Assembly (NCBI RefSeq): GCF_006543045.1
Contig: NZ_RBZW01000021.1
Coordinates: forward strand, 372,001-436,000
Origin: Salinadaptatus halalkaliphilus
Lineage (GTDB): Archaea; Halobacteriota; Halobacteria; Halobacteriales; Natrialbaceae
DNA: 64,000 nucleotides
Direction: 5' to 3'
Position numbers and translations under genes: made by a program
Notes under the pieces: model-generated
Told to the model about the DNA's origin: nothing
Database searches by the model: none
What the model saw: the letters and a program-made list of their open reading frames with translations, nothing else
Shown: positions 1 through 64,000 of the stretch, in pieces
Position numbering within the stretch: the first letter of the stretch is position 1
How the letters are laid out: every line of letters starts with the position of its first letter

Positions 1-2208
1 GGCGAGCGCGGAGTCGCCGTGGGTCTCCGCTTTGGCCGTGGCACTCGTTTCCCCCCCAGCTCCGGCACTCGCCGCCGCTCGTCCCTCGGTTGCGAGCGCC
101 TCGAGGTAGCCCCGAGCGGACTCACCGGGACATCGCGGTCGATACTCGTCGGCCAGCAGCCACTCGAGTCGGCGGTAGGCACGCACCACGTCTCGATCCG
201 GCTCGCCGCGGCGGCCGTGCCAGTAGCACCCGACGCTCCGTCGAACCTGGGCCGCCATTCCGGCTCGGTGGATACCAGCGACGACACCGAACAGGAGGAC
301 GGCTGCGAGGGCGATCGTCTCTCGGCCGACGGTGACGGGAATCGTCAGCCCGTCGGCGTCGTCTCCCGTCGTCGCGTCGTCGGGAGCAGGTGAACCGACA
401 TCGTCGCCGCCGTCGTCGGTCTCGTTCGGTTCGGATTCGTTGGTTTCGTCGTCGTCCGGTTGCTCGGGTTCGTCAGTCGCATCGTCGGTCGTTTCCTCGC
501 CGTCATCGGATGGATCCTCGGCAGCGGCATCCGCACTCGCCGGGGTATCCACGTCTTCGAGCCCGTCCTCGCGTGCTTGCTCGAGTTCCTCGCCGTGAAC
601 CTCGTTGCGGTCGCTCGGTGGCGTGGGTTCGAACGCGACCCAGCCGTGGTCGGGGAAGTAGACTTCGACCCAGGCGTGGGCGTCGAGGCCGCGGACGACG
701 TAGGTGTCGTCACCGACCGGTTCGCCCGTCGAGTACCCCGAGACGTAGCGGGCGGGCACGTCCTCGGCGCGTAGCATCTGGGTCATCGCGGTCGCGTAGT
801 AGACGCAGTAGCCTTCCTCCATCTCGAGGAGGAACGCCTCGGCGACGTTATCGGTGGGGCGTTCGACCTCGAGGGAGTACTCCTTGGACGTTCGCAGATA
901 CTGCTCGATGGCGATGGCGGTCTCGAGGGGCGTCTCGGCGTCGTCGGTGATCTCGGCCGTTCGCTCGTCGAACTCGCTGGACGTGTCCTCCGGCCGCTGG
1001 AGGTAGTGGTCGGTGATCTCCTCGGGGTAGTCCGTCCCCGCCTGTTGAAGCGGCTCGCGCTGGGGCAGGACGACCGCGCTTTCGACGGTATAGCGTTCGC
1101 CCTCGCGCAGCGTCGTCGTCGGATGAACCTGGCCGTGACTCGAGACGGTGGCGTCCTGGGCGATCGGGCCGTCGAGGTCGACCGGTTCGGGTGCGACGGG
1201 AACGACACCGAGGTCTGATTCGGCCTGGACGGTCTGTTCGACGCGATTGAACTCGCCCGGCGGCGTCTCGAGTTGGCCCTCGAACGGCTCTTCTTGGCCG
1301 GATCGAAGCCACTCGTCGCCGGTAAACCGATCGTAGACACCGGTTCGCCAGTAGGACGGCCGCTCGGATTCGACGGTGAATCGCACCGCCGGTGAGAGAT
1401 CGACGTCGCCGGCGATTCCCGAGCGCTCGGGCGAGGAATCGATCGCCCCCTCGAGCGTGCCGGGATCGCTCGCGCCGGCCGTCGTCGGGTTGGCTGGCCC
1501 GCTCGGAACGAACGTGGCCGACAGCGAGAGCACGATGACGACCGCAAAGAGGACGGCCAGCAAGTCGAGTTGGGCGATGGAGCCGCCCCGGGACGTGAGT
1601 TCACCGAAGCCGACGGTCGCGAGCGCGCCGAGCGTTCCCACCAGCGTCACCGTCGTCCCGGCGTCGCCGGTCAACACGAGAAACAGAAGCGCCACTCCGC
1701 CGGGGACGACGCTCAGGGCGTACCGCCCGCGCAGGGCCAGATACCACGAGAGAAAGACCGGGGCCGGCGCGAACGCCAGCGTCCAGACGCCGGCTTCGAT
1801 CATCTGCAACAGCGGCAATCCGGTCGCAAGCGTCAGCGCGTCCGATAGCAACTCGTCTGCACTTCCAAGCACCGCCCGGCTGCCGATCCCGGCCGCCTCG
1901 AAGTAGTACGCGAACCCGCCGACGCCAGCCAGGATGGCGAGCGTGCCGGCGGTTCGCGGTCGAATCGCCCGCGCGAGGACCGTCGCGACGAGCAACGCGG
2001 CCCCGACGATGGCGAGTAGCGACTGGGTGCCGCCGACGACGCGAGTTACCTCCCGCAGGACGCTGACGTACGACGCCGTCAGGACCAGTACGCTCGCGAG
2101 CGCGAACAGCCGGAAGGTGGTGGCGTCGACCGTTCCGTCCGCATCGAGCCGAATTGATCGACCGTGCGGACTCGTCTCGGGACTCGAGTCGCCGGTATCG
2201 ATGCTCAC
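1..2208 (-). CDS. Transglutaminase-like membrane protein (TgpA/DUF3488-DUF4129 type), 3' end missing
   Basis: The reading frame starts with GTG at 2208, stays open to base 1 (736 codons) and continues outside the window. Several hydrophobic segments occupy about residues 30-190. A transglutaminase-like core follows, with a likely catalytic Cys near residue 468 (EEGYCVYYATAM), the His in DAHAWVEVYF and an Asp in FPDHGW. Next come a Ser/Asp/Glu-rich linker and another membrane segment around residues 622-646, leading into a DUF4129-like tail. The GTG overlaps the stop of the DUF58 gene by 4 bases (GTGA), so they are translationally coupled. In bacteria moxR-DUF58-tgpA clusters act at the cell envelope; the substrate here is unknown. 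The family call is firm, the role is inferred. Confidence 0.88.
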   Translation of the reverse strand, partial: MSIDTGDSSPETSPHGRSIRLDADGTVDATTFRLFALASVLVLTASYVSVLREVTRVVGGTQSLLAIVGAALLVATVLARAIRPRTAGTLAILAGVGGFAYYFEAAGIGSRAVLGSADELLSDALTLATGLPLLQMIEAGVWTLAFAPAPVFLSWYLALRGRYALSVVPGGVALLFLVLTGDAGTTVTLVGTLGALATVGFGELTSRGGSIAQLDLLAVLFAVVIVLSLSATFVPSGPANPTTAGASDPGTLEGAIDSSPERSGIAGDVDLSPAVRFTVESERPSYWRTGVYDRFTGDEWLRSGQEEPFEGQLETPPGEFNRVEQTVQAESDLGVVPVAPEPVDLDGPIAQDATVSSHGQVHPTTTLREGERYTVESAVVLPQREPLQQAGTDYPEEITDHYLQRPEDTSSEFDERTAEITDDAETPLETAIAIEQYLRTSKEYSLEVERPTDNVAEAFLLEMEEGYCVYYATAMTQMLRAEDVPARYVSGYSTGEPVGDDTYVVRGLDAHAWVEVYFPDHGWVAFEPTPPSDRNEVHGEELEQAREDGLEDVDTPASADAAAEDPSDDGEETTDDATDEPEQPDDDETNESEPNETDDGGDDVGSPAPDDATTGDDADGLTIPVTVGRETIALAAVLLFGVVAGIHRAGMAAQVRRSVGCYWHGRRGEPDRDVVRAYRRLEWLLADEYRPRCPGESARGYLEALATEGRAAASAGAGGETSATAKAETHGDSALA

Positions 2209-3209
2209 GCCGCCACCCCCGACGGATCGCTCCCATCCCGGAAGCGTTCGAATTCGCGTTCGGTGTCGTCGACGACGACGGTTGTCCCATCGTCGTCGGT
2301 CCGAACGAGGACGTCTGCCTCCCGACGCCGGTCATGATCGAGGTCGCCGCCGTCACTGACCGCGAGCATCGCCAATATGTCGCGGCGGTGTCTGGATCCC
2401 CCGCCGGGTGGGCATGCATCGTCGCCGAGCGTGACGCCGACGTCGATCCCGCCCGCGAGCAGATCGGTCGCGATGCTGGCGAGGGCACTGGTGAGTTCGT
2501 CCGCGTGTGCGGGTGAACACTCGCCGGCGAGGGAAATCGAGCCGACCGCGGCGTCGGCGAGGTGTTCGGTGACGACGAGGTCGCCGTCGGCGCGTTTGGC
2601 CGTCGCCTTCCAGTTGACGTCGCGCATCGGATCGCCGCGCTGGTAGGCTCGGAGGTGGTCGAACTCGTCGCGATCCTCGCGGGCGGCGTTCCCCTGCGAT
2701 CGGACGGCGCGAGCGGCGTCGCCCGAGAGTTCGTATACGGGTGGATAGACAACCACCATCGATGTCGCGTCGTCGTCGAATCGCCGCCGGAAGAGTCCGA
2801 AGATATCCGTCACCGTGATCGAGAGCGGACCGACCGTCCGCTCGCCCCGTTCCTCGAGGGCGACGTCGTAACGCAGTCGCGTCTCCCCCTCGAGGGTCGT
2901 CTCGGCGACCGGTTCGCCGTCGACGGCCGCGAGCCCATCCCCGACGGTATCGCGGATCGTCGCGGCGACGGTGGCGTCGGTGTCGACGGTGACCGTCACC
3001 GTCCTGTGATCGCCGACCGGCCCGTCGTCGATCGGCTGGCGCTCGACGCTGGGGCGATCGTACAGGGCGACCGCGGCCAATCCGGCCACGAACACGATCA
3101 CGAGCGGCACGACGATGGCGTTCAACGATCGGGGACCGTACTGCCAGCTCAACGCGAGAGCGGCGACGACTGTCGCGAGGACTGTCCAGCCTCTGCGTGT
3201 GAGTCGCAT
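2205..3209 (-). CDS. DUF58 domain protein
   Basis: 334 residues. Two membrane helices (about 9-25 and 31-50) are followed by a beta-rich region and the DUF58 signature RAYQRGDPMRDVNWK at residues 187-201. After the signature comes a von Willebrand A-like region without an obvious complete MIDAS motif. It lies 6 bp after the MoxR gene and overlaps the transglutaminase gene by 4 bp, so all three are probably one transcript. DUF58 proteins are thought to be clients or partners of MoxR AAA+ ATPases in envelope-related complexes; no substrate can be read from the sequence. Length is normal for haloarchaeal members. Confidence 0.9.
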   Translation of the reverse strand: MRLTRRGWTVLATVVAALALSWQYGPRSLNAIVVPLVIVFVAGLAAVALYDRPSVERQPIDDGPVGDHRTVTVTVDTDATVAATIRDTVGDGLAAVDGEPVAETTLEGETRLRYDVALEERGERTVGPLSITVTDIFGLFRRRFDDDATSMVVVYPPVYELSGDAARAVRSQGNAAREDRDEFDHLRAYQRGDPMRDVNWKATAKRADGDLVVTEHLADAAVGSISLAGECSPAHADELTSALASIATDLLAGGIDVGVTLGDDACPPGGGSRHRRDILAMLAVSDGGDLDHDRRREADVLVRTDDDGTTVVVDDTEREFERFRDGSDPSGVAA

Positions 3210-3215
3210 ACGGGA

Positions 3216-4208
3216 TCACTCGAGATCGGTTTCGACCGGCACGGACTCGAGGGCAGCCGAAACGATGTCGTCGCCGTTCCGGTCGCGATCCTCGGTCCGG
3301 ATCCGATGGGCGAGGACGACCGGCGCTTGGAGCTGAACGTCGTCGGGGATGACGTACTCCCGACCGTTGGTGCCGGCTCGAGCCTGGGCGGCCCGCAACA
3401 GCGAGATCGTTCCACGGGGACTGACGCCGACGCGGGCGTGCTCGCGAGTGTAGCCGGCGAGTCGCGTCACGTACTCCCGGATGGGCTTTGCGACGCGAAC
3501 GTTGGCGACGGTTTCGCGGGCACGAACGAGCGTTTCGCGCGTCGTGACTGGCTCGAGGGCATCGATCGGATGATCGCCGATGGTGCGACCGAGCAGTTCC
3601 GACTCCTGGGCGGGATCGGGATAGCCCAGCTGAAGCTTCGCCATGAATCGATCGAGTTCGGCAAACGGCAGGTCGTAGGTCCGGTTCGGTTCGACGGCGT
3701 TCTGGGTCGCGATAACCGTAAAGGGAGCGGGAAGTTCGCGTGTCTCGCCGTCGACGGTGACCTGTCCCTCTTCCATCGCCTCGAGCAGTGCCGACTGGGT
3801 CTTCGGCGGTGCACGGTTGATTTCGTCGCCCAAAACAACGTTACCGAAGACGGGGCCGGGCTGGAACTCGAATTCGCGGCTCTTCTCGTTGAAAACGTTG
3901 ACGCCGGTGACATCGGCCGGGAGCAGATCGGGTGTAAACTGCACGCGACGGAAGCTGCAGTCGATCGAGCGGGCGATCGAACGAGCCAGCATCGTCTTTC
4001 CGACGCCAGGAACGTCGTCCAACAGGACGTGTCCGCGGCCGAGCAAGGCGATCACGACGTGTTCGACGACATCTTCGTGGCCGACGATGACACGCGAGAC
4101 GTTGTCCTGAATCTCCGCACTGACCGATTCGACCGCCGATATCGAGAGTCGATCCCGGTCGGTCGAGGACTGTTGGGTCGGCGACGGTGGGGAGTTCACA
4201 TCAGTCAT
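3216..4208 (-). CDS. MoxR-family AAA+ ATPase
   Basis: 330 residues from the ATG at 4208. The frame stays open 160 codons further upstream, but that part is low-complexity and not protein-like. Walker A DVPGVGKT lies at residues 65-72, Walker B VVLGDEIN at about 124-131, sensor 1 IATQN at 166-170, and the arginine of ELDRF near 187. These are the standard MoxR/RavA features. MoxR ATPases act as chaperone-like remodelers, typically encoded beside DUF58 and transglutaminase partners exactly as here. First gene of the leftward three-gene operon. The segment 4209-4371 before it is non-coding. Confidence 0.95.
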   Translation of the reverse strand: MTDVNSPPSPTQQSSTDRDRLSISAVESVSAEIQDNVSRVIVGHEDVVEHVVIALLGRGHVLLDDVPGVGKTMLARSIARSIDCSFRRVQFTPDLLPADVTGVNVFNEKSREFEFQPGPVFGNVVLGDEINRAPPKTQSALLEAMEEGQVTVDGETRELPAPFTVIATQNAVEPNRTYDLPFAELDRFMAKLQLGYPDPAQESELLGRTIGDHPIDALEPVTTRETLVRARETVANVRVAKPIREYVTRLAGYTREHARVGVSPRGTISLLRAAQARAGTNGREYVIPDDVQLQAPVVLAHRIRTEDRDRNGDDIVSAALESVPVETDLE

Positions 4209-4371
4209 CTGTCGAGCAACGGGGTGACGATCGGTCCCGCAACGGGCGGCACATAGCTTCGGATCAGGGACAGCGAAACATATGCTTTGTGTCGAAAAAC
4301 TGCACCGTTTCGGGTCGAGCGCTGCTGCTGGTCGGTCGACAATCGGAAAACGATACCCCTTCTGAATCGAC

Positions 4372-4566
4372 TTACAGTCGTTCGAGATTCGTCGCGCGTG
4401 GGCCTTTGTCGGCCTGCTCGATGTCGAACTCGACCTCCTGTCCCTCCTCGAGGTCGGGACCGCCGACGTCTTCCATGTGGAAGAATACGTCCTCGTCCGC
4501 GTCCTCAGTCTCGATGAAACCGTAACCGCCCGTGTCGTTGAAGAATGCGACCGTACCTTTCGCCAT
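4372..4566 (-). CDS. cspA: Cold-shock domain protein (CspA family)
   Basis: 64 residues, the usual length for a single cold-shock domain. RNP1 (GGYGFI, about 13-18) and RNP2 (DVFFH, 26-30) are both intact. The protein is very acidic, as expected for a halophile. CspA proteins bind single-stranded nucleic acid through an OB fold and act as RNA chaperones. It is a single-gene unit with its own TATA box just upstream, and the short distance between the box and ATG implies a nearly leaderless mRNA. Confidence 0.96.
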   Translation of the reverse strand: MAKGTVAFFNDTGGYGFIETEDADEDVFFHMEDVGGPDLEEGQEVEFDIEQADKGPRATNLERL

Positions 4567-4590
4567 TGCAGGTTTACAAAGCCACGACTA

Positions 4591-4600
4591 CGATATAAAT
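4591..4600 (-). promoter_or_regulatory. TATA box of the cold-shock gene
   Basis: On the minus strand this reads ATTTATATCG, a good match to the archaeal TATA box. It lies about 25-34 bases before the ATG at 4566, so transcription should start at or within a few bases of the start codon, the leaderless pattern common in haloarchaea. Confidence 0.7.
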
Positions 4601-4621
4601 GTTCTGGAGGCAGACACCAAA

Positions 4622-4668
4622 ACGGCAGTAATCGACGACAGCAGCCCGTATTACAGCAGTCCGTATGG
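4622..4668. repeat. Short degenerate copy of the intergenic palindromic element
   Basis: The right arm TTACAGCAGTCCGTAT resembles the arm of the better copies at 12050-12065 (TTACAGCAATCCGTAT), with one base different. The left part (ACGGCAGTAA) is a rough counterpart arm. The inner stem seen in full copies is missing, so this is a shrunken copy. It lies between two leftward genes. Confidence 0.45.
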
Positions 4669-4681
4669 ATCGTGAGCGGTG

Positions 4682-5023
4682 TTACCACGCCTTGCAGGCC
4701 GGACAGACCGTTTCGTCCCCGTCGCGCCAGACCCGCTGGGCGACTCGATCACAACGTTGGCAGCGAAACTCGCCCCAACCGTAGGTCGCCCTCGCGTGTA
4801 ACGGTTCACGTGGGCCGTCGTCGTCACTCGAGCCGGCGCCGTCGTTCGGGTCGATCTCCCCGTTGTTCCCGCTGGCGGGGTCGATTCCCTCGTCCCCGTC
4901 GCGATCGCCGCGATCGGCGGTGTGCTCGTCGATGTCGGAGTCACCGTCGCCGTCGGTCGGTCCGGTGAAATCGGTGAGGCTCGCGTCCTCGGTCACGACG
5001 GACAGTAGGAGCGAATCCGACAT
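4682..5023 (-). CDS. DUF7573-type haloarchaeal zinc-ribbon protein
   Basis: 113 residues in three parts. A short conserved N-terminal block (SDSLLLSVV) is followed by a long D/G/E-rich disordered linker (about residues 20-75) and a C-terminal zinc ribbon with two CxxC pairs (CQRC and CPAC) ending in KAW. Such proteins are common in haloarchaea and have no known function; the ribbon suggests nucleic-acid or protein binding. Single gene. The family name is from memory of the domain layout. Confidence 0.8.
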   Translation of the reverse strand: MSDSLLLSVVTEDASLTDFTGPTDGDGDSDIDEHTADRGDRDGDEGIDPASGNNGEIDPNDGAGSSDDDGPREPLHARATYGWGEFRCQRCDRVAQRVWRDGDETVCPACKAW

Positions 5024-5082
5024 ATACCGATCGATAACGACGGACCGGCACGGCCAAGTACCACCATTGCCAACCGTCTCGC

Positions 5083-5277
5083 ATGGAAACCGCCGCAGTA
5101 CTGAACGTCATCGTGGACAACATCGTCGAGATGAACGAATACTTCAGCGACGTCGCGATGGGCGACGGTCTGGCACCGCTGCTCGTGCTCGCCGGCACGC
5201 TGCTGGTCGTCTTCTCGCTCGGCGTCTTCGGCGCGCTCACGCTGGGGGCACTCGGCAGTCTCGTCACCTCGAGTTGA
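5083..5277 (+). CDS. Small membrane protein, unknown function
   Basis: 64 residues: an amphipathic N-terminal half (about 1-30) and one long hydrophobic segment (about residues 31-57) rich in L, V, G and A. No motif was recognised. It stands alone between the DUF7573 gene and the F420-reductase gene. Composition agrees with a real small haloarchaeal membrane protein. It could instead be a chance frame, but the clean hydrophobic block argues for coding. Confidence 0.65.
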   Translation: METAAVLNVIVDNIVEMNEYFSDVAMGDGLAPLLVLAGTLLVVFSLGVFGALTLGALGSLVTSS

Positions 5278-5310
5278 GTCACCGTTCGAAATCGATTTCC
5301 CGAGTCCGTC

Positions 5311-5368
5311 CTCGCTCAGCGGCTCGTACGCGAACGCGCCTCGCTCAGCGGCTCGTACGCGAACGCGC
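5311..5368. repeat. Perfect 29-bp tandem duplication at the 3' end of the F420-reductase gene
   Basis: Bases 5311-5339 are repeated exactly at 5340-5368, and the first bases of a third unit follow. The copy nearer the gene contains the last codons and stop of the leftward reductase gene; the other lies just after the stop. Because 29 is not a multiple of 3, the second copy is not in the gene's frame, but the stop comes first, so the protein is unchanged. Confidence 0.95.
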
Positions 5369-6397
5369 CTCGCTCGCGCGCTCGATCGCGTCCTCGAGGT
5401 CCGGACCCAGCGGCGAGCCGACGACGATCCCGTCGACGTGCTCGAGCACCGCGTCGAAACGGTCTGCGACCGTCTCGGTCGTGCCCGCGATACAGAACGC
5501 GTCGACCATCGACGGCGTCACCGCGCCGAAGGCCTCGTGTAACTCGCCACGCTCTAAGGCGTCGCTGACCGACTCCGCGACCCCACGATCGATATCGTGT
5601 CGCTCTAAAACCGGCTCGGCCGCGCCGCCAACGATGAACGCGACCGGCGGCCGGGCCGACTCGCGGGCGGTCGCCTCGTCGCCGGCGACGCTGACGCTCG
5701 CGAACGCGAGCGACTCGAACTCGCCGTACTCGTCGGGCCGCGCGTCGAGGCCCTGCTCGATCTGGCCGGCTGCCCACTCGAGATCCCGCGGGTGGGCGGC
5801 GTTGATCAGCGCCCCGTCGGCGTGTTTTGCGCTCATCCGGAGCATGTGCGGTCCCTGTGCGCCGACGTAGACCGGGATCGAGGCCGAAGGGGGATCGACG
5901 TTGAGCGAGGCGTCCCGCGCCGTGAAGGTCCCTTCGTGGGTGACGGTCTCGCCGTCCCAGAGCTCTCGTGCGAGGTCGAACGTCTCGAGGACGCGTCGCA
6001 ACGGTCGGTCGCGCTCTATGCCGAGGTTCGAAAGCGAGGAGCGGTCGCCGGCACCGACGCCGAAGACGCCGCGCCCGCCGCTGATCTCGTCGATCGTCGC
6101 CGTCTGGCTGGCGAGTTTGACGGGGTGGCTCTCGTAGGGGTTGACGACGCCCGGTCCGAGGCGGATCTCGTCGGTGGTATCGACCATCCGCGACAGCGTC
6201 ACGAACGGATCGCGATTGAAGTAGTGGCTGCTGGCGAAGGCGATATCGAACCCCTCGGATTCGGCCAGACTCGCGAGGTCCGCGATCCGATCTGGCGGGT
6301 GTTCGGGGGTGAGCTCGATACCCCAGGTCGGTCCGACGGATTCGTCGGCAGCGGCGTTCGCAGTGGAATCGTCGCCGCCCTCCGTTTCATCACTCAC
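5345..6397 (-). CDS. mer: F420-dependent luciferase-like oxidoreductase (Mer-type)
   Basis: 350 residues, a bacterial luciferase-like (LLM) TIM-barrel enzyme. Segments such as FASSHYFNRDPF, GPGVVNPYESHPVKLA and GVGAGDRSSLSNLG match haloarchaeal proteins called 5,10-methylenetetrahydromethanopterin reductase. An acidic N-terminal tail of about 25 residues precedes the barrel. The start ATG overlaps the stop of cofE by 4 bases (ATGA), so the enzyme is co-expressed with F420 side-chain synthesis, which supports use of coenzyme F420. Haloarchaea do not make methane, so the real substrate may be a folate or another compound. The last codons lie inside a 29-bp tandem duplication. Confidence 0.88.
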   Translation of the reverse strand: MSDETEGGDDSTANAAADESVGPTWGIELTPEHPPDRIADLASLAESEGFDIAFASSHYFNRDPFVTLSRMVDTTDEIRLGPGVVNPYESHPVKLASQTATIDEISGGRGVFGVGAGDRSSLSNLGIERDRPLRRVLETFDLARELWDGETVTHEGTFTARDASLNVDPPSASIPVYVGAQGPHMLRMSAKHADGALINAAHPRDLEWAAGQIEQGLDARPDEYGEFESLAFASVSVAGDEATARESARPPVAFIVGGAAEPVLERHDIDRGVAESVSDALERGELHEAFGAVTPSMVDAFCIAGTTETVADRFDAVLEHVDGIVVGSPLGPDLEDAIERASEARSRTSR

Positions 6398-7170
6398 GAA
6401 TCGTCACCCCAGTCCCACTCCCGAAGCGCCTGCCGAACGAGGTCGTCCTCGACGGCTCTGAAGAGTTCGTCGCTGCCCTCGAGGTCGCCGAACGCCCAGT
6501 CACGGACGACCACCGCGGGCGTCCCGTCGGCGCCTTCGCCCGTGACGAGGTTCGCAGCCGAGGCAAGTTCGTCGACGACCGACTGGACGGTGACACCGAG
6601 TTCGCGCCCGTCGCGGTCGGGTTCGCCACGCCAGTCGCGACTCGCGGGCATCCCCGCCCAGCCGAGCGCGACGCCGCGCTGGCCGTGACGGAACGGGCGC
6701 CCGCAGGTGTCGGTGACGATCACCGAGACGTCCTCGAGTCCGCGCTCCGTGAGCCCCGTTCGGATGCGCTCGGCGCTCTCGGCGGGCTTCTTCGGGAGCA
6801 ACAGCAGGTCGTGATCCGGCACGTTCGACCGGTCGATCCCCGCGTTCACGCAGATGTGGCCAAAGCGCGTCTCGGTGAGCAAAAAGGGCGCCTCGATCAG
6901 CAGTTCCGTACTCTCCGCTAAGACCGCCTGTGCGAAGCGCGGATCTTTTCGTTCGCCTGCGACCGATTCGATTCGATCGGCAAGCTCCTGGGCTCGCCCG
7001 CTCACCGGATACGACTCGAGGTCGACCATCCGGCCTTCGGCCTTGGAGACGACCGTGCTCGCGACGGTGAGCACGTCGCCGGCCTCGAGCGACGCTCGGT
7101 CCGCGATCAACTCGGCGAGATCGTCGCCGGGACGGATCTCTGGCAGATCCGCCACTGGCTCGAGTTTCAT
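6394..7170 (-). CDS. cofE: Coenzyme F420-0:L-glutamate ligase
   Basis: 258 residues, full length for archaeal CofE. Recognisable blocks are the N-terminal LPEIRPGDDLAELI, TVVSKAEGR near residue 40, ICVNAGIDRSN near 108, TDTCGRPFRHGQRG near 155 and a C-terminal ANLVTGEG. CofE adds glutamates to F420-0 using GTP to make the polyglutamate tail of the deazaflavin cofactor. It is the first gene of a two-gene leftward unit with the F420-dependent reductase, overlapping it by 4 bases. Another F420 gene, npdG, lies at 48.7 kb. Confidence 0.95.
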   Translation of the reverse strand: MKLEPVADLPEIRPGDDLAELIADRASLEAGDVLTVASTVVSKAEGRMVDLESYPVSGRAQELADRIESVAGERKDPRFAQAVLAESTELLIEAPFLLTETRFGHICVNAGIDRSNVPDHDLLLLPKKPAESAERIRTGLTERGLEDVSVIVTDTCGRPFRHGQRGVALGWAGMPASRDWRGEPDRDGRELGVTVQSVVDELASAANLVTGEGADGTPAVVVRDWAFGDLEGSDELFRAVEDDLVRQALREWDWGDDS

Positions 7171-7237
7171 ACTGAAAGGTAGGACAGTGACGTGAAAAAC
7201 ACACCGTCACCGGATAGAGTGGCCACTGTACTCGACG

Positions 7238-7497
7238 TCAGTCGGTCGTACCGGTGGTCATGCACTCGATGTCGGCCGATCCACAGCGCGAACAGTGTTG
7301 GATCGGCGAATCACTGAAATTCGTGTTACAACCGAACATCGCTCTCGACTCGTCTCGATGCCGGGCGTCCCACACAGCGAGCACTGGCGGCGACTCGCTT
7401 TGAAGTTCGCTCCACAGGACCGACAGCGGTAGACTCCCCGCACGGGGTCGCTCGGTTGGCGACGGAAAAAACGCCCGCGCTTGCGAACGCGTGCCAC
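7238..7497 (-). pseudogene. Double zinc-ribbon protein broken by a one-base frameshift
   Basis: From ATG at 7497 the frame encodes a basic start (MARVRKRGRFFRR) and a first zinc ribbon (CRSCGANF ... CSLCGTPGIET). At about 7335-7337 the frame is lost. In the next frame a second ribbon with matching spacing appears (GCNTNF ... CSRCGSADIEC), ending with TGA at 7238-7240. Adding one T to the minus-strand TT at 7335-7336 would give CFGCNTNF, which lines up exactly with CRSCGANF of the first ribbon. So this is one gene with a 1-base deletion, either a true recent mutation or a sequencing error. Function unknown; tandem ribbons suggest nucleic-acid or protein contact. Confidence 0.8.
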
Positions 7498-7581
7498 GGC
7501 CGGCTGGTCGACGGACGGCCCGGTTCGGTCGCCCCTCGAGTCCGCGCCGGATTTATACCCAACTCGTTCCTATAGCCTCCT

Positions 7582-9555
7582 GTGAGTACGCGAACGAGTG
7601 CGCTCGATGCAGTCGTCTTCGGTGTCGATATCCAAAGCGGTGACGTCCGCGGCGACGCGCCGTCCTACGCGCTGGTCGTCTACGACGGCGAAGACATCAC
7701 GCGCGACGTCGTCTCCCACCGGAAACTCAGGCGACTGATCGACGACGAGGCGCCGGCGATCGTCGCGACCGACAACATGTACGAACTGGCCGCCGACAAG
7801 GACCAGTTGATCCACTTCCTGGGCTCGCTGCCGACCGGGACGAAACTCGTCCAGGTTACCGGCTCCCAGCAACCCGAGCCCCTCTCTCGCGTCGCGAAAC
7901 GCCACGGCATCCCCTACGGGAAAGATCCGATGCAGGAAGCCGAAGCCGCCGCTCGGCTGGCCGCTCACAACGTCGGCTACGAGGTCTCGGCGTTTACCGA
8001 CACGACCACCGTCAAGGTCTCTCGCGGGCGCTCGACCGGGAGCGGCGGCTGGAGCGAGGACCGCTACACCCGCCGCATCCACGGCTCGGTCAAGAAACGC
8101 GCCCGCGAGGTCGAATCCGAACTCGAGGACGCGAACCTCGCCTTCGAGACGGATATCAGGGAGGCCTACGGCGGCTACGCCAACGCCGTCTTCACCGTCG
8201 AGGCGCGACCGGCCGACCTCCCCGTCTCCCGCAATCGATCCGGCGACGTTCGCGTCGAGATCGAGCGCGAACGCCGGGACGGCATCGAGTTTCAGCCGCT
8301 CGCGAAGCGACGCGATCACGTCGTCGTCGGCATCGACCCCGGGACGACGACCGCCGTCGCCATCGTCTCGCTCGAGGGCGAGGTGTTAGACGTCTGGAGT
8401 TCCCGCACGAGCGACACCGCAGACGTCATCGAATGGATCGTCGAACGCGGACGCCCGATCGTGATCGCGGCCGACGTGACGCCGATGCCCGAGACGGTCG
8501 AAAAATTCCGGCGGAGCTTCGACGCCGCCGGCTGGACGCCCCAGACGGACCTGCCGGTCGACGAGAAACAACATCGCACGCGCGAGCACCCCTACGACGA
8601 CGACCACCAGCGCGACGCGATGGCCGCGGCGCTGTACGCCGCCGACGCCCACGAAAACCAGTTCGACCGCATCGCGGAAAAACTCCCGCCGGGACTCGAC
8701 CGCGGCGAGGTCACCGCTCGCGTCGTCGCCGGCGAGGAAAGCGTCGAGGCCGTCCTCGCCGACCTCGAGAACGACGACGGCGACGACGAAGAATCGACCG
8801 AGCACGAACCCCGCGAACTCACCGACGACGAGCGCCGAATCAAGGACCTCGAGACCCAAGTCGAGCGCCTCCAGTCACACGTCGAGACGCTCGAGGATCG
8901 TCTCGAGGAGAAAGACGACCGAATCGACGAACTCGAGGGCGAACTCGAGAGCGCCCGACGGGAGGAACGCAAGGAAGTCCGGCGGAACCGCGAAGTCACG
9001 CGCTACCGGCGCAAGGCCGAGCGCCTCGAGTACGAACGCGACGAGGCTCGGGAAGAAGTCGAGGCACTCGAGGCGAAAGTCGACCGAATGAAGGCCCTCT
9101 GGAAGCTCGATCACTCGAACTTCAGTGACGTCTCCGCGGAGAAGGAAGGCTTGGTGCCAGTAAAGGTGATCGAGAAGTTCACCAAGGGAGCGATCCGCGA
9201 GGCAGACCAGCAGTACGGCATCGCGCCCGGGGACGTGGTCTACGTGCGGGATGCAAGCGGTGCGGGCCGGTCGACGGCGGATCTGCTCGTGGAGTTCGAA
9301 CCCCGCGTCGTGTTGAAAGACGGTGGACTGTCGGAGATCGCCGACGAGATCCTCTTCGAACACGAGATTCCCGTCGGCCCAGCCGGTGACGTCGCGATGC
9401 AGGAAGTCGACGAACTCGCCGTCGCCCGCGAGGACGACGTCGAAGCCGTCGTCGAGGACTGGCGCGAGCGAGCGACGAAACGCGAACTCGACAAGAAGGC
9501 GGCGATGGTCGACCAGCTCATCAGCGAGCACCGGGCCGGCGACAACGAAGTGTAG
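7582..9555 (+). CDS. DUF460 protein: RNase H-like domain plus coiled coil
   Basis: 657 residues from GTG at 7582. The N-terminal 240 residues form one conserved domain. A RuvC/RNase H-like core begins at about 249 (GIDPGTTTAVAIVS), with further acidic positions in IAADVTP and DDDHQRDAMAAAL that could complete a metal site. A strongly charged E/D/R coiled coil covers about residues 405-515, and a conserved C-terminal region follows (about 520-657). DUF460 proteins are widespread in archaea and are predicted nucleic-acid-related; no function is established to my knowledge. Single-gene unit. Confidence 0.92.
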   Translation: MSTRTSALDAVVFGVDIQSGDVRGDAPSYALVVYDGEDITRDVVSHRKLRRLIDDEAPAIVATDNMYELAADKDQLIHFLGSLPTGTKLVQVTGSQQPEPLSRVAKRHGIPYGKDPMQEAEAAARLAAHNVGYEVSAFTDTTTVKVSRGRSTGSGGWSEDRYTRRIHGSVKKRAREVESELEDANLAFETDIREAYGGYANAVFTVEARPADLPVSRNRSGDVRVEIERERRDGIEFQPLAKRRDHVVVGIDPGTTTAVAIVSLEGEVLDVWSSRTSDTADVIEWIVERGRPIVIAADVTPMPETVEKFRRSFDAAGWTPQTDLPVDEKQHRTREHPYDDDHQRDAMAAALYAADAHENQFDRIAEKLPPGLDRGEVTARVVAGEESVEAVLADLENDDGDDEESTEHEPRELTDDERRIKDLETQVERLQSHVETLEDRLEEKDDRIDELEGELESARREERKEVRRNREVTRYRRKAERLEYERDEAREEVEALEAKVDRMKALWKLDHSNFSDVSAEKEGLVPVKVIEKFTKGAIREADQQYGIAPGDVVYVRDASGAGRSTADLLVEFEPRVVLKDGGLSEIADEILFEHEIPVGPAGDVAMQEVDELAVAREDDVEAVVEDWRERATKRELDKKAAMVDQLISEHRAGDNEV

Positions 9556-9586
9556 TTCCACACGCCACCGCAGGATCGAATCCGTA

Positions 9587-9767
9587 TCAGAACATGCCGA
9601 AACTCTGGAGCATGCCCGACACGAGCGACTTGACGACCAGGCCGAGCCCGGCGATCGCAAGCGCCAGCCCAGCGGCGACGATGAGACTTTCGTAGGCGAT
9701 CAGCGCGATTCCCGCGAGCAAAAGCACGATACCGACGATTCCCAACGGACCGAGGTTGTTCAACATG
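9587..9767 (-). pseudogene. Small two-helix membrane protein gene (DUF7470-like) with a homopolymer frameshift
   Basis: From ATG at 9767 the frame reads MLNNLGPLGIVGIVLL and is then lost in a run of five A (9720-9724 on the plus strand). With four A the protein would continue LAGIALIAYESLIVAAG and on through a second hydrophobic stretch to SFGMF and a stop at 9587-9589. That is 59 residues, typical of a common haloarchaeal two-helix membrane protein. In the downstream frame no ATG or GTG exists before the hydrophobic part, and a TGA closes it upstream. Either a real +1 mutation or an assembly error. Function unknown. Confidence 0.75.
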
Positions 9768-9897
9768 TGCTGGACTCCAGAGGCGAGAAAAATAAACGAC
9801 GTGGTTCACGGGTGAGACGGAGCGTCGCTGTCGATGCTGGCGATTGGCGTCGCGATATCGATAAAGGGTTAAACCACTCGAACCCGAATCACGCGGT

Positions 9898-10188
9898 ATG
9901 AGCGACGACGGCGACGGCGGTCGAAGGAACCTCCGGATGCCCGAAGACGACGAGGTCTTCGCGACCGTCACGGACATGCTCGGGGCGAATCGGGTGAAAG
10001 TACGCTGTGCTGACGGTCAGGAGCGAACCGCACGCATCCCTGGCAAGATGCAAAAGCGCATCTGGATCCGCGAGGACGACGTCGTCCTCGTCTCGCCCTG
10101 GGACTGGCAAGACGAGAAGGCCGACATCACCTGGCGCTACGAGAAGAGCGAAGCTGACCAACTTCGAAACGAAGGCCACATTCAGTAA
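9898..10188 (+). CDS. eif1A: Translation initiation factor aIF-1A
   Basis: 96 residues, the standard archaeal length. The OB-fold S1-like core shows the expected [22 protein letters not shown] and [18 protein letters not shown] blocks. aIF-1A binds the A site of the small ribosomal subunit and aids start-codon selection. Upstream, an AT-rich stretch around 9861-9876 (GATAAAGGGTTAAACC) probably contains the TATA box about 25-30 bases before the ATG, giving a leaderless transcript. Single gene, ahead of a kinase with a 159-bp gap. Confidence 0.97.
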
Positions 10189-10347
10189 CTCGAGTCGATT
10201 TCGGACGGTTGTTTCCGTGGACCGACCCGGTTCGTCGTGATCCTATCGCTCAGTAGGATCTCGAGGTCGTCGTCGGGCAGCCGATCACAACGCCGTGCCA
10301 CAAGAGGGATCACGTTCGGTTGTCTACGTACAGTAGGTCGCTAACGC

Positions 10348-11985
10348 ATGGTCGAATTCTCTGGTGGCGAAATCCAACTCGGTTACCTCTTGGTCTTCGG
10401 TTGCTCCGCGATTCTCTGTTTCGTGAGTGTTCGACGGCTTCGATACATTGAGCACGACGCGACGCGGCGCGGACTCTTCTGGCTGCTGGTGACCAGCGGT
10501 GGCTGGTCGCTGGCCCACGTCGGATACCTTGCGACGTCGTCGCCGCGACTCCAGTACGCGCTGTACGTGAGTGGATTGATCCTCGGCTTCGCCACCGTCG
10601 GCCCGTGGCTCTACTTCTGTTCTGCCTATACAGGGCGGTCGCTACACGCAAACAGGACCGTCCAGGGGATCGCAGTCGGCGTCTTCCTGACGGTGGCCGC
10701 AGTAAAGGTGACGAACCCGCTACACGACCGCTATTTTACCACCGAGCTGACCGCGACGCCGTTCGTCTACCTCCAGATTCATCATCAGCCACTCCACTGG
10801 ATCGTGATGGCGCTGGCGTACGCGCTCGCGTTCGTCGGAATTTTCATGCTGTTCGAGCTGTTCGTCCGGGTGAGTTCCGATTCGCGACCGCTTGCCGTCC
10901 TCGTCGCACTCACCGGCGTGCCGGTGATATTCGACGCTCTCGGTGTGGTTTCGATGCCGCTGCTCGATATCACTCACTCGCCACTCGGCGTCGCCGCCTT
11001 CGCGGTCGGCGTCTGTTTCGTCTATCTCGAGCGCTTCCAGCTCGTGCGAGCGACCGGGGAAAGCGACAATCCCGTCGTGATTCTCGACGACGACGACCGA
11101 CTCAGAGAGGCAAACAGACGCGCTCGAGGGTTGTTTCCGGCGCTCGAGGGCGGCGTCGGCGAGCCGTTCGCCGAGCTCCTTCCGGGGGTCGCGGCGACGA
11201 TGGAGTCGCCCGATCCGCTCCTCGATATCGAGGTGAACGGCCGGACCCGGTACTACGATATCTCGTCGAATCCGTTTTCGACGGATCGAACGCGTCTCGG
11301 CCGAACGATACTTTTTCGAGACATTACACACCGAGAACAGTATCGACAACGGCTGGAACGACAGAACGACCAGCTCGAGCAGTTCGCGAGCATCGTCTCG
11401 CACGATCTCAGAAATCCGTTGACGGTTGCCAAGGGACGGACCGAACTCGCACTCGAAGAAGACGACACCGACCACCTCGACGGCGTCGTCGAGGCACACG
11501 ACCGCATGGAGGGGCTCATCGACGACATCCTGACACTAGCCCGAAAGGGAACGGCCATCGACGAGACGAAACGGGTCGACCTCGCGGTGATCGCGACCCA
11601 ATCGTGGGAGATGATCGCGACCGAGGCGGCGACGCTCGTGCTCGCGACCGACAGCGGCCCCATCCTCGAGGCGGATCCGGAACGACTCCAGCAACTGTTC
11701 GAGAACCTGTTTCGAAACGCGTTGGAACACGGTGGCCACGATGTCACGGTCACGGTCGGCGAACTCGCCGACGCGGATGGGTTTTACGTCGAGGACGACG
11801 GCCAGGGCATTCCAGCCGAGAGCCAGGCGGGGGTCTTTCAGGCCGGCTATACGACATCTCCGGACGGAACCGGATTCGGGCTGGCGATCGTCGAGGAGAT
11901 CGTCGCCGGCCACGACTGGGAGATTCAGGTGACCGACGGCCGCGACGGCGGTGCTCGGTTCGAGATCACGACCGGGGACGATTGA
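10348..11985 (+). CDS. Membrane histidine kinase with N-terminal 7TM sensor region
   Basis: 545 residues. Seven hydrophobic segments fill about residues 1-225, matching the histidine-kinase N-terminal 7TM sensor type. A PAS-like region (about 235-325) follows and ends in FRDITHREQYR. The phosphoacceptor motif SHDLRNPL has its His at residue 352. The HATPase domain shows the N box (LFENLFRNALEHGG), DDGQGIP and GTGFGLAI. No receiver or adjacent response regulator was seen, so the partner is encoded elsewhere. The linker LERQNDQLEQFASIVSHD is very like that of the kinases at 60.5-64 kb. An intergenic palindromic repeat starts 2 bp after its stop codon. Confidence 0.94.
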   Translation: MVEFSGGEIQLGYLLVFGCSAILCFVSVRRLRYIEHDATRRGLFWLLVTSGGWSLAHVGYLATSSPRLQYALYVSGLILGFATVGPWLYFCSAYTGRSLHANRTVQGIAVGVFLTVAAVKVTNPLHDRYFTTELTATPFVYLQIHHQPLHWIVMALAYALAFVGIFMLFELFVRVSSDSRPLAVLVALTGVPVIFDALGVVSMPLLDITHSPLGVAAFAVGVCFVYLERFQLVRATGESDNPVVILDDDDRLREANRRARGLFPALEGGVGEPFAELLPGVAATMESPDPLLDIEVNGRTRYYDISSNPFSTDRTRLGRTILFRDITHREQYRQRLERQNDQLEQFASIVSHDLRNPLTVAKGRTELALEEDDTDHLDGVVEAHDRMEGLIDDILTLARKGTAIDETKRVDLAVIATQSWEMIATEAATLVLATDSGPILEADPERLQQLFENLFRNALEHGGHDVTVTVGELADADGFYVEDDGQGIPAESQAGVFQAGYTTSPDGTGFGLAIVEEIVAGHDWEIQVTDGRDGGARFEITTGDD

Positions 11986-11986
11986 G

Positions 11987-12065
11987 ACGGTTTACTGTAA
12001 GTCGTTACCGCCGAAACCGCAGACGGGTCGCGGTTTCGCCGGCAAATCGTTACAGCAATCCGTAT
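11987..12065. repeat. Intergenic palindromic element, full copy
   Basis: Outer arms ACGGTTTACTGTAA (11987-12000) and TTACAGCAATCCGT (12050-12063) pair at 12 of 14 positions when one is inverted. An inner stem GCCGAAACCGC / GCGGTTTCGCC surrounds a short loop. Same design as the element at 60397-60477. It starts 2 bp after the kinase stop and lies between convergent genes, so it may also end transcription from both sides. Confidence 0.8.
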
Positions 12066-12109
12066 GAGACGAATTGCCGTACCGTGTTCCGGAACGACTA
12101 CAGGACTGC

Positions 12110-13222
12110 TCACAGTCCGGCGACGTCTTCGATGGCGTCGGTCAACGCCCGAATCGACTCGAGGTCGTGTTCGCCCATGTGGCCGATACGGAAGGTTGTC
12201 TCGCCGAGTTGCGAGCCGTAGCCGTTCGAAAAGACCATGTCGTACTCCTCGTCGACGGTCGCGATGGTTTCGGCGACGTCGATCCCCTGGGTGTTCTCGA
12301 TGCAGGCCACCGTCTGGGATTCGTACCCTTCTTCGGGGAACATGTCGAAGTGCTGGTGAGCCCACTCGCGGGTGTACTCGGCCATCTCGCGGTGGCGCTG
12401 ATCCCGGGCGTCGTGGCCCTCTTCGAGCATGTACTTCATCTGCTTGTGGTAGGCCAGCATGATCGGAATCGCGGGCGTCGAGTGGGTCTGGCCTTTCCGG
12501 TCGTAGTAGTCGAGCGTCCGCTGGAACCCACCGTACCACGAGGCCGAGTCGGAGTCGAGTTCGCGTTCGTAGGCCTCGTCGCTGACGACACAGACCGCTA
12601 ACCCGGGTGGCATGGCGAAGGCCTTCTGGGTCGATGCGAAGATGACGTCGATGTCGTGTTCGTCGATGTCGACGTAATCCCCGCCCAACGCGGAGACGGC
12701 GTCGACGACGAAGTACGTGTCGGGGTAGTCGGCGACGACATCACCGATCTCCTCGATAGGGTTGCGGACCCCAGTCGAGGACTCGTTCATGACGGTTGCG
12801 ACGACGTCGTAGTGCGTGTCACTCGATTCGAGCGCGTCGCGGATGTCTTCGGGCTTGATCGCCTGGCCCCACTCGTACTCGAGGCGGTCGACGGTTTTGC
12901 CGAGGCGTTCGGCGACGTTAGCGTGGCGTTCGCTGAAGCTGCCACAGGTCGGAACGAGGATATTCTCGTCGACGAGATTGAGCGTCGAGGCCTCCCAGAA
13001 CTCGGTCCCCGACCCCGTCAGCACGATGACCTCGTTGTCGGTGCCGAGAAACGCCTTCGTGTCCTCGACGATGGTCGTATACAGGTCCGTCATGCGGTCC
13101 ATGCGGTGGCCGAACATCGGCTCGCACATCGCCTCGATAACGTCGTCGCGGACCTCGGTCGGCCCCGGAATATACAGCGTCTTGTCGGGATAGTCGTCGT
13201 TGTATTCGCGTTTGTTGGTCAC
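12110..13222 (-). CDS. Class V PLP aminotransferase (alanine-glyoxylate / serine-pyruvate type)
   Basis: 370 residues from the GTG at 13222 (VTNKREYNDDYPDK). This start fits haloarchaeal homologues; the frame runs 22 codons further upstream without family features. It has the class V fold: TLYIPGPTEVR at the start, the substrate and phosphate region VLTGSGTEFWEAS, DAVSALGGDYVDID, and the PLP lysine in STQKAFAMPPG. The family moves amino groups between alanine or serine and glyoxylate or pyruvate; the precise pair cannot be told from sequence. Single gene, convergent with the upstream kinase and separated from it by the palindromic repeat. Confidence 0.93.
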   Translation of the reverse strand: MTNKREYNDDYPDKTLYIPGPTEVRDDVIEAMCEPMFGHRMDRMTDLYTTIVEDTKAFLGTDNEVIVLTGSGTEFWEASTLNLVDENILVPTCGSFSERHANVAERLGKTVDRLEYEWGQAIKPEDIRDALESSDTHYDVVATVMNESSTGVRNPIEEIGDVVADYPDTYFVVDAVSALGGDYVDIDEHDIDVIFASTQKAFAMPPGLAVCVVSDEAYERELDSDSASWYGGFQRTLDYYDRKGQTHSTPAIPIMLAYHKQMKYMLEEGHDARDQRHREMAEYTREWAHQHFDMFPEEGYESQTVACIENTQGIDVAETIATVDEEYDMVFSNGYGSQLGETTFRIGHMGEHDLESIRALTDAIEDVAGL

Positions 13223-13392
13223 GCAAACCACCGGATACGGTCCACTGCGTCGCGAGGCGGTATGGTACTTTTGATGCCCGGACGCCACGGGACGACGATC
13301 GATCGAAACACGGCAGTGAAACGGCCGATGTCGGGATATCGAACCCTCGAGCCTACGGCTACTCGAGAGCGAAAACGGGAAAGAGAGAGACG

Positions 13393-13896
13393 TTATTCGA
13401 CCTGCAGTTCGCCGACCATCGTCGTTTCATGGGGATCACAGACGTATTCGGCCATCTCGGCAGTAGCGGTGAACTCGAGGAACTGGTCGTCGGGCTCTGC
13501 GTCCTGCACTTCGTCGGTCTCGTAGTCGTCGACGACGTCGCCGCCATCGTCACGAATCTCAATGTTGTGTCGGCCGCCGTCGCCTTCTGGCCAGCCGATC
13601 TCGTAGTCCTCGCCGTCCTCGAGGATGAGCGTCGGATTCTCTTCACCCTCGATATCGCTCGGTGCGATACCCTCCCAGCCGGTCGTCTCGGCGAGAAGTT
13701 CGATCGTCGTTCCGGGCTCGATGTCGACGCCACCCGCGGCATCGCCGTTGCCGTCGTCGTCACCGTTGCCGTTGCCGTTGCCGTTGCCATTGCCGTTACC
13801 GTCGTCGTCGCTACAGCCGGCAACCAGGGCGGTCGCAGCGGCTGCACCGGTGAGCTTCATGGCGCTCCGACGCGAAATCGCGTTGTCTCGTGTCAT
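13393..13896 (-). CDS. Cupredoxin (halocyanin-like) Tat lipoprotein
   Basis: 167 residues from ATG at 13896. The signal peptide has twin arginines (ISRRSAMKLTG) and a lipobox (LVAGC), so the protein is Tat-exported and lipid-anchored. A spacer of Gly-Asn repeats and acidic residues follows. The C-terminal cupredoxin domain carries copper ligands: the His in RHNIEI and, near the end, Cys-His-Met in CDPHETTM. This arrangement is a type 1 blue copper site. Halocyanins carry electrons at the outer membrane face. The frame extends 23 codons upstream but lacks signal-peptide logic there. Confidence 0.9.
   Translation of the reverse strand: MTRDNAISRRSAMKLTGAAAATALVAGCSDDDGNGNGNGNGNGNGDDDGNGDAAGGVDIEPGTTIELLAETTGWEGIAPSDIEGEENPTLILEDGEDYEIGWPEGDGGRHNIEIRDDGGDVVDDYETDEVQDAEPDDQFLEFTATAEMAEYVCDPHETTMVGELQVE
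13761..13803. repeat. Hexanucleotide repeat coding for a Gly-Asn spacer
   Basis: About six copies of a 6-bp unit (GTTGCC on the plus strand, with small variations) lie inside the cupredoxin gene and encode the alternating Gly-Asn spacer. The repeat is in frame, so slippage would change spacer length by two residues at a time without breaking the protein. Confidence 0.85.
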
Positions 13897-14003
13897 CGAA
13901 CAGTCGTAGGTATCGGGGACATAAAAATTGATATCCTCTGGTTGTCCGTCGGCATGTGGTTGCATACCACGAATTATGAGGATTTGCGTGGGTCAAGAAC
14001 TGA

Positions 14004-15344
14004 TCACGCGTCGGGATCACCAGCCTCGACACGATTGTCGTGACCGATCGAGAGTCGCACGAACGCGGGGATCGCGACGAGAGCGATCGCGATCTCGAGG
14101 CCCCCGACGACGAGAAAGGCCAGATCGAAGCCGTAGCGGCCAGCGACGGTCGCGCCGACGAGAAAGCCACCGAGGAAGCCGAGACTGCCAGCGAGGTTGA
14201 AGCCGGCCATCGCGATCCCGCGTTCGCGTTCGTCGGCGATGTCTGTCACGAGCGCCATCGTCGCCGGAGCGACGAGCGATCCGAGAACGCCAACGGCGAC
14301 CATCGCAACGGCAGCACTCGGAACCGTCGGTGCCGCGCCGACGGCGAGGATACCGCCGCCATAGCAGATCGAGCCGACGACGATCGGCGCGGTGCGACCG
14401 ATCCGATCCGAGAGCATCCCCATGGGATACTGCAGCAGGGCGAAGGGAGCGAAGAAACACGCGAGCAAGAGGCCGGTCGTCCCCGCGTCGATCTCGAACG
14501 TCGACTGGAAGTACAGCGTCCCTGTCAGTGCGAAGAAGCCGGCCGTCATTCGGTCGACGAAGCCGAAGGCGTAGGGGATCGACAGCGTCGGCCGTCGTCT
14601 GACGCCCTCGAGCAGCGCCCGAGCAGTTCGACTGCCCGACGACGGCTTGTCGCTCACCGTCGTAACGAGTCCGCCGACACAGACGAGCAGGCCGGCGGCC
14701 ACGACGAGAGGGGCGAGCGGATCGACATCCGTCAACTGGCCGCCGATCGGTGCGCCCAGGGCGGCGCCGAGTCCAATAGCGATACCGGCCGCGCCCATGT
14801 TGCGACCGTGCCCGCCTTCGAGGTCCATCAGCATCGTCATCGTCAGCGAAAGCGCGCCGATGATCGTCGCACCCTGGACCACCCGGAGGAGGAGGACGCC
14901 CTCGAAGGAGATCGAGCCGATCGTGGGTACGAGTGCGAGGACTGCGTAGCCGGCGGCGCTCGCGAGCGCACCGAGAACGATAAACGGCGTTCGACGGCCG
15001 GTAACGTCGGAGACGATACCCCAGACGCCGACGAAGACGACGGAGGCAGCGAACTCGGCGACGAGGAACCACATCCCCGCATCGAGCGTCGTCGTCGTCA
15101 GCGCGGAATCGGACGCATCGGCGCCCAGCGTCTCGACGAGGGTCCCGATACCCGGATAAAGCAACAGCTGAGAAAAGAGCACGGCGAAGACGACCGTGGC
15201 GAGGACGAGCCGATCACGGTCTCTCGGTTGCACGATCCGGCGTAGGGCCCCCACCCCTATGAACTCGTTCGTCTCGAACGGGACGTGGCAACTGTAGACG
15301 AGGCCATCCACAGCCGTACCGTCCGTGTCGTGTGTGAACGACAT
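14004..15344 (-). CDS. MFS transporter
   Basis: 446 residues with about 12 membrane helices. The major facilitator motif A-like loop DVTGRRTPF lies between helices 2 and 3 and DRIGRTAPI in the second half. The C-terminal half has GSLVAPATMALVTDIADERERG. The substrate is not evident; drug-efflux-type carriers look most similar. The start is uncertain: the long form begins at 15344, but its first 30 residues are hydrophilic, and GTG at 15254 (VGALRRIVQPRDRDR) is a plausible alternative just ahead of helix 1. Divergent from metY, 66 bp apart in the long form. Confidence 0.88.
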   Translation of the reverse strand: MSFTHDTDGTAVDGLVYSCHVPFETNEFIGVGALRRIVQPRDRDRLVLATVVFAVLFSQLLLYPGIGTLVETLGADASDSALTTTTLDAGMWFLVAEFAASVVFVGVWGIVSDVTGRRTPFIVLGALASAAGYAVLALVPTIGSISFEGVLLLRVVQGATIIGALSLTMTMLMDLEGGHGRNMGAAGIAIGLGAALGAPIGGQLTDVDPLAPLVVAAGLLVCVGGLVTTVSDKPSSGSRTARALLEGVRRRPTLSIPYAFGFVDRMTAGFFALTGTLYFQSTFEIDAGTTGLLLACFFAPFALLQYPMGMLSDRIGRTAPIVVGSICYGGGILAVGAAPTVPSAAVAMVAVGVLGSLVAPATMALVTDIADERERGIAMAGFNLAGSLGFLGGFLVGATVAGRYGFDLAFLVVGGLEIAIALVAIPAFVRLSIGHDNRVEAGDPDA

Positions 15345-15410
15345 CGAATCGATTGCGGTTTTTGCCGTTACTGAGACGCATATGAGCGTGCAGCAGTATG
15401 CATACTAAAC

Positions 15411-16742
15411 ATGAGTGACGACGTGAGCGACGGGGCGGACAACGCCGAGCGCGGGCTCGGAACGCGAAGCGTTCACGCCGGACAGGAACCCGATCCGGAG
15501 ACGGGTGCGGTCGCGCCGCCGATCTACCAGACGACCTCCTACGTCTTCGACGACGCCGAGACGGCCGCCGACCGCTACGCCCTCGAAGACGACGGCTACA
15601 TCTACTCGCGTATCGCCAACCCGACCGTACGAACCCTCGAGAAGCGCCTCGCCGACCTCGAGGGCGGAGCGGACGCGGTCGCGACGGCAAGCGGGATGGC
15701 GGCGCTCGATTCGGCCGTGTTGATCCTCGCCGAGGCGGGCGACAACGTCGTCTGTTCGACCGACACCTACGGCGGAACGACCGCTTACTTCTCGAAGACG
15801 GCCTCCCGGCGAAACATCGAACCGAAATTCGTGCCGACGCTCGAGTACGAGGCCTACGAGGAGGCCATCGACGAAGACACCGCGTTCGTCCACGTCGAGA
15901 CGATCGGCAACCCCTCGCTCGTGACGCCCGACTTCGAGCGCGTCGCCGAGATCGCCCACGACAACGGCGTTCCCCTCGTCGTCGACAACACGTTCGCGAC
16001 GCCCGCGCTGTGTCGCCCGCTCGAGCACGGCGCGGACGTCGTCTGGGAGTCGACGACCAAGTGGCTCCACGGCTCGGGCACGACCGTCGGTGGCGTCCTC
16101 GTCGACGGCGGATCCTTCCCCTGGGGCGAATACGGCTACGAGGAGATCGCCGGCCAGAACCACGCCTACCACGACGTGGACTTCTCGCGTGACTTCAGCG
16201 AGGCACCGCTGGCTGCGACCGCCCGATTCCGGTCGCTGCGCAGCCTCGGCAACCAGCAGTCGCCGTTCGACGCCTGGCACACGCTCCAGGGACTCGAGTC
16301 GATGCCCCTGCGCGTCGAGAAACACTGCGAGAACGCCGCCATCGTCGCCGAGTACCTCGCCGACCACGACGATGTCGCCTGGGTCACCCAGCCCAGCCTC
16401 GAGAGTCACCCGACTCACGACAACGCCTCGCGATATCTCGCGGATTACGGCGGCATGGTCGCGTTCGGCCTCGAGAGCGGTTACGAGGGCGGCAAGCGTT
16501 TCTGCGAGCGCGTCCAACTGGCCTCGTTTCTCGCCAACATCGGCGACGCGAAGACGCTCGTCATCCACCCCGCGAGCACGACCCACGGCCAGTTGACCCC
16601 CGCAGAACGCGAGGAGGCCGGCGTCACCGAGGATCTCGTGCGGATGTCGGTCGGTATCGAGGATCCCGAAGACATTCTGGCCGACCTCGAGCAGGCGATC
16701 GAGGGGGCGACGCGAGCGTGTCGAGCGGAGGAACCCACATGA
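15411..16742 (+). CDS. metY: O-acetylhomoserine sulfhydrylase (aminocarboxypropyltransferase)
   Basis: 443 residues, a Cys/Met-metabolism PLP enzyme. Recognised blocks are [20 protein letters not shown], the [10 protein letters not shown] motif, [23 protein letters not shown] and the PLP-lysine region [16 protein letters not shown]. MetY makes homocysteine from O-acetylhomoserine and sulfide. Its stop overlaps the ATG of metX by 4 bases (ATGA), and metX supplies the substrate, so the two form a compact two-step route to homocysteine. A cystathionine-type role is less likely given this linkage and the length. Confidence 0.94.
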
Positions 16743-17941
16743 CGACGGAACGAATCGATCTCGGCGAGTTTCAGTTCGTCTCGGGCGAGACGATTCCCAC
16801 CCTCGAGGTGGCCTACGAGACCTACGGCGAGTTTACGGGTGACAACGCCGTGCTCGTCTGTCACGCCCTGACCGGCAGTTCCCACGTCGCCCGCCGACCC
16901 GACACCGGCAGCGAGACGGCCGGCCAAGCACGGGCCTGGTGGGGCGATGTCGTCGGCCCAGGGAAAGCGATCGATACGACCGAATACTATGTCGTCTGTG
17001 CGAACGCCCCGGGGTCGTGTTACGGAACGACCGGCCCCTCGAGCGAGAACCCGGAAACGGGCGACCCCTACGGCACCGACTTTCCGCCGGTGACGGTGGG
17101 AGACTGGACCCGCGCCCAGCGACAGCTCCTCGACCGGCTCGGCGTCGGTCGCCTCCACGCGGTCGTCGGCGGCAGCGTCGGCGGCATGAACGTCCTGGAT
17201 TGGCTCCGGCGGTATCCCGACGACGTCGAGCGCGCGGGGGCCGTCGCCACCGCCGCCCGCCTCGATCCCCAGTGTCTCGCGCTGGATACGGTCGCCCGGC
17301 GCGCGATCACCAGCGATCCCAACTGGAACGACGGCCACTACTACGACGGCCCCGAACCTCAGGACGGGCTGGCTCGAGCGCGCCAGATCGGCCACGTGAT
17401 GTACCTCTCGAAGGCCTCGATGAGCCGCAAGTTCGGCCGGCGGTCGGCCGGCCGGGAGACGGTCCGTGAGGAGCCGCCGGACTCCGCCGCGGCCTTTTTC
17501 CCCTACCGGGAGGTCGAGTCGTATCTCGACTATCAGGCCGAGAAGTTCGTGGATCGCTTCGACGCGAACAGCTATCTCTACATGACCCGCGCGATGGACG
17601 ATTTCGACCTCTCGGCGGGCTACGAGAGCGACGCCGACGCGCTGGCGGCCTTCGAGGGCGAGTTGCTCGTCCTTTCGTTTACCGGCGACTGGCACTTTAC
17701 GGTCGAGCAGGCCGAAACGGTAGCCGACGCCGCACGCGAGGCCAACGTCGACATCGCCCATCACGTCGTCGAGTCGGACCACGGCCACGACGCCTTTCTC
17801 GTCGAACCCGAAAAAGTCGGGCCGCCGCTGTCGGAACTGCTATCGGCTGGACTCGCCGGCCGAACGATCACCGACACCGACTCGAGCGACGACGAAACCG
17901 AGTCGTTCGCACCGGTGCATACGAGTCTCTTCTCCACCTAA
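16739..17941 (+). CDS. metX: Homoserine O-acetyltransferase
   Basis: 400 residues from ATG at 16739, which overlaps the metY stop; the frame opens 7 codons earlier but the coupled start is preferred. An alpha/beta-hydrolase enzyme with the substrate loop HALTGSSHV, a nucleophile elbow GGSVGGMN, the acid in FTGDWHF, and the catalytic His in SDHGHDAFL. It moves an acetyl group from acetyl-CoA to homoserine. Length and motifs are normal, with an extra acidic tail of about 35 residues at the C end. Second gene of the metY-metX unit. Confidence 0.95.
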
Positions 17942-17969
17942 CAACGGCAGGACCCAACCCCAGAGACGC

Positions 17970-18335
17970 TCAGGAATCGTTCGGCGAATCGATCGGCGTG
18001 TACTGTTCTGCGATCGGCTGTCCCCGTCGTCGTTTCCCGATCCATCGCTGTACGTCTCGAGCGAACAGGTCCAGCCCGGTCGCGCGAGCGAACCGCCTCG
18101 AGGTCGGGGAGCGACAGAGTGCGATCAGCGTCCACATCGCGCCGGCCGCGAACGAGCCGGCCGCAGAGAAGGTCATGCCGAGCGTGAGGAAGGTGGCGGT
18201 GTAGACGAAGCCAATCGCCATCGAGGGGAGGCTCGTTCCCAGCGGCACTCGTGCACTCCCGTCGCGAAGCGTCGGCGCCAGAAAGACGACCGAAAGCCCG
18301 CTTCCGAACATGAATACGAAGTCTTGCCACATCAT
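17970..18335 (-). CDS. Haloarchaeal membrane protein, unknown function
   Basis: 121 residues. Three hydrophobic segments (about 6-22, 38-55 and 58-75) are followed by a basic, soluble C-terminal part (RRFARATGLDLFARDVQRWIG). The layout suggests a small inner-membrane protein with a cytoplasmic tail. No family was recognised with certainty. Convergent with metX, 28 bp apart. An ATG one codon later is equally possible. Confidence 0.75.
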   Translation of the reverse strand: MMWQDFVFMFGSGLSVVFLAPTLRDGSARVPLGTSLPSMAIGFVYTATFLTLGMTFSAAGSFAAGAMWTLIALCRSPTSRRFARATGLDLFARDVQRWIGKRRRGQPIAEQYTPIDSPNDS

Positions 18336-18531
18336 CGAAATAGATTACTCGCTCACGAGTAAATAACTTCTACGGTCGAGAAAAGGCCGATTATCGGCGA
18401 CAGTCGGCCTGTATGGACTATTCAGGTATTATTCACAGGAATCGGTTGTGGCAGACGGCGAGCAGCCGCCGTCACGAAACGAACGCATTCGTCGTGTGGG
18501 CATTCGGGACCGACCGCGACGAAAGGTCGCG

Positions 18532-19176
18532 TTACTCCGCCTCGAGGATCTCTTCGTCGACGAGTTCGTCGCGCGCTTGGGCCATCGTGGTCACGACGAC
18601 GTCACAGTGGGGTTCGACGGCCGGCTTCGGATCGAATCCGATCGCCAGTCCGGCAACTTGCAACATCGGCAGGTCGTTCGCACCGTCGCCGACCGCGACG
18701 GTTTCGTCGAGATCGGTTTCGACGTCGTCGGCGAGCGCCTCGAGGGCGTCGTCTTTGGTTCCCTCGATGAGCGACCCCTCGACGTCGCCAGTGAGTTCGC
18801 CGTTCTCGATCGGCAGCCGGTTCGAGACGATGTGATCGACGGAAACGCCCTCGTCCTCGAGGGCGGCCGCGACGCCGCGTTCGAACCCGCCGGTGAGGAT
18901 CGCCGTCGTCACGCCGGCATCGTTCAGGTCCGTAATGAGGTCGGCTGCGCCCGCTCGCAGTTCGACCTCGTCGAATGCGGCCCGTGCGTCCTCGGCAGCC
19001 AGCCCCTCGAGCAACGCCGCTCGTTCACGAAGGCTTTCGGCGTAGCCGATCTCGTCGTTCATCGCCCGTTCGGTGATCGCGGCCATATCGTCGGCGACGC
19101 CACAGCGCTTGCCGAGCAACACGGTCATCTCGGAGTCAGAGAGCGTTCCGTCGAAGTCGAAAGCGACGACTGTCAT
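18532..19176 (-). CDS. serB: Phosphoserine phosphatase (HAD family)
   Basis: 214 residues. HAD motif I DFDGTLSDSE at 6-15, motif II in AILTGGFERG, and motif III/IV VGDGANDLPM with conserved upstream lysine. The sequence between motifs (AMNDEIGYAESLRER) is typical of SerB. The enzyme removes phosphate from O-phosphoserine in the last step of serine synthesis. Single-gene unit with no serA neighbour in the window. The 195-bp gap 18336-18531 holds no gene that I can see. Confidence 0.94.
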   Translation of the reverse strand: MTVVAFDFDGTLSDSEMTVLLGKRCGVADDMAAITERAMNDEIGYAESLRERAALLEGLAAEDARAAFDEVELRAGAADLITDLNDAGVTTAILTGGFERGVAAALEDEGVSVDHIVSNRLPIENGELTGDVEGSLIEGTKDDALEALADDVETDLDETVAVGDGANDLPMLQVAGLAIGFDPKPAVEPHCDVVVTTMAQARDELVDEEILEAE

Positions 19177-19315
19177 CGGTCGCCGATTGTCGGGCCCCGG
19201 ATAAACCAGTTCAGGTTTCGGTTCGCTGCGGTCCGACGACCATAGTACTCAAAATGATATGTGGCCGCCAGCTTTTTCCCTGCTGAACTTCGTTACAAGT
19301 TCGTGATCGGGATCG

Positions 19316-20779
19316 ATGAGCCGAAAGGCTAACCACGGCGTCGACCTCGAGTCACCACTTGTCACACTCGAAGACGGCAAGTTCTTCCGGCGTCTCGTCG
19401 CCAACACCTCCGAAGGGCTGCTCACGATCGACGAGGGGAGTACGATCGTCTTCGCCAACCCCGCGATCGAGGAGATTCTGGGCTACACCCCGGAAGAACT
19501 CATCGGGAGCTCGAAGATGACGCTGATCCCCGAACGCCTGCAGGACGCCCACGCCGCCGGCCTCGAGGCGTACCTTCGAACGGGCGAAAAACACATCGAC
19601 TGGGACGGCATCGAACTCCCCGCGTTGCACAAGGACGGCCACGAAGTGCCGGTCCTGATCAGTCTCCGGGAACACGAACACGACGGGGAGCGACGATTGT
19701 TTACCGGCCTCTTCCGGGATATCTCCGAACAGAAGCTCCGCGAACGACGCTTCGAAGCCGTCTTCAACAACACCTACCAGTTCACCGGCCTGCTCGAGCC
19801 CGACGGAACGCTGATCGAGGCCAACGAGACCGCCCTGTCTTTCGGCGGTCTCGATCGATCCGACGTCGTCGGCAAACCCCTCTGGGAGGCGTTCTGGTTT
19901 CAGTCGAACGACCGGGCCCGCGAGATCGTCCTCGAGGGCGTCGAAGTCGCTCGCGACGGCGAGTTTTTCCGCGAGGAGGTCCGCGTCCAGGGTGCAGACC
20001 AGACCGCGATCATCGACTTCTCCATCCGGCCGGTGACAGACCACCGCGGCGACATCCGGTGGCTCCTGCCCGAAGGGCGAAACGTAACCGATCTGAAGAT
20101 GCGCGAACAACACCTTCGGGTCCTCCATCGGCTGCTCCGGCACAACCTTCGGAACGATCTCAACGTCATCAACGGCTTCGCCGAAACCCTCGAGACCCAA
20201 CTCGAGGACGACAAATCTCGGCAACACGCTGCTACGATCAGGCGGACATCCCAGGAGTTGATCGAGATGAACGAAACCGCGAAGCAACTGGCCGACGTAG
20301 CGCTCGATCGTGACTGGCGCCAAGAGTCGATGGAACTGTGGCCGGTGCTAACCGATGCCGTCGACGAACTCGGCCGGACGTATCCCGAGAGCACGATCGT
20401 CGTTCCCGATCCGACCGATGTGGCCGTCATGGCTGACGACCGCCTGGAAACCGTCGTTCACGAGGTCGTCGAAAACGGGATCGAACACACCACCGATCCC
20501 GAGCCAGCCGTGGAGATCGACATCGTCACCAGCGCCGACGCCGTCGACATCATCGTCGTCGACGATGGGCCGGGAATCCCCAAGTCCGAACAGACTGGGG
20601 TCTTCGACGAACGGCCAGTGACCCAGACCGATCACGGGAGCGGGCTCGGGCTCTGGCTCGTCGAGTTGATCCTCGACGACTACGGCGGAACGTTGTCGTA
20701 CGACACCCGTCCGGTCGAGGGGAGTCGGGTGACGATCTCGTTGCCTCGACGGACGACCACCGGATCGGAATCGACCTGA
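19316..20779 (+). CDS. Soluble PAS-PAS histidine kinase
   Basis: 487 residues, no membrane segment. PAS domain 1 covers about 22-135 (TIDEGSTIVFANPAIEEILGY, ending FRDISEQKLRE) and PAS 2 about 140-260 (ending LPEGRNVTDLKMRE). The H box is of the haloarchaeal LLRHNLRNDLNV type with His at residue 276. The ATPase domain has VHEVVENGIEHT, DDGPGIP and GSGLGLWLV. It likely senses an internal signal such as redox or energy state through PAS, but the ligand is unknown. No response regulator adjacent. Confidence 0.94.
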   Translation: MSRKANHGVDLESPLVTLEDGKFFRRLVANTSEGLLTIDEGSTIVFANPAIEEILGYTPEELIGSSKMTLIPERLQDAHAAGLEAYLRTGEKHIDWDGIELPALHKDGHEVPVLISLREHEHDGERRLFTGLFRDISEQKLRERRFEAVFNNTYQFTGLLEPDGTLIEANETALSFGGLDRSDVVGKPLWEAFWFQSNDRAREIVLEGVEVARDGEFFREEVRVQGADQTAIIDFSIRPVTDHRGDIRWLLPEGRNVTDLKMREQHLRVLHRLLRHNLRNDLNVINGFAETLETQLEDDKSRQHAATIRRTSQELIEMNETAKQLADVALDRDWRQESMELWPVLTDAVDELGRTYPESTIVVPDPTDVAVMADDRLETVVHEVVENGIEHTTDPEPAVEIDIVTSADAVDIIVVDDGPGIPKSEQTGVFDERPVTQTDHGSGLGLWLVELILDDYGGTLSYDTRPVEGSRVTISLPRRTTTGSEST

Positions 20780-20865
20780 CGGTCGATACCGGGAGTGTGG
20801 CATCGGCAGACCGGTGAAACCATGACTCGCCTGGGTTTCACCGGTCTCGTGACAGCAACTCCCGT

Positions 20866-21315
20866 TCACTCCTCCACCGGCGTTTTGACGATCGTCACCG
20901 GACGAGAGGCGAGTCGTGACACGCGTTCGGTGACGCTGCCCAGCAACTGCCGGTACTCTCCCGGCCGCTCTTTCGAACCCATGACCAGGAGGTCGACATC
21001 CATCTCGTCGGCGTAGACGAGTATCTCCTCGTGGGGCCGACCGTGCCGGACGGCCACCGTCGGTTCCAGCCCCGCCTCGCGGGCCGCTTCGGCCGCCGTC
21101 TCGAGCGCGTCCTCGCCGACCTGTTCGAGAGCCGCTTCTAGCCCCTCGAACTCGTGTACGTACTCGTCGCCGGTGTAGGAGGCGTACACGTCGCTGTCGA
21201 CGACGTACAGCAGGTGGAGATCGGTATCGGTCCGTTCGGCGACCGCAATCGCGTGTTCGGTCGCCAGTTCGGTCCCCTTCTCGGCGTCCGTCGGCAGCAG
21301 AATGCGGTCGTACAT
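20866..21315 (-). CDS. Universal stress protein (UspA family)
   Basis: 149 residues from ATG at 21315. The frame is open 53 codons further upstream, but MYDRILLPTDAEKGTE is the usual UspA start. It has the nucleotide-binding fold and a late motif GSKERPGEYRQLLGSVTERV. In place of the classic GxxGxxG spacing it has KERPGEYR, so ATP binding is uncertain. Role: stress or metabolite sensing, not further specified. A related UspA lies at 28240-28719. Confidence 0.9.
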   Translation of the reverse strand: MYDRILLPTDAEKGTELATEHAIAVAERTDTDLHLLYVVDSDVYASYTGDEYVHEFEGLEAALEQVGEDALETAAEAAREAGLEPTVAVRHGRPHEEILVYADEMDVDLLVMGSKERPGEYRQLLGSVTERVSRLASRPVTIVKTPVEE

Positions 21316-21488
21316 CGGTGTCACGTACGTTGTTCCACTGGATAAGGGTTGGTGGCAGTTCTCGTCCGGACGGAAGAGGCGGAACGCTGACCGTCTCGTA
21401 CGGGCCGCTGTCCGTCGTGTCCGACGACCGTGGAGTGCGGTCGCACCGGGAAACCGTCCAGCAGACCGCCTCACAGCGTCGGCTGGTA

Positions 21489-22721
21489 CTACGCCTCCCG
21501 GTCGGACGGCGACTCGTCTGCGGGAGGATATTCGGAAGACGATGGGTCGTCGGACACCTGTTGCTCGTCGAACTGGTGGGTGGTTCCCGGCTCGTCGTCC
21601 AGGTAGCTGAGTTCCCGCTGGGGGAACGGGATCGTGATCCCGGCATCGTCGAACGCCTCGTAGACGCCCCGGTTGATCTGATCGATCGCCCGCTTTTCGA
21701 CCAGCGGGTGATTGATATACGCTCGGAGTTGGAACACCAGCGCCGAGTCGCCGAACTCGAGGAACAACAGCTTCGGCGACGGTGACTCACGCACGATCGG
21801 GCTCTCCTCACAGACCTCGAGGACGAGCTTCTCGACCAGTTCGTGATCGGTGCCGTAGGCGGCCGTGATCGGGATCCGCAGTCGCATGTGTCGCTGGGGG
21901 GCGCTCTCGTTGACCACCTGGTTCGAGTTCAACATCGCGTTGGGCACTGTCACGAGCAGATTATCCTCGGTCAGCACCGTCGTACTCCGGATACCGACGT
22001 CGGTGACGGTCCCGCGCATGTCGCCGTCGACCCGGATCACGTCACCGAGTTTGTAGGTGTTGTCGAAGTAGAGCGCGACGCCGCCGATCAGGTTGCCGAT
22101 CGCGTCCTGGGCAGCGAAGCCAATGACGATCCCGAGGACGCCGGCCGAGGCGAGAAACGGCGTCAACTCGAGGTTCCAGATCGAGAGTAACAACAGCGCA
22201 GCCCCGAGGACGACGGTGATCGTCCAGAGGTTCTGGAACATCGGGGCGAACTCGTAGGTCGTCTCGCCCTCCTGGAGGAACTCGATCCAGCGCCGGCCGA
22301 TCCGGATCGATGCCCGGGCCCAGAGGACGACGAACACCGTCGCGATGAACCCCACGATGACGGGTGTCGACTCGAGGAGATCGAGCACGCGCAGGCTGAG
22401 ATAAACCCCCAGTAACGCGATAGAGATCGCAAGCGGCGTGTGGATTTCGGCGAAGGCCGCCCGACCAAACGTCGTCTCGGCACGCTCCCCGTCGAGATAG
22501 CGACGGCTCAGTCCCTGAAGGAGCCGCGCTAACAGGATCGAGCCGACCAGAATAAGTGCCACCAAGAGCCAGACTCGATCGATGCCCGCTACCGTCCCTT
22601 CGGTTAGCGACTCCCCGAGCTGCGTCACCTCGGACGGTTCCACAGCGACCGGCGTCGCTCGAGAGGGCAGATCGATAGCGACGACGAGCAGCGACGCGGT
22701 GACTGACGGGCCCGGCATCAA
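21489..22721 (-). CDS. MscS-family mechanosensitive channel
   Basis: 410 residues. Helices lie at about 47-67, 95-112, 118-138 and 163-185, and the pore-lining helix TM3 at about 188-212 (FLASAGVLGIVIGFAAQDAIGN, glycine/alanine-rich). The beta domain follows (GDVIRVDGDMRGTVTDVGIRST, VPNAMLNSNQV) and then the alpha/beta C-terminal part. An acidic tail of about 35 residues ends the protein. These channels open on membrane tension and release solutes on osmotic downshock, an obvious need in salt lakes. Two ATGs (22721 and 22718) are adjacent. Confidence 0.93.
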   Translation of the reverse strand: MMPGPSVTASLLVVAIDLPSRATPVAVEPSEVTQLGESLTEGTVAGIDRVWLLVALILVGSILLARLLQGLSRRYLDGERAETTFGRAAFAEIHTPLAISIALLGVYLSLRVLDLLESTPVIVGFIATVFVVLWARASIRIGRRWIEFLQEGETTYEFAPMFQNLWTITVVLGAALLLLSIWNLELTPFLASAGVLGIVIGFAAQDAIGNLIGGVALYFDNTYKLGDVIRVDGDMRGTVTDVGIRSTTVLTEDNLLVTVPNAMLNSNQVVNESAPQRHMRLRIPITAAYGTDHELVEKLVLEVCEESPIVRESPSPKLLFLEFGDSALVFQLRAYINHPLVEKRAIDQINRGVYEAFDDAGITIPFPQRELSYLDDEPGTTHQFDEQQVSDDPSSSEYPPADESPSDREA

Positions 22722-22854
22722 TTTGAGTAACGCATAGTTAACCGAACGCTAAATACTGTCTGGTCTCCGTCGTTCTCCTGACACAGCCCCGAACGGTCAC
22801 CATACAGCAGCGGAAATGGGGGCGTTTTTATGAAGCGCGCTGCTACCGAGTAGC

Positions 22855-24039
22855 GTGACGGAAGTACTGCTTATCGTGGGACTGCTAGTCGCAGTGTTCG
22901 TCGGCTACAATATCGGTGGCGCGACGACCGGGCCAGCGTTCGGTCCGGCCGTCGGTGCCAACGTGATCACGAAGTTGATGGCGGCCGCGTTGATGGCGAT
23001 TTTCTTCTTTCTTGGTGCGGTGACGATCGGGCCACAGGTCGTCGATACGCTCGGACAGGAACTCGTCCACGACACCGGAATCTTTACGATGCGCTCGAAC
23101 GTCGCCGTCCTATTTTTCATCGGCGGGGCGCTGTTCGTCGGCAACTACGCCGGCGTTCCCGCCTCCACGTCGATGACCGCCGTCGGTGCGATCGCTGCAC
23201 TCGGATTGGCGACCGGCGAGCTCAACCTCTCGGTACTCGGCGAAATCGTCGTCTGGTGGATCGTCGCTCCGATTATCGGCTTCTGGGTAGCCGGTGTCAT
23301 CGGTCGGTATTTCTATCCACAGATCAACGCCTGGATCGCCATCGATAGCACCGACACCGACGGACCGCCGATGGTTTCGGTCGATCGGTCCGGAATCGCG
23401 CCGCGGCTCCAGTTCCGTGCCGACGGCGACCGTCGAGAGGCCGTCGGTGCACTCGTGGTTATCGGGATCGGCTGTCTGATGGGCTTTTCCTCGGGCACGA
23501 GCAACATCGCGAACGCGATCGCACCGATCTACGGGACCGGAGACGTCGACATGCTCCCGTTGATCCTGATCGGCTCGGCGGCCGTCGCCATCGGCTGTTT
23601 TACCATCGCCCGACGCACCCTCGACACGCTGGGCAACGATATCACGAACCTGCCGTTGACAGCCGCGATCGTCGTCGCCGTCATCAGCTCCGTGATCGTC
23701 ATCGGGCTCTCCTGGATCGGCATCCCCGCGAGTTTCGTCGTCATCGCGACGATGAGCATTATCGGCCTGGGCTGGGGACGAGCAACGCGGACGACGACGC
23801 TCTCGGAGGCCGCCCGCGGCGAGGAAACCCCCGTCTCCGTCGGCGCACTGACCGCCGAAGAGGAGGGCGAGCGATCACCCAAAATCGGGGAAGAAGAGCC
23901 CGAAGACATCCCGAAGGCGTCGGATCTCTTTGATCCCTCGACGACCGCCCGCGTCATCCTCATGCAAAACATCGTCCCGATGCTGTCGACTGTCGGCGCG
24001 TTTCTGACGTTCCAATTCGTGCCGATCTTCGGCGTGTGA
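22855..24039 (+). CDS. Inorganic phosphate transporter (PiT/PHO-4 family)
   Basis: 394 residues from GTG at 22855, with about ten hydrophobic segments. The duplicated PiT signature appears as NIGGATTGPAFGPAVGAN near the N terminus and FSSGTSNIANAIAPIYG in the middle; each has the conserved Gly/Asn pattern of the family. An acidic cytoplasmic loop (about 315-360) precedes the last helix. PiT proteins take up phosphate with a cation. No phoU-like gene sits beside it. Divergent from the mscS gene across 133 bp. Confidence 0.92.
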   Translation: MTEVLLIVGLLVAVFVGYNIGGATTGPAFGPAVGANVITKLMAAALMAIFFFLGAVTIGPQVVDTLGQELVHDTGIFTMRSNVAVLFFIGGALFVGNYAGVPASTSMTAVGAIAALGLATGELNLSVLGEIVVWWIVAPIIGFWVAGVIGRYFYPQINAWIAIDSTDTDGPPMVSVDRSGIAPRLQFRADGDRREAVGALVVIGIGCLMGFSSGTSNIANAIAPIYGTGDVDMLPLILIGSAAVAIGCFTIARRTLDTLGNDITNLPLTAAIVVAVISSVIVIGLSWIGIPASFVVIATMSIIGLGWGRATRTTTLSEAARGEETPVSVGALTAEEEGERSPKIGEEEPEDIPKASDLFDPSTTARVILMQNIVPMLSTVGAFLTFQFVPIFGV

Positions 24040-24376
24040 CGTAGCCGGTCTCCCGGAACGATCGACCGGCACAAGATCTACCGGACAACAACCGGTCACG
24101 CGGTCACACCGAAAATGACGGACGACAACCGTGTCGGTCACGGCTGCCCGGAGAAACCGTACGACAGCCCGTCCCACGACCGTTCACCGGCTCGAGCAAC
24201 GGCAAAAAATACGACCGGATTTCAAAATCGTCGTCGGCATCCACTTTTCGGCCCGCAAAGTCGACAATTAACACAAACGATTGCCGTTCACTGCCGATCA
24301 CTGGCCGTTTTTAACTCAAAAACAATTTAGGATCGAACAGCAAGCTATACCAGTGCGGGACGAGAACTTCATCCTG
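24040..24376. other. Intergenic region upstream of ferredoxin
   Basis: 337 bases without a convincing gene. The last 70 bases are AT-rich and hold the likely promoter. The only frames are short, basic and lack protein-like character. It also holds three near-copies of a 10-base piece (TTGCCGTTCA, CTGCCGATCA, CTGGCCGTTT) at 24281-24310, which could be regulatory or chance. Confidence 0.5.
24308..24314 (+). promoter_or_regulatory. Probable TATA box of the ferredoxin gene
   Basis: TTTTTAA lies about 63-69 bases before the ATG at 24377. If it is the TATA box, the mRNA has a leader of roughly 35-45 bases, unlike the leaderless pattern of most genes here. Confidence 0.45.
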
Positions 24377-24766
24377 ATGCCCACGGTAGAATACCTCAAC
24401 TACGAAGTAGTGGACGACAACGGCTGGGACATTTACGACGACGATGTCTTCGATCAGGCCGCCGACGAAGGCCTCGACGACGAAGACTACGGGACCCTCG
24501 AGGTCAACGAAGGCGAGTACATCCTCGAGGCCGCTGAGGCCCAGGGCTACGACTGGCCCTTCTCGTGCCGTGCTGGCGCGTGTGCAAACTGTGCTGCCAT
24601 CGTCGTCGACGGCGAGATCGACATGGACATGCAGCAGATCCTCTCCGACGAAGAGGTCGAGGACAAGAACGTCCGGCTGACCTGCATCGGCTCGGCCGAG
24701 ACTGACGAAGTCAAGATCGTCTACAACGCAAAGCACCTCGACTACCTGCAGAACCGCGTCATTTAA
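24377..24766 (+). CDS. fer: Halophilic plant-type 2Fe-2S ferredoxin
   Basis: 129 codons from ATG at 24377, exactly the length of the classic Halobacterium ferredoxin including Met. The cluster loop [11 protein letters not shown] supplies three cysteines and the fourth is in LTCIG. The N-terminal acidic insertion ([17 protein letters not shown]), an adaptation to salt, is present, as is the conserved end [12 protein letters not shown]. It serves as electron acceptor for the 2-oxoacid:ferredoxin oxidoreductases and other enzymes. The frame is open 32 codons upstream, but the family start is clear. Confidence 0.98.
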
Positions 24767-24795
24767 ACGCGCGTTCCCTCTTTTATTTGGAGTTT
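24767..24795 (+). terminator. T-rich terminator of the ferredoxin gene
   Basis: Directly after the stop codon the sequence turns T-rich (CCCTCTTTTATTTGG), the usual archaeal oligo-T termination signal for a strongly expressed single gene. Confidence 0.5.
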
Positions 24796-24903
24796 CGAGT
24801 CGCGAGAGCCATCAGCATACATCGTCAACAGCAGTCACGAGCTGTCGATCCAGCCCGAACGGTGCCGAAAGTATAACGGTATCGCGCTTCCCAGACCCGG
24901 GAC

Positions 24904-25935
24904 GTGACGGTTGCACTCGCGACGACGCCCGATCTCCTGCGACTCCTCGTCCTCCCGGTCTTCGCCTGGGTCGCCGTCCGGGATATCAAGACGAGACGAG
25001 TCTCGAGCGAGGTCTGGATCCCGCTGGCCGTCCTCGCCGGTGTATTACTCGTCTGGGACGGCTGGCTCGCCTGGGAAGCCGGCGGGACGGTCTGGACCCA
25101 CGAGTTCGTCCTGCCGGCGGCGATCAGCGTCGGCTTCGTCGTCCCAATTGCCTACCTGTTCTGGTGGTTCGGCGGCTTCGGCGGTGCCGACGCGAAGGCG
25201 TTACTGGTGCTTGCAGTACTCTTCCCGACGATCCCACAGTATACCCTCGGCGAGGTGAGCCTGCCGCTTGCGACCCCGGCAATCGGCGCATTTTCGTTTA
25301 CGATCCTGGTCAACGCCGTTCTCGTCGGCGTCCTCGTCCCGGTCGCGCTCGCGATCCGTAACGGGGCTGCCGGCCGGTTCGGGGCGGTGATGTTCGTCGG
25401 CTGGCCCATCGCCTGGGATCGGGTCCCGGAGGCTCACGGCCGACTCCTCGAGACGCCAGCGGGCATCTCCCGCGGCGGCCTCGACCTCGACGCGCTGCGG
25501 ATGTACCTGCGCTGGCGCGGCCTCACGCTCGCGGCCGTTCGCGACGACCCCGCCACCTACCGCGACCCCGCGACCGTCCCCGCGGAACCGAATCCGCCGA
25601 CCGACGGTGCGGTCACCGCCGACCCACGCTCCGACGGCGGGTCGCCCCTCGAGGCGACCCCCGGTCCCGACTCCCGTTCCGAGGGCGACGCTGACCGGGA
25701 TTCACGACCCGACCCTGGCACGTTCGACGATCCCTGGGGTGCCGAGGCGTTTCTCGAGGATATCGATCACTCGGCCTACGGGACGACCGCCGAGGAACTA
25801 CGGGACGGGCTCGACGTGCTTGCCGACGCCGAGACGGTCTGGATCTCGCCGGGGACGCCGTTTCTCGTCCCCATCTTCGTCGGGCTCGTGATCGCATTCA
25901 CCTACGGTGATTTATTGTTGGGAACGCTCGTTTGA
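24904..25935 (+). CDS. Archaeal prepilin peptidase (A24 family, PibD/FlaK-like)
   Basis: 343 residues from GTG at 24904. Membrane segments fill about 8-170 and a last one lies at about 318-338. The aspartic protease sites are the Asp in VRDIKTRRV (about 27) and the Asp in GGFGGADAKALL (the GxxD-type motif, about 99). A long hydrophilic region rich in D, P and S (about 200-310) separates the two halves and is larger than in most homologues. The enzyme would cut class III signal peptides of archaellins and pilins. No pilin or archaellin genes are nearby. Confidence 0.88.
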   Translation: MTVALATTPDLLRLLVLPVFAWVAVRDIKTRRVSSEVWIPLAVLAGVLLVWDGWLAWEAGGTVWTHEFVLPAAISVGFVVPIAYLFWWFGGFGGADAKALLVLAVLFPTIPQYTLGEVSLPLATPAIGAFSFTILVNAVLVGVLVPVALAIRNGAAGRFGAVMFVGWPIAWDRVPEAHGRLLETPAGISRGGLDLDALRMYLRWRGLTLAAVRDDPATYRDPATVPAEPNPPTDGAVTADPRSDGGSPLEATPGPDSRSEGDADRDSRPDPGTFDDPWGAEAFLEDIDHSAYGTTAEELRDGLDVLADAETVWISPGTPFLVPIFVGLVIAFTYGDLLLGTLV

Positions 25936-25988
25936 CCCGTGGCAGGTGTCGACGGATGATTTATTGACCGCCGCGGTGTGGACCGGCT

Positions 25989-26129
25989 ATGGCATACCGA
26001 ACTACCATCGGCTGGTCGTTGGTCTCCTCGGGTATCGTCACGCTCATCCTCAAGGTGCTTCCGTTCGACTCGCTGTGGTGGGGACTGCTGTTGCTCGCGG
26101 TCGGCCTCGTCGTGTTATACGTCCGTTAA
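25989..26129 (+). CDS. Two-helix mini membrane protein
   Basis: 46 residues (MAYRTTIGWSLVSSGIVTLI...), with two short hydrophobic segments separated by a turn (LPFDSLWW) and a C-terminal LVVLYVR. It follows the prepilin peptidase by 53 bp. Tiny proteins of this kind are common in haloarchaea. A chance frame would be unlikely to keep such an even pattern of hydrophobic residues. Function unknown. Confidence 0.65.
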   Translation: MAYRTTIGWSLVSSGIVTLILKVLPFDSLWWGLLLLAVGLVVLYVR

Positions 26130-26248
26130 TATCCTTTCCGCGCCGAGGTTCGGGGGTTTGCGCCAGTTCATCCCACACCAGTACCGGCAGACAGAGATTC
26201 CACTCGAGGGGGTGTCGATAGCGAAACGCCGACCGATCGGCGAAACAG

Positions 26249-26713
26249 TTACGCGTTTTCGTCGATTTCGAGTTCGAACTGCTCGTTCTCGGAGACGGCG
26301 TTGAGGACGACGCTGGTGTTCGAGGCCTTGATGTCGGGATCGGTCAACAGCGTCTTGATCTGGTCGTTCATTCCGTCGGTGTCTTTGAACTTACCGATGG
26401 CGATCACGTCGTAGTCGCCGGTGACCTCGTAGACGCTGATCATCTGACGGTGGTCACGCAGCGTATCCGTGATGTCGGGGAGGGCGTTGCCCTCTACTTG
26501 TAACTGGATAACGGCAGTGACATCGTAGCCGACGGCATCGTAATCGAGCCGCGGTGTGTAGCCGTCGATAACACCTTCCTCCTCGAGGTCCGAAAGGTGA
26601 TTCGAGACGGTAGTGACGGAGACGTCGAGTTCTTCGGCGAGACTACGGAGGCTCGCGCGACCATCGCCCAGAAGTGCATTCACTAGTTTTGCATCGAGAT
26701 TTTCGTACGTCAT
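26249..26713 (-). CDS. lrp: Lrp/AsnC-family regulator next to glnA
   Basis: 154 residues from ATG at 26713; a GTG directly before it gives one residue more. The N-terminal winged helix-turn-helix ([21 protein letters not shown]) is followed by the RAM ligand-binding domain ([17 protein letters not shown]). Divergent from glnA across 126 bp, an arrangement seen in other haloarchaea where Lrp affects glutamine synthetase expression. It probably binds the shared promoter region and senses glutamine or another amino acid; both points are inference from family and context. Confidence 0.94.
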
Positions 26714-26750
26714 CACTCGAAACCAGAGAGCGGAGCCTTTAGAAATTTAC

Positions 26751-26763
26751 GAATATGCAATTC
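26751..26763. promoter_or_regulatory. Possible Lrp operator in the lrp-glnA divergent promoter
   Basis: GAATATGCAATTC has inverted 4-base arms (GAAT/ATTC) around an AT-rich centre, in an otherwise AT-rich stretch 38 bases upstream of lrp. Lrp-type proteins favour such weak palindromes, but the short arms mean this is only a candidate. Confidence 0.35.
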
Positions 26764-26839
26764 CATCGAGACAGGAGAAGATTTGCGTAGAGCAGTAGTG
26801 TTTTAGTAGGGGAGATGCTTGGATAGCACGACTAGAAAA

Positions 26840-28195
26840 ATGACAAGCGGAAACATCACCGCCGACGAGCAGGCGGTCGTCGACGAAATCGAAGAGAAGG
26901 ATATCGACTTTCTGCGGCTCCAGTTTACGGATATTCTGGGTACCGTAAAGAACGTCTCAGTACCGGCACGACAGGCCGAGAAAGCGTTCAAAGACGGAAT
27001 CTACTTCGACGGCTCCTCGATCGAAGGCTTCGTTCGCATTCAGGAGTCGGACATGCGTCTCGTGCCCGATCCGGACACGTTCGCCGTGCTTCCCTGGAAG
27101 GCCGACGACGACGGTGCCTCCGCGCGATTGATCTGTGATGTCTACGACACCTCGACGGGCGAACCCTTCGAGGGCGACCCGCGTCGCGTCCTTCAGAACG
27201 CCCTCGACCGCGCCGAGGAGATGGGCTATACGGTCAACGCCGCACCCGAACCCGAGTTCTTCCTCTTCGAAGAGGACGAAGACGGCCGCGCAACGACGAA
27301 GACCGGCGACCACGGCGGCTACTTCGACCTCGCGCCGAAAGACCTCGCCAGCGACGTGCGCCGGGACATCATCTACGGACTCGAGGACATGGGCTTCGAG
27401 ATCGAAGCCAGCCACCACGAAGTCGCCGAGGGCCAACACGAGATCAACTTCGAGTACGACGACGCGCTGTCGACGGCCGACAACGTCGCGACCTTCCGCA
27501 CCGTCGTCCGGGCCATCGCCGCCCAGCACGACCTGCATGCAACCTTCATGCCCAAGCCGATCCCGAAAATCAACGGCTCGGGGATGCACACGCACCTCTC
27601 GCTGTTTACCGAGGACGGCGAGAACGCCTTCCACGACGGCGACGACGAGTTCGACCTCTCCGAGACCGCACACTCGTTCCTTGCCGGTATCTTAGAGCAC
27701 GCGCCAGCAATCACCGCCGTTGCGGACCCGACGGTCAACAGCTACAAGCGCCTGGTGCCGGGCTACGAGGCACCGGTTTACGTCGCCTGGTCGGACCGCA
27801 ACCGCTCGGCACTGATCCGGAAGCCGGCCGCACGCATCCCAGCGGCCTCACGCATCGAAGCGCGCTTCCCCGATCCCTCGTGTAACCCGTATCTCGCACT
27901 CGCCGCCCTTATCCAGGCGGGTCTCGACGGCATCGAGAACGACCTCGAGTGTCCCGATCCGGTTCGAGAGAACATCTACGAGTTCGACGAGGAAAAACGC
28001 GAGGAGTACGGCATCGAGACGCTGCCGTCGAACCTCGGCGAAGCAGTCGACGCCTTAGAGGAAGACGAGGTCATCTACGACGCGCTCGGCGAACACGTCG
28101 CGCCGAAGTTCGTCGAAGCCAAGAGCCAGGAGTTCGAGGACTACCTCGTCGACGTCTCCGACTGGGAACTCGACCGCTACCTCGAGACGTTCTAA
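26840..28195 (+). CDS. glnA: Glutamine synthetase, type I
   Basis: 451 residues from ATG at 26840 ([14 protein letters not shown]); a TTG 7 codons upstream is less likely. Active-site blocks: [18 protein letters not shown], the catalytic [24 protein letters not shown] with [11 protein letters not shown], and [17 protein letters not shown]. The enzyme joins ammonium to glutamate with ATP and is the main nitrogen-assimilation enzyme. Transcribed away from lrp. An AT-rich region ahead of it (about 26795-26812) may hold the TATA box. Confidence 0.97.
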
Positions 28196-28239
28196 CCGAT
28201 CGAAGCGACAGCTGATTTTTTCGCAACCCCTCGAGCGAG

Positions 28240-28719
28240 TTACTCGATCGCGACCCGTGAGGACGCATCCTGCGTGGTAACTTCCGTCTCCGTTTCGACC
28301 CGGACGGTCAGGACCGGGACCGTCGAACACCGCACGACTCGTTCGGTCACGCTGCCGAGCAAGAGCCGGTCGATGCCGCCGCGACCGTGTGTCCCCATCA
28401 CGATCAGGTCGCAGTTGGCCGCGTCGGCTTCGTCGACGATAGCGCGGCTCGGTGACCCCTCGAGCACTGTCGTCTCGATTGATACGTCCGGTGGAGCGAG
28501 ATCCTCGACCCGTTCGACGGCCGTCTGACCGTCCGCGTGAAGCGCATCGGTGATTCCTTCCCAGGCAGTCTCCATCGGTAGCCCACCGTATCCCGCGGCG
28601 TTGACGACGTAGAGCCCCCGGACCGTCGCATCGTGGGTCTGGGCGAGTTCGAAGGCGTACTCGAGTGCGCCTTCGACCTCCGGCGAGCCGTCCGTCGGGA
28701 CGAGGATGCGATCGTACAT
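28240..28719 (-). CDS. Universal stress protein (UspA family, ATP-binding type)
   Basis: 159 residues. It starts MYDRILVPTDGSPE, contains GLYVVNA, and keeps the ATP-binding motif GTHGRGGIDRLLLGSVTERV with the usual glycine spacing. In this it differs from the UspA at 20866-21315, which lacks that motif. Convergent with glnA, 44 bp apart. A C-terminal extension of about 15 residues is Thr/Glu-rich. Role in stress response is inferred from family only. Confidence 0.93.
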   Translation of the reverse strand: MYDRILVPTDGSPEVEGALEYAFELAQTHDATVRGLYVVNAAGYGGLPMETAWEGITDALHADGQTAVERVEDLAPPDVSIETTVLEGSPSRAIVDEADAANCDLIVMGTHGRGGIDRLLLGSVTERVVRCSTVPVLTVRVETETEVTTQDASSRVAIE

Positions 28720-28812
28720 CGTGCTATGTCTTCCCGTACCTCGTGCGGGAAGATAAGCGTTATCATGAATAATGTGTGAGGATAGGGGCGGAGCGGATGG
28801 ACAGATCGGTGC

Positions 28813-29835
28813 CTACGTAGCGAAGACGACATCGGTAATGTCGTCGGCGCTTGCTCGACGAACGACGGCTCGAACTGGATCGCGCGCGCCGGCCAAGTTG
28901 TGCGAATCGCCGTCTAGCACTAACAGGCGGGCGGCCCGACCGGGTTCGATTAGCCCGTACTCGAGGTCGGCGATTTCGGCGCCGTTGATCGTCGCCATCC
29001 GCAGAATATCGGTCGCCGAAAGATCCGAGAGTTTGGCCAGAAATTCCATCTCGCGGAACATCGACGGCGAGTTTAGCATGACGTTGTCCGTCCCGAGTGC
29101 GAGCGTCGTTCGCTCGGACAGTTCAGTGTAGGGCGAAAGACCGACATTCGTGACGAGATTCGATCGCGGACAGACGACGATCGGCACCTGACTGTCGGCG
29201 ATTCGCTCTAAGTGGACCGGCTGTGGGTGGACGACGTGGACGAGAAAGTCCGGATCGAGGTCGAGCGCCGGGTTAATGTCGCTCTCGTCGACCTCACCGG
29301 CGTGAATGCCGAAGGGTTTGCCAGCCCTGCGGGTTGCCGTCCGCTCGCGATCGAACGTCGCGTCGTTCGCGCCGCTGGCGCCGAAGCCGTCGCCGGCCTC
29401 CATCGCGTCGATCGACCCCCGTGCAAACGCGAGTGCATCGATCTCGAGGTCCGAGGCCGCCGCCCGGAGCATCTCGACGCCGGGAACGTCGCCTTCACGA
29501 AAGTCGAGACACGCAGCGGTGCCGCTCGCTTGCATATACTGCAGCGAGCGTGTCATCGCCGAGACCAGTTCTTCGTGCGACGCATCGCGAAGAAGGCGGT
29601 GTTTGAGTCCGTCCGGTGGCGCAACGAGTTCCTCGAGCGAGAGGCCGCCGCCGGCTTCCTTGGCGATCGAGTCGCCGATGTGCGTGTGTGCGTTGACGAA
29701 CGCCGGCAACACGATGTCGGTGCTGTGGACCGACGCTTCTTCGATAGCGTCGATGCGGCCGTCCTCGTCGATCACGATTCGTCCTTCTACGGGCTCGAAT
29801 GCCCGCCCCCGTAGTATCGTTCCCGTCAGTTCCAT
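28813..29835 (-). CDS. Amidohydrolase-family deaminase or hydrolase
   Basis: 340 residues. The metal site begins with NAHTHIGDS (HxH). A His in FGIHAGEVDES, one in VVHPQPVHLERI and an Asp in LGTDNVMLNSP complete the layout of the cytosine deaminase/SsnA-like group of amidohydrolases. The C-terminal composite beta-sandwich residues (LEYGLIEPGRAARLLVL) are present. The substrate, possibly a nucleoside, pterin or related heterocycle, cannot be told. Divergent from the enoyl-CoA hydratase gene across about 110 bp. Confidence 0.88.
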   Translation of the reverse strand: MELTGTILRGRAFEPVEGRIVIDEDGRIDAIEEASVHSTDIVLPAFVNAHTHIGDSIAKEAGGGLSLEELVAPPDGLKHRLLRDASHEELVSAMTRSLQYMQASGTAACLDFREGDVPGVEMLRAAASDLEIDALAFARGSIDAMEAGDGFGASGANDATFDRERTATRRAGKPFGIHAGEVDESDINPALDLDPDFLVHVVHPQPVHLERIADSQVPIVVCPRSNLVTNVGLSPYTELSERTTLALGTDNVMLNSPSMFREMEFLAKLSDLSATDILRMATINGAEIADLEYGLIEPGRAARLLVLDGDSHNLAGARDPVRAVVRRASADDITDVVFAT

Positions 29836-29945
29836 ACGAGGGTGTTCGTGGCCGCTCCCTTCAACCGTTCGGGCCCCTCGTAGACGGACGACCCGACTGC
29901 AGGCGACCCCCGGAGTATATGGTTCCCGTTCGCAATGTCTGGCCC

Positions 29946-30740
29946 ATGGTATCGTATGACTGTCTCACCTACGCGGCCGACGACGGCGTGGCTCGCATCG
30001 CGTTAGATCGTCCAGACGCGCTCAACGCGTTGAACCCCCAGCTGCTTGACGAACTCGAGGCGGCGATCGACCGGGCCGGTGAGGCCGACGACGTTCGAAT
30101 CGTCGTCCTCCGTGGCAACGGTCGCGCCTTCTCCGCGGGCTACGACATCGGCGACGCCGAAACCGAGCGATCGACCGACGACCGGATTCTCGAGCAGCGA
30201 ACCCACCTCGAGGCGATCTTCTCGAGTCGGCTGCCGGTCATCGCGGCCGTCGACGGGCCGGCGCTTGCAGGCGGCTGTAACCTCGCGATCTGTTGTGACC
30301 TGACCTTCGCATCGGCCCGGTCGGAGTTTGGCTATCCCGACATGCACTTCGGCGAACCGCCGCCAAAGTTCGTCCTGCCGTTCGTGACGAACTCGCTGAA
30401 AGACGCACGCGAACTGCTCTATTCGGGCAAGACCATCGACGCTGAGACCGCCGCGGCGATGGGGCTCGTCAACCGGGTCGTCCCCGAGGGCGAACTGGAC
30501 GCGACCGTCGAATCGGAAGTCGACGACATCAAAAAGACGCCGAGTACGGCCGTCGCCATCACGAAGGCGATGCTCAACGACGTCCAGGAAACGCAGGGGT
30601 TCAGCCGATACGGCCGCCTCGACGAGTTCGTCGGTACGCTCACCATGGAGTCGTCGCCGCCCGAGCGATTTCGAGAGATTCGAGACGAAGCGGGGCTCCA
30701 GGAAGCCCTCGAGTGGATGCACGAAACCGACAAACCCTGA
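29946..30740 (+). CDS. Enoyl-CoA hydratase/isomerase family protein
   Basis: 264 residues from ATG at 29946; the frame is open 49 codons upstream without protein-like features. Crotonase fold: the first oxyanion-hole loop in GRAFSAGYDIGD and the second in AVDGPALAGGCNLAICC, then EFGYPDMHFGEPPP. The usual catalytic glutamate position seems occupied by other residues, so hydratase activity is uncertain; isomerase, hydrolase or dehydratase roles on acyl-CoA are possible. Single gene between the amidohydrolase and hisH. Confidence 0.9.
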   Translation: MVSYDCLTYAADDGVARIALDRPDALNALNPQLLDELEAAIDRAGEADDVRIVVLRGNGRAFSAGYDIGDAETERSTDDRILEQRTHLEAIFSSRLPVIAAVDGPALAGGCNLAICCDLTFASARSEFGYPDMHFGEPPPKFVLPFVTNSLKDARELLYSGKTIDAETAAAMGLVNRVVPEGELDATVESEVDDIKKTPSTAVAITKAMLNDVQETQGFSRYGRLDEFVGTLTMESSPPERFREIRDEAGLQEALEWMHETDKP

Positions 30741-30846
30741 TCGAGGCGGGCAGAGACGCGGGCTCCACACAAAATGAGTGTAGCGGCTCTCAAGCCAGGA
30801 TTGCACGAAAGGCAATACACTTCAACGACCCACACCCAGATCGGGT

Positions 30847-31512
30847 ATGAGCGTCGTTTCGAAGTCTCCGGAGGAGACCCTCGCCTCGGTCGTCGTCGTC
30901 GACTACGGGCTAGGGAACTTGCGAAGCGTTACCCGTGGCTTAGAGCGTGCGGGTGCCGATGTCGAGATCACCGACGATCCCGAGGCCTTCGCCGCCGCAG
31001 ACGGCGTCGTCCTCCCCGGCGTCGGCGCCTTCCGCGAAGGCGTCGAAAACGCCGATCCAATCCGCGAGGACCTCCTCGAGGTCGTCGAGCGCGGCCAACC
31101 GCTCTTTGGCATCTGTCTGGGTATGCAGATGCTGCTAACCTCGAGCGAGGAGGGCGAAACCGACGGCGACGCCGCCGTGAAAGGTCTGGACCTGGTGCCG
31201 GGAACGAACGTCCGCTTTTCGGACGGCCAGAAAGTCCCGCACATGGGCTGGAACGAACTCGAGGTCGCGCGCGAGCACCCACTCGTCGAGGGCATCGATG
31301 GCGAGTACGCCTACTTCGTTCACTCCTATTACGCGGTACCAGAGCGCGACGAGGCGGCTGTTGCCACGACCGACTACGAACGCGAGTTCCCCTCGATCGT
31401 CGCCAACGATGAGGGTACCGTCTTCGGGACCCAGTTCCACCCGGAAAAAAGCGGCGAGACGGGACTGCAAATTCTGCGAAACTTCGTCGAAATCTGTGCT
31501 GAAGAACGATAA
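30847..31512 (+). CDS. hisH: Imidazole glycerol phosphate synthase, glutaminase subunit
   Basis: 221 residues. A class I glutamine amidotransferase with the oxyanion strand PGVGAFREG, the nucleophile Cys in LFGICLGMQMLL, and the His-Glu pair in QFHPEKSG. HisH supplies ammonia to HisF for imidazole ring closure in histidine synthesis. The other his genes are not in the window, so hisH is scattered here, as often in haloarchaea. After the stop comes a T-rich, AT-rich spacer. Confidence 0.95.
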   Translation: MSVVSKSPEETLASVVVVDYGLGNLRSVTRGLERAGADVEITDDPEAFAAADGVVLPGVGAFREGVENADPIREDLLEVVERGQPLFGICLGMQMLLTSSEEGETDGDAAVKGLDLVPGTNVRFSDGQKVPHMGWNELEVAREHPLVEGIDGEYAYFVHSYYAVPERDEAAVATTDYEREFPSIVANDEGTVFGTQFHPEKSGETGLQILRNFVEICAEER

Positions 31513-31682
31513 TTCGAGCACGGATAGCGATTCCCCACCAGAACACAGTTTTTGTGTTCTTCCCCCAGAGTAGCTAGCCATAATATATATTCTGAGTTGT
31601 ATGTCATAGGATCTTAATACGTATACCTACCTAAAGTATATTCCAATCAACTCTTTTATCCCAGCCTCTCCCTTCTGCGCAC
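31513..31682. other. AT-rich intergenic spacer
   Basis: 170 bases, much richer in A+T than the rest of the window. It contains CAGTTTTTGTG shortly after hisH (likely terminator) and a stretch with TATATATT and repeated TATA-like steps (31580-31650). The promoter of the next gene lies here. No gene seen. Confidence 0.6.
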
Positions 31683-33227
31683 ATGTCACCGATTGGATCG
31701 GCGAAGACGATCGACGGGACGGGTGGTACCGATGACGCGACGGCCGGGCACGAGGACGACGTGCTGGCCACAGCACAGGGGGCCGTCGGCGTCGTCCACG
31801 AAACGTCGGCAGCGGTCGACGACGAACTCGAGGTGATCGATGATCTCGCGACCGGACAGGTCGAGGAGATGGTTGCCGTCGCGGAGGATGTCGCCGATCT
31901 CAGCGCGACGATCGAGGAAGTCGCCTCGAGCGCCACGGAGATGTCCGATCGAAGCGATCAGGCTGCATCGGCGGTCAGCGACGGGCAAACGGCGGCTTCG
32001 GAGGCCGCCTCGGCGATGGCTGACATCGCAGACATTGTCGAGACGATCGCCGACGATGTCGAGCAACTCGTCGACAGCGTCGAACGGATCGACGAGATCG
32101 TCGACATCATCTCGGGTATCGCCGACGAGACGAACCTGCTCGCACTGAACGCCTCGATTCAGGCTGCCCAGGCCGACGGTGACGGCGCCGGCTTCGGCGT
32201 CGTCGCCGGCGAGATCAAATCCCTGGCGAACCAGTCCCAGGAGCGAACCGCCGAGGTCGAAGGCGTCGTCGACGACATTACCGACGCGACCGACACGCTC
32301 TCGGCGCGCCTCGAGTCGGCGGTCGATGTCGCCGAGACGGGTGCCCGGCGAGCGGCCGACGCCGAGGCCGAACTCGGGACCGTCGCCGGGGCCGTCGGGG
32401 ATGTCGCGACGGGGCTCGACGATGTCTCGGCGGCGACGACCGAGGGTGCCGAGGCGAGTGAGCGGGTAGCCCACCGCTGTGAGGAGACCGCCGACGCGGC
32501 CGACGATATCGAGGCCGCCATCGACGACATCGACGACGAACGATACAGGCAGACGGATATGCTGGCGGAGATCGATCGTGCACTCGAGGTCGCGACGGTG
32601 GCCCGCCGCACTCGCCTGGCGAACGGGCCGGCGATACCCACGGGAGTAGCCGCCGTCGACGACGCTGGCGGCGTCCCACAGGGCTGTCGCGGCGTGGTGC
32701 ACGTCGCCGACGAGACGCCAGGCCGGGACGCCGATCGAACCATCGCGACCCTCGTCGGGACGGCTATCGAGAACGGGTACGCCGTCTCGCTGTCGCCGAC
32801 CGAATCGCTCGATCGGGGGAACCTCGAGCGCGCACTGTCCAGAGTGGGCATCGATCTCGAGGACGCCATCGCGAACGACTACCTGTTCGTCATCGATCTC
32901 TTCGATAGCTGGGACGACGGGACCAACGTCTTCGGCGTCGACCACCGGTCGCTCGGTGAGGTCAACGAGAGTATCGACCGACGGCGGGAGCGACCGTTGC
33001 TCGTGATCGGCAACATCGCCGGCGAATGTCACGCCTTCGGCGAACAGGCGACGCGCGAGACGACCTACGACAACGACGATGGCGTCCTCGAGGCGACGGA
33101 TACGGTGGTCAACGTCGTCGACGGAGCGTCGGTTCCGAACTCACTCGCCCAGTTCTACGTCGGCGCTGCGGATCAGGTGGTTCGCGTCGAGTCCGGCCCC
33201 GACGTGGACGTCTCTCGGTCGCCATAG
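31683..33227 (+). CDS. Soluble chemoreceptor-type signalling protein fused to a KaiC/MEDS-like domain
   Basis: 514 residues, no membrane helix. Residues about 20-305 form a long coiled coil typical of methyl-accepting chemotaxis proteins. The hairpin tip is at about 138-186 (IADETNLLALNASIQAAQADGDGAGFGVVAGEIKSLANQ split here as the CheA/CheW contact). Residues about 318-510 resemble RecA/KaiC-type DcmR/MEDS sensory domains (IPTGVAAVDDAGGVPQGC, LFVIDLFDSW, PLLVIGNIAG), but the P-loop position reads DETPGRDADRT and lacks GKT. So it should not bind ATP in the normal way. It may pass an internal signal to chemotaxis proteins. No che genes nearby. Confidence 0.85.
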   Translation: MSPIGSAKTIDGTGGTDDATAGHEDDVLATAQGAVGVVHETSAAVDDELEVIDDLATGQVEEMVAVAEDVADLSATIEEVASSATEMSDRSDQAASAVSDGQTAASEAASAMADIADIVETIADDVEQLVDSVERIDEIVDIISGIADETNLLALNASIQAAQADGDGAGFGVVAGEIKSLANQSQERTAEVEGVVDDITDATDTLSARLESAVDVAETGARRAADAEAELGTVAGAVGDVATGLDDVSAATTEGAEASERVAHRCEETADAADDIEAAIDDIDDERYRQTDMLAEIDRALEVATVARRTRLANGPAIPTGVAAVDDAGGVPQGCRGVVHVADETPGRDADRTIATLVGTAIENGYAVSLSPTESLDRGNLERALSRVGIDLEDAIANDYLFVIDLFDSWDDGTNVFGVDHRSLGEVNESIDRRRERPLLVIGNIAGECHAFGEQATRETTYDNDDGVLEATDTVVNVVDGASVPNSLAQFYVGAADQVVRVESGPDVDVSRSP

Positions 33228-33333
33228 CGAGACTGCAGCGGCTGCCATCGCGTGGTTGCAACGCCCCGCGGTCGATCCTCGAGAGCTGCCGCGAAAACCC
33301 ACGCTTATTGTCGCGCCGACAGTTGGTGGAGCT

Positions 33334-33816
33334 ATGTCCGGATTCGAACGACGGACGAGTCTCGGTGTCGGGATCGTCCTACTCGTCGTCTTCGCCTGGT
33401 CACTTTGGAACAGCCTCGAGGCCCTGACCGCGGCGCCGACGGCGCTCTCGAGCGTCGCCTTGCTGGTTGCTGGCGCGGCGATGCTGTTTGCCGGCTTGTC
33501 GTTCGTCACCGCCGGCCTCCGCGAACGCCTGACCGTCGCCGGTCGCACGCTCGAGTGGTGGCAGTTCCAGTACGCCGGCTTCGCCTTGCTTGGCGGATAT
33601 ATGGCGATTTCCGGGCTCGTGCAGGCGACATCGGTGACCGTCTACTCGCTGTTGACGGTCGTGGCGGGGGTCGGCTTCGTCGGGTTCGGGCTCTATCACC
33701 TTCGGCACGGACCGACGACGGAGACCGACCCGTCGACGGGCCAGATCGCGATAGTCGTCGGCGGGATGATGGCACTGGTCTTGCTGTTGGGGCTGTTGCT
33801 CGTCCTCTCGATATAG
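33334..33816 (+). CDS. Four-helix membrane protein, unknown function
   Basis: 160 residues from ATG at 33334, after an open but unconvincing 85-codon stretch that overlaps the previous gene. Four to five hydrophobic segments (about 10-28, 38-60, 75-95, 100-120 and 135-158) are joined by short charged turns. No known motif. It sits between the chemoreceptor-like gene and the KaiC operon. Haloarchaea carry many such proteins. Confidence 0.75.
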   Translation: MSGFERRTSLGVGIVLLVVFAWSLWNSLEALTAAPTALSSVALLVAGAAMLFAGLSFVTAGLRERLTVAGRTLEWWQFQYAGFALLGGYMAISGLVQATSVTVYSLLTVVAGVGFVGFGLYHLRHGPTTETDPSTGQIAIVVGGMMALVLLLGLLLVLSI

Positions 33817-34091
33817 TACTCCGGCGCGTCGGCTAAATTCGAGTCGAAGTAGAGAAATGACCGAGTATCGTTATGTTCGTGATCTCGTCGGGAATACTGA
33901 TGGGTTATAATCGATGGCCCGGATCGATGTTATACAGCTGTCGGCGCGTGGAACGGTAGATTAGGATACTGTTTCGGGTGAATAGACGAGGTCGATATCA
34001 CCCCCATTACATCACTAAATTATTAATTCTACGAAACACAACCTCACAGTATGGCAAGAAACTACTTACGTGCATAAATTCACTCCTGGCT
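33817..34091. other. AT-rich leader region of the KaiC operon
   Basis: 275 bases without a gene. Two AT-rich candidates for TATA boxes are visible: TAAATTATTAATTCTA near 34017-34032 and CATAAATT near 34072-34079. The first would give a leader of about 40 bases. Base composition stays lower in G+C into the start of the KaiC gene. Confidence 0.5.
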
Positions 34092-35549
34092 ATGGGTGAT
34101 TCCGTAAGCCACAACCGAACTCGAACGGGGCTTCGGCAGGCTGACGCGATACTCGATGGGGGACTATTGCCCGCTTCTGGGACACTGATCAGGGGGCCAC
34201 CGGGAACGGGAAAAACGATTTTCGCTCTGCACTTTCTCGCGGACGGAGTACGATCGGGCGAGACGTGCCTGTATATCAACCTCGGCGAGCCCACTGCCTA
34301 TCTCCGCGATACCGCAGACAGTTTTGGACTGGACATCGATTCCGTCAATTTTCTCAATCTCTCCCCATCCGAGGCGGAGTTCCACGACGACCAGACGTAC
34401 GACCTTTTTCGGTCGGGTGAAGTAGAGAACTCGTCGCTGGTCGAGAACGTTCGTGACGAGGTCGATGCGATCGCCCCGGATCGGATCGTCATCGATCCGG
34501 TCACTGAACTTCGGTACCTGACCACCGACGACCACCAGTTTCGAACGCAGATCTTGGGGTTACTCGATTTTCTCAAGGCCGGGGGAGCGACCGTTCTATT
34601 GACTTCCCAGACCGCTGAGACGATTGCTGACGACGACCTCCAGTTTCTGGCCGATGCTGTCATCACCCTCGACCTTGAGGGGGACCGACGGACATTACGG
34701 ATTTCGAAGTTCCGCGGATCTGACACACAGCGTGGCCCTCACACGGTCACGATCACTGGCGACGGGATGTGCGTTTGGCCCAAACTCGTCCCCAACGATC
34801 ACAGTCAGGAATTCACCTCGGAGACGCTCTCATCGGGCGTGCCGGAACTCGACTCGCTGCTCCGTGGTGGCCTCACGACCGGGACAGTCACGTTTCTGAG
34901 CGGGCCGACCGGCGTCGGGAAGACAACTACCGGTCTCCAGTTCATGAAAGAAGCCGCCGGCCGTGGCCAGCGATCCGTCCTCTACAGCTTCGAGGAAAGC
35001 CGTTCGACCATGCTCGAGCGGGCGGAAGCCGTCAATATCCCAGTCGAAGCGATGCTCGAACGGGGCACACTTCGTATCGAGGAGATCGGCCCGGACGAGC
35101 TCACGGTCGACGAATTCACCCACAGGATCCGCCAGGAGGTCGAAGGGGAAGGATCGGAGATCATCATGATCGACGGTGTCAGCGGGTACGAACGAGCACT
35201 TCGCGGAAACGGAGACGACGCCACACAGCACCTGATCAAGATCGGTCGGTACCTTCGGAACATGGGTGTGACCGGCCTGGTCACAAACGAGGTTCATCGC
35301 ATCACCGGCGAGTTTCGAGCGACGGAACAGCAGATGAGCCACCTCGCAGACAACATCGTCGTTCTCCGTCACGTCGAGTACAAGGGGGAACTCCGCAAAG
35401 TGATCGGCGTCCTCAAGATGCGAACGAGTGACTTCGAGAACTGGCTCCGGGAGTTACAGATCACCGAACACGGGCTGACAGTCGGCGAGCCGATGTCCGA
35501 TCTCCGTGGCATCCTGACGGGGACACCCAACTGGGAGGATGACGGGTAA
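34092..35549 (+). CDS. Two-domain KaiC-family ATPase
   Basis: 485 residues from ATG at 34092. It has two RecA-like domains, each with its own Walker A: GPPGTGKT at 35-42 and GPTGVGKT at 271-278. Walker B strands appear as RIVIDPVTEL and EIIMIDGVSGY. KaiC-typical segments (LYINLGEPTAYL, LYSFEESRSTM, NEVHRITGEF) are clear. Cyanobacterial KaiC has the same double layout, but haloarchaeal relatives are used more widely in signalling. Its 3' end overlaps the first kinase by 11 bases and a second kinase follows, so the three are one operon. The output of the module is not known. Confidence 0.94.
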   Translation: MGDSVSHNRTRTGLRQADAILDGGLLPASGTLIRGPPGTGKTIFALHFLADGVRSGETCLYINLGEPTAYLRDTADSFGLDIDSVNFLNLSPSEAEFHDDQTYDLFRSGEVENSSLVENVRDEVDAIAPDRIVIDPVTELRYLTTDDHQFRTQILGLLDFLKAGGATVLLTSQTAETIADDDLQFLADAVITLDLEGDRRTLRISKFRGSDTQRGPHTVTITGDGMCVWPKLVPNDHSQEFTSETLSSGVPELDSLLRGGLTTGTVTFLSGPTGVGKTTTGLQFMKEAAGRGQRSVLYSFEESRSTMLERAEAVNIPVEAMLERGTLRIEEIGPDELTVDEFTHRIRQEVEGEGSEIIMIDGVSGYERALRGNGDDATQHLIKIGRYLRNMGVTGLVTNEVHRITGEFRATEQQMSHLADNIVVLRHVEYKGELRKVIGVLKMRTSDFENWLRELQITEHGLTVGEPMSDLRGILTGTPNWEDDG

Positions 35550-36657
35550 CTGTTCGGAGTCCGTGGAACGCAGCGAAAAATCGGTGGAAACCACCCGCGT
35601 CCTGCCGGCACTTGCAAACGCCGGCAACCAACGGGTCCTCCGCAAGTGGATGCGCGGTCAGGACGAATACGAGGTCGTTTCCGGAGGAGGGGACGCCCTC
35701 GCTACCGCCGAGTACGACCTGTGCGTTCTCGACGAGTGTACGTTTCGTCAGAATGTCAGTACAGTTCGTAACCGTCGAGAGGCCGAAAGCGGTATTCTGC
35801 CGGTATTGCTGGTCAGCTCCGCCTCGGAGTTCGAATCGATCGATTCCTGGACCCGCCATACGGTGGATCGGGACCTCTGGGACCTCGTCGACGAGATCCT
35901 GACGCCACCGATCGAACGCGTCGAACTGCGGAGACGACTCGAGAACCTCCGTCGACTCAGAGCGCAGTCGATCACGGTCGCACAGACGACCGAGCAACTC
36001 CTGCTTTTGAACCGGATCACCCGACACGACATCCAAAACGAGATGAACGTCATTACGGGGTGGGCGGGAGAACTCGAGGCCCACGTCGACGACTCCGGCC
36101 AGGAGATCTGCACGAGGATCCTCGATAGTAGTCGCAACGTCGTCGACCTGACCCGGGCCGTCCGGGAGTTCGTCGACATGCTCGAGATGGACGACGACCC
36201 GAAGCTGGACACGGTCGACCTCGAGGCCGCGCTCAGAGACGAGATCAGCAAACGGCGCTCGCTGTTCGAGGGTGCGGAATTCGTCGTCGACGGCGAGATC
36301 CCGTCCTTGCACGTCCGGGGGAACGAACTGCTTTCGTCGGTGTTCCGGAACCTGTTGAACAACGCGGTCCAGCACAACGATTCGGAAACGCCGCGTGTCA
36401 CAGTTACAGTCTCGGAACGGGAACGGAGCATCGTCGTTACGATCGGCGACAACGGGCCGGGTATTCCGCCGGATCGTCGAGACGCGGTACTCGGTCGCAC
36501 CGAAGCGGGAATCGATCATCCGAGTGCCGGGGTCGGGCTGTACCTCGTCGATACCCTCGTCGATGGTTACGGTGGCGGCGTTCGAATGACTGAGTCCGAC
36601 GAGGGCGGAACCGCCGTCGTCGTTACGCTCCCGGTGATTCGAGGTGGGAGACGGTGA
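35539..36657 (+). CDS. Histidine kinase with receiver-like N-terminal domain (first of KaiC operon)
   Basis: 372 residues. Residues about 20-130 look like a degenerate receiver (LANAGNQRVLRKWM, YDLCVLDECTF, GILPVLLVSSAS); the Asp in VLDECTF could be the acceptor. A helical linker precedes an unusual H box (ITRHDIQNEMNVITGW, His 163). The ATPase domain has FRNLLNNAVQHND, GDNGPGIP and SAGVGLYLVDTLV. It starts inside the KaiC gene and overlaps the next kinase by 4 bases. No PAS domain, so KaiC or the receiver domain probably provides input. The start could also be slightly downstream. Confidence 0.9.
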   Translation: MTGNCSESVERSEKSVETTRVLPALANAGNQRVLRKWMRGQDEYEVVSGGGDALATAEYDLCVLDECTFRQNVSTVRNRREAESGILPVLLVSSASEFESIDSWTRHTVDRDLWDLVDEILTPPIERVELRRRLENLRRLRAQSITVAQTTEQLLLLNRITRHDIQNEMNVITGWAGELEAHVDDSGQEICTRILDSSRNVVDLTRAVREFVDMLEMDDDPKLDTVDLEAALRDEISKRRSLFEGAEFVVDGEIPSLHVRGNELLSSVFRNLLNNAVQHNDSETPRVTVTVSERERSIVVTIGDNGPGIPPDRRDAVLGRTEAGIDHPSAGVGLYLVDTLVDGYGGGVRMTESDEGGTAVVVTLPVIRGGRR

Positions 36658-38144
36658 CCTCGGACGGGACGGGAACCGCCGACGACTTCGAGTCCGGATT
36701 GTCCTCACCCGCCGATTCCGCGACGATCTATCCACTCGTTACCGGGGACGGCAACCGGCGCGTCCTCCGGGAGTGGCTGTCGACACACGACATTTACCGG
36801 GTGGTCGACGCCGAGGTCGACCTCGAAGCGGCCGAGTTCGATCTCTGTATCGTCGATCAGGGTGGACTGAAACGACACGCGGACAAACTGAGACGGATCA
36901 AAGCCGAGACGAAACCGGTCCTCTTTCCGGTCCTGCTGTTGTTGCCAGAACGCCAGTCGGAGATTATCGAGACCGACCGGGGAGAGATCGCCGATAACGT
37001 GTTCGGGACGACGATCGACGAGATCGTCTCGCTCCCAATTCGGCAGGCCGAACTCGAATGGCGGATCCAGGCACTGCTTCGCCTTCGGGATCAGTCGCTT
37101 GCGTTACAAGACCGAACCGACCAACTCCACCAGTTCAAGAAGGCCGTCGAGGCGTCGGGCCACGCCGTCTATATCACCGACCCGGAGGGGACGATCGAGT
37201 ACGTCAACCCAGCCTTCGAGGAACTCACGGGCTACGATCGAGAGGAGGCGGTCGGTCGAACTCCGAACATCCTGCACTCAGGGGAAATGCCACCCAGCTA
37301 CTTCGAAGAGCTGTGGGAGACCGTGCTCTCGGGGGCAGTTTGGGAAGAGGAGGTGATCGACCGCCGAAAGGACGGCGAACTCTATACCGCCTATCAGACA
37401 ATCTCGCCGATCACGGACGGTGATGATGTCACGGCGCTCGTCGCGGTCCAGGTTGACATCACCGAACTCAAAGACGTACACCGACAGCTTCGCGTGGTCG
37501 ATCGGATCCTACGGCACAACCTCCGTAACGACCTGACGGTGATCCGTGGCCAAGCCGAACGGGTCCGCACTGACGTTTCGGGCGAACTGGCCGACGCCGC
37601 TGACGAGATGATCGGCCTCGTCGACGACTTGCTAACGACGAGTGAGAAGTCCCGGGCGATCACCGATGTCTTGAGCGAACAACCAGACAGCCAGCGAATC
37701 GATATTGCCGACGTGGTTCGCCGGATCGCCAGCGCGGCCGACGCCGACTCGAGTGCCCGTATCGACGTCGACGTCCCCGACCAGGCGATCGCCTCGGCAA
37801 CGACGAACGTCCACGAGGCGATCGAAGAACTGGTCAAAAATGCGATTAATCACAACGGAACCGAGTCACCGTCCGTCTCCCTCTCGGTCACGGTGAACGA
37901 CCAGAACGTCGTGGTAACGGTCGCCGACAACGGGCCCGGTATCCCGGAAATGGACCGTGCCGTCTTAGCGGCGGGTGACGCGATCGACGACCTCTATCAC
38001 GGGAGTGGACTCGGATTGTGGTTGGTCTATTGGATCGTTAACCGGTCCGGGGGATCGATCGCCGTTGGGGATATCGAACCACGCGGAACCAGGGTCACGG
38101 TTTCCCTTCCACGGGATGAGGTAACCACCCCAGCAACTCGGTAA
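36654..38144 (+). CDS. Receiver-like/PAS histidine kinase (second of KaiC operon)
   Basis: 496 residues from GTG at 36654, overlapping the previous stop (GTGA). The N-terminal 20-150 region is related to that of the upstream kinase (VTGDGNRRVLREWL, FDLCIVDQGGL, FPVLLLLPE). A PAS domain follows at about 162-280 (ITDPEGTIEYVNPAFEELTGY). The H box RILRHNLRNDL has His 288, and the ATPase domain shows IEELVKNAINHN, ADNGPGIP and GSGLGLWLVYWIV. The pair therefore shares the input-type domain but differs in H box and PAS content, suggesting different roles with one KaiC. Confidence 0.92.
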   Translation: MTSDGTGTADDFESGLSSPADSATIYPLVTGDGNRRVLREWLSTHDIYRVVDAEVDLEAAEFDLCIVDQGGLKRHADKLRRIKAETKPVLFPVLLLLPERQSEIIETDRGEIADNVFGTTIDEIVSLPIRQAELEWRIQALLRLRDQSLALQDRTDQLHQFKKAVEASGHAVYITDPEGTIEYVNPAFEELTGYDREEAVGRTPNILHSGEMPPSYFEELWETVLSGAVWEEEVIDRRKDGELYTAYQTISPITDGDDVTALVAVQVDITELKDVHRQLRVVDRILRHNLRNDLTVIRGQAERVRTDVSGELADAADEMIGLVDDLLTTSEKSRAITDVLSEQPDSQRIDIADVVRRIASAADADSSARIDVDVPDQAIASATTNVHEAIEELVKNAINHNGTESPSVSLSVTVNDQNVVVTVADNGPGIPEMDRAVLAAGDAIDDLYHGSGLGLWLVYWIVNRSGGSIAVGDIEPRGTRVTVSLPRDEVTTPATR

Positions 38145-38172
38145 CTACACCACTCGAGTCTCGGTCGGCAGG

Positions 38173-38529
38173 TTAGAGAAACTCTCGGACCTCGGAGTAC
38201 CACATGTCGTGGTAGTCGACGTGGCCGACGCGACGTGCGATCGCGACGGCCAGGACGTGCCAGCAACACTCGGTGGGATCGTCCGGGTCGAGGTTGTACT
38301 CGCTGTCCTTGCAGGTACAGCCGCCGTCTTCGACGATGTACTCGTCGTCGTAGCCGACGACGATCGTGAAGTCCTTGTAGGTCTTGACGCGGTTCTCGCC
38401 GACGGCTTCGATGGCGCGAACCCCGCGGTCGCCGTGGAGTCGCGAGATCTGTTCGACGATTGCTGGCGTCAACTCTCCGGCCTCCTCGAGATCGGCCTGC
38501 CAGCGCTCGACGGGATTCGCGTCCGACAC
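38173..38529 (-). CDS. SWIM zinc-finger-like protein
   Basis: 118 residues. The C-terminal half has CTC (about residues 80-82) and, after a short insertion, CWH, which is the CxC...CxH pattern of SWIM zinc fingers. SWIM domains bind DNA or proteins and are found with Swi2/Snf2 ATPases or in Sws1-type recombination proteins; no such partner is adjacent. Convergent with the KaiC operon, 28 bp apart, and divergent from trm1. Known as a conserved haloarchaeal family, function unknown. Confidence 0.85.
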   Translation of the reverse strand: MSDANPVERWQADLEEAGELTPAIVEQISRLHGDRGVRAIEAVGENRVKTYKDFTIVVGYDDEYIVEDGGCTCKDSEYNLDPDDPTECCWHVLAVAIARRVGHVDYHDMWYSEVREFL

Positions 38530-38645
38530 GCCCGGACCTCTGTACCGAACTGTAAAATCGGTTTGGTTGTCGTGACGGCGCTCGAGTGTCCGTACCGACG
38601 CCGCGAGACCACACCGCTTTTCGCTCCCTACCGACGAGAGAGCAC

Positions 38646-39761
38646 ATGCGCGTCACCGAGGGCGGAGTCGACCTCGAGGTCCCCGGCGAACAGACCGAGG
38701 GGATCGAGGAGTCGGTCTTTTACAACCCGCGACAGGAGCTGAATCGGGATCTGACGATCGCGACGCTGCGGGCCTACCGCGAGCGCGAGGAGCGAGCGGA
38801 AACCTACCTCGACGCGATGACCGCAAGCGGGATTCGCGGGCTCCGGGCGGCCGCCGACGGCTGGGACGTCACCTGCTGTGATCTCGAGGAAGACGCCGTC
38901 TCGCTCGCGCGGGAGAACGTAGCGCGCAACGACCTAGACGCCGAGGTCGTCCACCGAAACGCGAACGCGCTCATGCACGAGGCGGTCTTCGACGTGATCG
39001 ACCTCGATCCCTACGGGACGCCGATGCCGTTCGCCGACGCGGCCGTCGCGAACTGCCGGGACCTGCTCTGTGTCACCGCGACCGATACCGCGCCGCTGTG
39101 TGGCGCCCACTTCAACAGCGGCGTCCGCTCGTACTCCGCGGTCCCACAGAACACCGACTACCATCCCGAGATGGGCGTTCGTATCCTCATCTCGGCGTTG
39201 GCTCGCAGCGGCGCCCGCTTCGACGTCGGCGTCGAACCCATTTTCACGCACGCGACCAGCCACTACGTCCGGACCTACCTCGAGCTCGAGCACAAACCGA
39301 CCAGCGCCGACGCCGCAATCGACGAACTCGGCCACATCTATCACTGCGAAGACTGCCAGTACCGGGACACCGATCCGGGCCTGATCGCGGACCCGCTCGA
39401 GACGTGCCCTCACTGCGACGGCACCCGACTGCTGACTGCCGGCCCGGTCTGGCTCGGGGCCGTCCATGACCCCGAATTCGTCGCTGCCGTCCGCGACGAG
39501 ATACCCTATCAGTTCGAGACGGCACCGACCGCGCGCGAACTCTGTGACACCCTCGCGGCCGAACTCGACGTTCCGACCCACTACGACCAGCACAAACTCT
39601 GTCGTAACTGGGGGCTGCCCGCCAACGCGATGGACGAGTTTTTGACCGACCTGCGAGCGGCCGGCTACGAGGCCTCCCGCGCCCACTACGGCGGGACGAC
39701 GTTCAAGACGACCGCCGACGTCGGGGAGATTCGCGAGGCGACGGCTGCGACCCTCGAGTAG
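38646..39761 (+). CDS. trm1: tRNA (guanine26-N2)-dimethyltransferase
   Basis: 371 residues from ATG at 38646; 20 upstream codons are open but not conserved. The SAM-binding motif [16 protein letters not shown], the catalytic DLDPYGTP, and a C-terminal zinc site ([10 protein letters not shown] ... CPHCDG) match archaeal Trm1. It adds two methyl groups to guanine 26 of many tRNAs. The first block [19 protein letters not shown] is also typical. Single gene followed by a possible terminator hairpin. Confidence 0.96.
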
Positions 39762-39782
39762 GTACCAACCGTTGCCGATGGA

Positions 39783-39830
39783 GAGCGGCCACTGTCGGCC
39801 GCTCGACCTCGAGCGGAGCCCCCGTTTTTG
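39783..39830 (+). terminator. Hairpin and T-run after trm1
   Basis: GAGCGGCC (39783-39790) and GGCCGCTC (39797-39804) form a perfect 8-bp stem with a 6-base loop. A TTTTT run lies at 39825-39829. Archaeal termination relies mostly on T-runs, so the stem may be incidental, but the combination between two same-direction genes suggests an end signal. The T-run reaches the start region of the next gene. Confidence 0.5.
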
Positions 39831-39854
39831 AGGGCTCGCAGCGTACGTACCGAC

Positions 39855-41174
39855 GTGATCGACCGTCACCAACTGCGTGAGCTCGCCTCGGAAGTCCTTC
39901 GGCTCGCGCGGACCGAACAAGTGACGCTGCTGGCGGCCGGCGTCGCCTTCTACGGGTTCATCTCGCTCGTGCCGCTGCTGTTGCTCGGAATGGGGATCGC
40001 CGCCTCGATCGGCGGGGAAGCGCTCGCGAACCAACTGACTGCCGCGGCGAGTGACGTACTCACGCAGTCGGCCCAGGAACTGCTCGCCGAGACGGTGCTC
40101 GACGACACCGGTCGACAGAGTGCGACCATCGTCGGCGCACTCGGGCTCCTCTGGGGCTCGAGCCGCGTCCTCCGTGGCCTCGATCGGGCGTTTTCGCAGG
40201 TGTACGGCACTGCCGGCTCGAAGTCCCTGATCGATACGTTCTGGGACGCGATGATCGTCTTTCTGGTCATCGCGTTCGGACTGGCTCTCGTCGGCGGCCT
40301 CGAGTACGTGATCCGGTTCGTTCCCTTCGTCGGCGTCGGAATCCTGGGACCGGTGCTGGTCGTGGTCGGCCTAAGCGTGACCTTTCTGCCGCTGTACGTC
40401 GTCTTTCCGGATGCGGACGTCGGCGTTCGCGAGGCGTTGCCAGGAACGCTCGTCGCCGCCGTCGGCTGGTTCGCGCTGAGCCAGTCGTTTTCGGTGTACG
40501 CCGACCTCGCGACCGGCTACGCCCTTTACGGAGCACTTGGCGCCGTCTTTCTCGTCCTTATCTGGCTGTACATCGGCGCGATTATCCTCGTCTTCGGCGC
40601 GATCCTCAACGCAGTGCTTGCCGGCCGTGATATGGATCGGCAGCTACAAAGTCCCGGCGCCCGACAGGTCTCGATAGAAGCGATGACCGACGACGCCACG
40701 GGTGCCGACGAGGAAGAGCCGGTCGACGACTCGGCTGGGAGCGACGGCCACGCTGCCGGCGGCGAGCAGCGAGCGCGCTCGAGCGCCCGAACGCGAGACC
40801 GGGCCGACGATCCCGAGGCGCTTCGCGAGGAGATCGAGCGGCTACGCGACCGCATCGACGACTACGAGGAGTCCGTCGAACGCCGAACCGTTCAGAAAGA
40901 CTCCCTCGAGGGCGAACTCAAACGATACGTGCGCCGCCGGATTCGACGAGGACACGCCCGCGACTGGGGGCCCTATGTCGTCTTGCTCTATGGCACCGTG
41001 CTGGCGCTTGGTGCGTTTTACTATCTCGAGGGGATCTGGGCGATTCTCGCGATGTTTACCGTCTGGACCTCGACGCTTGGCGTCTACGTCCTGATGGTGC
41101 TTTTCGGTGCCGGCATCGCGTTGCTCGACGTTCCCGGTCGGATCCGCGACGCGATCGGCGAGCGCCGGTCCTAA
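39855..41174 (+). CDS. YihY/virulence-factor-BrkB-like membrane protein with extra C-terminal part
   Basis: 439 residues from GTG at 39855 (VIDRHQLRELASEVL); a TTG 9 codons earlier is the other option. Residues 1-270 are a typical YihY core with six helices and the segment LLAAGVAFYGFISLVPLLLL. The rest is added: an acidic linker, a charged coiled coil (about 315-355), and two further helices (about 370-388 and 395-420). The family is found in most cells and its role is unresolved (it was once mistaken for RNase BN). The C-terminal addition is not part of the bacterial family. Confidence 0.88.
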   Translation: MIDRHQLRELASEVLRLARTEQVTLLAAGVAFYGFISLVPLLLLGMGIAASIGGEALANQLTAAASDVLTQSAQELLAETVLDDTGRQSATIVGALGLLWGSSRVLRGLDRAFSQVYGTAGSKSLIDTFWDAMIVFLVIAFGLALVGGLEYVIRFVPFVGVGILGPVLVVVGLSVTFLPLYVVFPDADVGVREALPGTLVAAVGWFALSQSFSVYADLATGYALYGALGAVFLVLIWLYIGAIILVFGAILNAVLAGRDMDRQLQSPGARQVSIEAMTDDATGADEEEPVDDSAGSDGHAAGGEQRARSSARTRDRADDPEALREEIERLRDRIDDYEESVERRTVQKDSLEGELKRYVRRRIRRGHARDWGPYVVLLYGTVLALGAFYYLEGIWAILAMFTVWTSTLGVYVLMVLFGAGIALLDVPGRIRDAIGERRS

Positions 41175-41192
41175 TCGCCCTCGACGCTCCGG

Positions 41193-42491
41193 TCAATCGG
41201 CGTGTTCGCTCGAGCCCTCGCGGGCGCGACTCGTCGCCTCGAGGAAGTCGAACGTCGGGAAGAACCGGCCGGTTTCATGGTGGACTCCCGCGAGGAGGAC
41301 GCCACCGGCTGCGATGGGGGCAATCGCACAGGCGAGATAGACCGGCCAGAAGCCCAACAGTTCGACCAGCGGCAGGGCGACGATCGGACCGAGGCCGCCG
41401 CCGACATCGCCGAGGACGTTGTTCGTCCCGACGGCGCGGCCCATCCGGTCCTCGGGCGTGAGATCGGCCAGCAGCGCCATCAGCGGGCCGCTCGTGCCAC
41501 CTTGTCCGGCGCCGATCAACAGGCACGCGCCGGTGAGCGTCACGACCGAGTCGGCCATCGCCAGCAGAACGAAGCCGGCGAACGTCAGGCCGAGAAACCA
41601 CAGCAGCGTCGGTAACCTCGAACCCGTTCGGTCGGTGACGTAGCCGCCAAGGAACATGAACAGACCCGCGGCGACGACCGTAATCGCCATGAAGATGCCC
41701 GAGGACGCCTGCGCGCCGAAGCCGAAGACGCCGAGATCGTTGTGGTCCAGAAAGAGTACGAGCGTGGCGAATAGCGCACCGATGTAGGCAAACAGCACCG
41801 CGAAGTTGACGATGCCGACGGTGACGGCGGGGACGCTCGTGTCGACATCCCACAGCGAGACGGCTCGCCGTTCGCGATTCTCGACGTGGGTCTCGGGGAT
41901 CGTCACGTAGGCGACGACGCTCGCGGCGACGGCGAAGACCGCGGCCACGAGAAACGCCGGCACCGTCCCCGCGAGTTCGCTCAGCACGCCCCCGATGACG
42001 ACGCCGCTCGGGAATCCGAAGAGCACGCCGCCGCGGATGAGGCCCATGCTCGCGCCCCTCGAGTCGCCGTCGCTGACGTCGGCCGCGATCGTGTAGGCGG
42101 TCGCAAAGACCGCCGCGCTGCCGACCCCCCAGACGATCCGCGCGGAGAGGAACCAAGCTTCGGGGACGTTCGGCAGGAACCACAGCTCCGGCCGCGCGGC
42201 GACGACGGCGACCACGTAGCCGAACGTGGCGACGCTCTGGACAACCATCCCGACGACGAACGGCGTTCGCGTCCCGATCCGGTCGACGAGGACCCCCGCG
42301 GGTGCGTTTGCGAGCAGCCGCGAGAACCGATTCGCACTGAGAATGATGCCGACCAACAACGGCGAGATACCAAGAACCACGCCGAGGTTCGGCAAAATTG
42401 GAAAGATGACGCCACCGCCGAAACCGACGAAAAACGTACTCGCGATGACCGCGCCGACGACGACCCAGCTTCGCTCGACCGACCCACTCAC
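41193..42491 (-). CDS. MFS transporter
   Basis: 432 residues with 12 hydrophobic segments. Motif A between helices 2 and 3 appears as GVLVDRIGTRTPF, and the second half carries GGYVTDRTGSRLP. The general pattern matches multidrug-type or sugar-type exporters; substrate unknown. A perfect palindrome 90 bp upstream of its start suggests control by a TetR-like repressor. Convergent with the YihY gene, 18 bp apart. The acidic C-terminal tail (REGSSEHAD) is cytoplasmic. Confidence 0.91.
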   Translation of the reverse strand: MSGSVERSWVVVGAVIASTFFVGFGGGVIFPILPNLGVVLGISPLLVGIILSANRFSRLLANAPAGVLVDRIGTRTPFVVGMVVQSVATFGYVVAVVAARPELWFLPNVPEAWFLSARIVWGVGSAAVFATAYTIAADVSDGDSRGASMGLIRGGVLFGFPSGVVIGGVLSELAGTVPAFLVAAVFAVAASVVAYVTIPETHVENRERRAVSLWDVDTSVPAVTVGIVNFAVLFAYIGALFATLVLFLDHNDLGVFGFGAQASSGIFMAITVVAAGLFMFLGGYVTDRTGSRLPTLLWFLGLTFAGFVLLAMADSVVTLTGACLLIGAGQGGTSGPLMALLADLTPEDRMGRAVGTNNVLGDVGGGLGPIVALPLVELLGFWPVYLACAIAPIAAGGVLLAGVHHETGRFFPTFDFLEATSRAREGSSEHAD

Positions 42492-42580
42492 TGGGTCACA
42501 CCGCCGGCACGTCGACGCTCGTCTCGAGCCGAACTGCCGACCGACAGTTCGAGGTACTGGTTCGATGCTGACTGCATTTA

Positions 42581-42598
42581 ACTGACTAGTTAGTCAGT
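42581..42598. promoter_or_regulatory. Perfect palindrome, likely repressor operator
   Basis: ACTGACTA and TAGTCAGT are exact inverted copies around a central GT. The 18-bp site lies 90 bp upstream of the MFS gene and 190 bp upstream of the oppositely directed phosphotransferase gene. Operators of TetR-family repressors often look like this and often control efflux carriers. No tetR gene is adjacent, so the regulator would be encoded elsewhere. The rest of the 296-bp gap holds no gene. Confidence 0.65.
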
Positions 42599-42787
42599 AG
42601 TCGCGAAAAGCGTTTGGGTTCACGTTCCTCGAGAAGCGAGTAAACGCTGGTAGACTGTCACCGATACCGAACCACTTTCGTTAAGCAGTGGAGTAATGGT
42701 ACCGTACATCATCATGGCAGTTGTGCACCGACGTTCCGACGACATCGCGGACCCTACCCGAGGAGGGAGGGCCACTGACAGCCACCC

Positions 42788-43849
42788 ATGAGCGACACCT
42801 ACTACGAACGCCTCGTCGACGAGGACGCACTCGCGGCGTATCTCGAGGACGAACTCGGCGAGGCGGACGACTACGACGTCGAACGGCATCAGGAAGGTCA
42901 CTCGAACGAGACGCTGTTCGTCACCTGGGGCGATCGCGAGCTCGTCATCCGGCGGCCGCCGCCGGGCGAGACCGCCGATACGGCCCACGACGTCATCCGG
43001 GAGTACAGCGTGATGGACGCGGTCGCGGACACCGACGTTCCGGTACCCGAACCCGTCTCGGCCTGTGAGGATCACGATATCATCGGTAGCGACTTCTACG
43101 TGATGGAACAACTCCAGGGCGACGTCCTCCGGGAGGACGAACCGGATCGCTTCGCCACCCCCGAGCACCGACAGCGCATCGGCGAGGAACTCGTCGACAC
43201 GCTGGCGAAGATCCACCGACTCGACTACGAAGAGATCGGCCTCGGCGAGTTCGGCAAACCCGAGGGCTACACGCAGCGACAGGTCGACCGCTGGGGCAAA
43301 CAGCTCTCGTGGGCCTTCGAGGTCACCGAGGACGAACGCGAAGTGCCGGTCCTCCACGAGGTCGGCGACTGGCTCCGTGACAACGTCCCCGAAGAACATC
43401 CCCACACGCTCGTCCACGGCGACTACAAACTGGATAACGTTATGTACGGGCCTGGAACACCGCCGGAAGTCGTCGCCGTCTTCGACTGGGAGATGGCGAC
43501 GCTTGGCGATCCGCGGGCCGATCTGGGCTGGATGCTTTCCTACTGGCGCGATCCCAAAGACCCCGCGCCGGAGCTCCCCGAACTCGTCACCGACTTCATG
43601 GAACGGGAGGGGTATCCCACCCGCGTCGAACTCGTCTCCCGGTGGGAGGAACTGACCGGCTACGAGTTCACACACGAGCGGTTCTACCGCACCCTCGCGG
43701 TCTACAAACTCGCGGGCCTCGGCGAGATGTTCTTCCGTCGCTATCTCGAGGGCAACAGCGACAATCCGATGTACCCGAAGATGGAAGACCGCGTCCCGGC
43801 ACTGGCCGCTCGCGCGAAACGCATCATCGACGGCGACGAACCGCTGTAA
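42788..43849 (+). CDS. Aminoglycoside-phosphotransferase-like kinase (ACAD10/11 N-domain type)
   Basis: 353 residues. Protein-kinase-like fold: the nucleotide region EGHSNETLFVTWGDRELVIRRP, the catalytic loop LVHGDYKLDN and the metal-binding FDWEMATLGDP. The sequence resembles the phosphotransferase domain fused to acyl-CoA dehydrogenases in ACAD10/11, proteins that phosphorylate hydroxy-acyl-CoAs. So a role in acyl-CoA breakdown is more likely than antibiotic resistance. No acyl-CoA dehydrogenase is adjacent. It faces the MFS gene across the palindrome. Confidence 0.9.
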   Translation: MSDTYYERLVDEDALAAYLEDELGEADDYDVERHQEGHSNETLFVTWGDRELVIRRPPPGETADTAHDVIREYSVMDAVADTDVPVPEPVSACEDHDIIGSDFYVMEQLQGDVLREDEPDRFATPEHRQRIGEELVDTLAKIHRLDYEEIGLGEFGKPEGYTQRQVDRWGKQLSWAFEVTEDEREVPVLHEVGDWLRDNVPEEHPHTLVHGDYKLDNVMYGPGTPPEVVAVFDWEMATLGDPRADLGWMLSYWRDPKDPAPELPELVTDFMEREGYPTRVELVSRWEELTGYEFTHERFYRTLAVYKLAGLGEMFFRRYLEGNSDNPMYPKMEDRVPALAARAKRIIDGDEPL

Positions 43850-43915
43850 CGCGACGGCGGGTCGCTCGAGAGTACACGCCATCACACCGCGTCCGCTTGA
43901 GCCAGACCGATCCGC

Positions 43916-45208
43916 TCACCGCTCGACGAGACCGATATATCGGATCTCGACGGCGATGTCGGCGTTGGTCTGGGCAGTGATACGCTCGTATATTTCGTCC
44001 TCTAACGCTGTCGATCCCTCGCCAGGCGGTCCGCCGATCGTGACGACCGCACGCTCGGGCCCGAGGAACGGATACTCCTGGTCGGTCGTCACCTCGAACT
44101 CGAGGAGCTGGTACTGGGCGAACTCTTCATCCTCGAGGACGAGTTCGATCTCGCTTGTCGCGTCCTCCTCGAAGGTGGCCAGGGCATACGAGGAGTAGGT
44201 GATCGCGCCCAAGAAGACGGCGAAGACGAGGACGACCAGGGCCAAACCGGCGACGCGCTTGCGGACGCGCGCTTCGGTCGGGGCCAGTGAGAAGATACCC
44301 TCGGGTCGGTAGCCAGCGTACCACAGCGTCACGAGGCCAGCGAGGTTGACGGAAATGACGTTGACGAGGACGAGGACGGTCGAGCCGATCGCCGCCGAGG
44401 GTTCGCCCCAGGCGATCGCGATGCCAGCCGCCGCGGCCGGCGGGATGAGCGCCGCCGCGATCATGACGCCGACCAACGCCACCGAGATTCCTGTCGAAAT
44501 GCTTACAATACCGGCGACGCCCGCTCCCAGTGCGACCGCAAGCGAGAGGAGATCCGGCGTCAGCCGCTCGGAGATCTCGCCGACCTCGGCGATATCCAAT
44601 CCCGGCGGGACAATATTCGTCACCCGGACCATCCACGCGAACAGCGCCGCCGCCGCGATCGCGAGGACGACACCGAGAATCTGGTAGAGGACGCTCTCGA
44701 AGACCAGTTCCTCGTCGTCGATTACCGACCCCACGCTCGCCCCCAGCGCTGGCCCGATCAGCGGCGCGATCACCATCGAGCCGACGACGACCGCCGGCGA
44801 ATCGAGTAACAGACCCGCTGTCGCCACAATCGCACTTACGACCGTCATCGTCGCGTAGATGCCAAACGTCGGCGTCAGCGACTCGGCTTCGGCCTCGAGT
44901 TCCTGTCTCGAGATACGTTCGGACTCGACGTTCCCGGTCTCGTACTTCTCGCGGAGGGACTCGAACCGCCGTGAGACGACGGTTTCGGCGTCGACGACGA
45001 CCGTGTAGGCGTCGTCGTCGATCCCCGCCTCCTGTAACTCGTCTAAGACGGGCTCGACTGCCGCCGAGGGCAACGGGAAGTAGACGACCGCCGTATACTC
45101 GCGGTTGCTCTTCTCGTCGGTCACGACGTAATCGATCTCGCGATCGTCGAGCGTCTTGAGGATCGTCTCGCGTTTGCCCGTCGGCACCGTCAACTGGACG
45201 AGTCGCAC
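43916..45208 (-). CDS. DUF389 (TIGR00341) membrane protein
   Basis: 430 residues. The N-terminal 90 residues form a soluble domain (VQLTVPTGKRETILKTL), followed by a helical linker and about six membrane segments from residue 115 to 325 with the conserved motifs SMVIAPLIGPALG and MIAAALIPPAAAAGIA. A C-terminal soluble domain of about 90 residues follows. The family is widespread in archaea and actinobacteria; function unknown. Convergent with the phosphotransferase gene, 66 bp apart. Confidence 0.92.
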   Translation of the reverse strand: MRLVQLTVPTGKRETILKTLDDREIDYVVTDEKSNREYTAVVYFPLPSAAVEPVLDELQEAGIDDDAYTVVVDAETVVSRRFESLREKYETGNVESERISRQELEAEAESLTPTFGIYATMTVVSAIVATAGLLLDSPAVVVGSMVIAPLIGPALGASVGSVIDDEELVFESVLYQILGVVLAIAAAALFAWMVRVTNIVPPGLDIAEVGEISERLTPDLLSLAVALGAGVAGIVSISTGISVALVGVMIAAALIPPAAAAGIAIAWGEPSAAIGSTVLVLVNVISVNLAGLVTLWYAGYRPEGIFSLAPTEARVRKRVAGLALVVLVFAVFLGAITYSSYALATFEEDATSEIELVLEDEEFAQYQLLEFEVTTDQEYPFLGPERAVVTIGGPPGEGSTALEDEIYERITAQTNADIAVEIRYIGLVER

Positions 45209-45529
45209 GTCCGGGCCTGAAACACTCCGGGTTCATAATTGCTAACTATTTTTGGTCACGGCCTGCCGGTCCTCCCGATCCATGTCCGAGCGTCGATCCC
45301 GCGGTACCCGGTGATCGGCGTCTGCTGTACCGACTGTGTGCCAGCGGTTTGTTCGAGTGTGCAACGGCACCAGGACAGTCACTCCCGCCGCGGTGGCACA
45401 ACCCTCGGCTGGTAGCGGCCCACTACGCCGGCTATCGTCGACGTACGACGAGCGCTCGCGAGGCCAATCCGCGATTAGATTCGCAACCGTGATATCGTTT
45501 TTTGACGAGTTCGTGGGGTAGCGACCGCT
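45209..45529. other. Intergenic region
   Basis: 321 bases without a gene that I can support. It holds the divergent promoters of the DUF389 gene (AT-rich TTCATAATTGCTAACTATTTTT near 45230-45251) and of the exported protein (ATATCGTTTTTTGA near 45491-45504). No tRNA-like structure was found. Confidence 0.5.
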
Positions 45530-46876
45530 ATGGACGATCCAACGCGACGGCGGTTACTGTGGGGGGCCGCGACCGGCAGCGTCGTGCTCGCGTCGATCGA
45601 CGGAACGGCTGCTAACCGGCGAAGGGGTGTTGCCTCCAGTGGGACGGCCACGGACGCACTCGAGGTCTCGATCATCGAGACGGACGCGCCGGTTCCGGCG
45701 GGGGAGTATCTTCGAATCACGACCGAACTCGAGAACACCGGGTCGACGGACGTTCGGATCGGGATGGAACTACTCGTAGGCCACGCCGAGGCGTCGATCG
45801 GACGCCGCGAACTAACGGTCGAGGCCGGCGAGAGCCGGACGGTCCGGCAGGGCTTTTATACGTACCCGGTACCGTCCGACGACGAGTTCCCGATCCGCGT
45901 CGAGACCGACGCCGGATCGGCCGAACGGATGGTGTCGGTGACCGGGGCGTCGACGCTGCCCGACTCGAGCCCCGACGCCGAACTGACGGTCGCGCCCGGC
46001 ACGGAGGTGTTCTTCGAGGCGGGTGCGATCGATCCGGACGCGTTCCAGCAGGCCATCTGGTGGGTCGACGGCACCCGGGCGGGCGGCGGGGTCGGCGGCC
46101 CCTGGGAGAGCACCTATTACGGCGAGACCGGCGCCCACTACTGGCGTCAGACCTTCGACGAGGTCGGCACCTACGAGGTCGCCGCAGCCGTCGTCCCTGA
46201 CGACGGCGAACAGACCTACGCCGCGACCTGGACGGTCGAGGTCGACCCCGGCGGGCACGGTCCGCCGTCGATCGACGACCGTCGCCCCAGCGCGGACGTT
46301 CTCTCGGTTTCCCGGGGCGAGACTTACGAGGTCGAACTCACCGCGAGTGATCCCGACGGCGGTCTCGATCGGGTCGTCTGGTGGCTCACCCAGGCCGATA
46401 CGATCCTCGAGATCACCGACCTCGAGGGGACGACCGACACCGCGACGCTGTCGACGGACGCCTTCTGTCACACCTGCCACGTCATGCCATGGGTGATCTG
46501 TTCGGACGGACGCATCGCCACCCTCGAGGGCTGGCAACTCGAGGAAGACCGCGGCACCCAAAACGGCGTTTCGGTGTCGATCCGGTCGACGAACTCGCCG
46601 GTCGAGGCAGGGGATCTCCTCGAAGTGATCGTCGATGTCGAAAACAGTGGGCAGACACCGATCACACAGGATCTCGAGCTCGTCGTCGGTCACGATCCCG
46701 AGCTGGTCGACACCCAGGAAATCACTCTCGACGCCGGCGAGTCGGGCGCGGCGACCCTCGAGTTCGAGACCTACCCGGTGGCCCAGGATCAACGGTTCCC
46801 CGTTCGGGTGGTCGGCGAGGATGACGAGGCCGAGATAACGGTCGTCGCCGAGGCGGAAGCGACTACCGAAGACTGA
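45530..46876 (+). CDS. Tat-exported surface protein with two CARDB-like domains
   Basis: 448 residues. The N-terminal signal has RRRLLWGAATGSVVLA, a Tat-type signal ending near residue 28. One CARDB-like beta domain lies at about 42-140 (VSIIETDAPVPAGEYLRITTELENTG) and its partner at about 345-440 (VSIRSTNSPVEAGDLLEVIVDVENSG). Between them two immunoglobulin-like units share the pattern IWWVDGTRAGG and VVWWLTQADT. A CHTCH sequence sits at 313-317. The protein is probably outside the cell, anchored by unknown means. Function unknown; adhesion or ligand binding is plausible. Confidence 0.87.
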   Translation: MDDPTRRRLLWGAATGSVVLASIDGTAANRRRGVASSGTATDALEVSIIETDAPVPAGEYLRITTELENTGSTDVRIGMELLVGHAEASIGRRELTVEAGESRTVRQGFYTYPVPSDDEFPIRVETDAGSAERMVSVTGASTLPDSSPDAELTVAPGTEVFFEAGAIDPDAFQQAIWWVDGTRAGGGVGGPWESTYYGETGAHYWRQTFDEVGTYEVAAAVVPDDGEQTYAATWTVEVDPGGHGPPSIDDRRPSADVLSVSRGETYEVELTASDPDGGLDRVVWWLTQADTILEITDLEGTTDTATLSTDAFCHTCHVMPWVICSDGRIATLEGWQLEEDRGTQNGVSVSIRSTNSPVEAGDLLEVIVDVENSGQTPITQDLELVVGHDPELVDTQEITLDAGESGAATLEFETYPVAQDQRFPVRVVGEDDEAEITVVAEAEATTED

Positions 46877-46958
46877 TACGCGGTCTCGATACACCGACAC
46901 GATCGTCTGTGGCTTCGCCACGGACGGACAGCGCCGCGCGTGAGCGTTGCCACGACGG

Positions 46959-47477
46959 TCACTGGCTGCGGACGCTGGCGACGTAGCCGACGACATCGGG
47001 TGCGATCGGATACGTCCAGGCGGTCCCGAAGATCGCCTTCGCGGTCGCCACGAGACAGAAGAGGATGGTAAGCGGGAGCAACAGGGTGACGAAAAACGCG
47101 AACAGAAACACCGGCAGAACGAGCAGCAGTTCTATCACGCCCGGGAGCGCCACCGCGTCGGTCAGCCACGCCACCGGGAAGAACACGGCCACGAACGTGA
47201 CGACCGTCGCGAACAGGAACGCGTACCAGTTGATCGCGTTCCGGGTGTTCGTGCGGGTAAACTCGTGATCGGAGAAGCGGTAGATGAGTATCGGAACGAC
47301 GAACAGAAACGGGACGAGATTCGCGACGAACGCGATCACGTGGGCGAAGACGCCAAGCAGCGTTCGCTCCGCGAGCACCGACGGCCCGGGCGCCCTCGAG
47401 TCGATCGCGGCCGATTCGTCGCGGCGTCCGGACTGAAAATCACGGTCGGTAGACATATCGAGTCTCGGTTCGGTCAT
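46959..47477 (-). CDS. DUF4870-type membrane protein
   Basis: 172 residues in the long form; an ATG seven codons later (47456, MSTDRDFQSGRR) is also possible. After a polar N-terminal 30 residues come four hydrophobic segments. The signature block with HVIAFVANLVPFLFVVPILIYRF and TRTNTRNAINWYAF is read as two shorter pieces, HVIAFVANLV and RNAINWYAF. The DUF4870 family is a broad set of small four-helix proteins of unknown role. Convergent with the exported protein, 82 bp apart. Confidence 0.86.
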   Translation of the reverse strand: MTEPRLDMSTDRDFQSGRRDESAAIDSRAPGPSVLAERTLLGVFAHVIAFVANLVPFLFVVPILIYRFSDHEFTRTNTRNAINWYAFLFATVVTFVAVFFPVAWLTDAVALPGVIELLLVLPVFLFAFFVTLLLPLTILFCLVATAKAIFGTAWTYPIAPDVVGYVASVRSQ

Positions 47478-47490
47478 CGGCGAACGGATA

Positions 47491-47700
47491 CGTGAACTAC
47501 CCCACCCTGCTCGCGCTGATGCGCTCGCTGAGGGTGGGGCTTCCTGGTTCCGCGACGCGCTTTTTCACGGATGCTCGACTGACGCCGACCATCCGCGCAG
47601 GGAGCGCAGTCTCCGCAGGCGTAGATTCGGAGTGACCCACTCCTACTCGATGGTGATGGCGAGATTCATCTCGACCGCCCTTTTTGTCGGACTCTAAGCC
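47491..47700 (-). mobile_element. Decayed right end of an IS200/IS605 (IS1341-type) tnpB element
   Basis: On the minus strand the last codons before TAG at 47497 read STPAETALPARMVG...KKRVAEPGSPTLSERISASRVG when put together, close to the C-terminal tails of haloarchaeal TnpB proteins (pattern ETALP ... AEPGSPTL). The upstream part of the same frame has no TnpB zinc ribbon or catalytic residues, so only the tail survives. CCCCACCCT (47500-47508) and AGGGTGGGG (47531-47539) form a perfect 9-bp stem as in IS605 right ends, followed on the minus strand by TAGTTCAC, a likely cleavage site. TnpB guide RNA overlaps this same end in intact elements. Confidence 0.65.
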
Positions 47701-47728
47701 GAGACGATGAGTAGCTACCATCACACTT

Positions 47729-47743
47729 CCAGTCTTCGACTGG
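47729..47743. repeat. Small perfect hairpin in the gene-poor region
   Basis: CCAGTC (47729-47734) and GACTGG (47738-47743) form a perfect 6-bp stem with loop TTC. It lies about 190 bp inside the relic from the right-end hairpin, in sequence with no gene. It may be a leftover structure of the decayed element. Confidence 0.45.
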
Positions 47744-48232
47744 CAGTGTTGTAAATACCCGGCACAGACTGAAAGTGAAACGAAGACGGCGCTGTATCCC
47801 TCCCTACTGCGCTCCTTGTTCGCTGGTGCGGACTGCGGTGCTCGTTGAGGAAGGGGACTTAGCGCCTGCAATCAGGTAAAAAAGGGGCGCGCCGCCTCGA
47901 GCATCGTTTCGACGACGTGGCGCTGTGTCAGTTCCGTTTGGCGCCCGCCAAAATGACGGTTCTCTTTTACATCGCCGCTCGCTAATGGTTGTGCTACAGG
48001 AGTTTGCCGCTCCTGTCGACCCCGCCTTCGGCCCTCCACTGCTCGACGGCATCGTCGCCGCGCTGGCGTTGTGGACTCGGTGCCGGGACTCGAGCGCCGT
48101 TCGGTCGAGCGTCGACGATAGTCGTCAAGTCATCAAGTAACGTATATTTCGGCCGTCTGTCCAGTGTGTTCGTAGTGCGAACCAAATTTTTTTGGAGATA
48201 TTCTCATACACGTTATCGATGACGGGCCACGT
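47744..48232. other. Gene-poor region, probably mobile-element debris
   Basis: About 490 bases with no convincing gene. Open frames are short and of non-haloarchaeal composition. It contains an A-run (GGTAAAAAAGGGG, 47875-47887), and the AT-rich stretch AACCAAATTTTTTTGGAG at 48180-48197 that precedes the DUF7344 gene and probably holds its promoter. The location beside the tnpB relic suggests old insertions. Confidence 0.5.
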
Positions 48233-48562
48233 ATGGACGAGCTCTTCGAGGCGCTCTCGAGCGCCCACCGACGCCGTATCCTCCGTGCGTTGCTCGACCA
48301 TCGTCCACACGACGATGGTGGGCTCCGTGTTCCAGCGGACGTCTTCTCCACAGCGCAGTCGACCGACTCCCTCGAGCTCGCGTTGTATCATACCCATCTG
48401 CCGCGGTTAGCTGACCTCGGACTCGTACAGTGGAACCGAGAGACGCGGATGGTGCGACCGGGGCCCAGGTTCGAGGATATCACCGGGATGCTCGAGCACT
48501 GCGACGAGTATCCAAGGGCGGCCCCGCAGATGTCAGAATCGAACGGCTCAGTTGGGGGCTAG
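48233..48562 (+). CDS. DUF7344-type winged-helix protein
   Basis: 109 residues. The first half is a winged helix-turn-helix of the type DELFEALSSAHRRRILRALL, followed by ELALYHTHLPRLADLGLVQWNRET, the recognition-helix and wing region. Haloarchaea have many such ArsR-like single-domain regulators of unknown target. The C-terminal 20 residues are polar. First gene after the gene-poor region, and an AT-rich stretch precedes it. Confidence 0.88.
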   Translation: MDELFEALSSAHRRRILRALLDHRPHDDGGLRVPADVFSTAQSTDSLELALYHTHLPRLADLGLVQWNRETRMVRPGPRFEDITGMLEHCDEYPRAAPQMSESNGSVGG

Positions 48563-48700
48563 CCGGCAGCGCCGTCCGGTCGATCGACGATCGGTTCCGA
48601 GGTGGCCACCGGTGGGAGTCGTCGCCGACCGCGTCGGGAATGCCGGCGAGATCGACCGCTCTCCAACCCATTTATTCGGCTGCCGTCCGCAGAGGCGGGT

Positions 48701-49369
48701 ATGCGACTTGCACTACTGGGCGGTACTGGCGACATCGGCGAAGGACTAGCGGTTCGGTTCGCACGCGATACCGACCACGAAATTCTCATCGGCTCGCGCG
48801 ATCCGGAAAAGGCCAGAGACGCCGTCGCGGCGTACGAAGACGACCTCGAGAGTCGCGGCGTCGAGGCCGACATCAACGGCTTTGGCAACGAGATGGCGGC
48901 CGACCGGGCCGACGTCGTCGTGCTCTCGGTGCCGCCGTACTACGCGGGCGACACGGTCGAAGCGGTTGCGGACGCGCTCGATAGTGAGACGATCCTCGTC
49001 ACCCCTGCGGTCGGGATGCAAGGCGACGAAGACGGGATGCACTATCATCCGCCGGGTGCGGGTAGCGTCACCGAACTCGTCGCTCAGCGAGCCCCCGAGG
49101 AAGTACCGATCGTCGGCGCCTACCACAACCTCGCGGCAGGCAAACTCGCGGATCTCGACGTCAGTTTCGATCTCGATACGCTCGTCGTCGCCGACGACGC
49201 GGACGCAAAACGGACCGTGCTGGATCTCTCGAACGAAATCGATGGGCTGCGCGCACTCGATGCCGGCCCGCTGGCAAACGCCGCGGAGGTCGAAAGCGTC
49301 ACGCCGCTGGTCATCAATATCGCAACGTACAACGACGACCTTCACGATGTCGGCGTCAAGTGGGTATAG
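48701..49369 (+). CDS. npdG: F420H2:NADP oxidoreductase
   Basis: 222 residues from ATG at 48701; 33 open codons upstream are ignored. The N-terminal Rossmann motif ALLGGTGDIGEGLAVRFA begins at residue 4, with the NADP-binding basic residue pattern in IGSRDPEKAR. VLSVPPYYAGDTVEAV and GAYHNLAAGKL are family segments. The enzyme passes hydride between reduced F420 and NADP+, in haloarchaea most likely to make F420H2 from NADPH. A TATA-like TTTATTC lies about 25-31 bases upstream. It functionally complements cofE and the Mer-type enzyme at 5.3-7.2 kb. Confidence 0.94.
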   Translation: MRLALLGGTGDIGEGLAVRFARDTDHEILIGSRDPEKARDAVAAYEDDLESRGVEADINGFGNEMAADRADVVVLSVPPYYAGDTVEAVADALDSETILVTPAVGMQGDEDGMHYHPPGAGSVTELVAQRAPEEVPIVGAYHNLAAGKLADLDVSFDLDTLVVADDADAKRTVLDLSNEIDGLRALDAGPLANAAEVESVTPLVINIATYNDDLHDVGVKWV

Positions 49370-49467
49370 TGGCGTTCCAAGCCCGACTTCGTAGTCGACG
49401 CCTGGAGCGGTACTAGAGCCGCCGCTCGTCAGTCGGGGCGTGGAGAAAACGACCGTCTCGTCGTCTC

Positions 49468-49737
49468 TTAGGCGCCCGCGGACTCGAGGGCGTCCTCCAA
49501 GTCCTCGCGTTGGGTGACGCCGACGAACCGCTCGACGATTTCGTCTTCGTTCTCGATGATCAGCGTTGGCAGCGACCGAACCTGATACTCGTTAGCGACA
49601 TCTTGTTGCTCGTCGACGTTTACCTTCTCGACTTCGAAACGGCCCTCCCAGTCGTCCTCGAGTTCCTCGAGGATCGGGTCCTGGGTCTTACACGGGCCAC
49701 ACCAGTCTGCGTAGAAGTCCTTGAGTGTGACAGTCAT
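49468..49737 (-). CDS. Thioredoxin
   Basis: 89 residues from ATG at 49737; an 11-codon extension upstream is not expected. The active site is WCGPCK at residues 11-16, and the cis-proline loop is VRSLPTLII. It is short for a thioredoxin because the first beta strand and helix of the classical fold are trimmed, a form common in haloarchaea. It reduces disulfides in the cytoplasm. Single gene, convergent with npdG. Confidence 0.92.
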   Translation of the reverse strand: MTVTLKDFYADWCGPCKTQDPILEELEDDWEGRFEVEKVNVDEQQDVANEYQVRSLPTLIIENEDEIVERFVGVTQREDLEDALESAGA

Positions 49738-49899
49738 ACGGTTCATCGCTAGTTGCCACGCGCCGCGCATAAGGGTTTCCCAGTCGACCGAGCGTCGAAC
49801 CGCTGCGACCGAGAGACCTCGAGCGCGCGAGTGGCGGCGGTGTCAACACCGACACTGGTGTGTCGAAAGATTTAGTTTCGGGGAGCCGTAGTAGAGAGT

Positions 49900-50061
49900 A
49901 TGGACAGAGGACAGAATACTGGCGGACTGATGTCCAGTGCCGGACTCGTCCGGTACTTCGACGCAGAGGACTCCAACGCGATTCTCATCAACCCCAAGAC
50001 GGTCATCGCGACCGGCGTCATGCTGGGCATCCTCGTCCAGTTGTTGACGTTCGTCTCGTAA
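49900..50061 (+). CDS. Protein translocase subunit Sec61-beta (SecG-like)
   Basis: 53 residues, too small for most gene callers. A soluble N-terminal half with [14 protein letters not shown] is followed by [11 protein letters not shown] and one membrane helix (about residues 34-52), the exact layout of archaeal Sec61-beta. It is the small non-essential subunit of the SecYE channel. An AT-rich promoter-like stretch (GATTTAGTTTCG, 49869-49880) lies about 25 bases before the ATG. Single gene. Confidence 0.92.
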
Positions 50062-50394
50062 TCGAACGACCCTTTTGCGTTCGTCGGCGGTGAGCGACTG
50101 CACTGGGACCGAGAGGAGAGTCGCCCAACCGCTCGTTGCTCGAGTTAGCGACAACGGGCGTTCGCTCGCGACGCGCCGTGGGCCCACCGTCGGTCGGTGC
50201 CGGTCCGACGGCGACTCGTCCCGCCGGTAACCGGGGCGTCGATCCCACGGACCGTCTCGGTCGCGAAAGACGTTCTCGAAAAGTGGAAATTCAAATATTT
50301 CCCCAATTGGTTCGTAACCCGACCATACGTACCAGTAAGCAACGATTACGTTTTTAATACTCACACGGAAAGTGGCTGTCGTAGACGAACTGGT
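50062..50394. other. Intergenic region with an AT-rich palindrome
   Basis: 333 bases without a gene. GGAAAT (50285-50290) and ATTTCC (50297-50302) are inverted arms around TCAAAT. A TATA-like TTTTTAATAC at 50351-50360 lies 35-44 bases before the next start. The first 200 bases are GC-rich and featureless. The palindrome may be an operator for the HalOD1 gene. Confidence 0.5.
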
Positions 50395-50721
50395 ATGCAC
50401 GGCCACCACCCAGCAGCAGACCGAACTCGTTCACGAGTGTATCGCGCGATTCACGATCCCGACGGCCCGGCGACGCTCAGTACGACCGTCGTCCACGCAC
50501 TGGCAGACTGTCTGGGCGTCGACCCGACCGAGGGGCGTCTCTCGCTGTACGACGCCGTCGATCCGGACGCACTCGATGCGCTCTTTCGCCATCGACACGA
50601 CGGCACGCCGCGAAGCGGGGGTCGACTCTCGTTCGTCGTCGACGACCACCACGTCACGGTCACCGGTGACGGCGAGATACTCGTCGAACCGCCGACACCG
50701 CGCGAGCGGCCCCTGCGATAG
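50395..50721 (+). CDS. Stand-alone HalOD1 output-domain protein
   Basis: 108 residues from ATG at 50395. Residues about 20-95 match the halobacterial output domain HalOD1: VVHALADCLGVDPTEGR, LYDAVDPDALDALF, LSFVVDDHHVTVTGDG. HalOD1 is often found at the end of response regulators or alone; its role is not established but is thought to be regulatory output. A candidate partner could be any of the orphan histidine kinases in the window, though none is adjacent. Start chosen by the domain position; an upstream extension of 66 codons is not conserved. Confidence 0.85.
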   Translation: MHGHHPAADRTRSRVYRAIHDPDGPATLSTTVVHALADCLGVDPTEGRLSLYDAVDPDALDALFRHRHDGTPRSGGRLSFVVDDHHVTVTGDGEILVEPPTPRERPLR

Positions 50722-50771
50722 GGATAGTAACAGCTGCAACTAGAGAAACCCTCCCAGCCACCCGGCAGTCG

Positions 50772-51506
50772 TCACAGCCGGTCGACAAGTCCGTTTTCTA
50801 TCGCGTCCAGGTGATCGACCCCGACGACGGCGACGACATCGCCGCGCTCGGGTAGCGTCTCGAGACGGTCGATCATACAGTGCTCACGCGTTTCGTCGCG
50901 GTACGCCAGTGCCGTGCCGTCGGTGTCGACGCTCTGGAGGAGCGCCTGGACGCTCGAGACGTGTGACCGCTCGTGGGCCGCTTGGTCGGCGGGCGGATCG
51001 GCGGCCGTACAGTCGTACTCGATAGCGTCGTCGCGGTCGATCGTCATCGACGTCGCGTGAGTGAGCGTCGCGGCGACCCGGCAAGTGAGTGCGTCCCGCG
51101 TCGCACCGCCGACACTGGAGACAACGCGGCGCGCAGTCGTCGGCGAGACGCGATCGGCAACCAGCCGGGTGACGAGCCGTCGCAGGAACGACCAGTTCGG
51201 GGCGTCGATTCCGACGACGTCGGCGTTGCCTGCGGCGCGAATCGCCGCGCTCATCTCGCCGCCGAACTGTGGCGAGTCGTCACCGCCTCGAGCGTAGGCG
51301 CGATAGAGCGGCAACGCTGCGGGCGGTAACTCGACGGCGAGGACCGACGGCTGGATCGACTCGAGGACGCACTCGACGCGGGCGACGCTGGCGGGATGAT
51401 CGTGGACAACGCCGAGAAGGACGAGATCGCCGGCCGATCCGGGAATGTGCCGACAGAACTGGTCGGTGATTCGCGGATCGTCGAACGAAGCGGGGAAGTC
51501 GGCCAT
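50772..51506 (-). CDS. TraB-like protein
   Basis: 244 residues. The N-terminal GDLVLLGVVHDHPASVARVE and VLAVELPPAALPLYRAY resemble the start of TraB/PrgY-type proteins (the His and Glu are the key conserved residues). The C-terminal RGDVVAVVGVDHLDAIEN supplies the second His. Classical TraB proteins have a membrane tail; none is seen here, so this is a short soluble relative. The superfamily includes putative metalloproteases. Function unknown. Confidence 0.7.
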   Translation of the reverse strand: MADFPASFDDPRITDQFCRHIPGSAGDLVLLGVVHDHPASVARVECVLESIQPSVLAVELPPAALPLYRAYARGGDDSPQFGGEMSAAIRAAGNADVVGIDAPNWSFLRRLVTRLVADRVSPTTARRVVSSVGGATRDALTCRVAATLTHATSMTIDRDDAIEYDCTAADPPADQAAHERSHVSSVQALLQSVDTDGTALAYRDETREHCMIDRLETLPERGDVVAVVGVDHLDAIENGLVDRL

Positions 51507-51734
51507 TGATCGACTGGTAATACGCGACTAGCGCCATAACCCTTCTGTTGTCCGCAGCACCGAATCCAGTTACCGTCTCGGAGTCTGGTAGCGGTTCCGT
51601 GTTGGTAATCGTTTCCAGCCGAGTAACCGCCGCCTACGATCGTGCTCGTGTGTAACAGTCCGTATCCCACGACAACGATTTTGGCAATTTATGCGACAGC
51701 CGTCCTTCGAGGAAAACAGCCGGACGCTGGACAC

Positions 51735-51980
51735 ATGACACGAGAGCAACTCACGGCGGCAGACGAGGGAAAACGTGTGCTCAACACCGACGGCAACGAC
51801 GTCGGCCGCATCGTTGCCGTCGAGGACGGTCGGGGATACGTCGAGCCGAATCCGAGCCTCACGGACACGATCAAGGCCAAACTCGGGTGGGGCGACCCGA
51901 CGGAGACGGCCCATCCACTCGACGAGGGAAGCATCGAGCGAATTACCGACGAGGCCATCTATCTTCGGGGAACGCTGTAA
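51735..51980 (+). CDS. Small PRC-barrel-like haloarchaeal protein
   Basis: 81 residues. The sequence GKRVLNTDGNDVGRIVAVEDGRGYVEPNP has the beta-strand pattern of PRC-barrel proteins, and the rest (IERITDEAIYLRG) agrees. Such small barrels are thought to bind RNA or proteins in archaea. Start chosen at ATG 51735; a 31-codon upstream extension overlaps a repeat-like region. Single gene facing away from the TraB-like gene. Confidence 0.75.
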   Translation: MTREQLTAADEGKRVLNTDGNDVGRIVAVEDGRGYVEPNPSLTDTIKAKLGWGDPTETAHPLDEGSIERITDEAIYLRGTL

Positions 51981-52030
51981 GCGACCTCGACTGTCGTTCT
52001 GGTCGTCGCCAACGGCTCGAGTGACCGCGA

Positions 52031-53290
52031 TTAGACGCCGGTCGAGTAGCGCAAGAGTCCGGCGAAACCGCCGAACGCGTTGTAAAGTTGTTCGCCCTTC
52101 TCGAAATCGGTCGAGATGAATTTGGTTTCGGTGCCGCGCTGTTCCGCGATTTCGATCAGGTGGTCGATGGCGTCCTCGCGGTCGTCCTCGGTCGCTTCGA
52201 CGTTGGTACCGCAGTCGCTACAGGAGTGTGACGGCGTCGACTTACGTCGGTCGATGACCTCCCGATCGGTGTTGCCACACTCCTCGCAGTCGTAAGTGAC
52301 GACGTCCTTTCGGAGGTCCTCGCTGATGAGCAGCCGATCGACCGCGCCCATCATCAGGTTCCGTCGGGTCTGCTCGAAGCCGTAGGTGGCGAGGTCGCCC
52401 GCGTTGAGTTCCTCGAAGAACTCCTCCATCTGCTTTTTGTCTTTCATCACCTCGGCGTCGGCCAAGGCATCTTCGGCGTTGTCAACGAGGTCCTTGAGGC
52501 CGGATTCGTCGGTGTAGGCGACATCGAATTTCCCGATGACGTTGTCCTGGATCTCGTGGTGGAGGTAGTCGCCGTCTAAGAACTCGTCTTTCGTCGGCGA
52601 GGGGCCGCCGACGAGGATGCCGTCCAGTTCGTGGCGTCTGGGGACGAACAGGTCGTTTGCCATGCCCGCAACCTCCTGATAGAAGTTGTCGATCGCCTCC
52701 AATCGCAGGCGGGCGAATCGCTGGGCGGACTGGCCACCTTTGCGCTGTTTGCCGGGGACGAGCGAGGAGGCGGACTTGACCGGTTCGATGCGTTTGCCCT
52801 TCAGCCAGCCGACGTTGGCTTCACGTCGGTCCAGGACGACCAGCCCGTAGAGGCCCTTGTCCGCGAGCATCTCCTCTAACGGTTCGGTGAGAAAGTCGGA
52901 GTCACAGTGATAGCGGAAGGATTCGACGGGTTGGGGCGGGCTCTCTAAGACTCGCGTCACCATCTCGGTCTGACCGCCGCCGGAGTTGACAGCACCGGAG
53001 AAGAGAACGATGCCGTTGTCGGGCGGGTAGGTGTCGTAGTAGCGGAGTCGATCCTTGATGCTCGTCAGGGCGTCCTGGACGGCCGTCCGGGTCTGTTTGG
53101 ACTTGATGTTGGCCGCCTCGCTGTGTTCCTGGGTGACGTGGGTAACGACATCGCTGATCTGTCGATCATCGGGAACGTAGATCGTCACGAGTTGGGTGCC
53201 GGACCCCTCGAAGTCTTTGAGATCCTCGATAACCTTCCGGAATTCGTACTTCTTCCGGTCGGATTGTTCCTGCTCGGCCTCCTGGCTCAT
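52031..53290 (-). CDS. prf1: Peptide chain release factor aRF1
   Basis: 419 residues from ATG at 53290 (MSQEAEQEQSD); 14 upstream codons are open but not family-like. The stop-codon recognition motif NIKS lies in AANIKSKQTR, the GGQ motif that triggers peptide release in NSGGGQTEM, and a C-terminal zinc site is present (CEECGN ... CSDCG). These are all hallmarks of the archaeal/eukaryal class 1 release factor. Divergent from the MinD-like gene. Confidence 0.97.
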   Translation of the reverse strand: MSQEAEQEQSDRKKYEFRKVIEDLKDFEGSGTQLVTIYVPDDRQISDVVTHVTQEHSEAANIKSKQTRTAVQDALTSIKDRLRYYDTYPPDNGIVLFSGAVNSGGGQTEMVTRVLESPPQPVESFRYHCDSDFLTEPLEEMLADKGLYGLVVLDRREANVGWLKGKRIEPVKSASSLVPGKQRKGGQSAQRFARLRLEAIDNFYQEVAGMANDLFVPRRHELDGILVGGPSPTKDEFLDGDYLHHEIQDNVIGKFDVAYTDESGLKDLVDNAEDALADAEVMKDKKQMEEFFEELNAGDLATYGFEQTRRNLMMGAVDRLLISEDLRKDVVTYDCEECGNTDREVIDRRKSTPSHSCSDCGTNVEATEDDREDAIDHLIEIAEQRGTETKFISTDFEKGEQLYNAFGGFAGLLRYSTGV

Positions 53291-53423
53291 TGTCAGAACA
53301 AAGCACTGGCGCGGGTAAGTATCCTTTGACACTCCCGAACGAGCGCCACAGCGGACCGCCGCGGGGACGATGGGGGGTAAGATTCACGGTGGTGCCGTCC
53401 CATCGTCCGGACAGTATCCGAGT

Positions 53424-54251
53424 ATGTCCCATGAGACGGTCTATGCTATCGCGAGCGGGAAAGGCGGCGTCGGCAAGACGACGACGACGGTCAACCTCGG
53501 GACGGCGTTAGCCCAGGCTGGCGAGCGCGTCGCGATCGTCGACACCGACCTCGGCATGGCGAACCTCGCGGGGTTCGTCAGTCTGACCCCCGACGCGACG
53601 ACGCTACACGACGTGCTGGCCACAGACGCATCGATCGACGACGCGACCTACCGACTGGCGGACAATATCGTCGCCGTCCCGAGCGGCACGGGGTTGGACG
53701 ACTACGCCGAAACGTCACCGGAGGGACTTCGCGAGGCCGTCGACACGCTTCGGACGAAATACGACTACGTCTTTCTCGATGTCGGTGCGGGCATCAGCCA
53801 CGAGACCGTGTTGCCGCTCGGACTCGCCGATGCCGTCATCGTCATCTCGACGCCCGAGCCCGCCTCCGTACAGGACGCGCGCAAGACGATCCAGCTGACC
53901 GACCACGCCAACGGCGAGGTTGCCGGACTCGTCGTCACCCGCGTCCACCCCGACAGCGACGTGACCTACGACGAAATCGCCGACCAGCTCGAGCTCTCGT
54001 TACTGGGTGCCGTTCCGGAAGACGGCACCGCCCGCGAGAGCGTCTACGCTGGCACGCCGCTGGTCGTCTACGATCCGGAAAGTCCGGCTGCGGTCGCCTA
54101 CCGACGTATTGCCGCCGAACTCGCCGGAATCGAACCGCCGTCGAACGACGCCGACTCGACACCGACCACCGACGAAACCACACGCGACATCGACGAGGGT
54201 GAACGCGACGACGCCTCGAGTGCAATCACGGAAGCGGAATCCGATCCCTGA
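53424..54251 (+). CDS. MinD/ParA-like ATPase
   Basis: 275 residues from ATG at 53424. The deviant Walker A GKGGVGKTTT (about 10-19), Walker A' DTDLGMANL (about 39-47) and FLDVGAGIS mark a MinD-type P-loop ATPase. A C-terminal acidic tail rich in D and T follows the domain. MinD proteins in haloarchaea can position archaella, chemotaxis arrays or other cell-surface structures; the exact cargo here is not known. The start is set by the P-loop position; 18 upstream codons are unconserved. Confidence 0.93.
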   Translation: MSHETVYAIASGKGGVGKTTTTVNLGTALAQAGERVAIVDTDLGMANLAGFVSLTPDATTLHDVLATDASIDDATYRLADNIVAVPSGTGLDDYAETSPEGLREAVDTLRTKYDYVFLDVGAGISHETVLPLGLADAVIVISTPEPASVQDARKTIQLTDHANGEVAGLVVTRVHPDSDVTYDEIADQLELSLLGAVPEDGTARESVYAGTPLVVYDPESPAAVAYRRIAAELAGIEPPSNDADSTPTTDETTRDIDEGERDDASSAITEAESDP

Positions 54252-54561
54252 ACGGGACTGGCCAGGACGGTCTCGACCGACTAGCCGTCGGTAGGCGGTA
54301 CCTGGATCGGCGCTGTTACGGTTCGAATGCCGGGACTCGATCGAAGGGACGGGCTACCATCGATCCGAGCCTCTCCGCGAACCCGACGGCGCTGGCAGTT
54401 GGACTCCCATCGCCACTCGAGTGCGCTTTTGATCGCGTATTCGTGCCGTACAGCCCTGATTCTCCATATTTCTCCAGAAAATACTCGCTCATCCGAGTAA
54501 CTCACGACATCCTGAGAGTACGAGCTAATTACTAATCCATCCGTCTCTGGAGCGCTCGAGC
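54252..54561. other. Intergenic region
   Basis: 310 bases with no supported gene. Frames on either strand are short and lack recognisable features. An AT-rich stretch GAGCTAATTACTAATCC at 54522-54538 lies about 25-40 bases before the lipoprotein gene and probably contains its TATA box. Confidence 0.5.
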
Positions 54562-55086
54562 ATGGAGCGACGAAAAATCCTCCTTGGCAGTGGAGCGGCG
54601 CTCGCGACCGTGCTTGCGGGCTGTTCCAGTACCGAAACCGACGAAGAAACACCCTCCGACGACGACGGCTTCGACGACGGCGGGTCCGACGACGGGTACG
54701 AGGACGATGACGACGGCGACGACGGCGACGATGAGCACGACGACGTACCCGGTGTCGACAACGACAGCCTCGAGCCCGACAGCGATCACTTCAGCATCGA
54801 ACGCATCGATAACAGTCCCGAAACGCTACAGATCGTCGTGGCAACGGACACGACCGATAGCGAAATACTCCACAAGGAACTCGAAGGGTACGCAGAGGGT
54901 ATCGCACACGCGATCGACGATCGCGACCGGTTCAAAACCGAGATCGAAGTCGTCGAGCTGATCCTCGAATACGATGGCAGTCGCGTCGCCGCGATCGCCG
55001 TCAATATCGAGTGGCTGCTGGAGTTCCTCGACGGCGAGATCACGAAAGAAGAACTCGGCGGCAAGGTCGTCGACGCGAAGGAGTAA
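54562..55086 (+). CDS. Tat lipoprotein of unknown function
   Basis: 174 residues. ERRKILLGSGAALATVLAGC combines a twin-arginine-type start with a lipobox, so it is exported and lipid-anchored at Cys 21. A very acidic linker (about 25-70, mostly D and G) leads to a compact domain (about 75-172) with the strand-helix pattern LQIVVATDTTDSEILHKEL and VAAIAVNIEWLLEF. No known family was recognised. The domain may be a small alpha/beta ligand-binding unit. Confidence 0.83.
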   Translation: MERRKILLGSGAALATVLAGCSSTETDEETPSDDDGFDDGGSDDGYEDDDDGDDGDDEHDDVPGVDNDSLEPDSDHFSIERIDNSPETLQIVVATDTTDSEILHKELEGYAEGIAHAIDDRDRFKTEIEVVELILEYDGSRVAAIAVNIEWLLEFLDGEITKEELGGKVVDAKE

Positions 55087-55091
55087 GTCGC

Positions 55092-55170
55092 CCGGACTGC
55101 TCTAACGATGTCCCGGTGCAATCGTAGACGTATCGCGATTGGATCGGCAATGACGTACAGGAAACCGTAT
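55092..55170. repeat. Degenerate copy of the intergenic palindromic element
   Basis: The right part (GACGTACAGGAAACCGTATCA) is nearly the same as in the copy at 60397-60477, shown here as TACAGGAAACCGTAT against TACAGTAAACCGTAT. The left inner stem (CCCGGTGCAATCGTAG) also matches. The outer left arm is poor. It lies between convergent genes, as in the copy at 12 kb. Confidence 0.65.
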
Positions 55171-55220
55171 CAGGCGACGCTTGGCTGTCGGTCCGTCCCC
55201 ACCCGTTTCCCCGCGCGGCC

Positions 55221-57008
55221 TTACATCGACCGCGGCGCAGCGACACCGAGGATCGAGAGCGCGTTCGCGATCGTGTGTTTCGAGGCGGCTACCAGTGCGA
55301 GACGCGCCTCGCGGAGTTCGGGATCGATCTCGTCGGAAAGCACCGGACACTCCCGGTAGAAGCCGTTGAACTGCTCGGCGAACTCGCGCGTGTAGGTGGC
55401 GATCCGGTGGGGTTCTAAGTCGTCTGCAGCCTCCTCGACGACGGCCGGGAACCGGGCGATCGTCTCGAGGAGGTCCCGTTCGGCCTCGGTCGCGAGCAGG
55501 TCGGCTTCGAAGCCCTCGAGTTCGATCTCCTGGGCCGCGAGATCGGTCTCGGGATCGAGTCCCGCTTCTTCCAGAATCCCGCAGGTGCGAGCGTGGACGT
55601 ACTGGACGTACGGCGCGGACTGGGCCTCGAAGTCGAGTGCACGATCCCACTCGAAGGTGATCGCCTTCGTCGGCTGTTTCGAGACGATGTCGTAGCGCAC
55701 CGCCCCGATCCCGACCTGGTGGGCGATGCGCTCGACATCGTCCTCGTCCAGCTCGTCGTCGCGGATGCGATCCTCGAGGCGGTCCTCGACTTCCTCGCGC
55801 GCGCGATCGATCGACTCGTCGAGCAGGTCGTCCAGATCGACGCCGGTGCCACGTCGCGTGCTCATCTTGCCCTCCGGCAGATTGACGTAGGAATACAGCA
55901 CCTGCTCGAGCCCGCTGGTATCGTTGTCGAGCAACTCGAGAGTCGTCCGCAGTTGTCTGGCCTGCAGTTTGTGGTCCTCGCCGAGGACGGTTACCGCACG
56001 ATCGTAGTTGTCGAACTTCCACTCGTGGTGGGCCAGATCCCGCGTCGCGTACAGCGAGGTGCCGTCCGAGCGCAGGAAGACGAGGTTCTTGTCGATGCCG
56101 TGGTCGTCGAGTTCGAGTTGCCAGGCGTCTTCCTCGTAGACGGCCGCGTCGAGTTCCTTGAGTCGCGAGACGAGGTCGTCGGTGTCGCCGTTGCGCATGA
56201 AGCGGGTCTCTTTAACGAACTCGTCGAACGCCGCGGGCAGGCGTGCGAGACAGCCCTTCATGCCCGACAGGACCTGATCGACGACCTCGCTGACCCGGTC
56301 GTAGGCCGCCTCCTCGCCCGCCTCGAGGCCCTGCATGATCGACTCGATCTCGGCTTCTGCCTGTTCGAGTTCGTCCTCGGAGGCGTCCTCGAGGTAGGCG
56401 TTGCCCTTCCGGTAGTAGCGCACGAGGTCGTACTCGATGCGATCACGTTCGGGCTCGTCCTCGAGGTCGGCCTCGTCGAATCTCTCGTAGGCCCAGGTGA
56501 AGACGGCCATCTGGCGGCCGGCGTCGTTGACGTAGTAGTGGCGATCCACGTCGTAGCCGGCGAATTCGAGGAGGTTCGCCACGGCATCGCCGATGATCGG
56601 ATTGCGCGCGCGACCGACGTGGACCGGCCCCGTCGGGTTCGCGCTCGTGTGCTCGACGACCACGCTCTCCTCGCGATCCGTGAGATGGCCGTACGCGTCG
56701 TCAGTCGCTGCCGCGAGCGTCTCGGCGAGGTAGGCGTCACTCGGCAGGAAGTTGAGGTAGGGGCCCTGCGTCTCGACAGCGCCAACGTAGCGCAGGTCGT
56801 CGGTGTCTATCTCGTCGCCGATCTGGCCGGCGACCTGGGGCGGGGGTGTGCCGGCCTCGCTGGCGAGTCGAAAGGCCACGCTCGAGGCCAGGACGCTTTC
56901 GACGTCTTCGGGCGGTTCTTCGATCCCGAGATCGTCGGTCGGGAACTCGAGTGTCGAGAGCGCCCCGTCGAGGGCGGCTTCGACCTCGGTGCGGAGAGAC
57001 AGGAACAT
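55221..57008 (-). CDS. argS: Arginyl-tRNA synthetase
   Basis: 595 residues, normal for an archaeal class I ArgRS. The N-terminal tRNA-binding domain has ADD1-like character. The HIGH counterpart is HVGRARN (about 128-134), the KMSKS counterpart [10 protein letters not shown], and the C-terminal anticodon-binding DALR domain has [19 protein letters not shown] and the ending GVAAPRSM. It charges tRNA-Arg. Its ATG starts 46 bp downstream of the RNase Z-like gene, which is transcribed in the same direction but further left-to-right order places argS after it. Confidence 0.97.
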
Positions 57009-57053
57009 ACCCGCCCGTATTCAGGGATCGACTAAAGGGGTGTCGGGTTCGAG

Positions 57054-57788
57054 TTACTCGATCGAGACGGTCGTCAGATCCTCCGCAAAGCGAACGTCGC
57101 CGTCGTAGTGACTCTCGATCGACGCGAGCATCTCCTCGTGGCGATCGTCCGTGTGCGGGTAGAGATGCGTGAGGTAGACCCGGCCGATGTCGTGGCCCTC
57201 GAGGGCGGTCCCAAGCGTTTCTGGCGTCGGATGGTTCGAGACGTCGACGTCGTCGGGGAACGAACAGTCGTGGGCTAAAATCGCGGACTCGTCGGCGAAG
57301 TTCGCCAGGCCGGCGAAGGCCTCGCTGTCGCCGCTGAAGGTAAACCGATCGTCGAAGCGATAGGCCAAACACGGCAGGGAGTGACGGGTCTCGTAGGCCG
57401 AGACATCGAAACCGGCGACCGAAAAGTCGCCGGCGACGACCTCCCGAACTTGCAGGTCGAGACGTCCTTCCATGTAATCGTGGACCGACAGCAGATCGTC
57501 GACGAGCGATTTGGTTCCCTGCGGGCCGACCACCTCGAGGTGTTCTTCGCCGGCGAGCCATCGGGCCTTGAACAACGGCAGGAGGTCGGCAACGTGGTCG
57601 AGGTGATGGTGAGTAAGCAACACCGTCGAGATGGATTCGTAGCCGATGCCGGATTGCTGGAGCCGATGGAGCACGCCCGATCCGCAGTCGATCAAGAGGC
57701 TGCGGTCGTCCTCCTGAACGACGATCCCCGTCTGGAAGCGTTCGCCGGTCGGCAACGCACTCCCGGTCCCGAGAAATGTAACGCGCAT
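57054..57788 (-). CDS. Metallo-beta-lactamase fold hydrolase, RNase Z-like
   Basis: 244 residues from ATG at 57788 (MRVTFLGTGSALPTGERFQ). The metal-binding motif is THHHLDHVAD (HxHxDH), followed by an Asp in GDSEAF, a His in LAHDCSF and a His in VYLTHLYPH. The architecture matches tRNase Z and its close relatives. In haloarchaea the true tRNase Z is longer, with the exosite; this shorter version may be a paralogue acting on other esters. It is transcribed toward argS with a 45-bp gap, so they may share a transcript. Confidence 0.85.
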   Translation of the reverse strand: MRVTFLGTGSALPTGERFQTGIVVQEDDRSLLIDCGSGVLHRLQQSGIGYESISTVLLTHHHLDHVADLLPLFKARWLAGEEHLEVVGPQGTKSLVDDLLSVHDYMEGRLDLQVREVVAGDFSVAGFDVSAYETRHSLPCLAYRFDDRFTFSGDSEAFAGLANFADESAILAHDCSFPDDVDVSNHPTPETLGTALEGHDIGRVYLTHLYPHTDDRHEEMLASIESHYDGDVRFAEDLTTVSIE

Positions 57789-57906
57789 ACGAGAGGGTGC
57801 TTCCGGCCGGGAGAAAAGGGTTGTGCTGGCTCCGGAGCGATATCTCGCTGCCTGCTGTCCGGCAGTACGAATAAGTGCACTCGTGTAGTCGAACGGACAT
57901 CCAGTG

Positions 57907-58284
57907 ATGTACACGGTTTCGGTCTCCGACGCGTTCGTCGCCCAGCACTACCTGACGGTGCCCGATGCTGGTCCCGAGGGGCAACTCCACTCACATCGGT
58001 ACACGGCTACCGCGACGTTTCGCGGCCCCGAACTCGGTCCCGACGGCTACCTCGTCGATATCGACGCCGTGACCGACGCCCTCGAGTCAGTCGTCGACTC
58101 GATTCGCGACCGAACGCTCAACGAGCTACCTGCCCTCGAGGAGCTGAATCCGAGCGCCGAACGCGTCGCGACGCTGCTTGGCGACCGACTGGTCGCGACG
58201 CTTACGCCGGAGCTGGCGACCGAACTCGGGATTCGACTTTGCGAGGACGACGTCGCGACCGTCAGTCACGAGCGATCGCTCTAA
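57907..58284 (+). CDS. 6-pyruvoyl-tetrahydropterin synthase-like enzyme (QueD family)
   Basis: 125 residues from ATG at 57907 (a GTG lies one codon earlier). The zinc ligands are the His in AQHYL and the pair in HSHRY. The catalytic His/Glu region near the C terminus is VSHERS. QueD makes 6-carboxy-tetrahydropterin, an early step toward archaeosine in tRNA; a pterin role is the alternative. The usual catalytic Cys after the first zinc His is missing, so activity could differ. It is followed 35 bp later by a methyltransferase gene, perhaps in one operon. Confidence 0.82.
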   Translation: MYTVSVSDAFVAQHYLTVPDAGPEGQLHSHRYTATATFRGPELGPDGYLVDIDAVTDALESVVDSIRDRTLNELPALEELNPSAERVATLLGDRLVATLTPELATELGIRLCEDDVATVSHERSL

Positions 58285-58319
58285 CCCCCTCTCGACCCAC
58301 CGTCGGTGAAACGCCAACC

Positions 58320-59222
58320 GTGCCCACGAAAATCGAGTATCTGGCCGCGAAACGGACCGTCGACGACCGAGCGCTTGACCGACACGTCTGGGACCGGTTC
58401 GTATCGACGCTCGAGGCCGACGCTGACGGCGACCCGATTCGAATCCTCGAAGTCGGCGCTGGCATCGCCACGATGGTTGCCCGACTCGCGACATGGGGGC
58501 GACTCGACCGGCCCCTCTCCTATCGCGCCGTCGACCTCGACGCCACCTGCATCGACGCCGGCCGACGGCTGCTTCCCGACTGGCTCGAGCGGGCCGGCTA
58601 CGACGTCGAACGGCGCGGCGAACGTCTCTACGCCTGGGATCGCACGGCCGGCCGTCACGCCCACCCCCAATTCGAGATCACGCTCGAGGTCGCCGACGCG
58701 ACGACGATCACCGACGCAGCCGACGCCGTCGTTGGGGCCGCCGTCTTCGATATCGTCGACCTCGAGACGATGCTCGTCGCCCTGCGAGATTGCCTTCGGC
58801 CGGGCGGCCTGCTGTACGCGCCGTGTACCTTCGCTGGGACCACGACCTTCGTTCCCAGACACCCCCTCGACGATCGGATCGAACGCCACTATCACCGACA
58901 CATGGACGACGTTCGCGAGCAACCCGGCGGGAGTCGGGCAGGCCAGCAACTCATCGAGACGGCCCCCGAGCTCGGCTACGAGCACCTCGCGGTCGGGGGC
59001 GCAGACTGGGTTATCCTTCCGCGAGACGGCGAGTACCGACACAACGAGGGCGTCGTTCTCGAGCACCTCCTCGAGACTATCGACGACGCCCTCGCCGACG
59101 TTCCCGAGTCGGTCCTCGAGTCATCCGTCCGGAACCGGTGGCTCGAGCATCGCCGGCGACAGCTCGAGCGTACGGAGTTCGGGATGATCGTCCACCACTT
59201 GGACGTGCTGGCCCGACTGTAG
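58320..59222 (+). CDS. Class I SAM-dependent methyltransferase
   Basis: 300 residues from GTG at 58320. The SAM site ILEVGAGIATMVARLA (about residues 42-57), the acidic loop YRAVDLDATCIDAGRRLL and LRDCLRPGGLLYAPC define a Rossmann-type methyltransferase. A C-terminal region of about 90 residues has charged helices (HYHRHMDD, RNRWLEHRRRQLERTE). The substrate is unknown; the QueD-like neighbour suggests a pterin, nucleoside or lipid-type small molecule only weakly. It ends 19 bp before the convergent radical SAM gene. Confidence 0.88.
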   Translation: MPTKIEYLAAKRTVDDRALDRHVWDRFVSTLEADADGDPIRILEVGAGIATMVARLATWGRLDRPLSYRAVDLDATCIDAGRRLLPDWLERAGYDVERRGERLYAWDRTAGRHAHPQFEITLEVADATTITDAADAVVGAAVFDIVDLETMLVALRDCLRPGGLLYAPCTFAGTTTFVPRHPLDDRIERHYHRHMDDVREQPGGSRAGQQLIETAPELGYEHLAVGGADWVILPRDGEYRHNEGVVLEHLLETIDDALADVPESVLESSVRNRWLEHRRRQLERTEFGMIVHHLDVLARL

Positions 59223-59241
59223 TCGCCGGCGCTTGCGGTAC

Positions 59242-60237
59242 TTACGCCAGCGGCGTCCGCTCGACGACCTGGCCGTCGTAGCTCGGATACTGCTCGACGA
59301 TCTCACCGCTTGCGAGGTCGCCTTCCTCGATCATCTCCTCTAAGAGCCACCAGGCGACTTCGACGTGGTTGGATTTGACGGTGTAGAACTCCTCGGGAAC
59401 GCCGAGTTCGACGAACCGATTGGGGTCGACCTCGGTCTTGCCGTAGACGAGCGTGCCGTCGTCGGTAACTTCGTCGAACTTCCGGCGGATGGTGCGAGCC
59501 ATCCGTTTGAGTCGGCGGCGGTGCTGGGCGGCGTCCTTGAAGACGGACGTACAGAAGTAGACCTTCTCGTGGTCGCCCATGACCTCGAGAATTTCGTCTC
59601 GGGAGCCATCGACGGCGCTCATGTGGTCTTCCTTGAGTTCGAACCCTGCCTCTTGCATCCGGCGGTAGTTGCCGTCGCTCATCTCGAACTCGTTGACGTT
59701 ACAAAAGTCGGCAGCGCCTTCGTCCAAGAACTCGAGAAACTCCGGTTCCGGTCGAATGCCGGGAATCTCGAAGGCGGGCGTCAATCCCTCTTCGCGGGCG
59801 ATATAGAGGATCTCCTCCCACTCGGTGCCGTGGAGGTCACCCCACTGCTCGAGTGGCGGATGGAACCGAATTTCGTCGAGGCCGGCTTCCGAGAGCCGAC
59901 GCATATTCTCGCGACCGCCCGGAATACCGGTGTAGAGGTGCGTGTGGTGATCCTCGCCGAACTCCTCGGTCAGTAGCTCGAGATAGTGACAGGTCCGCCC
60001 GAGCGCTTCCTGGGGCTCGCCGCCGGTGATCGAGGTCCCAAGCGCGTCCATGCGCTTTGCTTCCGTGATGACGTCGTCGTCGTCCTCGACGAGTCGTTCG
60101 TTGGCGTAGACGTCGGTGACGTTCTTGCGGTTCTCGCCGAGCGGGCAGTAAAAGCAGTCGCGCTGGTCGCAGTAGCCGTAGACGAAAAGCACCATCTTGC
60201 CGCCTTTTGCACACTGCTCACAGCCCTTCGAGATCAT
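59242..60237 (-). CDS. Radical SAM protein with an unusual cysteine cluster
   Basis: 331 residues from ATG at 60237; 81 open codons upstream are unconserved and cover a repeat. It begins GCEQCAKGGKM and then has YGYCDQRDCFYCPLG, where the three cysteines are spaced CX4CX2C rather than the standard CX3CX2C. TSITGGEPQEAL is the GGE motif that binds SAM, and IRFHPPLEQW and EFEMSDGN fit the barrel. It resembles pyruvate-formate-lyase-activating-type radical SAM enzymes. Substrate unknown. Two extra N-terminal cysteines may bind metal. Confidence 0.87.
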   Translation of the reverse strand: MISKGCEQCAKGGKMVLFVYGYCDQRDCFYCPLGENRKNVTDVYANERLVEDDDDVITEAKRMDALGTSITGGEPQEALGRTCHYLELLTEEFGEDHHTHLYTGIPGGRENMRRLSEAGLDEIRFHPPLEQWGDLHGTEWEEILYIAREEGLTPAFEIPGIRPEPEFLEFLDEGAADFCNVNEFEMSDGNYRRMQEAGFELKEDHMSAVDGSRDEILEVMGDHEKVYFCTSVFKDAAQHRRRLKRMARTIRRKFDEVTDDGTLVYGKTEVDPNRFVELGVPEEFYTVKSNHVEVAWWLLEEMIEEGDLASGEIVEQYPSYDGQVVERTPLA

Positions 60238-60396
60238 TCGACCGAGTATAGCGGGCCGACTCACAAAAGCCGTGCGAAACGCGTTGGTGTGACCAACCCG
60301 GCAACTCGTGTCGCTCCAATTCGATCGCTCAGGGTGTACCGCTGTCCCGGCGCGACTGTCGGCTGTCGCGGTCGCACGGGAAGACCTACAGGAGTC

Positions 60397-60477
60397 ATAC
60401 GGTTTCTGTAACGGTGTACCGGTGCAACCGCAGGACGGGACGCGATTGCACCGGAAACGACGTACAGTAAACCGTAT
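60397..60477. repeat. Intergenic palindromic element, best copy
   Basis: Outer arms ATACGGTTTCTGTAAC (60397-60412) and GTACAGTAAACCGTAT (60462-60477) are inverted copies with one small gap and one mismatch. Inner arms CCGGTGCAACCGC and GCGATTGCACCGG differ at one base of 13. The 81-bp element can fold into one long hairpin. It lies 64 bp before the tandem-kinase cluster, between the divergent radical SAM and kinase genes. Confidence 0.85.
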
Positions 60478-60540
60478 CAATCGCAGCGTTCTCTCGGCCT
60501 CTATGCTTATTGTTATCGAACCGGAACCAGTTCCCTACTG

Positions 60541-62430
60541 ATGGCCGGTTCGACGCGCGTTCTCTACGTCGGTGACGATCTGGCTACCGAGAGGGGGCTC
60601 GACGACTGTCGCCGGGAACCCACCGTCACGTCGCTCGCCGATCCGGCGGCCGCGATCGATCGTCTCGCGAGCGACGACATCGATTGTGTCGTCTGTGACG
60701 CCGCGTTCGACGAGGCGGTCGAGATGGATGGACTCGACCTCCTCCGAACCATCCGCGACCGCGATCCGTCGCTGCCGGTGATCCTGGTGACGGACGGATC
60801 GCCCGAACAGACAACTGCAGCGATCGCCGCTGGCGTGACCGATCTGCACACGACTACCAGCCCAGACACTGCCACACCAACGCTCGCCTCGCGGGTCGAT
60901 GTCGCGGTCGACAGCGCCGGGACGGCGGTCGATTCCGTGGCCGGCGAGTCCACCACTCCCGTCGGCGCTTCCGACGACGGTATCGCCACTACCGAAACCG
61001 ACTCGTTCCAGTTGGTGGAACTGTTCACCGACATCGATCGCTACCGCCCGGTGATCGACGGGATCGCCGATCCGGTGTACGTCCTCGACGACGAGGGTGT
61101 CTGTATCGCCGCCAATCGCGCGTGGTCGGCGTATACTGGTCACGACCGATCCGTCTTCGTGGGCCGTCACGCTCGCGAGTTCCTCGATGAACAGGAGTAC
61201 GAAACCGCCTCGGCGACGGTCGCGAATCTGTACGCGGAGGACGGCGGCCGGGACGCCTTCGAAATGACGATCGAGACGGCAACCGGTGAGACCCGACGTG
61301 TGGAGGTCAACGTGACGGTCGTTACGGACGAGACCGGCGCGTACGCCGGATCGATCGGCGTCATGCGAGACATTACGGAGCGCAAGGCGCGAACCCGGGA
61401 ACTCGGCCAGTACGAAGCGATCGTCGAGACAGCCCCGATCGGGTTGCTCGCGGTCGACGCCGACGGCTACCTCCGTTGGCACAACGAGGTGTTTACGGAG
61501 GATCTCGGCATCGATCGAGAGATCGTGGGCACCCACTTCACAGAGATCGTCGACGACGGGTTCGTCCCGGAGATGGTCCTCGACAACTACCTCGACCGCG
61601 TTCGGCATTTGCTCTCCGACGAGAACGACGACGAGCGCGTCACCTACGAAACGGAGTGGGTCGACGCGAACGGGGACCGCGGTGTCACTGAGTTCAACAT
61701 GGGTCTGCTCCCGCTCGAGGACGGCGAGTTCGCCGGCACCGTCCACGCCTTCCGAAACGTGACCGAACGCGTTGAGTATCACGCGGAACTCGAGCGCCAG
61801 AACGACCGCCTCGAGCAGTTCGCCAGTATCGTCTCCCACGACATTCGCAACCCGTTGAATGTCGCGAGCGGCTATCTCGACATCCTCGAAGCAGAGCACG
61901 ACGACGACGAACTCGAGGAGATCCAGTGGGCACTCGAACGCATGGAGGAGTTAATCGACGACCTCCTGACCCTCGCACGGTACGGTCGCACGGTCGACGA
62001 ACGTGAACGGGTCGTCCTCGACGAGGTCCTTGCCGAGTCCTGGGCGGGCGTCGATACCGCCGACGCGACGCTGGTCGCGGCTATCGACGGCTCGATCATA
62101 GCACACGAGAGCCGTATCCGCGAACTGTTCGAGAACCTCTTCCGGAACGCGATCGAACACGGTGGGTTGGATGTCACCGTCACCGTCGGCCGCATCGACG
62201 GCGAAGCGGACGGGTTCTTCGTCGAGGACGACGGCGGCGGGCTCCCGGACACCGAGGATATCTTCGAGTTCGGCCACACGACCGCCGAGGACGGAACCGG
62301 CTTCGGACTCGGAATCGTCTCGGACATCGCCTCCGCTCACGGCTGGTCGATTACGGCGTGTCAGGGTGCAAGCGGTGGCGCGCGGTTCGAAGTTCGTGAG
62401 GTGACGAGCCTCTCGGAGCACCCGAATTGA
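60541..62430 (+). CDS. Receiver-PAS-PAS histidine kinase (first of a tandem pair)
   Basis: 629 residues. A receiver-like domain at about 5-125 has VLYVGDD and CVVCDAAF as possible acidic pocket and phosphorylation site, but the region is divergent (VTDGSPEQT). PAS 1 lies at about 170-280 (ending MRDITERKART) and PAS 2 at about 285-405 (ending FRNVTERVEYH). His 433 is in SHDIRNPLNV. The ATPase domain has LFENLFRNAIEHGG, EDDGGGLP and GTGFGLGIV. It is followed by a close paralogue. No response regulator is adjacent. Confidence 0.94.
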   Translation: MAGSTRVLYVGDDLATERGLDDCRREPTVTSLADPAAAIDRLASDDIDCVVCDAAFDEAVEMDGLDLLRTIRDRDPSLPVILVTDGSPEQTTAAIAAGVTDLHTTTSPDTATPTLASRVDVAVDSAGTAVDSVAGESTTPVGASDDGIATTETDSFQLVELFTDIDRYRPVIDGIADPVYVLDDEGVCIAANRAWSAYTGHDRSVFVGRHAREFLDEQEYETASATVANLYAEDGGRDAFEMTIETATGETRRVEVNVTVVTDETGAYAGSIGVMRDITERKARTRELGQYEAIVETAPIGLLAVDADGYLRWHNEVFTEDLGIDREIVGTHFTEIVDDGFVPEMVLDNYLDRVRHLLSDENDDERVTYETEWVDANGDRGVTEFNMGLLPLEDGEFAGTVHAFRNVTERVEYHAELERQNDRLEQFASIVSHDIRNPLNVASGYLDILEAEHDDDELEEIQWALERMEELIDDLLTLARYGRTVDERERVVLDEVLAESWAGVDTADATLVAAIDGSIIAHESRIRELFENLFRNAIEHGGLDVTVTVGRIDGEADGFFVEDDGGGLPDTEDIFEFGHTTAEDGTGFGLGIVSDIASAHGWSITACQGASGGARFEVREVTSLSEHPN

Positions 62431-62542
62431 GCGACGGGTTCGAAACGTGTGGTCCACGCGGAGCGACCGCCCGGAGCGAACCGGCCGGCTACGGTGAAAA
62501 ACACAAACTATTATGTAAGTTGGGTACCCTCTATCCAACCCG

Positions 62543-64000
62543 ATGCACTCCGGGATGGACGTACTCTGCGTCGACGACGACCCGGATGTCCGCGACCTCA
62601 CGGCGACGTTCCTCGAGCGGACCGCAGACGCCATCGAGGTTACGACCGCCCCCTCGGGCCGTGACGGTATCGAACGCATCGACCAGCAACCGATCGACTG
62701 CGTCGTCAGCGATTACGACATGCCCGGTCTGAGTGGCCTCGAGTTTCTCGAGGTCGTCCGCGAGCGCGATCCCGAGTTGCCGTTTATCCTCTTTACCGGC
62801 AAGGGATCCGAAGAGATCGCCAGCGAAGCAATCTCTGCCGGCGTCACCGACTACGTTCGAAAGGAGCCAAGCACCGACCAGTACGCCGTCCTCGCCAACC
62901 GGATCGAAAACGCCATCGCAAAACGCCGCGCCGACCAGGCACGTCGCCGGAGCGAACGCGAACTCGAGCAGTATCGCACGCTCGTCGAAACGGCCGTGGA
63001 CCCGATGTACGTCCTCGACGATTCCGGCGTCTGTCTGGTCGTCAACGAAGCGCTCGCCGACTTTGTCGGCTGCGACCGCGAACGGATGATCGGGAACCGA
63101 CTCGAGCAGTTCGTCGATAGCGACGCGTACGAACGCGGTGCCAAATCGCTCGAACGATTGGTCGGAACCGGTCACAAACGGGATCGCCTCGAGGTTACGA
63201 TCACGCAGGACAACGGCGAACGTCGCGTGGGCGAGGTTCACCTCACCGCACTCACCGACGACGGTGCGTTCGACGGGTCGGTGGGCGTCGTTCGAGACAT
63301 CTCCGACCGGAAGGAACGCGAACGAGAACTCCAGACGTACGAACGAATCGTCGAACTCGCGCCGATCGCACTCTTTACGCTGGACGAAACCGGCACGATC
63401 TCCTGGCTGAACGACGAGTTCGCCGTTCCGTTCGAAGAGTCGCCAGCAGAACTACGGGGGACCACATTTCGGACCCTCATCGACCGTGGCTACTACGACG
63501 AACGTGTGGCCCGCAAGTACGAGGAGAAGGTCAGACAAATGCTCTCCTCGAGACACGACAGCCAGCGAGCGATGTACTCCGTCCGGTTTCGGTCGGCCGA
63601 CGGCGACGTCGAGATTCACGACGTCCACACCAAACTCCTCCCGCTCGAGGACGGCGAGTTCGCCGGCACCATCCACGCCGTCCGGGATATGACCCAGCGG
63701 CGCCGCCATCAGCGGGAACTCGAGCGCCAGAACGACCGCCTCGAGCAGTTCGCCAGCCTCGTGTCTCACGACCTGCGAAACCCACTCAACGTCGCCCAGG
63801 GGAGTCTCGAGAGCCACGCGAGTGCCTGTCACAGGACGGACGACCACATCGAGAACGTCCGTGACTCCCTCGGGCGGATGAACGAGCTAATCGACCATCT
63901 CCTCTCGCTGGCCCACCACGGACGGACCGTCGGCGAACCGACCGCCGTTCCCCTGTCGCAACTCGCTCGAGACGCCTGGGATTCCGTCGACACCGGTGGC
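62543..64000 (+). CDS. Receiver-PAS-PAS histidine kinase (second of a tandem pair), 3' end missing
   Basis: The frame starts at ATG 62543 (or 62555) and is open to base 64000 (486 codons), continuing outside. The receiver is canonical: CVDDDPDV with the acidic pocket, Asp 57 in VVSDYDMPG, FTGKGSEEIA and the Lys in YVRKEP. PAS 1 is about 150-260 (ending VRDISDRKERE) and PAS 2 about 265-385 (ending VRDMTQRRRHQ). His 409 lies in SHDLRNPLNV. The ATPase domain is cut off by the edge. Unlike the upstream paralogue, the receiver looks fully functional. Confidence 0.93.
   Translation, partial: MHSGMDVLCVDDDPDVRDLTATFLERTADAIEVTTAPSGRDGIERIDQQPIDCVVSDYDMPGLSGLEFLEVVRERDPELPFILFTGKGSEEIASEAISAGVTDYVRKEPSTDQYAVLANRIENAIAKRRADQARRRSERELEQYRTLVETAVDPMYVLDDSGVCLVVNEALADFVGCDRERMIGNRLEQFVDSDAYERGAKSLERLVGTGHKRDRLEVTITQDNGERRVGEVHLTALTDDGAFDGSVGVVRDISDRKERERELQTYERIVELAPIALFTLDETGTISWLNDEFAVPFEESPAELRGTTFRTLIDRGYYDERVARKYEEKVRQMLSSRHDSQRAMYSVRFRSADGDVEIHDVHTKLLPLEDGEFAGTIHAVRDMTQRRRHQRELERQNDRLEQFASLVSHDLRNPLNVAQGSLESHASACHRTDDHIENVRDSLGRMNELIDHLLSLAHHGRTVGEPTAVPLSQLARDAWDSVDTGG

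Follow-up and report, generated by a model that had tools for sequence, protein, structure and literature searches.

A double-domain KaiC gene in an overlapping operon with two genes for receiver-like histidine kinases in Salinadaptatus halalkaliphilus: a candidate link from archaeal KaiC to two-component signaling

How an archaeal KaiC protein is connected to the rest of the cell is the question raised by a locus of Salinadaptatus halalkaliphilus, in which a KaiC gene overlaps the first of two consecutive histidine kinase genes. In cyanobacteria, SasA and CikA act oppositely on RpaA, which is not known in archaea; SasA and RpaA-type links are reported to be essentially missing there, and the output of archaeal KaiC is described as unknown (PMC5520375). 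Archaeal KaiC proteins have been proposed as signaling hubs (Makarova 2017, as cited in PMC5847659). Here we present the features of the locus within a stretch of 64,000 nucleotides (the window), together with its relatives in other genomes and a proposed mechanism.

The operon and its KaiC protein

The features of the locus, all on the forward strand, are as follows.

34092..35549, + strand, double-domain KaiC family ATPase (485 aa; ORF and Pfam)
35539..36657, + strand, histidine kinase HK1 (372 aa; pREC, HisKA-type H box RHDIQNE and HATPase_c, no PAS)
36654..38144, + strand, histidine kinase HK2 (496 aa; pREC, one PAS, H box RHNLRND and HATPase_c)
35575..36000, + strand, pREC of HK1 (about aa 17-154)
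36711..37133, + strand, pREC of HK2 (about aa 23-160), homologous to that of HK1
35539..35549, + strand, KaiC/HK1 overlap (11 nt)
36654..36657, + strand, HK1/HK2 overlap (4 nt; GTGA here, ATGA in orthologs)

The overlaps of 11 and 4 bases reported in the first-pass annotation agree with the ORF coordinates; HK2 starts with GTG within the stop of HK1, and the KaiC/HK1 overlap suggests translational coupling. Because the same three genes recur with identical 11- and 4-nt overlaps in two other genera (Natrialba swarupiae and Natrarchaeobaculum sulfurireducens), the arrangement is not due to chance, and the conservation of gene order on which the earlier reading depended is borne out. The operon contains no response regulator gene. 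A chemoreceptor-like protein is encoded upstream; the AF2 model of its C-terminal part had a pLDDT of 40 and was unusable.

PF06745 matches both halves of the KaiC ORF, residues 8-480 align with solved KaiC proteins as a double-domain protein, and each RecA-like domain carries one Walker A motif (GPPGTGKT and GPTGVGKT), i.e., the P-loops of CI and CII are both present. The CII glutamate pair (positions E318/E319) is kept as E301/E302 and the Ser431 position as S416, while the Thr432 position is occupied by His417 and that of the first CI glutamate by Gly65. Among 56 relatives, the glutamate pair was found in 55 and the serine in 53, and most have His or Tyr at the Thr432 position. The protein would probably autophosphorylate on the Ser431 equivalent. 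Homology stops at residue 480 of 485, the counterpart of residue 495 in the 519-residue KaiC chains of cyanobacteria, and in the alignment to these chains the C-terminal A-loop and tail bound by KaiA are absent. KaiB was not found in the genome by a PF07689 search that was positive for the Synechococcus control.

The receiver-like domain and its linkage to KaiC

The N-terminal domains of HK1 and HK2 are homologous (45/140 identical residues, 32%; BLASTP E 5e-20) and contain the motifs YDLCVLDE and FDLCIVDQ, respectively, as the first-pass annotation had stated for a domain common to both kinases. For this degenerate receiver-like domain we use the name pREC. Its likeness to receivers holds for the predicted fold but is almost invisible by sequence: no Pfam or NCBIfam family fits, only weak response-regulator echoes were obtained, and a Pfam Response_reg match (E 0.0076) occurred in one of 39 members. 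The AF2 model of HK1 pREC has a receiver fold (pLDDT 87.6, pTM 0.83; best VIA Z 14.6 over 124 residues, rmsd 2.5), the matches listed in the fold comparison were mostly receiver domains or response regulators, and the top Foldseek matches were receivers, which supports a (beta-alpha)5 receiver fold at the level of modeling. The absence of KaiA and CikA chains from the 50 fold matches listed carries no weight either way. The set of residues of a functional receiver (acidic pair, Asp, Thr/Ser and Lys) is not retained: the lysine is missing in 39/39 members, the two acids at the end of beta1 are present in 3/39, and the phospho-acceptor aspartate (position 53) is present in 29/39, including both window kinases, and lost in ten. 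HK1 pREC lacks the lysine and the acidic pair required for phosphotransfer.

The genome (4.5 Mb) encodes just four pREC domains, all within its three double-domain-KaiC operons. In 59 genomes of Halobacteria, 53/61 pREC domains are encoded at most 4 kb from a double-domain KaiC and 45/48 double-domain KaiCs have a pREC partner; 38 genomes have both, three pREC alone, one KaiC alone and 17 neither (Fisher p 7e-11). The pREC gene follows KaiC in all 35 haloarchaeal loci of a scan of named genomes and in one bacterial locus (L041-L076, of which L051 is bacterial). Pairing of KaiC with a pREC kinase is therefore near-obligate across Halobacteria, and the eight pREC genes distant from any double-domain KaiC indicate that pREC may have other partners. 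The unit of KaiC plus two kinases that was originally proposed is conserved and occurs in several families, yet operons with two kinases are in the minority; most often KaiC has a single pREC kinase, frequently of the HN type (see below), and the constant unit is KaiC with one pREC protein. A REC-HalX regulator gene precedes KaiC by 3 nt in one locus (L131) and by 60 nt in Halorussus vallis.

Outside the archaea, the bacterial MAG SKW194 encodes a KaiC (46.7% identity) with a pREC-PAS-HD-GYP protein, the KaiC/pREC pair also occurs in its relative G170, and in Acaryochloris the KaiC gene (44% identity) is oriented divergently from a pREC histidine kinase gene. The output module is swapped while KaiC plus pREC persists. 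The divergence of pREC tracks that of KaiC, whereas that of the kinase core does not: distance correlations with KaiC were 0.82 for pREC and 0.59 for the kinase core (bootstrap difference 0.17-0.30), and partial correlations 0.70 and -0.03, respectively, although co-divergence is in part expected from inheritance together in one operon.

Two types of kinase

HATPase_c was found in both kinases (Pfam E 3e-19 in HK1, 7e-19 in HK2), PAS in HK2 only, as previously claimed. HK1 has the H-E/D-x-x-T/N box of HisKA enzymes (HDIQN) together with HATPase_c, but no HisKA Pfam match; the box of HK2 (HNLRN) has Asn instead of an acid at H+1, and its HisKA match (E 4e-4) is under the curated cut-off. HisKA enzymes require an acid at H+1 for their kinase activity only, and Thr/Asn at +4 for their phosphatase activity only (PMC3510030).

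The difference between the H boxes (HDIQNEMN against HNLRNDL), noted in the first-pass annotation, proved systematic. An HD or HE box was present in 20/20 typed pREC kinases without PAS and an HN box in 44/51 with PAS; all 13 readable two-kinase operons combine one HD with one HN box, and in L134 sister pRECs carry opposite types. As such HD/HN pairs arose independently only a few times, the pairing pattern is no more than moderately strong. HN as a mark unique to the KaiC/pREC module was rejected, since HN kinases without pREC exist in the same genome.

A proposed KaiB-free pathway and its alternatives

Our preferred reading, with a probability of roughly 0.55, is that pREC couples KaiC to two-component signaling in a pathway that lacks KaiB, with HK1 as a competent kinase and HK2 as a PAS-gated, probably phosphatase-biased one. 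The KaiC hexamer, an ATPase, would be coupled to the kinases via the N-terminal pREC, which would act as a docking domain and not as a phosphorylated receiver, and in the two-kinase form the state of KaiC would set the balance between HK1 and HK2. HK1, with its HD..N box, would be kinase-competent and bifunctional; HK2, with HN..N and PAS, is predicted to be a weak, phosphatase-competent kinase that is gated by whatever cue its PAS domain senses. The two would share one response regulator, encoded elsewhere in the genome, as their target, a role for which the REC-HalX regulator is a candidate in those relatives that have one in or beside the KaiC/pREC cluster. We infer the binding of KaiC to the kinases, the direction of control, the kinase/phosphatase split and the regulator's identity. 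A lone kinase beside KaiC is often of the HN type, which fits poorly with a role as phosphatase only.

Rather unlikely by comparison is the reverse direction, in which the kinases are inputs, the docked pREC and the kinase or PAS state set KaiC ATPase or phosphorylation in the manner of cyanobacterial KaiA and CikA, and KaiC acts on other targets. KaiA, KaiA3 and CikA, all of them modulators of the clock, have receiver-like domains (PMC12632262, PMC11372060), PAS on some kinases only suits sensing, the operon lacks a response regulator, and CirA, another haloarchaeal KaiC, influences motility and cell shape (PMC13286277). However, the intact ATP-binding domains and diversified H boxes of the kinases suit output, as does HD-GYP, an effector enzyme, behind pREC in one bacterial member. 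Less probable again is co-expression in one response without contact, with pREC regulating its own kinase in cis, as in ShkA and CikA. Gene linkage fits this too and does not by itself distinguish co-expression from binding, and a pseudo-receiver can inhibit the kinase to which it belongs (PMC12632262); yet pREC is nearly missing from kinases distant from KaiC, and its link to KaiC persists while the kinase core changes or gives way to HD-GYP, the opposite of what is expected of an intramolecular partner. An intra-operon phosphorelay, in which one kinase phosphorylates the pREC of the other as a working receiver, is highly improbable and was rejected as the leading view because pREC lacks catalytic residues. 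The modeled fold and frequent acceptor aspartate of pREC would suit such a relay; the replaced lysine, the mostly lost acidic pair, the occasional loss of the aspartate and the dominance of single-kinase operons do not.

The proposed pathway resembles cyanobacterial Kai output in that a double-ring KaiC is linked to two histidine kinases, of which CikA has a pseudo-receiver, but differs from it in lacking KaiB and the KaiA-binding tail. Structurally, the parallel to SasA drawn earlier is not the best one: the N-terminal domain of SasA is a KaiB-like thioredoxin fold, which Pfam does not find in the window kinases, whereas that of HK1 is modeled as a receiver, for which the pseudo-receivers of CikA and KaiA are the better parallel. 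Unlike CikA, the window kinases have no GAF (Pfam), and their receiver-like domain is N-terminal, not C-terminal. KaiA and KaiA3 likewise are KaiC partners with a receiver-like N-terminal domain, and kaiA3 adjoins kaiB3 and usually kaiC3 (PMC11372060); their domain precedes the KaiA four-helix domain, whereas pREC precedes a kinase or HD-GYP, and the parallel drawn here is one of fold.

The arrangement had been regarded as functionally undescribed. A KaiC gene beside a histidine kinase gene is in itself already known (PMC3941300, PMC5520375). In Haloferax volcanii, cirC, also a double-domain haloarchaeal KaiC, lies beside the histidine kinase gene fixL, possibly as the same module; the available portions of PMC3941300 do not describe a receiver-like domain or a two-kinase form. 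The Rhodobacter sphaeroides kaiBC operon (as cited in PMC5520375) likewise joins KaiC to a histidine kinase, but includes KaiB. A keyword search of the census PMC5847659 yielded REC-PAS-HisKA proteins as well as fusions of KaiC with REC; an operon of KaiC with a receiver-like kinase was not among its results.

In haloarchaea and a few bacteria, a KaiC-family gene is nearly always accompanied by one for a pREC enzyme, which points to pREC as the connection that archaeal KaiC lacked to the rest of the cell. Tentatively, KaiC plus pREC may even be an ancient signaling or timing unit, independent of KaiA and KaiB, that archaea have in common with some bacteria; a single KaiC ring would drive two opposed kinases (HD kinase and HN phosphatase) via a dedicated pseudo-receiver, and archaeal KaiC would exert its output in this way. 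According to a 2025 review, its authors are aware of no published function for any archaeal pseudo-receiver (PMC12632262). Archaeal KaiC proteins are common, and the connector to their output matters; pREC, which is almost always encoded beside double-domain KaiC and stays there when the enzyme behind it is exchanged, is a direct candidate for it that can be tested. With H boxes of opposed type in each pair, a few point mutants would suffice to test the kinase/phosphatase idea.

KaiC operon of the window and its neighborhood

The window KaiC gene is overlapped by the first of two consecutive histidine kinase genes, HK1 and HK2.

Features of the window around the KaiC operon
31683-33227, plus strand: soluble methyl-accepting chemotaxis-type protein, 751 nt from the KaiC ORF
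34092-35549, plus strand: KaiC, 485 aa, two KaiC domains by Pfam
35539-36657, plus strand: HK1, 372 aa, HATPase_c by Pfam
36654-38144, plus strand: HK2, 496 aa, GTG start, HATPase_c and PAS by Pfam
38173-38529, minus strand: ORF beyond HK2
38586-39761, plus strand: ORF beyond the preceding one

The coordinates and the overlaps of 11 and 4 nt given in the first-pass annotation were borne out by an ORF check, and Pfam placed a PAS domain on HK2 but not on HK1, as had been claimed there. HK2 is most likely the last gene of the unit, because a minus-strand ORF and then a plus-strand ORF come downstream. The gene order is kept exactly, down to the 11- and 4-nt overlaps, in two further genera (Natrialba swarupiae and, on plasmid pAArc1-02, Natrarchaeobaculum sulfurireducens); among 125 genomes of the window family only these two species carried a full-length HK1 ortholog. 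On the N. sulfurireducens plasmid (L110, NZ_CP024046.1, 5944-7065) this ortholog is mis-called in the public annotation, the gene comprising only the last 166 codons, with a small minus-strand ORF drawn over the 5' part.

Relatives of the chemotaxis-type protein were found in 4 of 40 other genomes, and its C-terminal ~210 aa, which have no domain assignment, are possibly an inactivated KaiC-like domain (poor fold prediction). Of 54 loci, 11 have a chemotaxis-receptor-type gene no more than 4 kb from KaiC, a count inflated by related loci (L037, L038, L057, L058, L063, L069, L070, L072, L074, L132 and the window); all three KaiC operons of the window's own genome (GCF_006543045.1) are among these 11. 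A resolvase-like and a TnpB-like gene (L038, 15804-18144), which from reading the sequence we take to be an IS607-type pair, are located ~5.6 kb from C38, a further KaiC operon of this genome.

Domain structure of pREC and KaiC

The N-terminal domains of HK1 and HK2, rightly described as related in the first-pass annotation, share 45/140 identities (BLASTP, E 5e-20). This degenerate receiver-like domain, here termed pREC, has no Pfam family (Response_reg matched 1/39 relatives, E 0.0076) and yielded only faint response-regulator matches in NCBIfam. The HK1 domain, modelled with AlphaFold2 from 39 natural relatives (pLDDT 87.6, pTM 0.83), has alternating beta/alpha elements and matched mainly receiver domains in Foldseek and VIA-align 2 (best VIA-align 2 match: Z 14.6, 124 residues, rmsd 2.5). 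Judged by sequence, residues needed for receiver function are gone. The receiver Lys is replaced in 39/39 sequences, the two acids at the beta1 end occur in only 3/39, and the phospho-acceptor Asp is retained in 29/39, both window kinases included. Invariant positions are P76 and, around beta5/alpha5, D106, P112, L118, R121, L125 and R129.

Regarding 56 KaiC relatives, the CII Glu pair is kept in 55 and the Ser431 position in 53, the Thr432 position is Tyr or His in most, and the first CI Glu is Gly in 23, including the window KaiC. Given the absence of a KaiA-binding tail from the window KaiC and of KaiB from its genome, a KaiABC-type oscillator is unsupported. The window KaiC is possibly an ATP-state switch or a phospho-switch.

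Linkage and co-divergence of KaiC and pREC

A named-genome scan with the KaiC alignment yielded 38 loci (L041-L078), in which a pREC gene adjoined KaiC in 35/35 haloarchaeal loci and in the bacterial MAG locus L051; the sole exceptions were two Nannocystis loci (27-28% identity), which had none next to KaiC. Exactly four pREC domains are encoded in the window's own genome: the window operon has two, and two further KaiC operons have one apiece. When pREC and double KaiC (domains CI and CII) were searched separately in 59 Halobacteria genomes and their positions then compared, 53 of 61 pREC lay within 4 kb of a double KaiC, and 45 of 48 double KaiC had a pREC gene (28 one downstream, 8 two in tandem, 9 divergent). 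With random placement in a 3.5-Mb genome, pREC would by our estimate lie this near to KaiC in well under 1% of cases. Both occurred in 38 genomes, pREC alone in three, KaiC alone in one and neither of them in 17 (Fisher p 7e-11, with the caveat that related genomes are not independent). Locus L120 (G132 contig 2), a KaiC-kinase-regulator cluster of different make, has a double KaiC without pREC, followed by a PAS-kinase, a REC-HalX protein and a REC-HalX-PAS-kinase fusion.

Pairwise distances of KaiC, pREC and kinase core were compared for 60 pREC kinases. The correlation with KaiC was 0.82 for pREC versus 0.59 for the core of the same kinase (partial correlations 0.70 versus -0.03; difference 0.17-0.30 on bootstrapping over loci). 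Such a pattern would be expected if pREC were the part coupled to KaiC and kinase cores were swapped behind it, a correlation being no proof of contact.

The KaiC of bacterial MAG SKW194 is 46.7% identical to the window KaiC over its full length and is followed, with a 1-nt overlap, by a gene for pREC-PAS-HD-GYP, in which PAS and HD-GYP were recognized by reading the sequence; its relative G170 has the same arrangement. In the cyanobacterium Acaryochloris 'Moss Beach', a plasmid-borne KaiC gene (44% identical) is divergent from a pREC kinase gene. These KaiCs form a clade of their own. The enzyme behind pREC can be exchanged while KaiC and pREC stay constant.

Two-kinase operons and candidate output

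Pairs of pREC kinases in tandem were found in Natrialba, Natrarchaeobaculum, Halorientalis, Halobacterium, Natronomonas, Haloferax larsenii, Halorubrum ezzemoulense and further genera. The H box had HD or HE in 20/20 typed pREC kinases without PAS and HN in 44/51 with PAS (five read by eye). The differing H boxes noted in the first-pass annotation recur as one HD and one HN, in varying order, in all 13 two-kinase operons with both boxes readable (window, L039, L040, L043, L044, L045, L054, L112, L114, L130, L131, L133, L134). Trees suggest that this pairing arose several times, because the L134 pRECs are sisters with opposite types and the HD members of L054 and L130 fall inside an HN clade. 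At L038, L069, L070 and L074 the HD partner kinase lacks pREC. HN kinases are a minority in the window's own genome (5 of those typed, including two pREC kinases).

Since HisKA enzymes require the acid at H+1 solely for their kinase activity and the Thr/Asn at +4 solely for their phosphatase activity (PMC3510030), the HN..N box predicts, by analogy with bacterial enzymes, a phosphatase-biased activity. This reading is in tension with the many KaiC operons that have a single HN kinase alone. The second pREC kinase of a tandem pair is split or broken in L129, L052 and L132, which suggests that some lineages have lost the HN partner.

The KaiC output path (SasA, RpaA) is essentially missing in archaea (PMC5520375). 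REC-HalX response regulators are candidate outputs of the module; in L131 one precedes KaiC by 3 nt and in Halorussus vallis another does so by 60 nt, while in L124 and Haladaptatus they adjoin pREC kinases with no KaiC there. None is among the genes of the window operon. Comparable domains are the pseudo-receiver of CikA, which binds KaiB, and the one carried by KaiA (PMC12632262, whose authors are aware of no function published for an archaeal pseudo-receiver) and the receiver N-domain of KaiA3 (PMC11372060); cirC adjoins fixL in Haloferax volcanii (PMC3941300). It is possible that part of the KaiC/pREC pattern was mentioned earlier in the literature. Makarova 2017 reportedly dealt with KaiC hubs.

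The KaiC/pseudo-receiver signalling module is real and conserved, and the two-kinase operon is an elaborated form of it.
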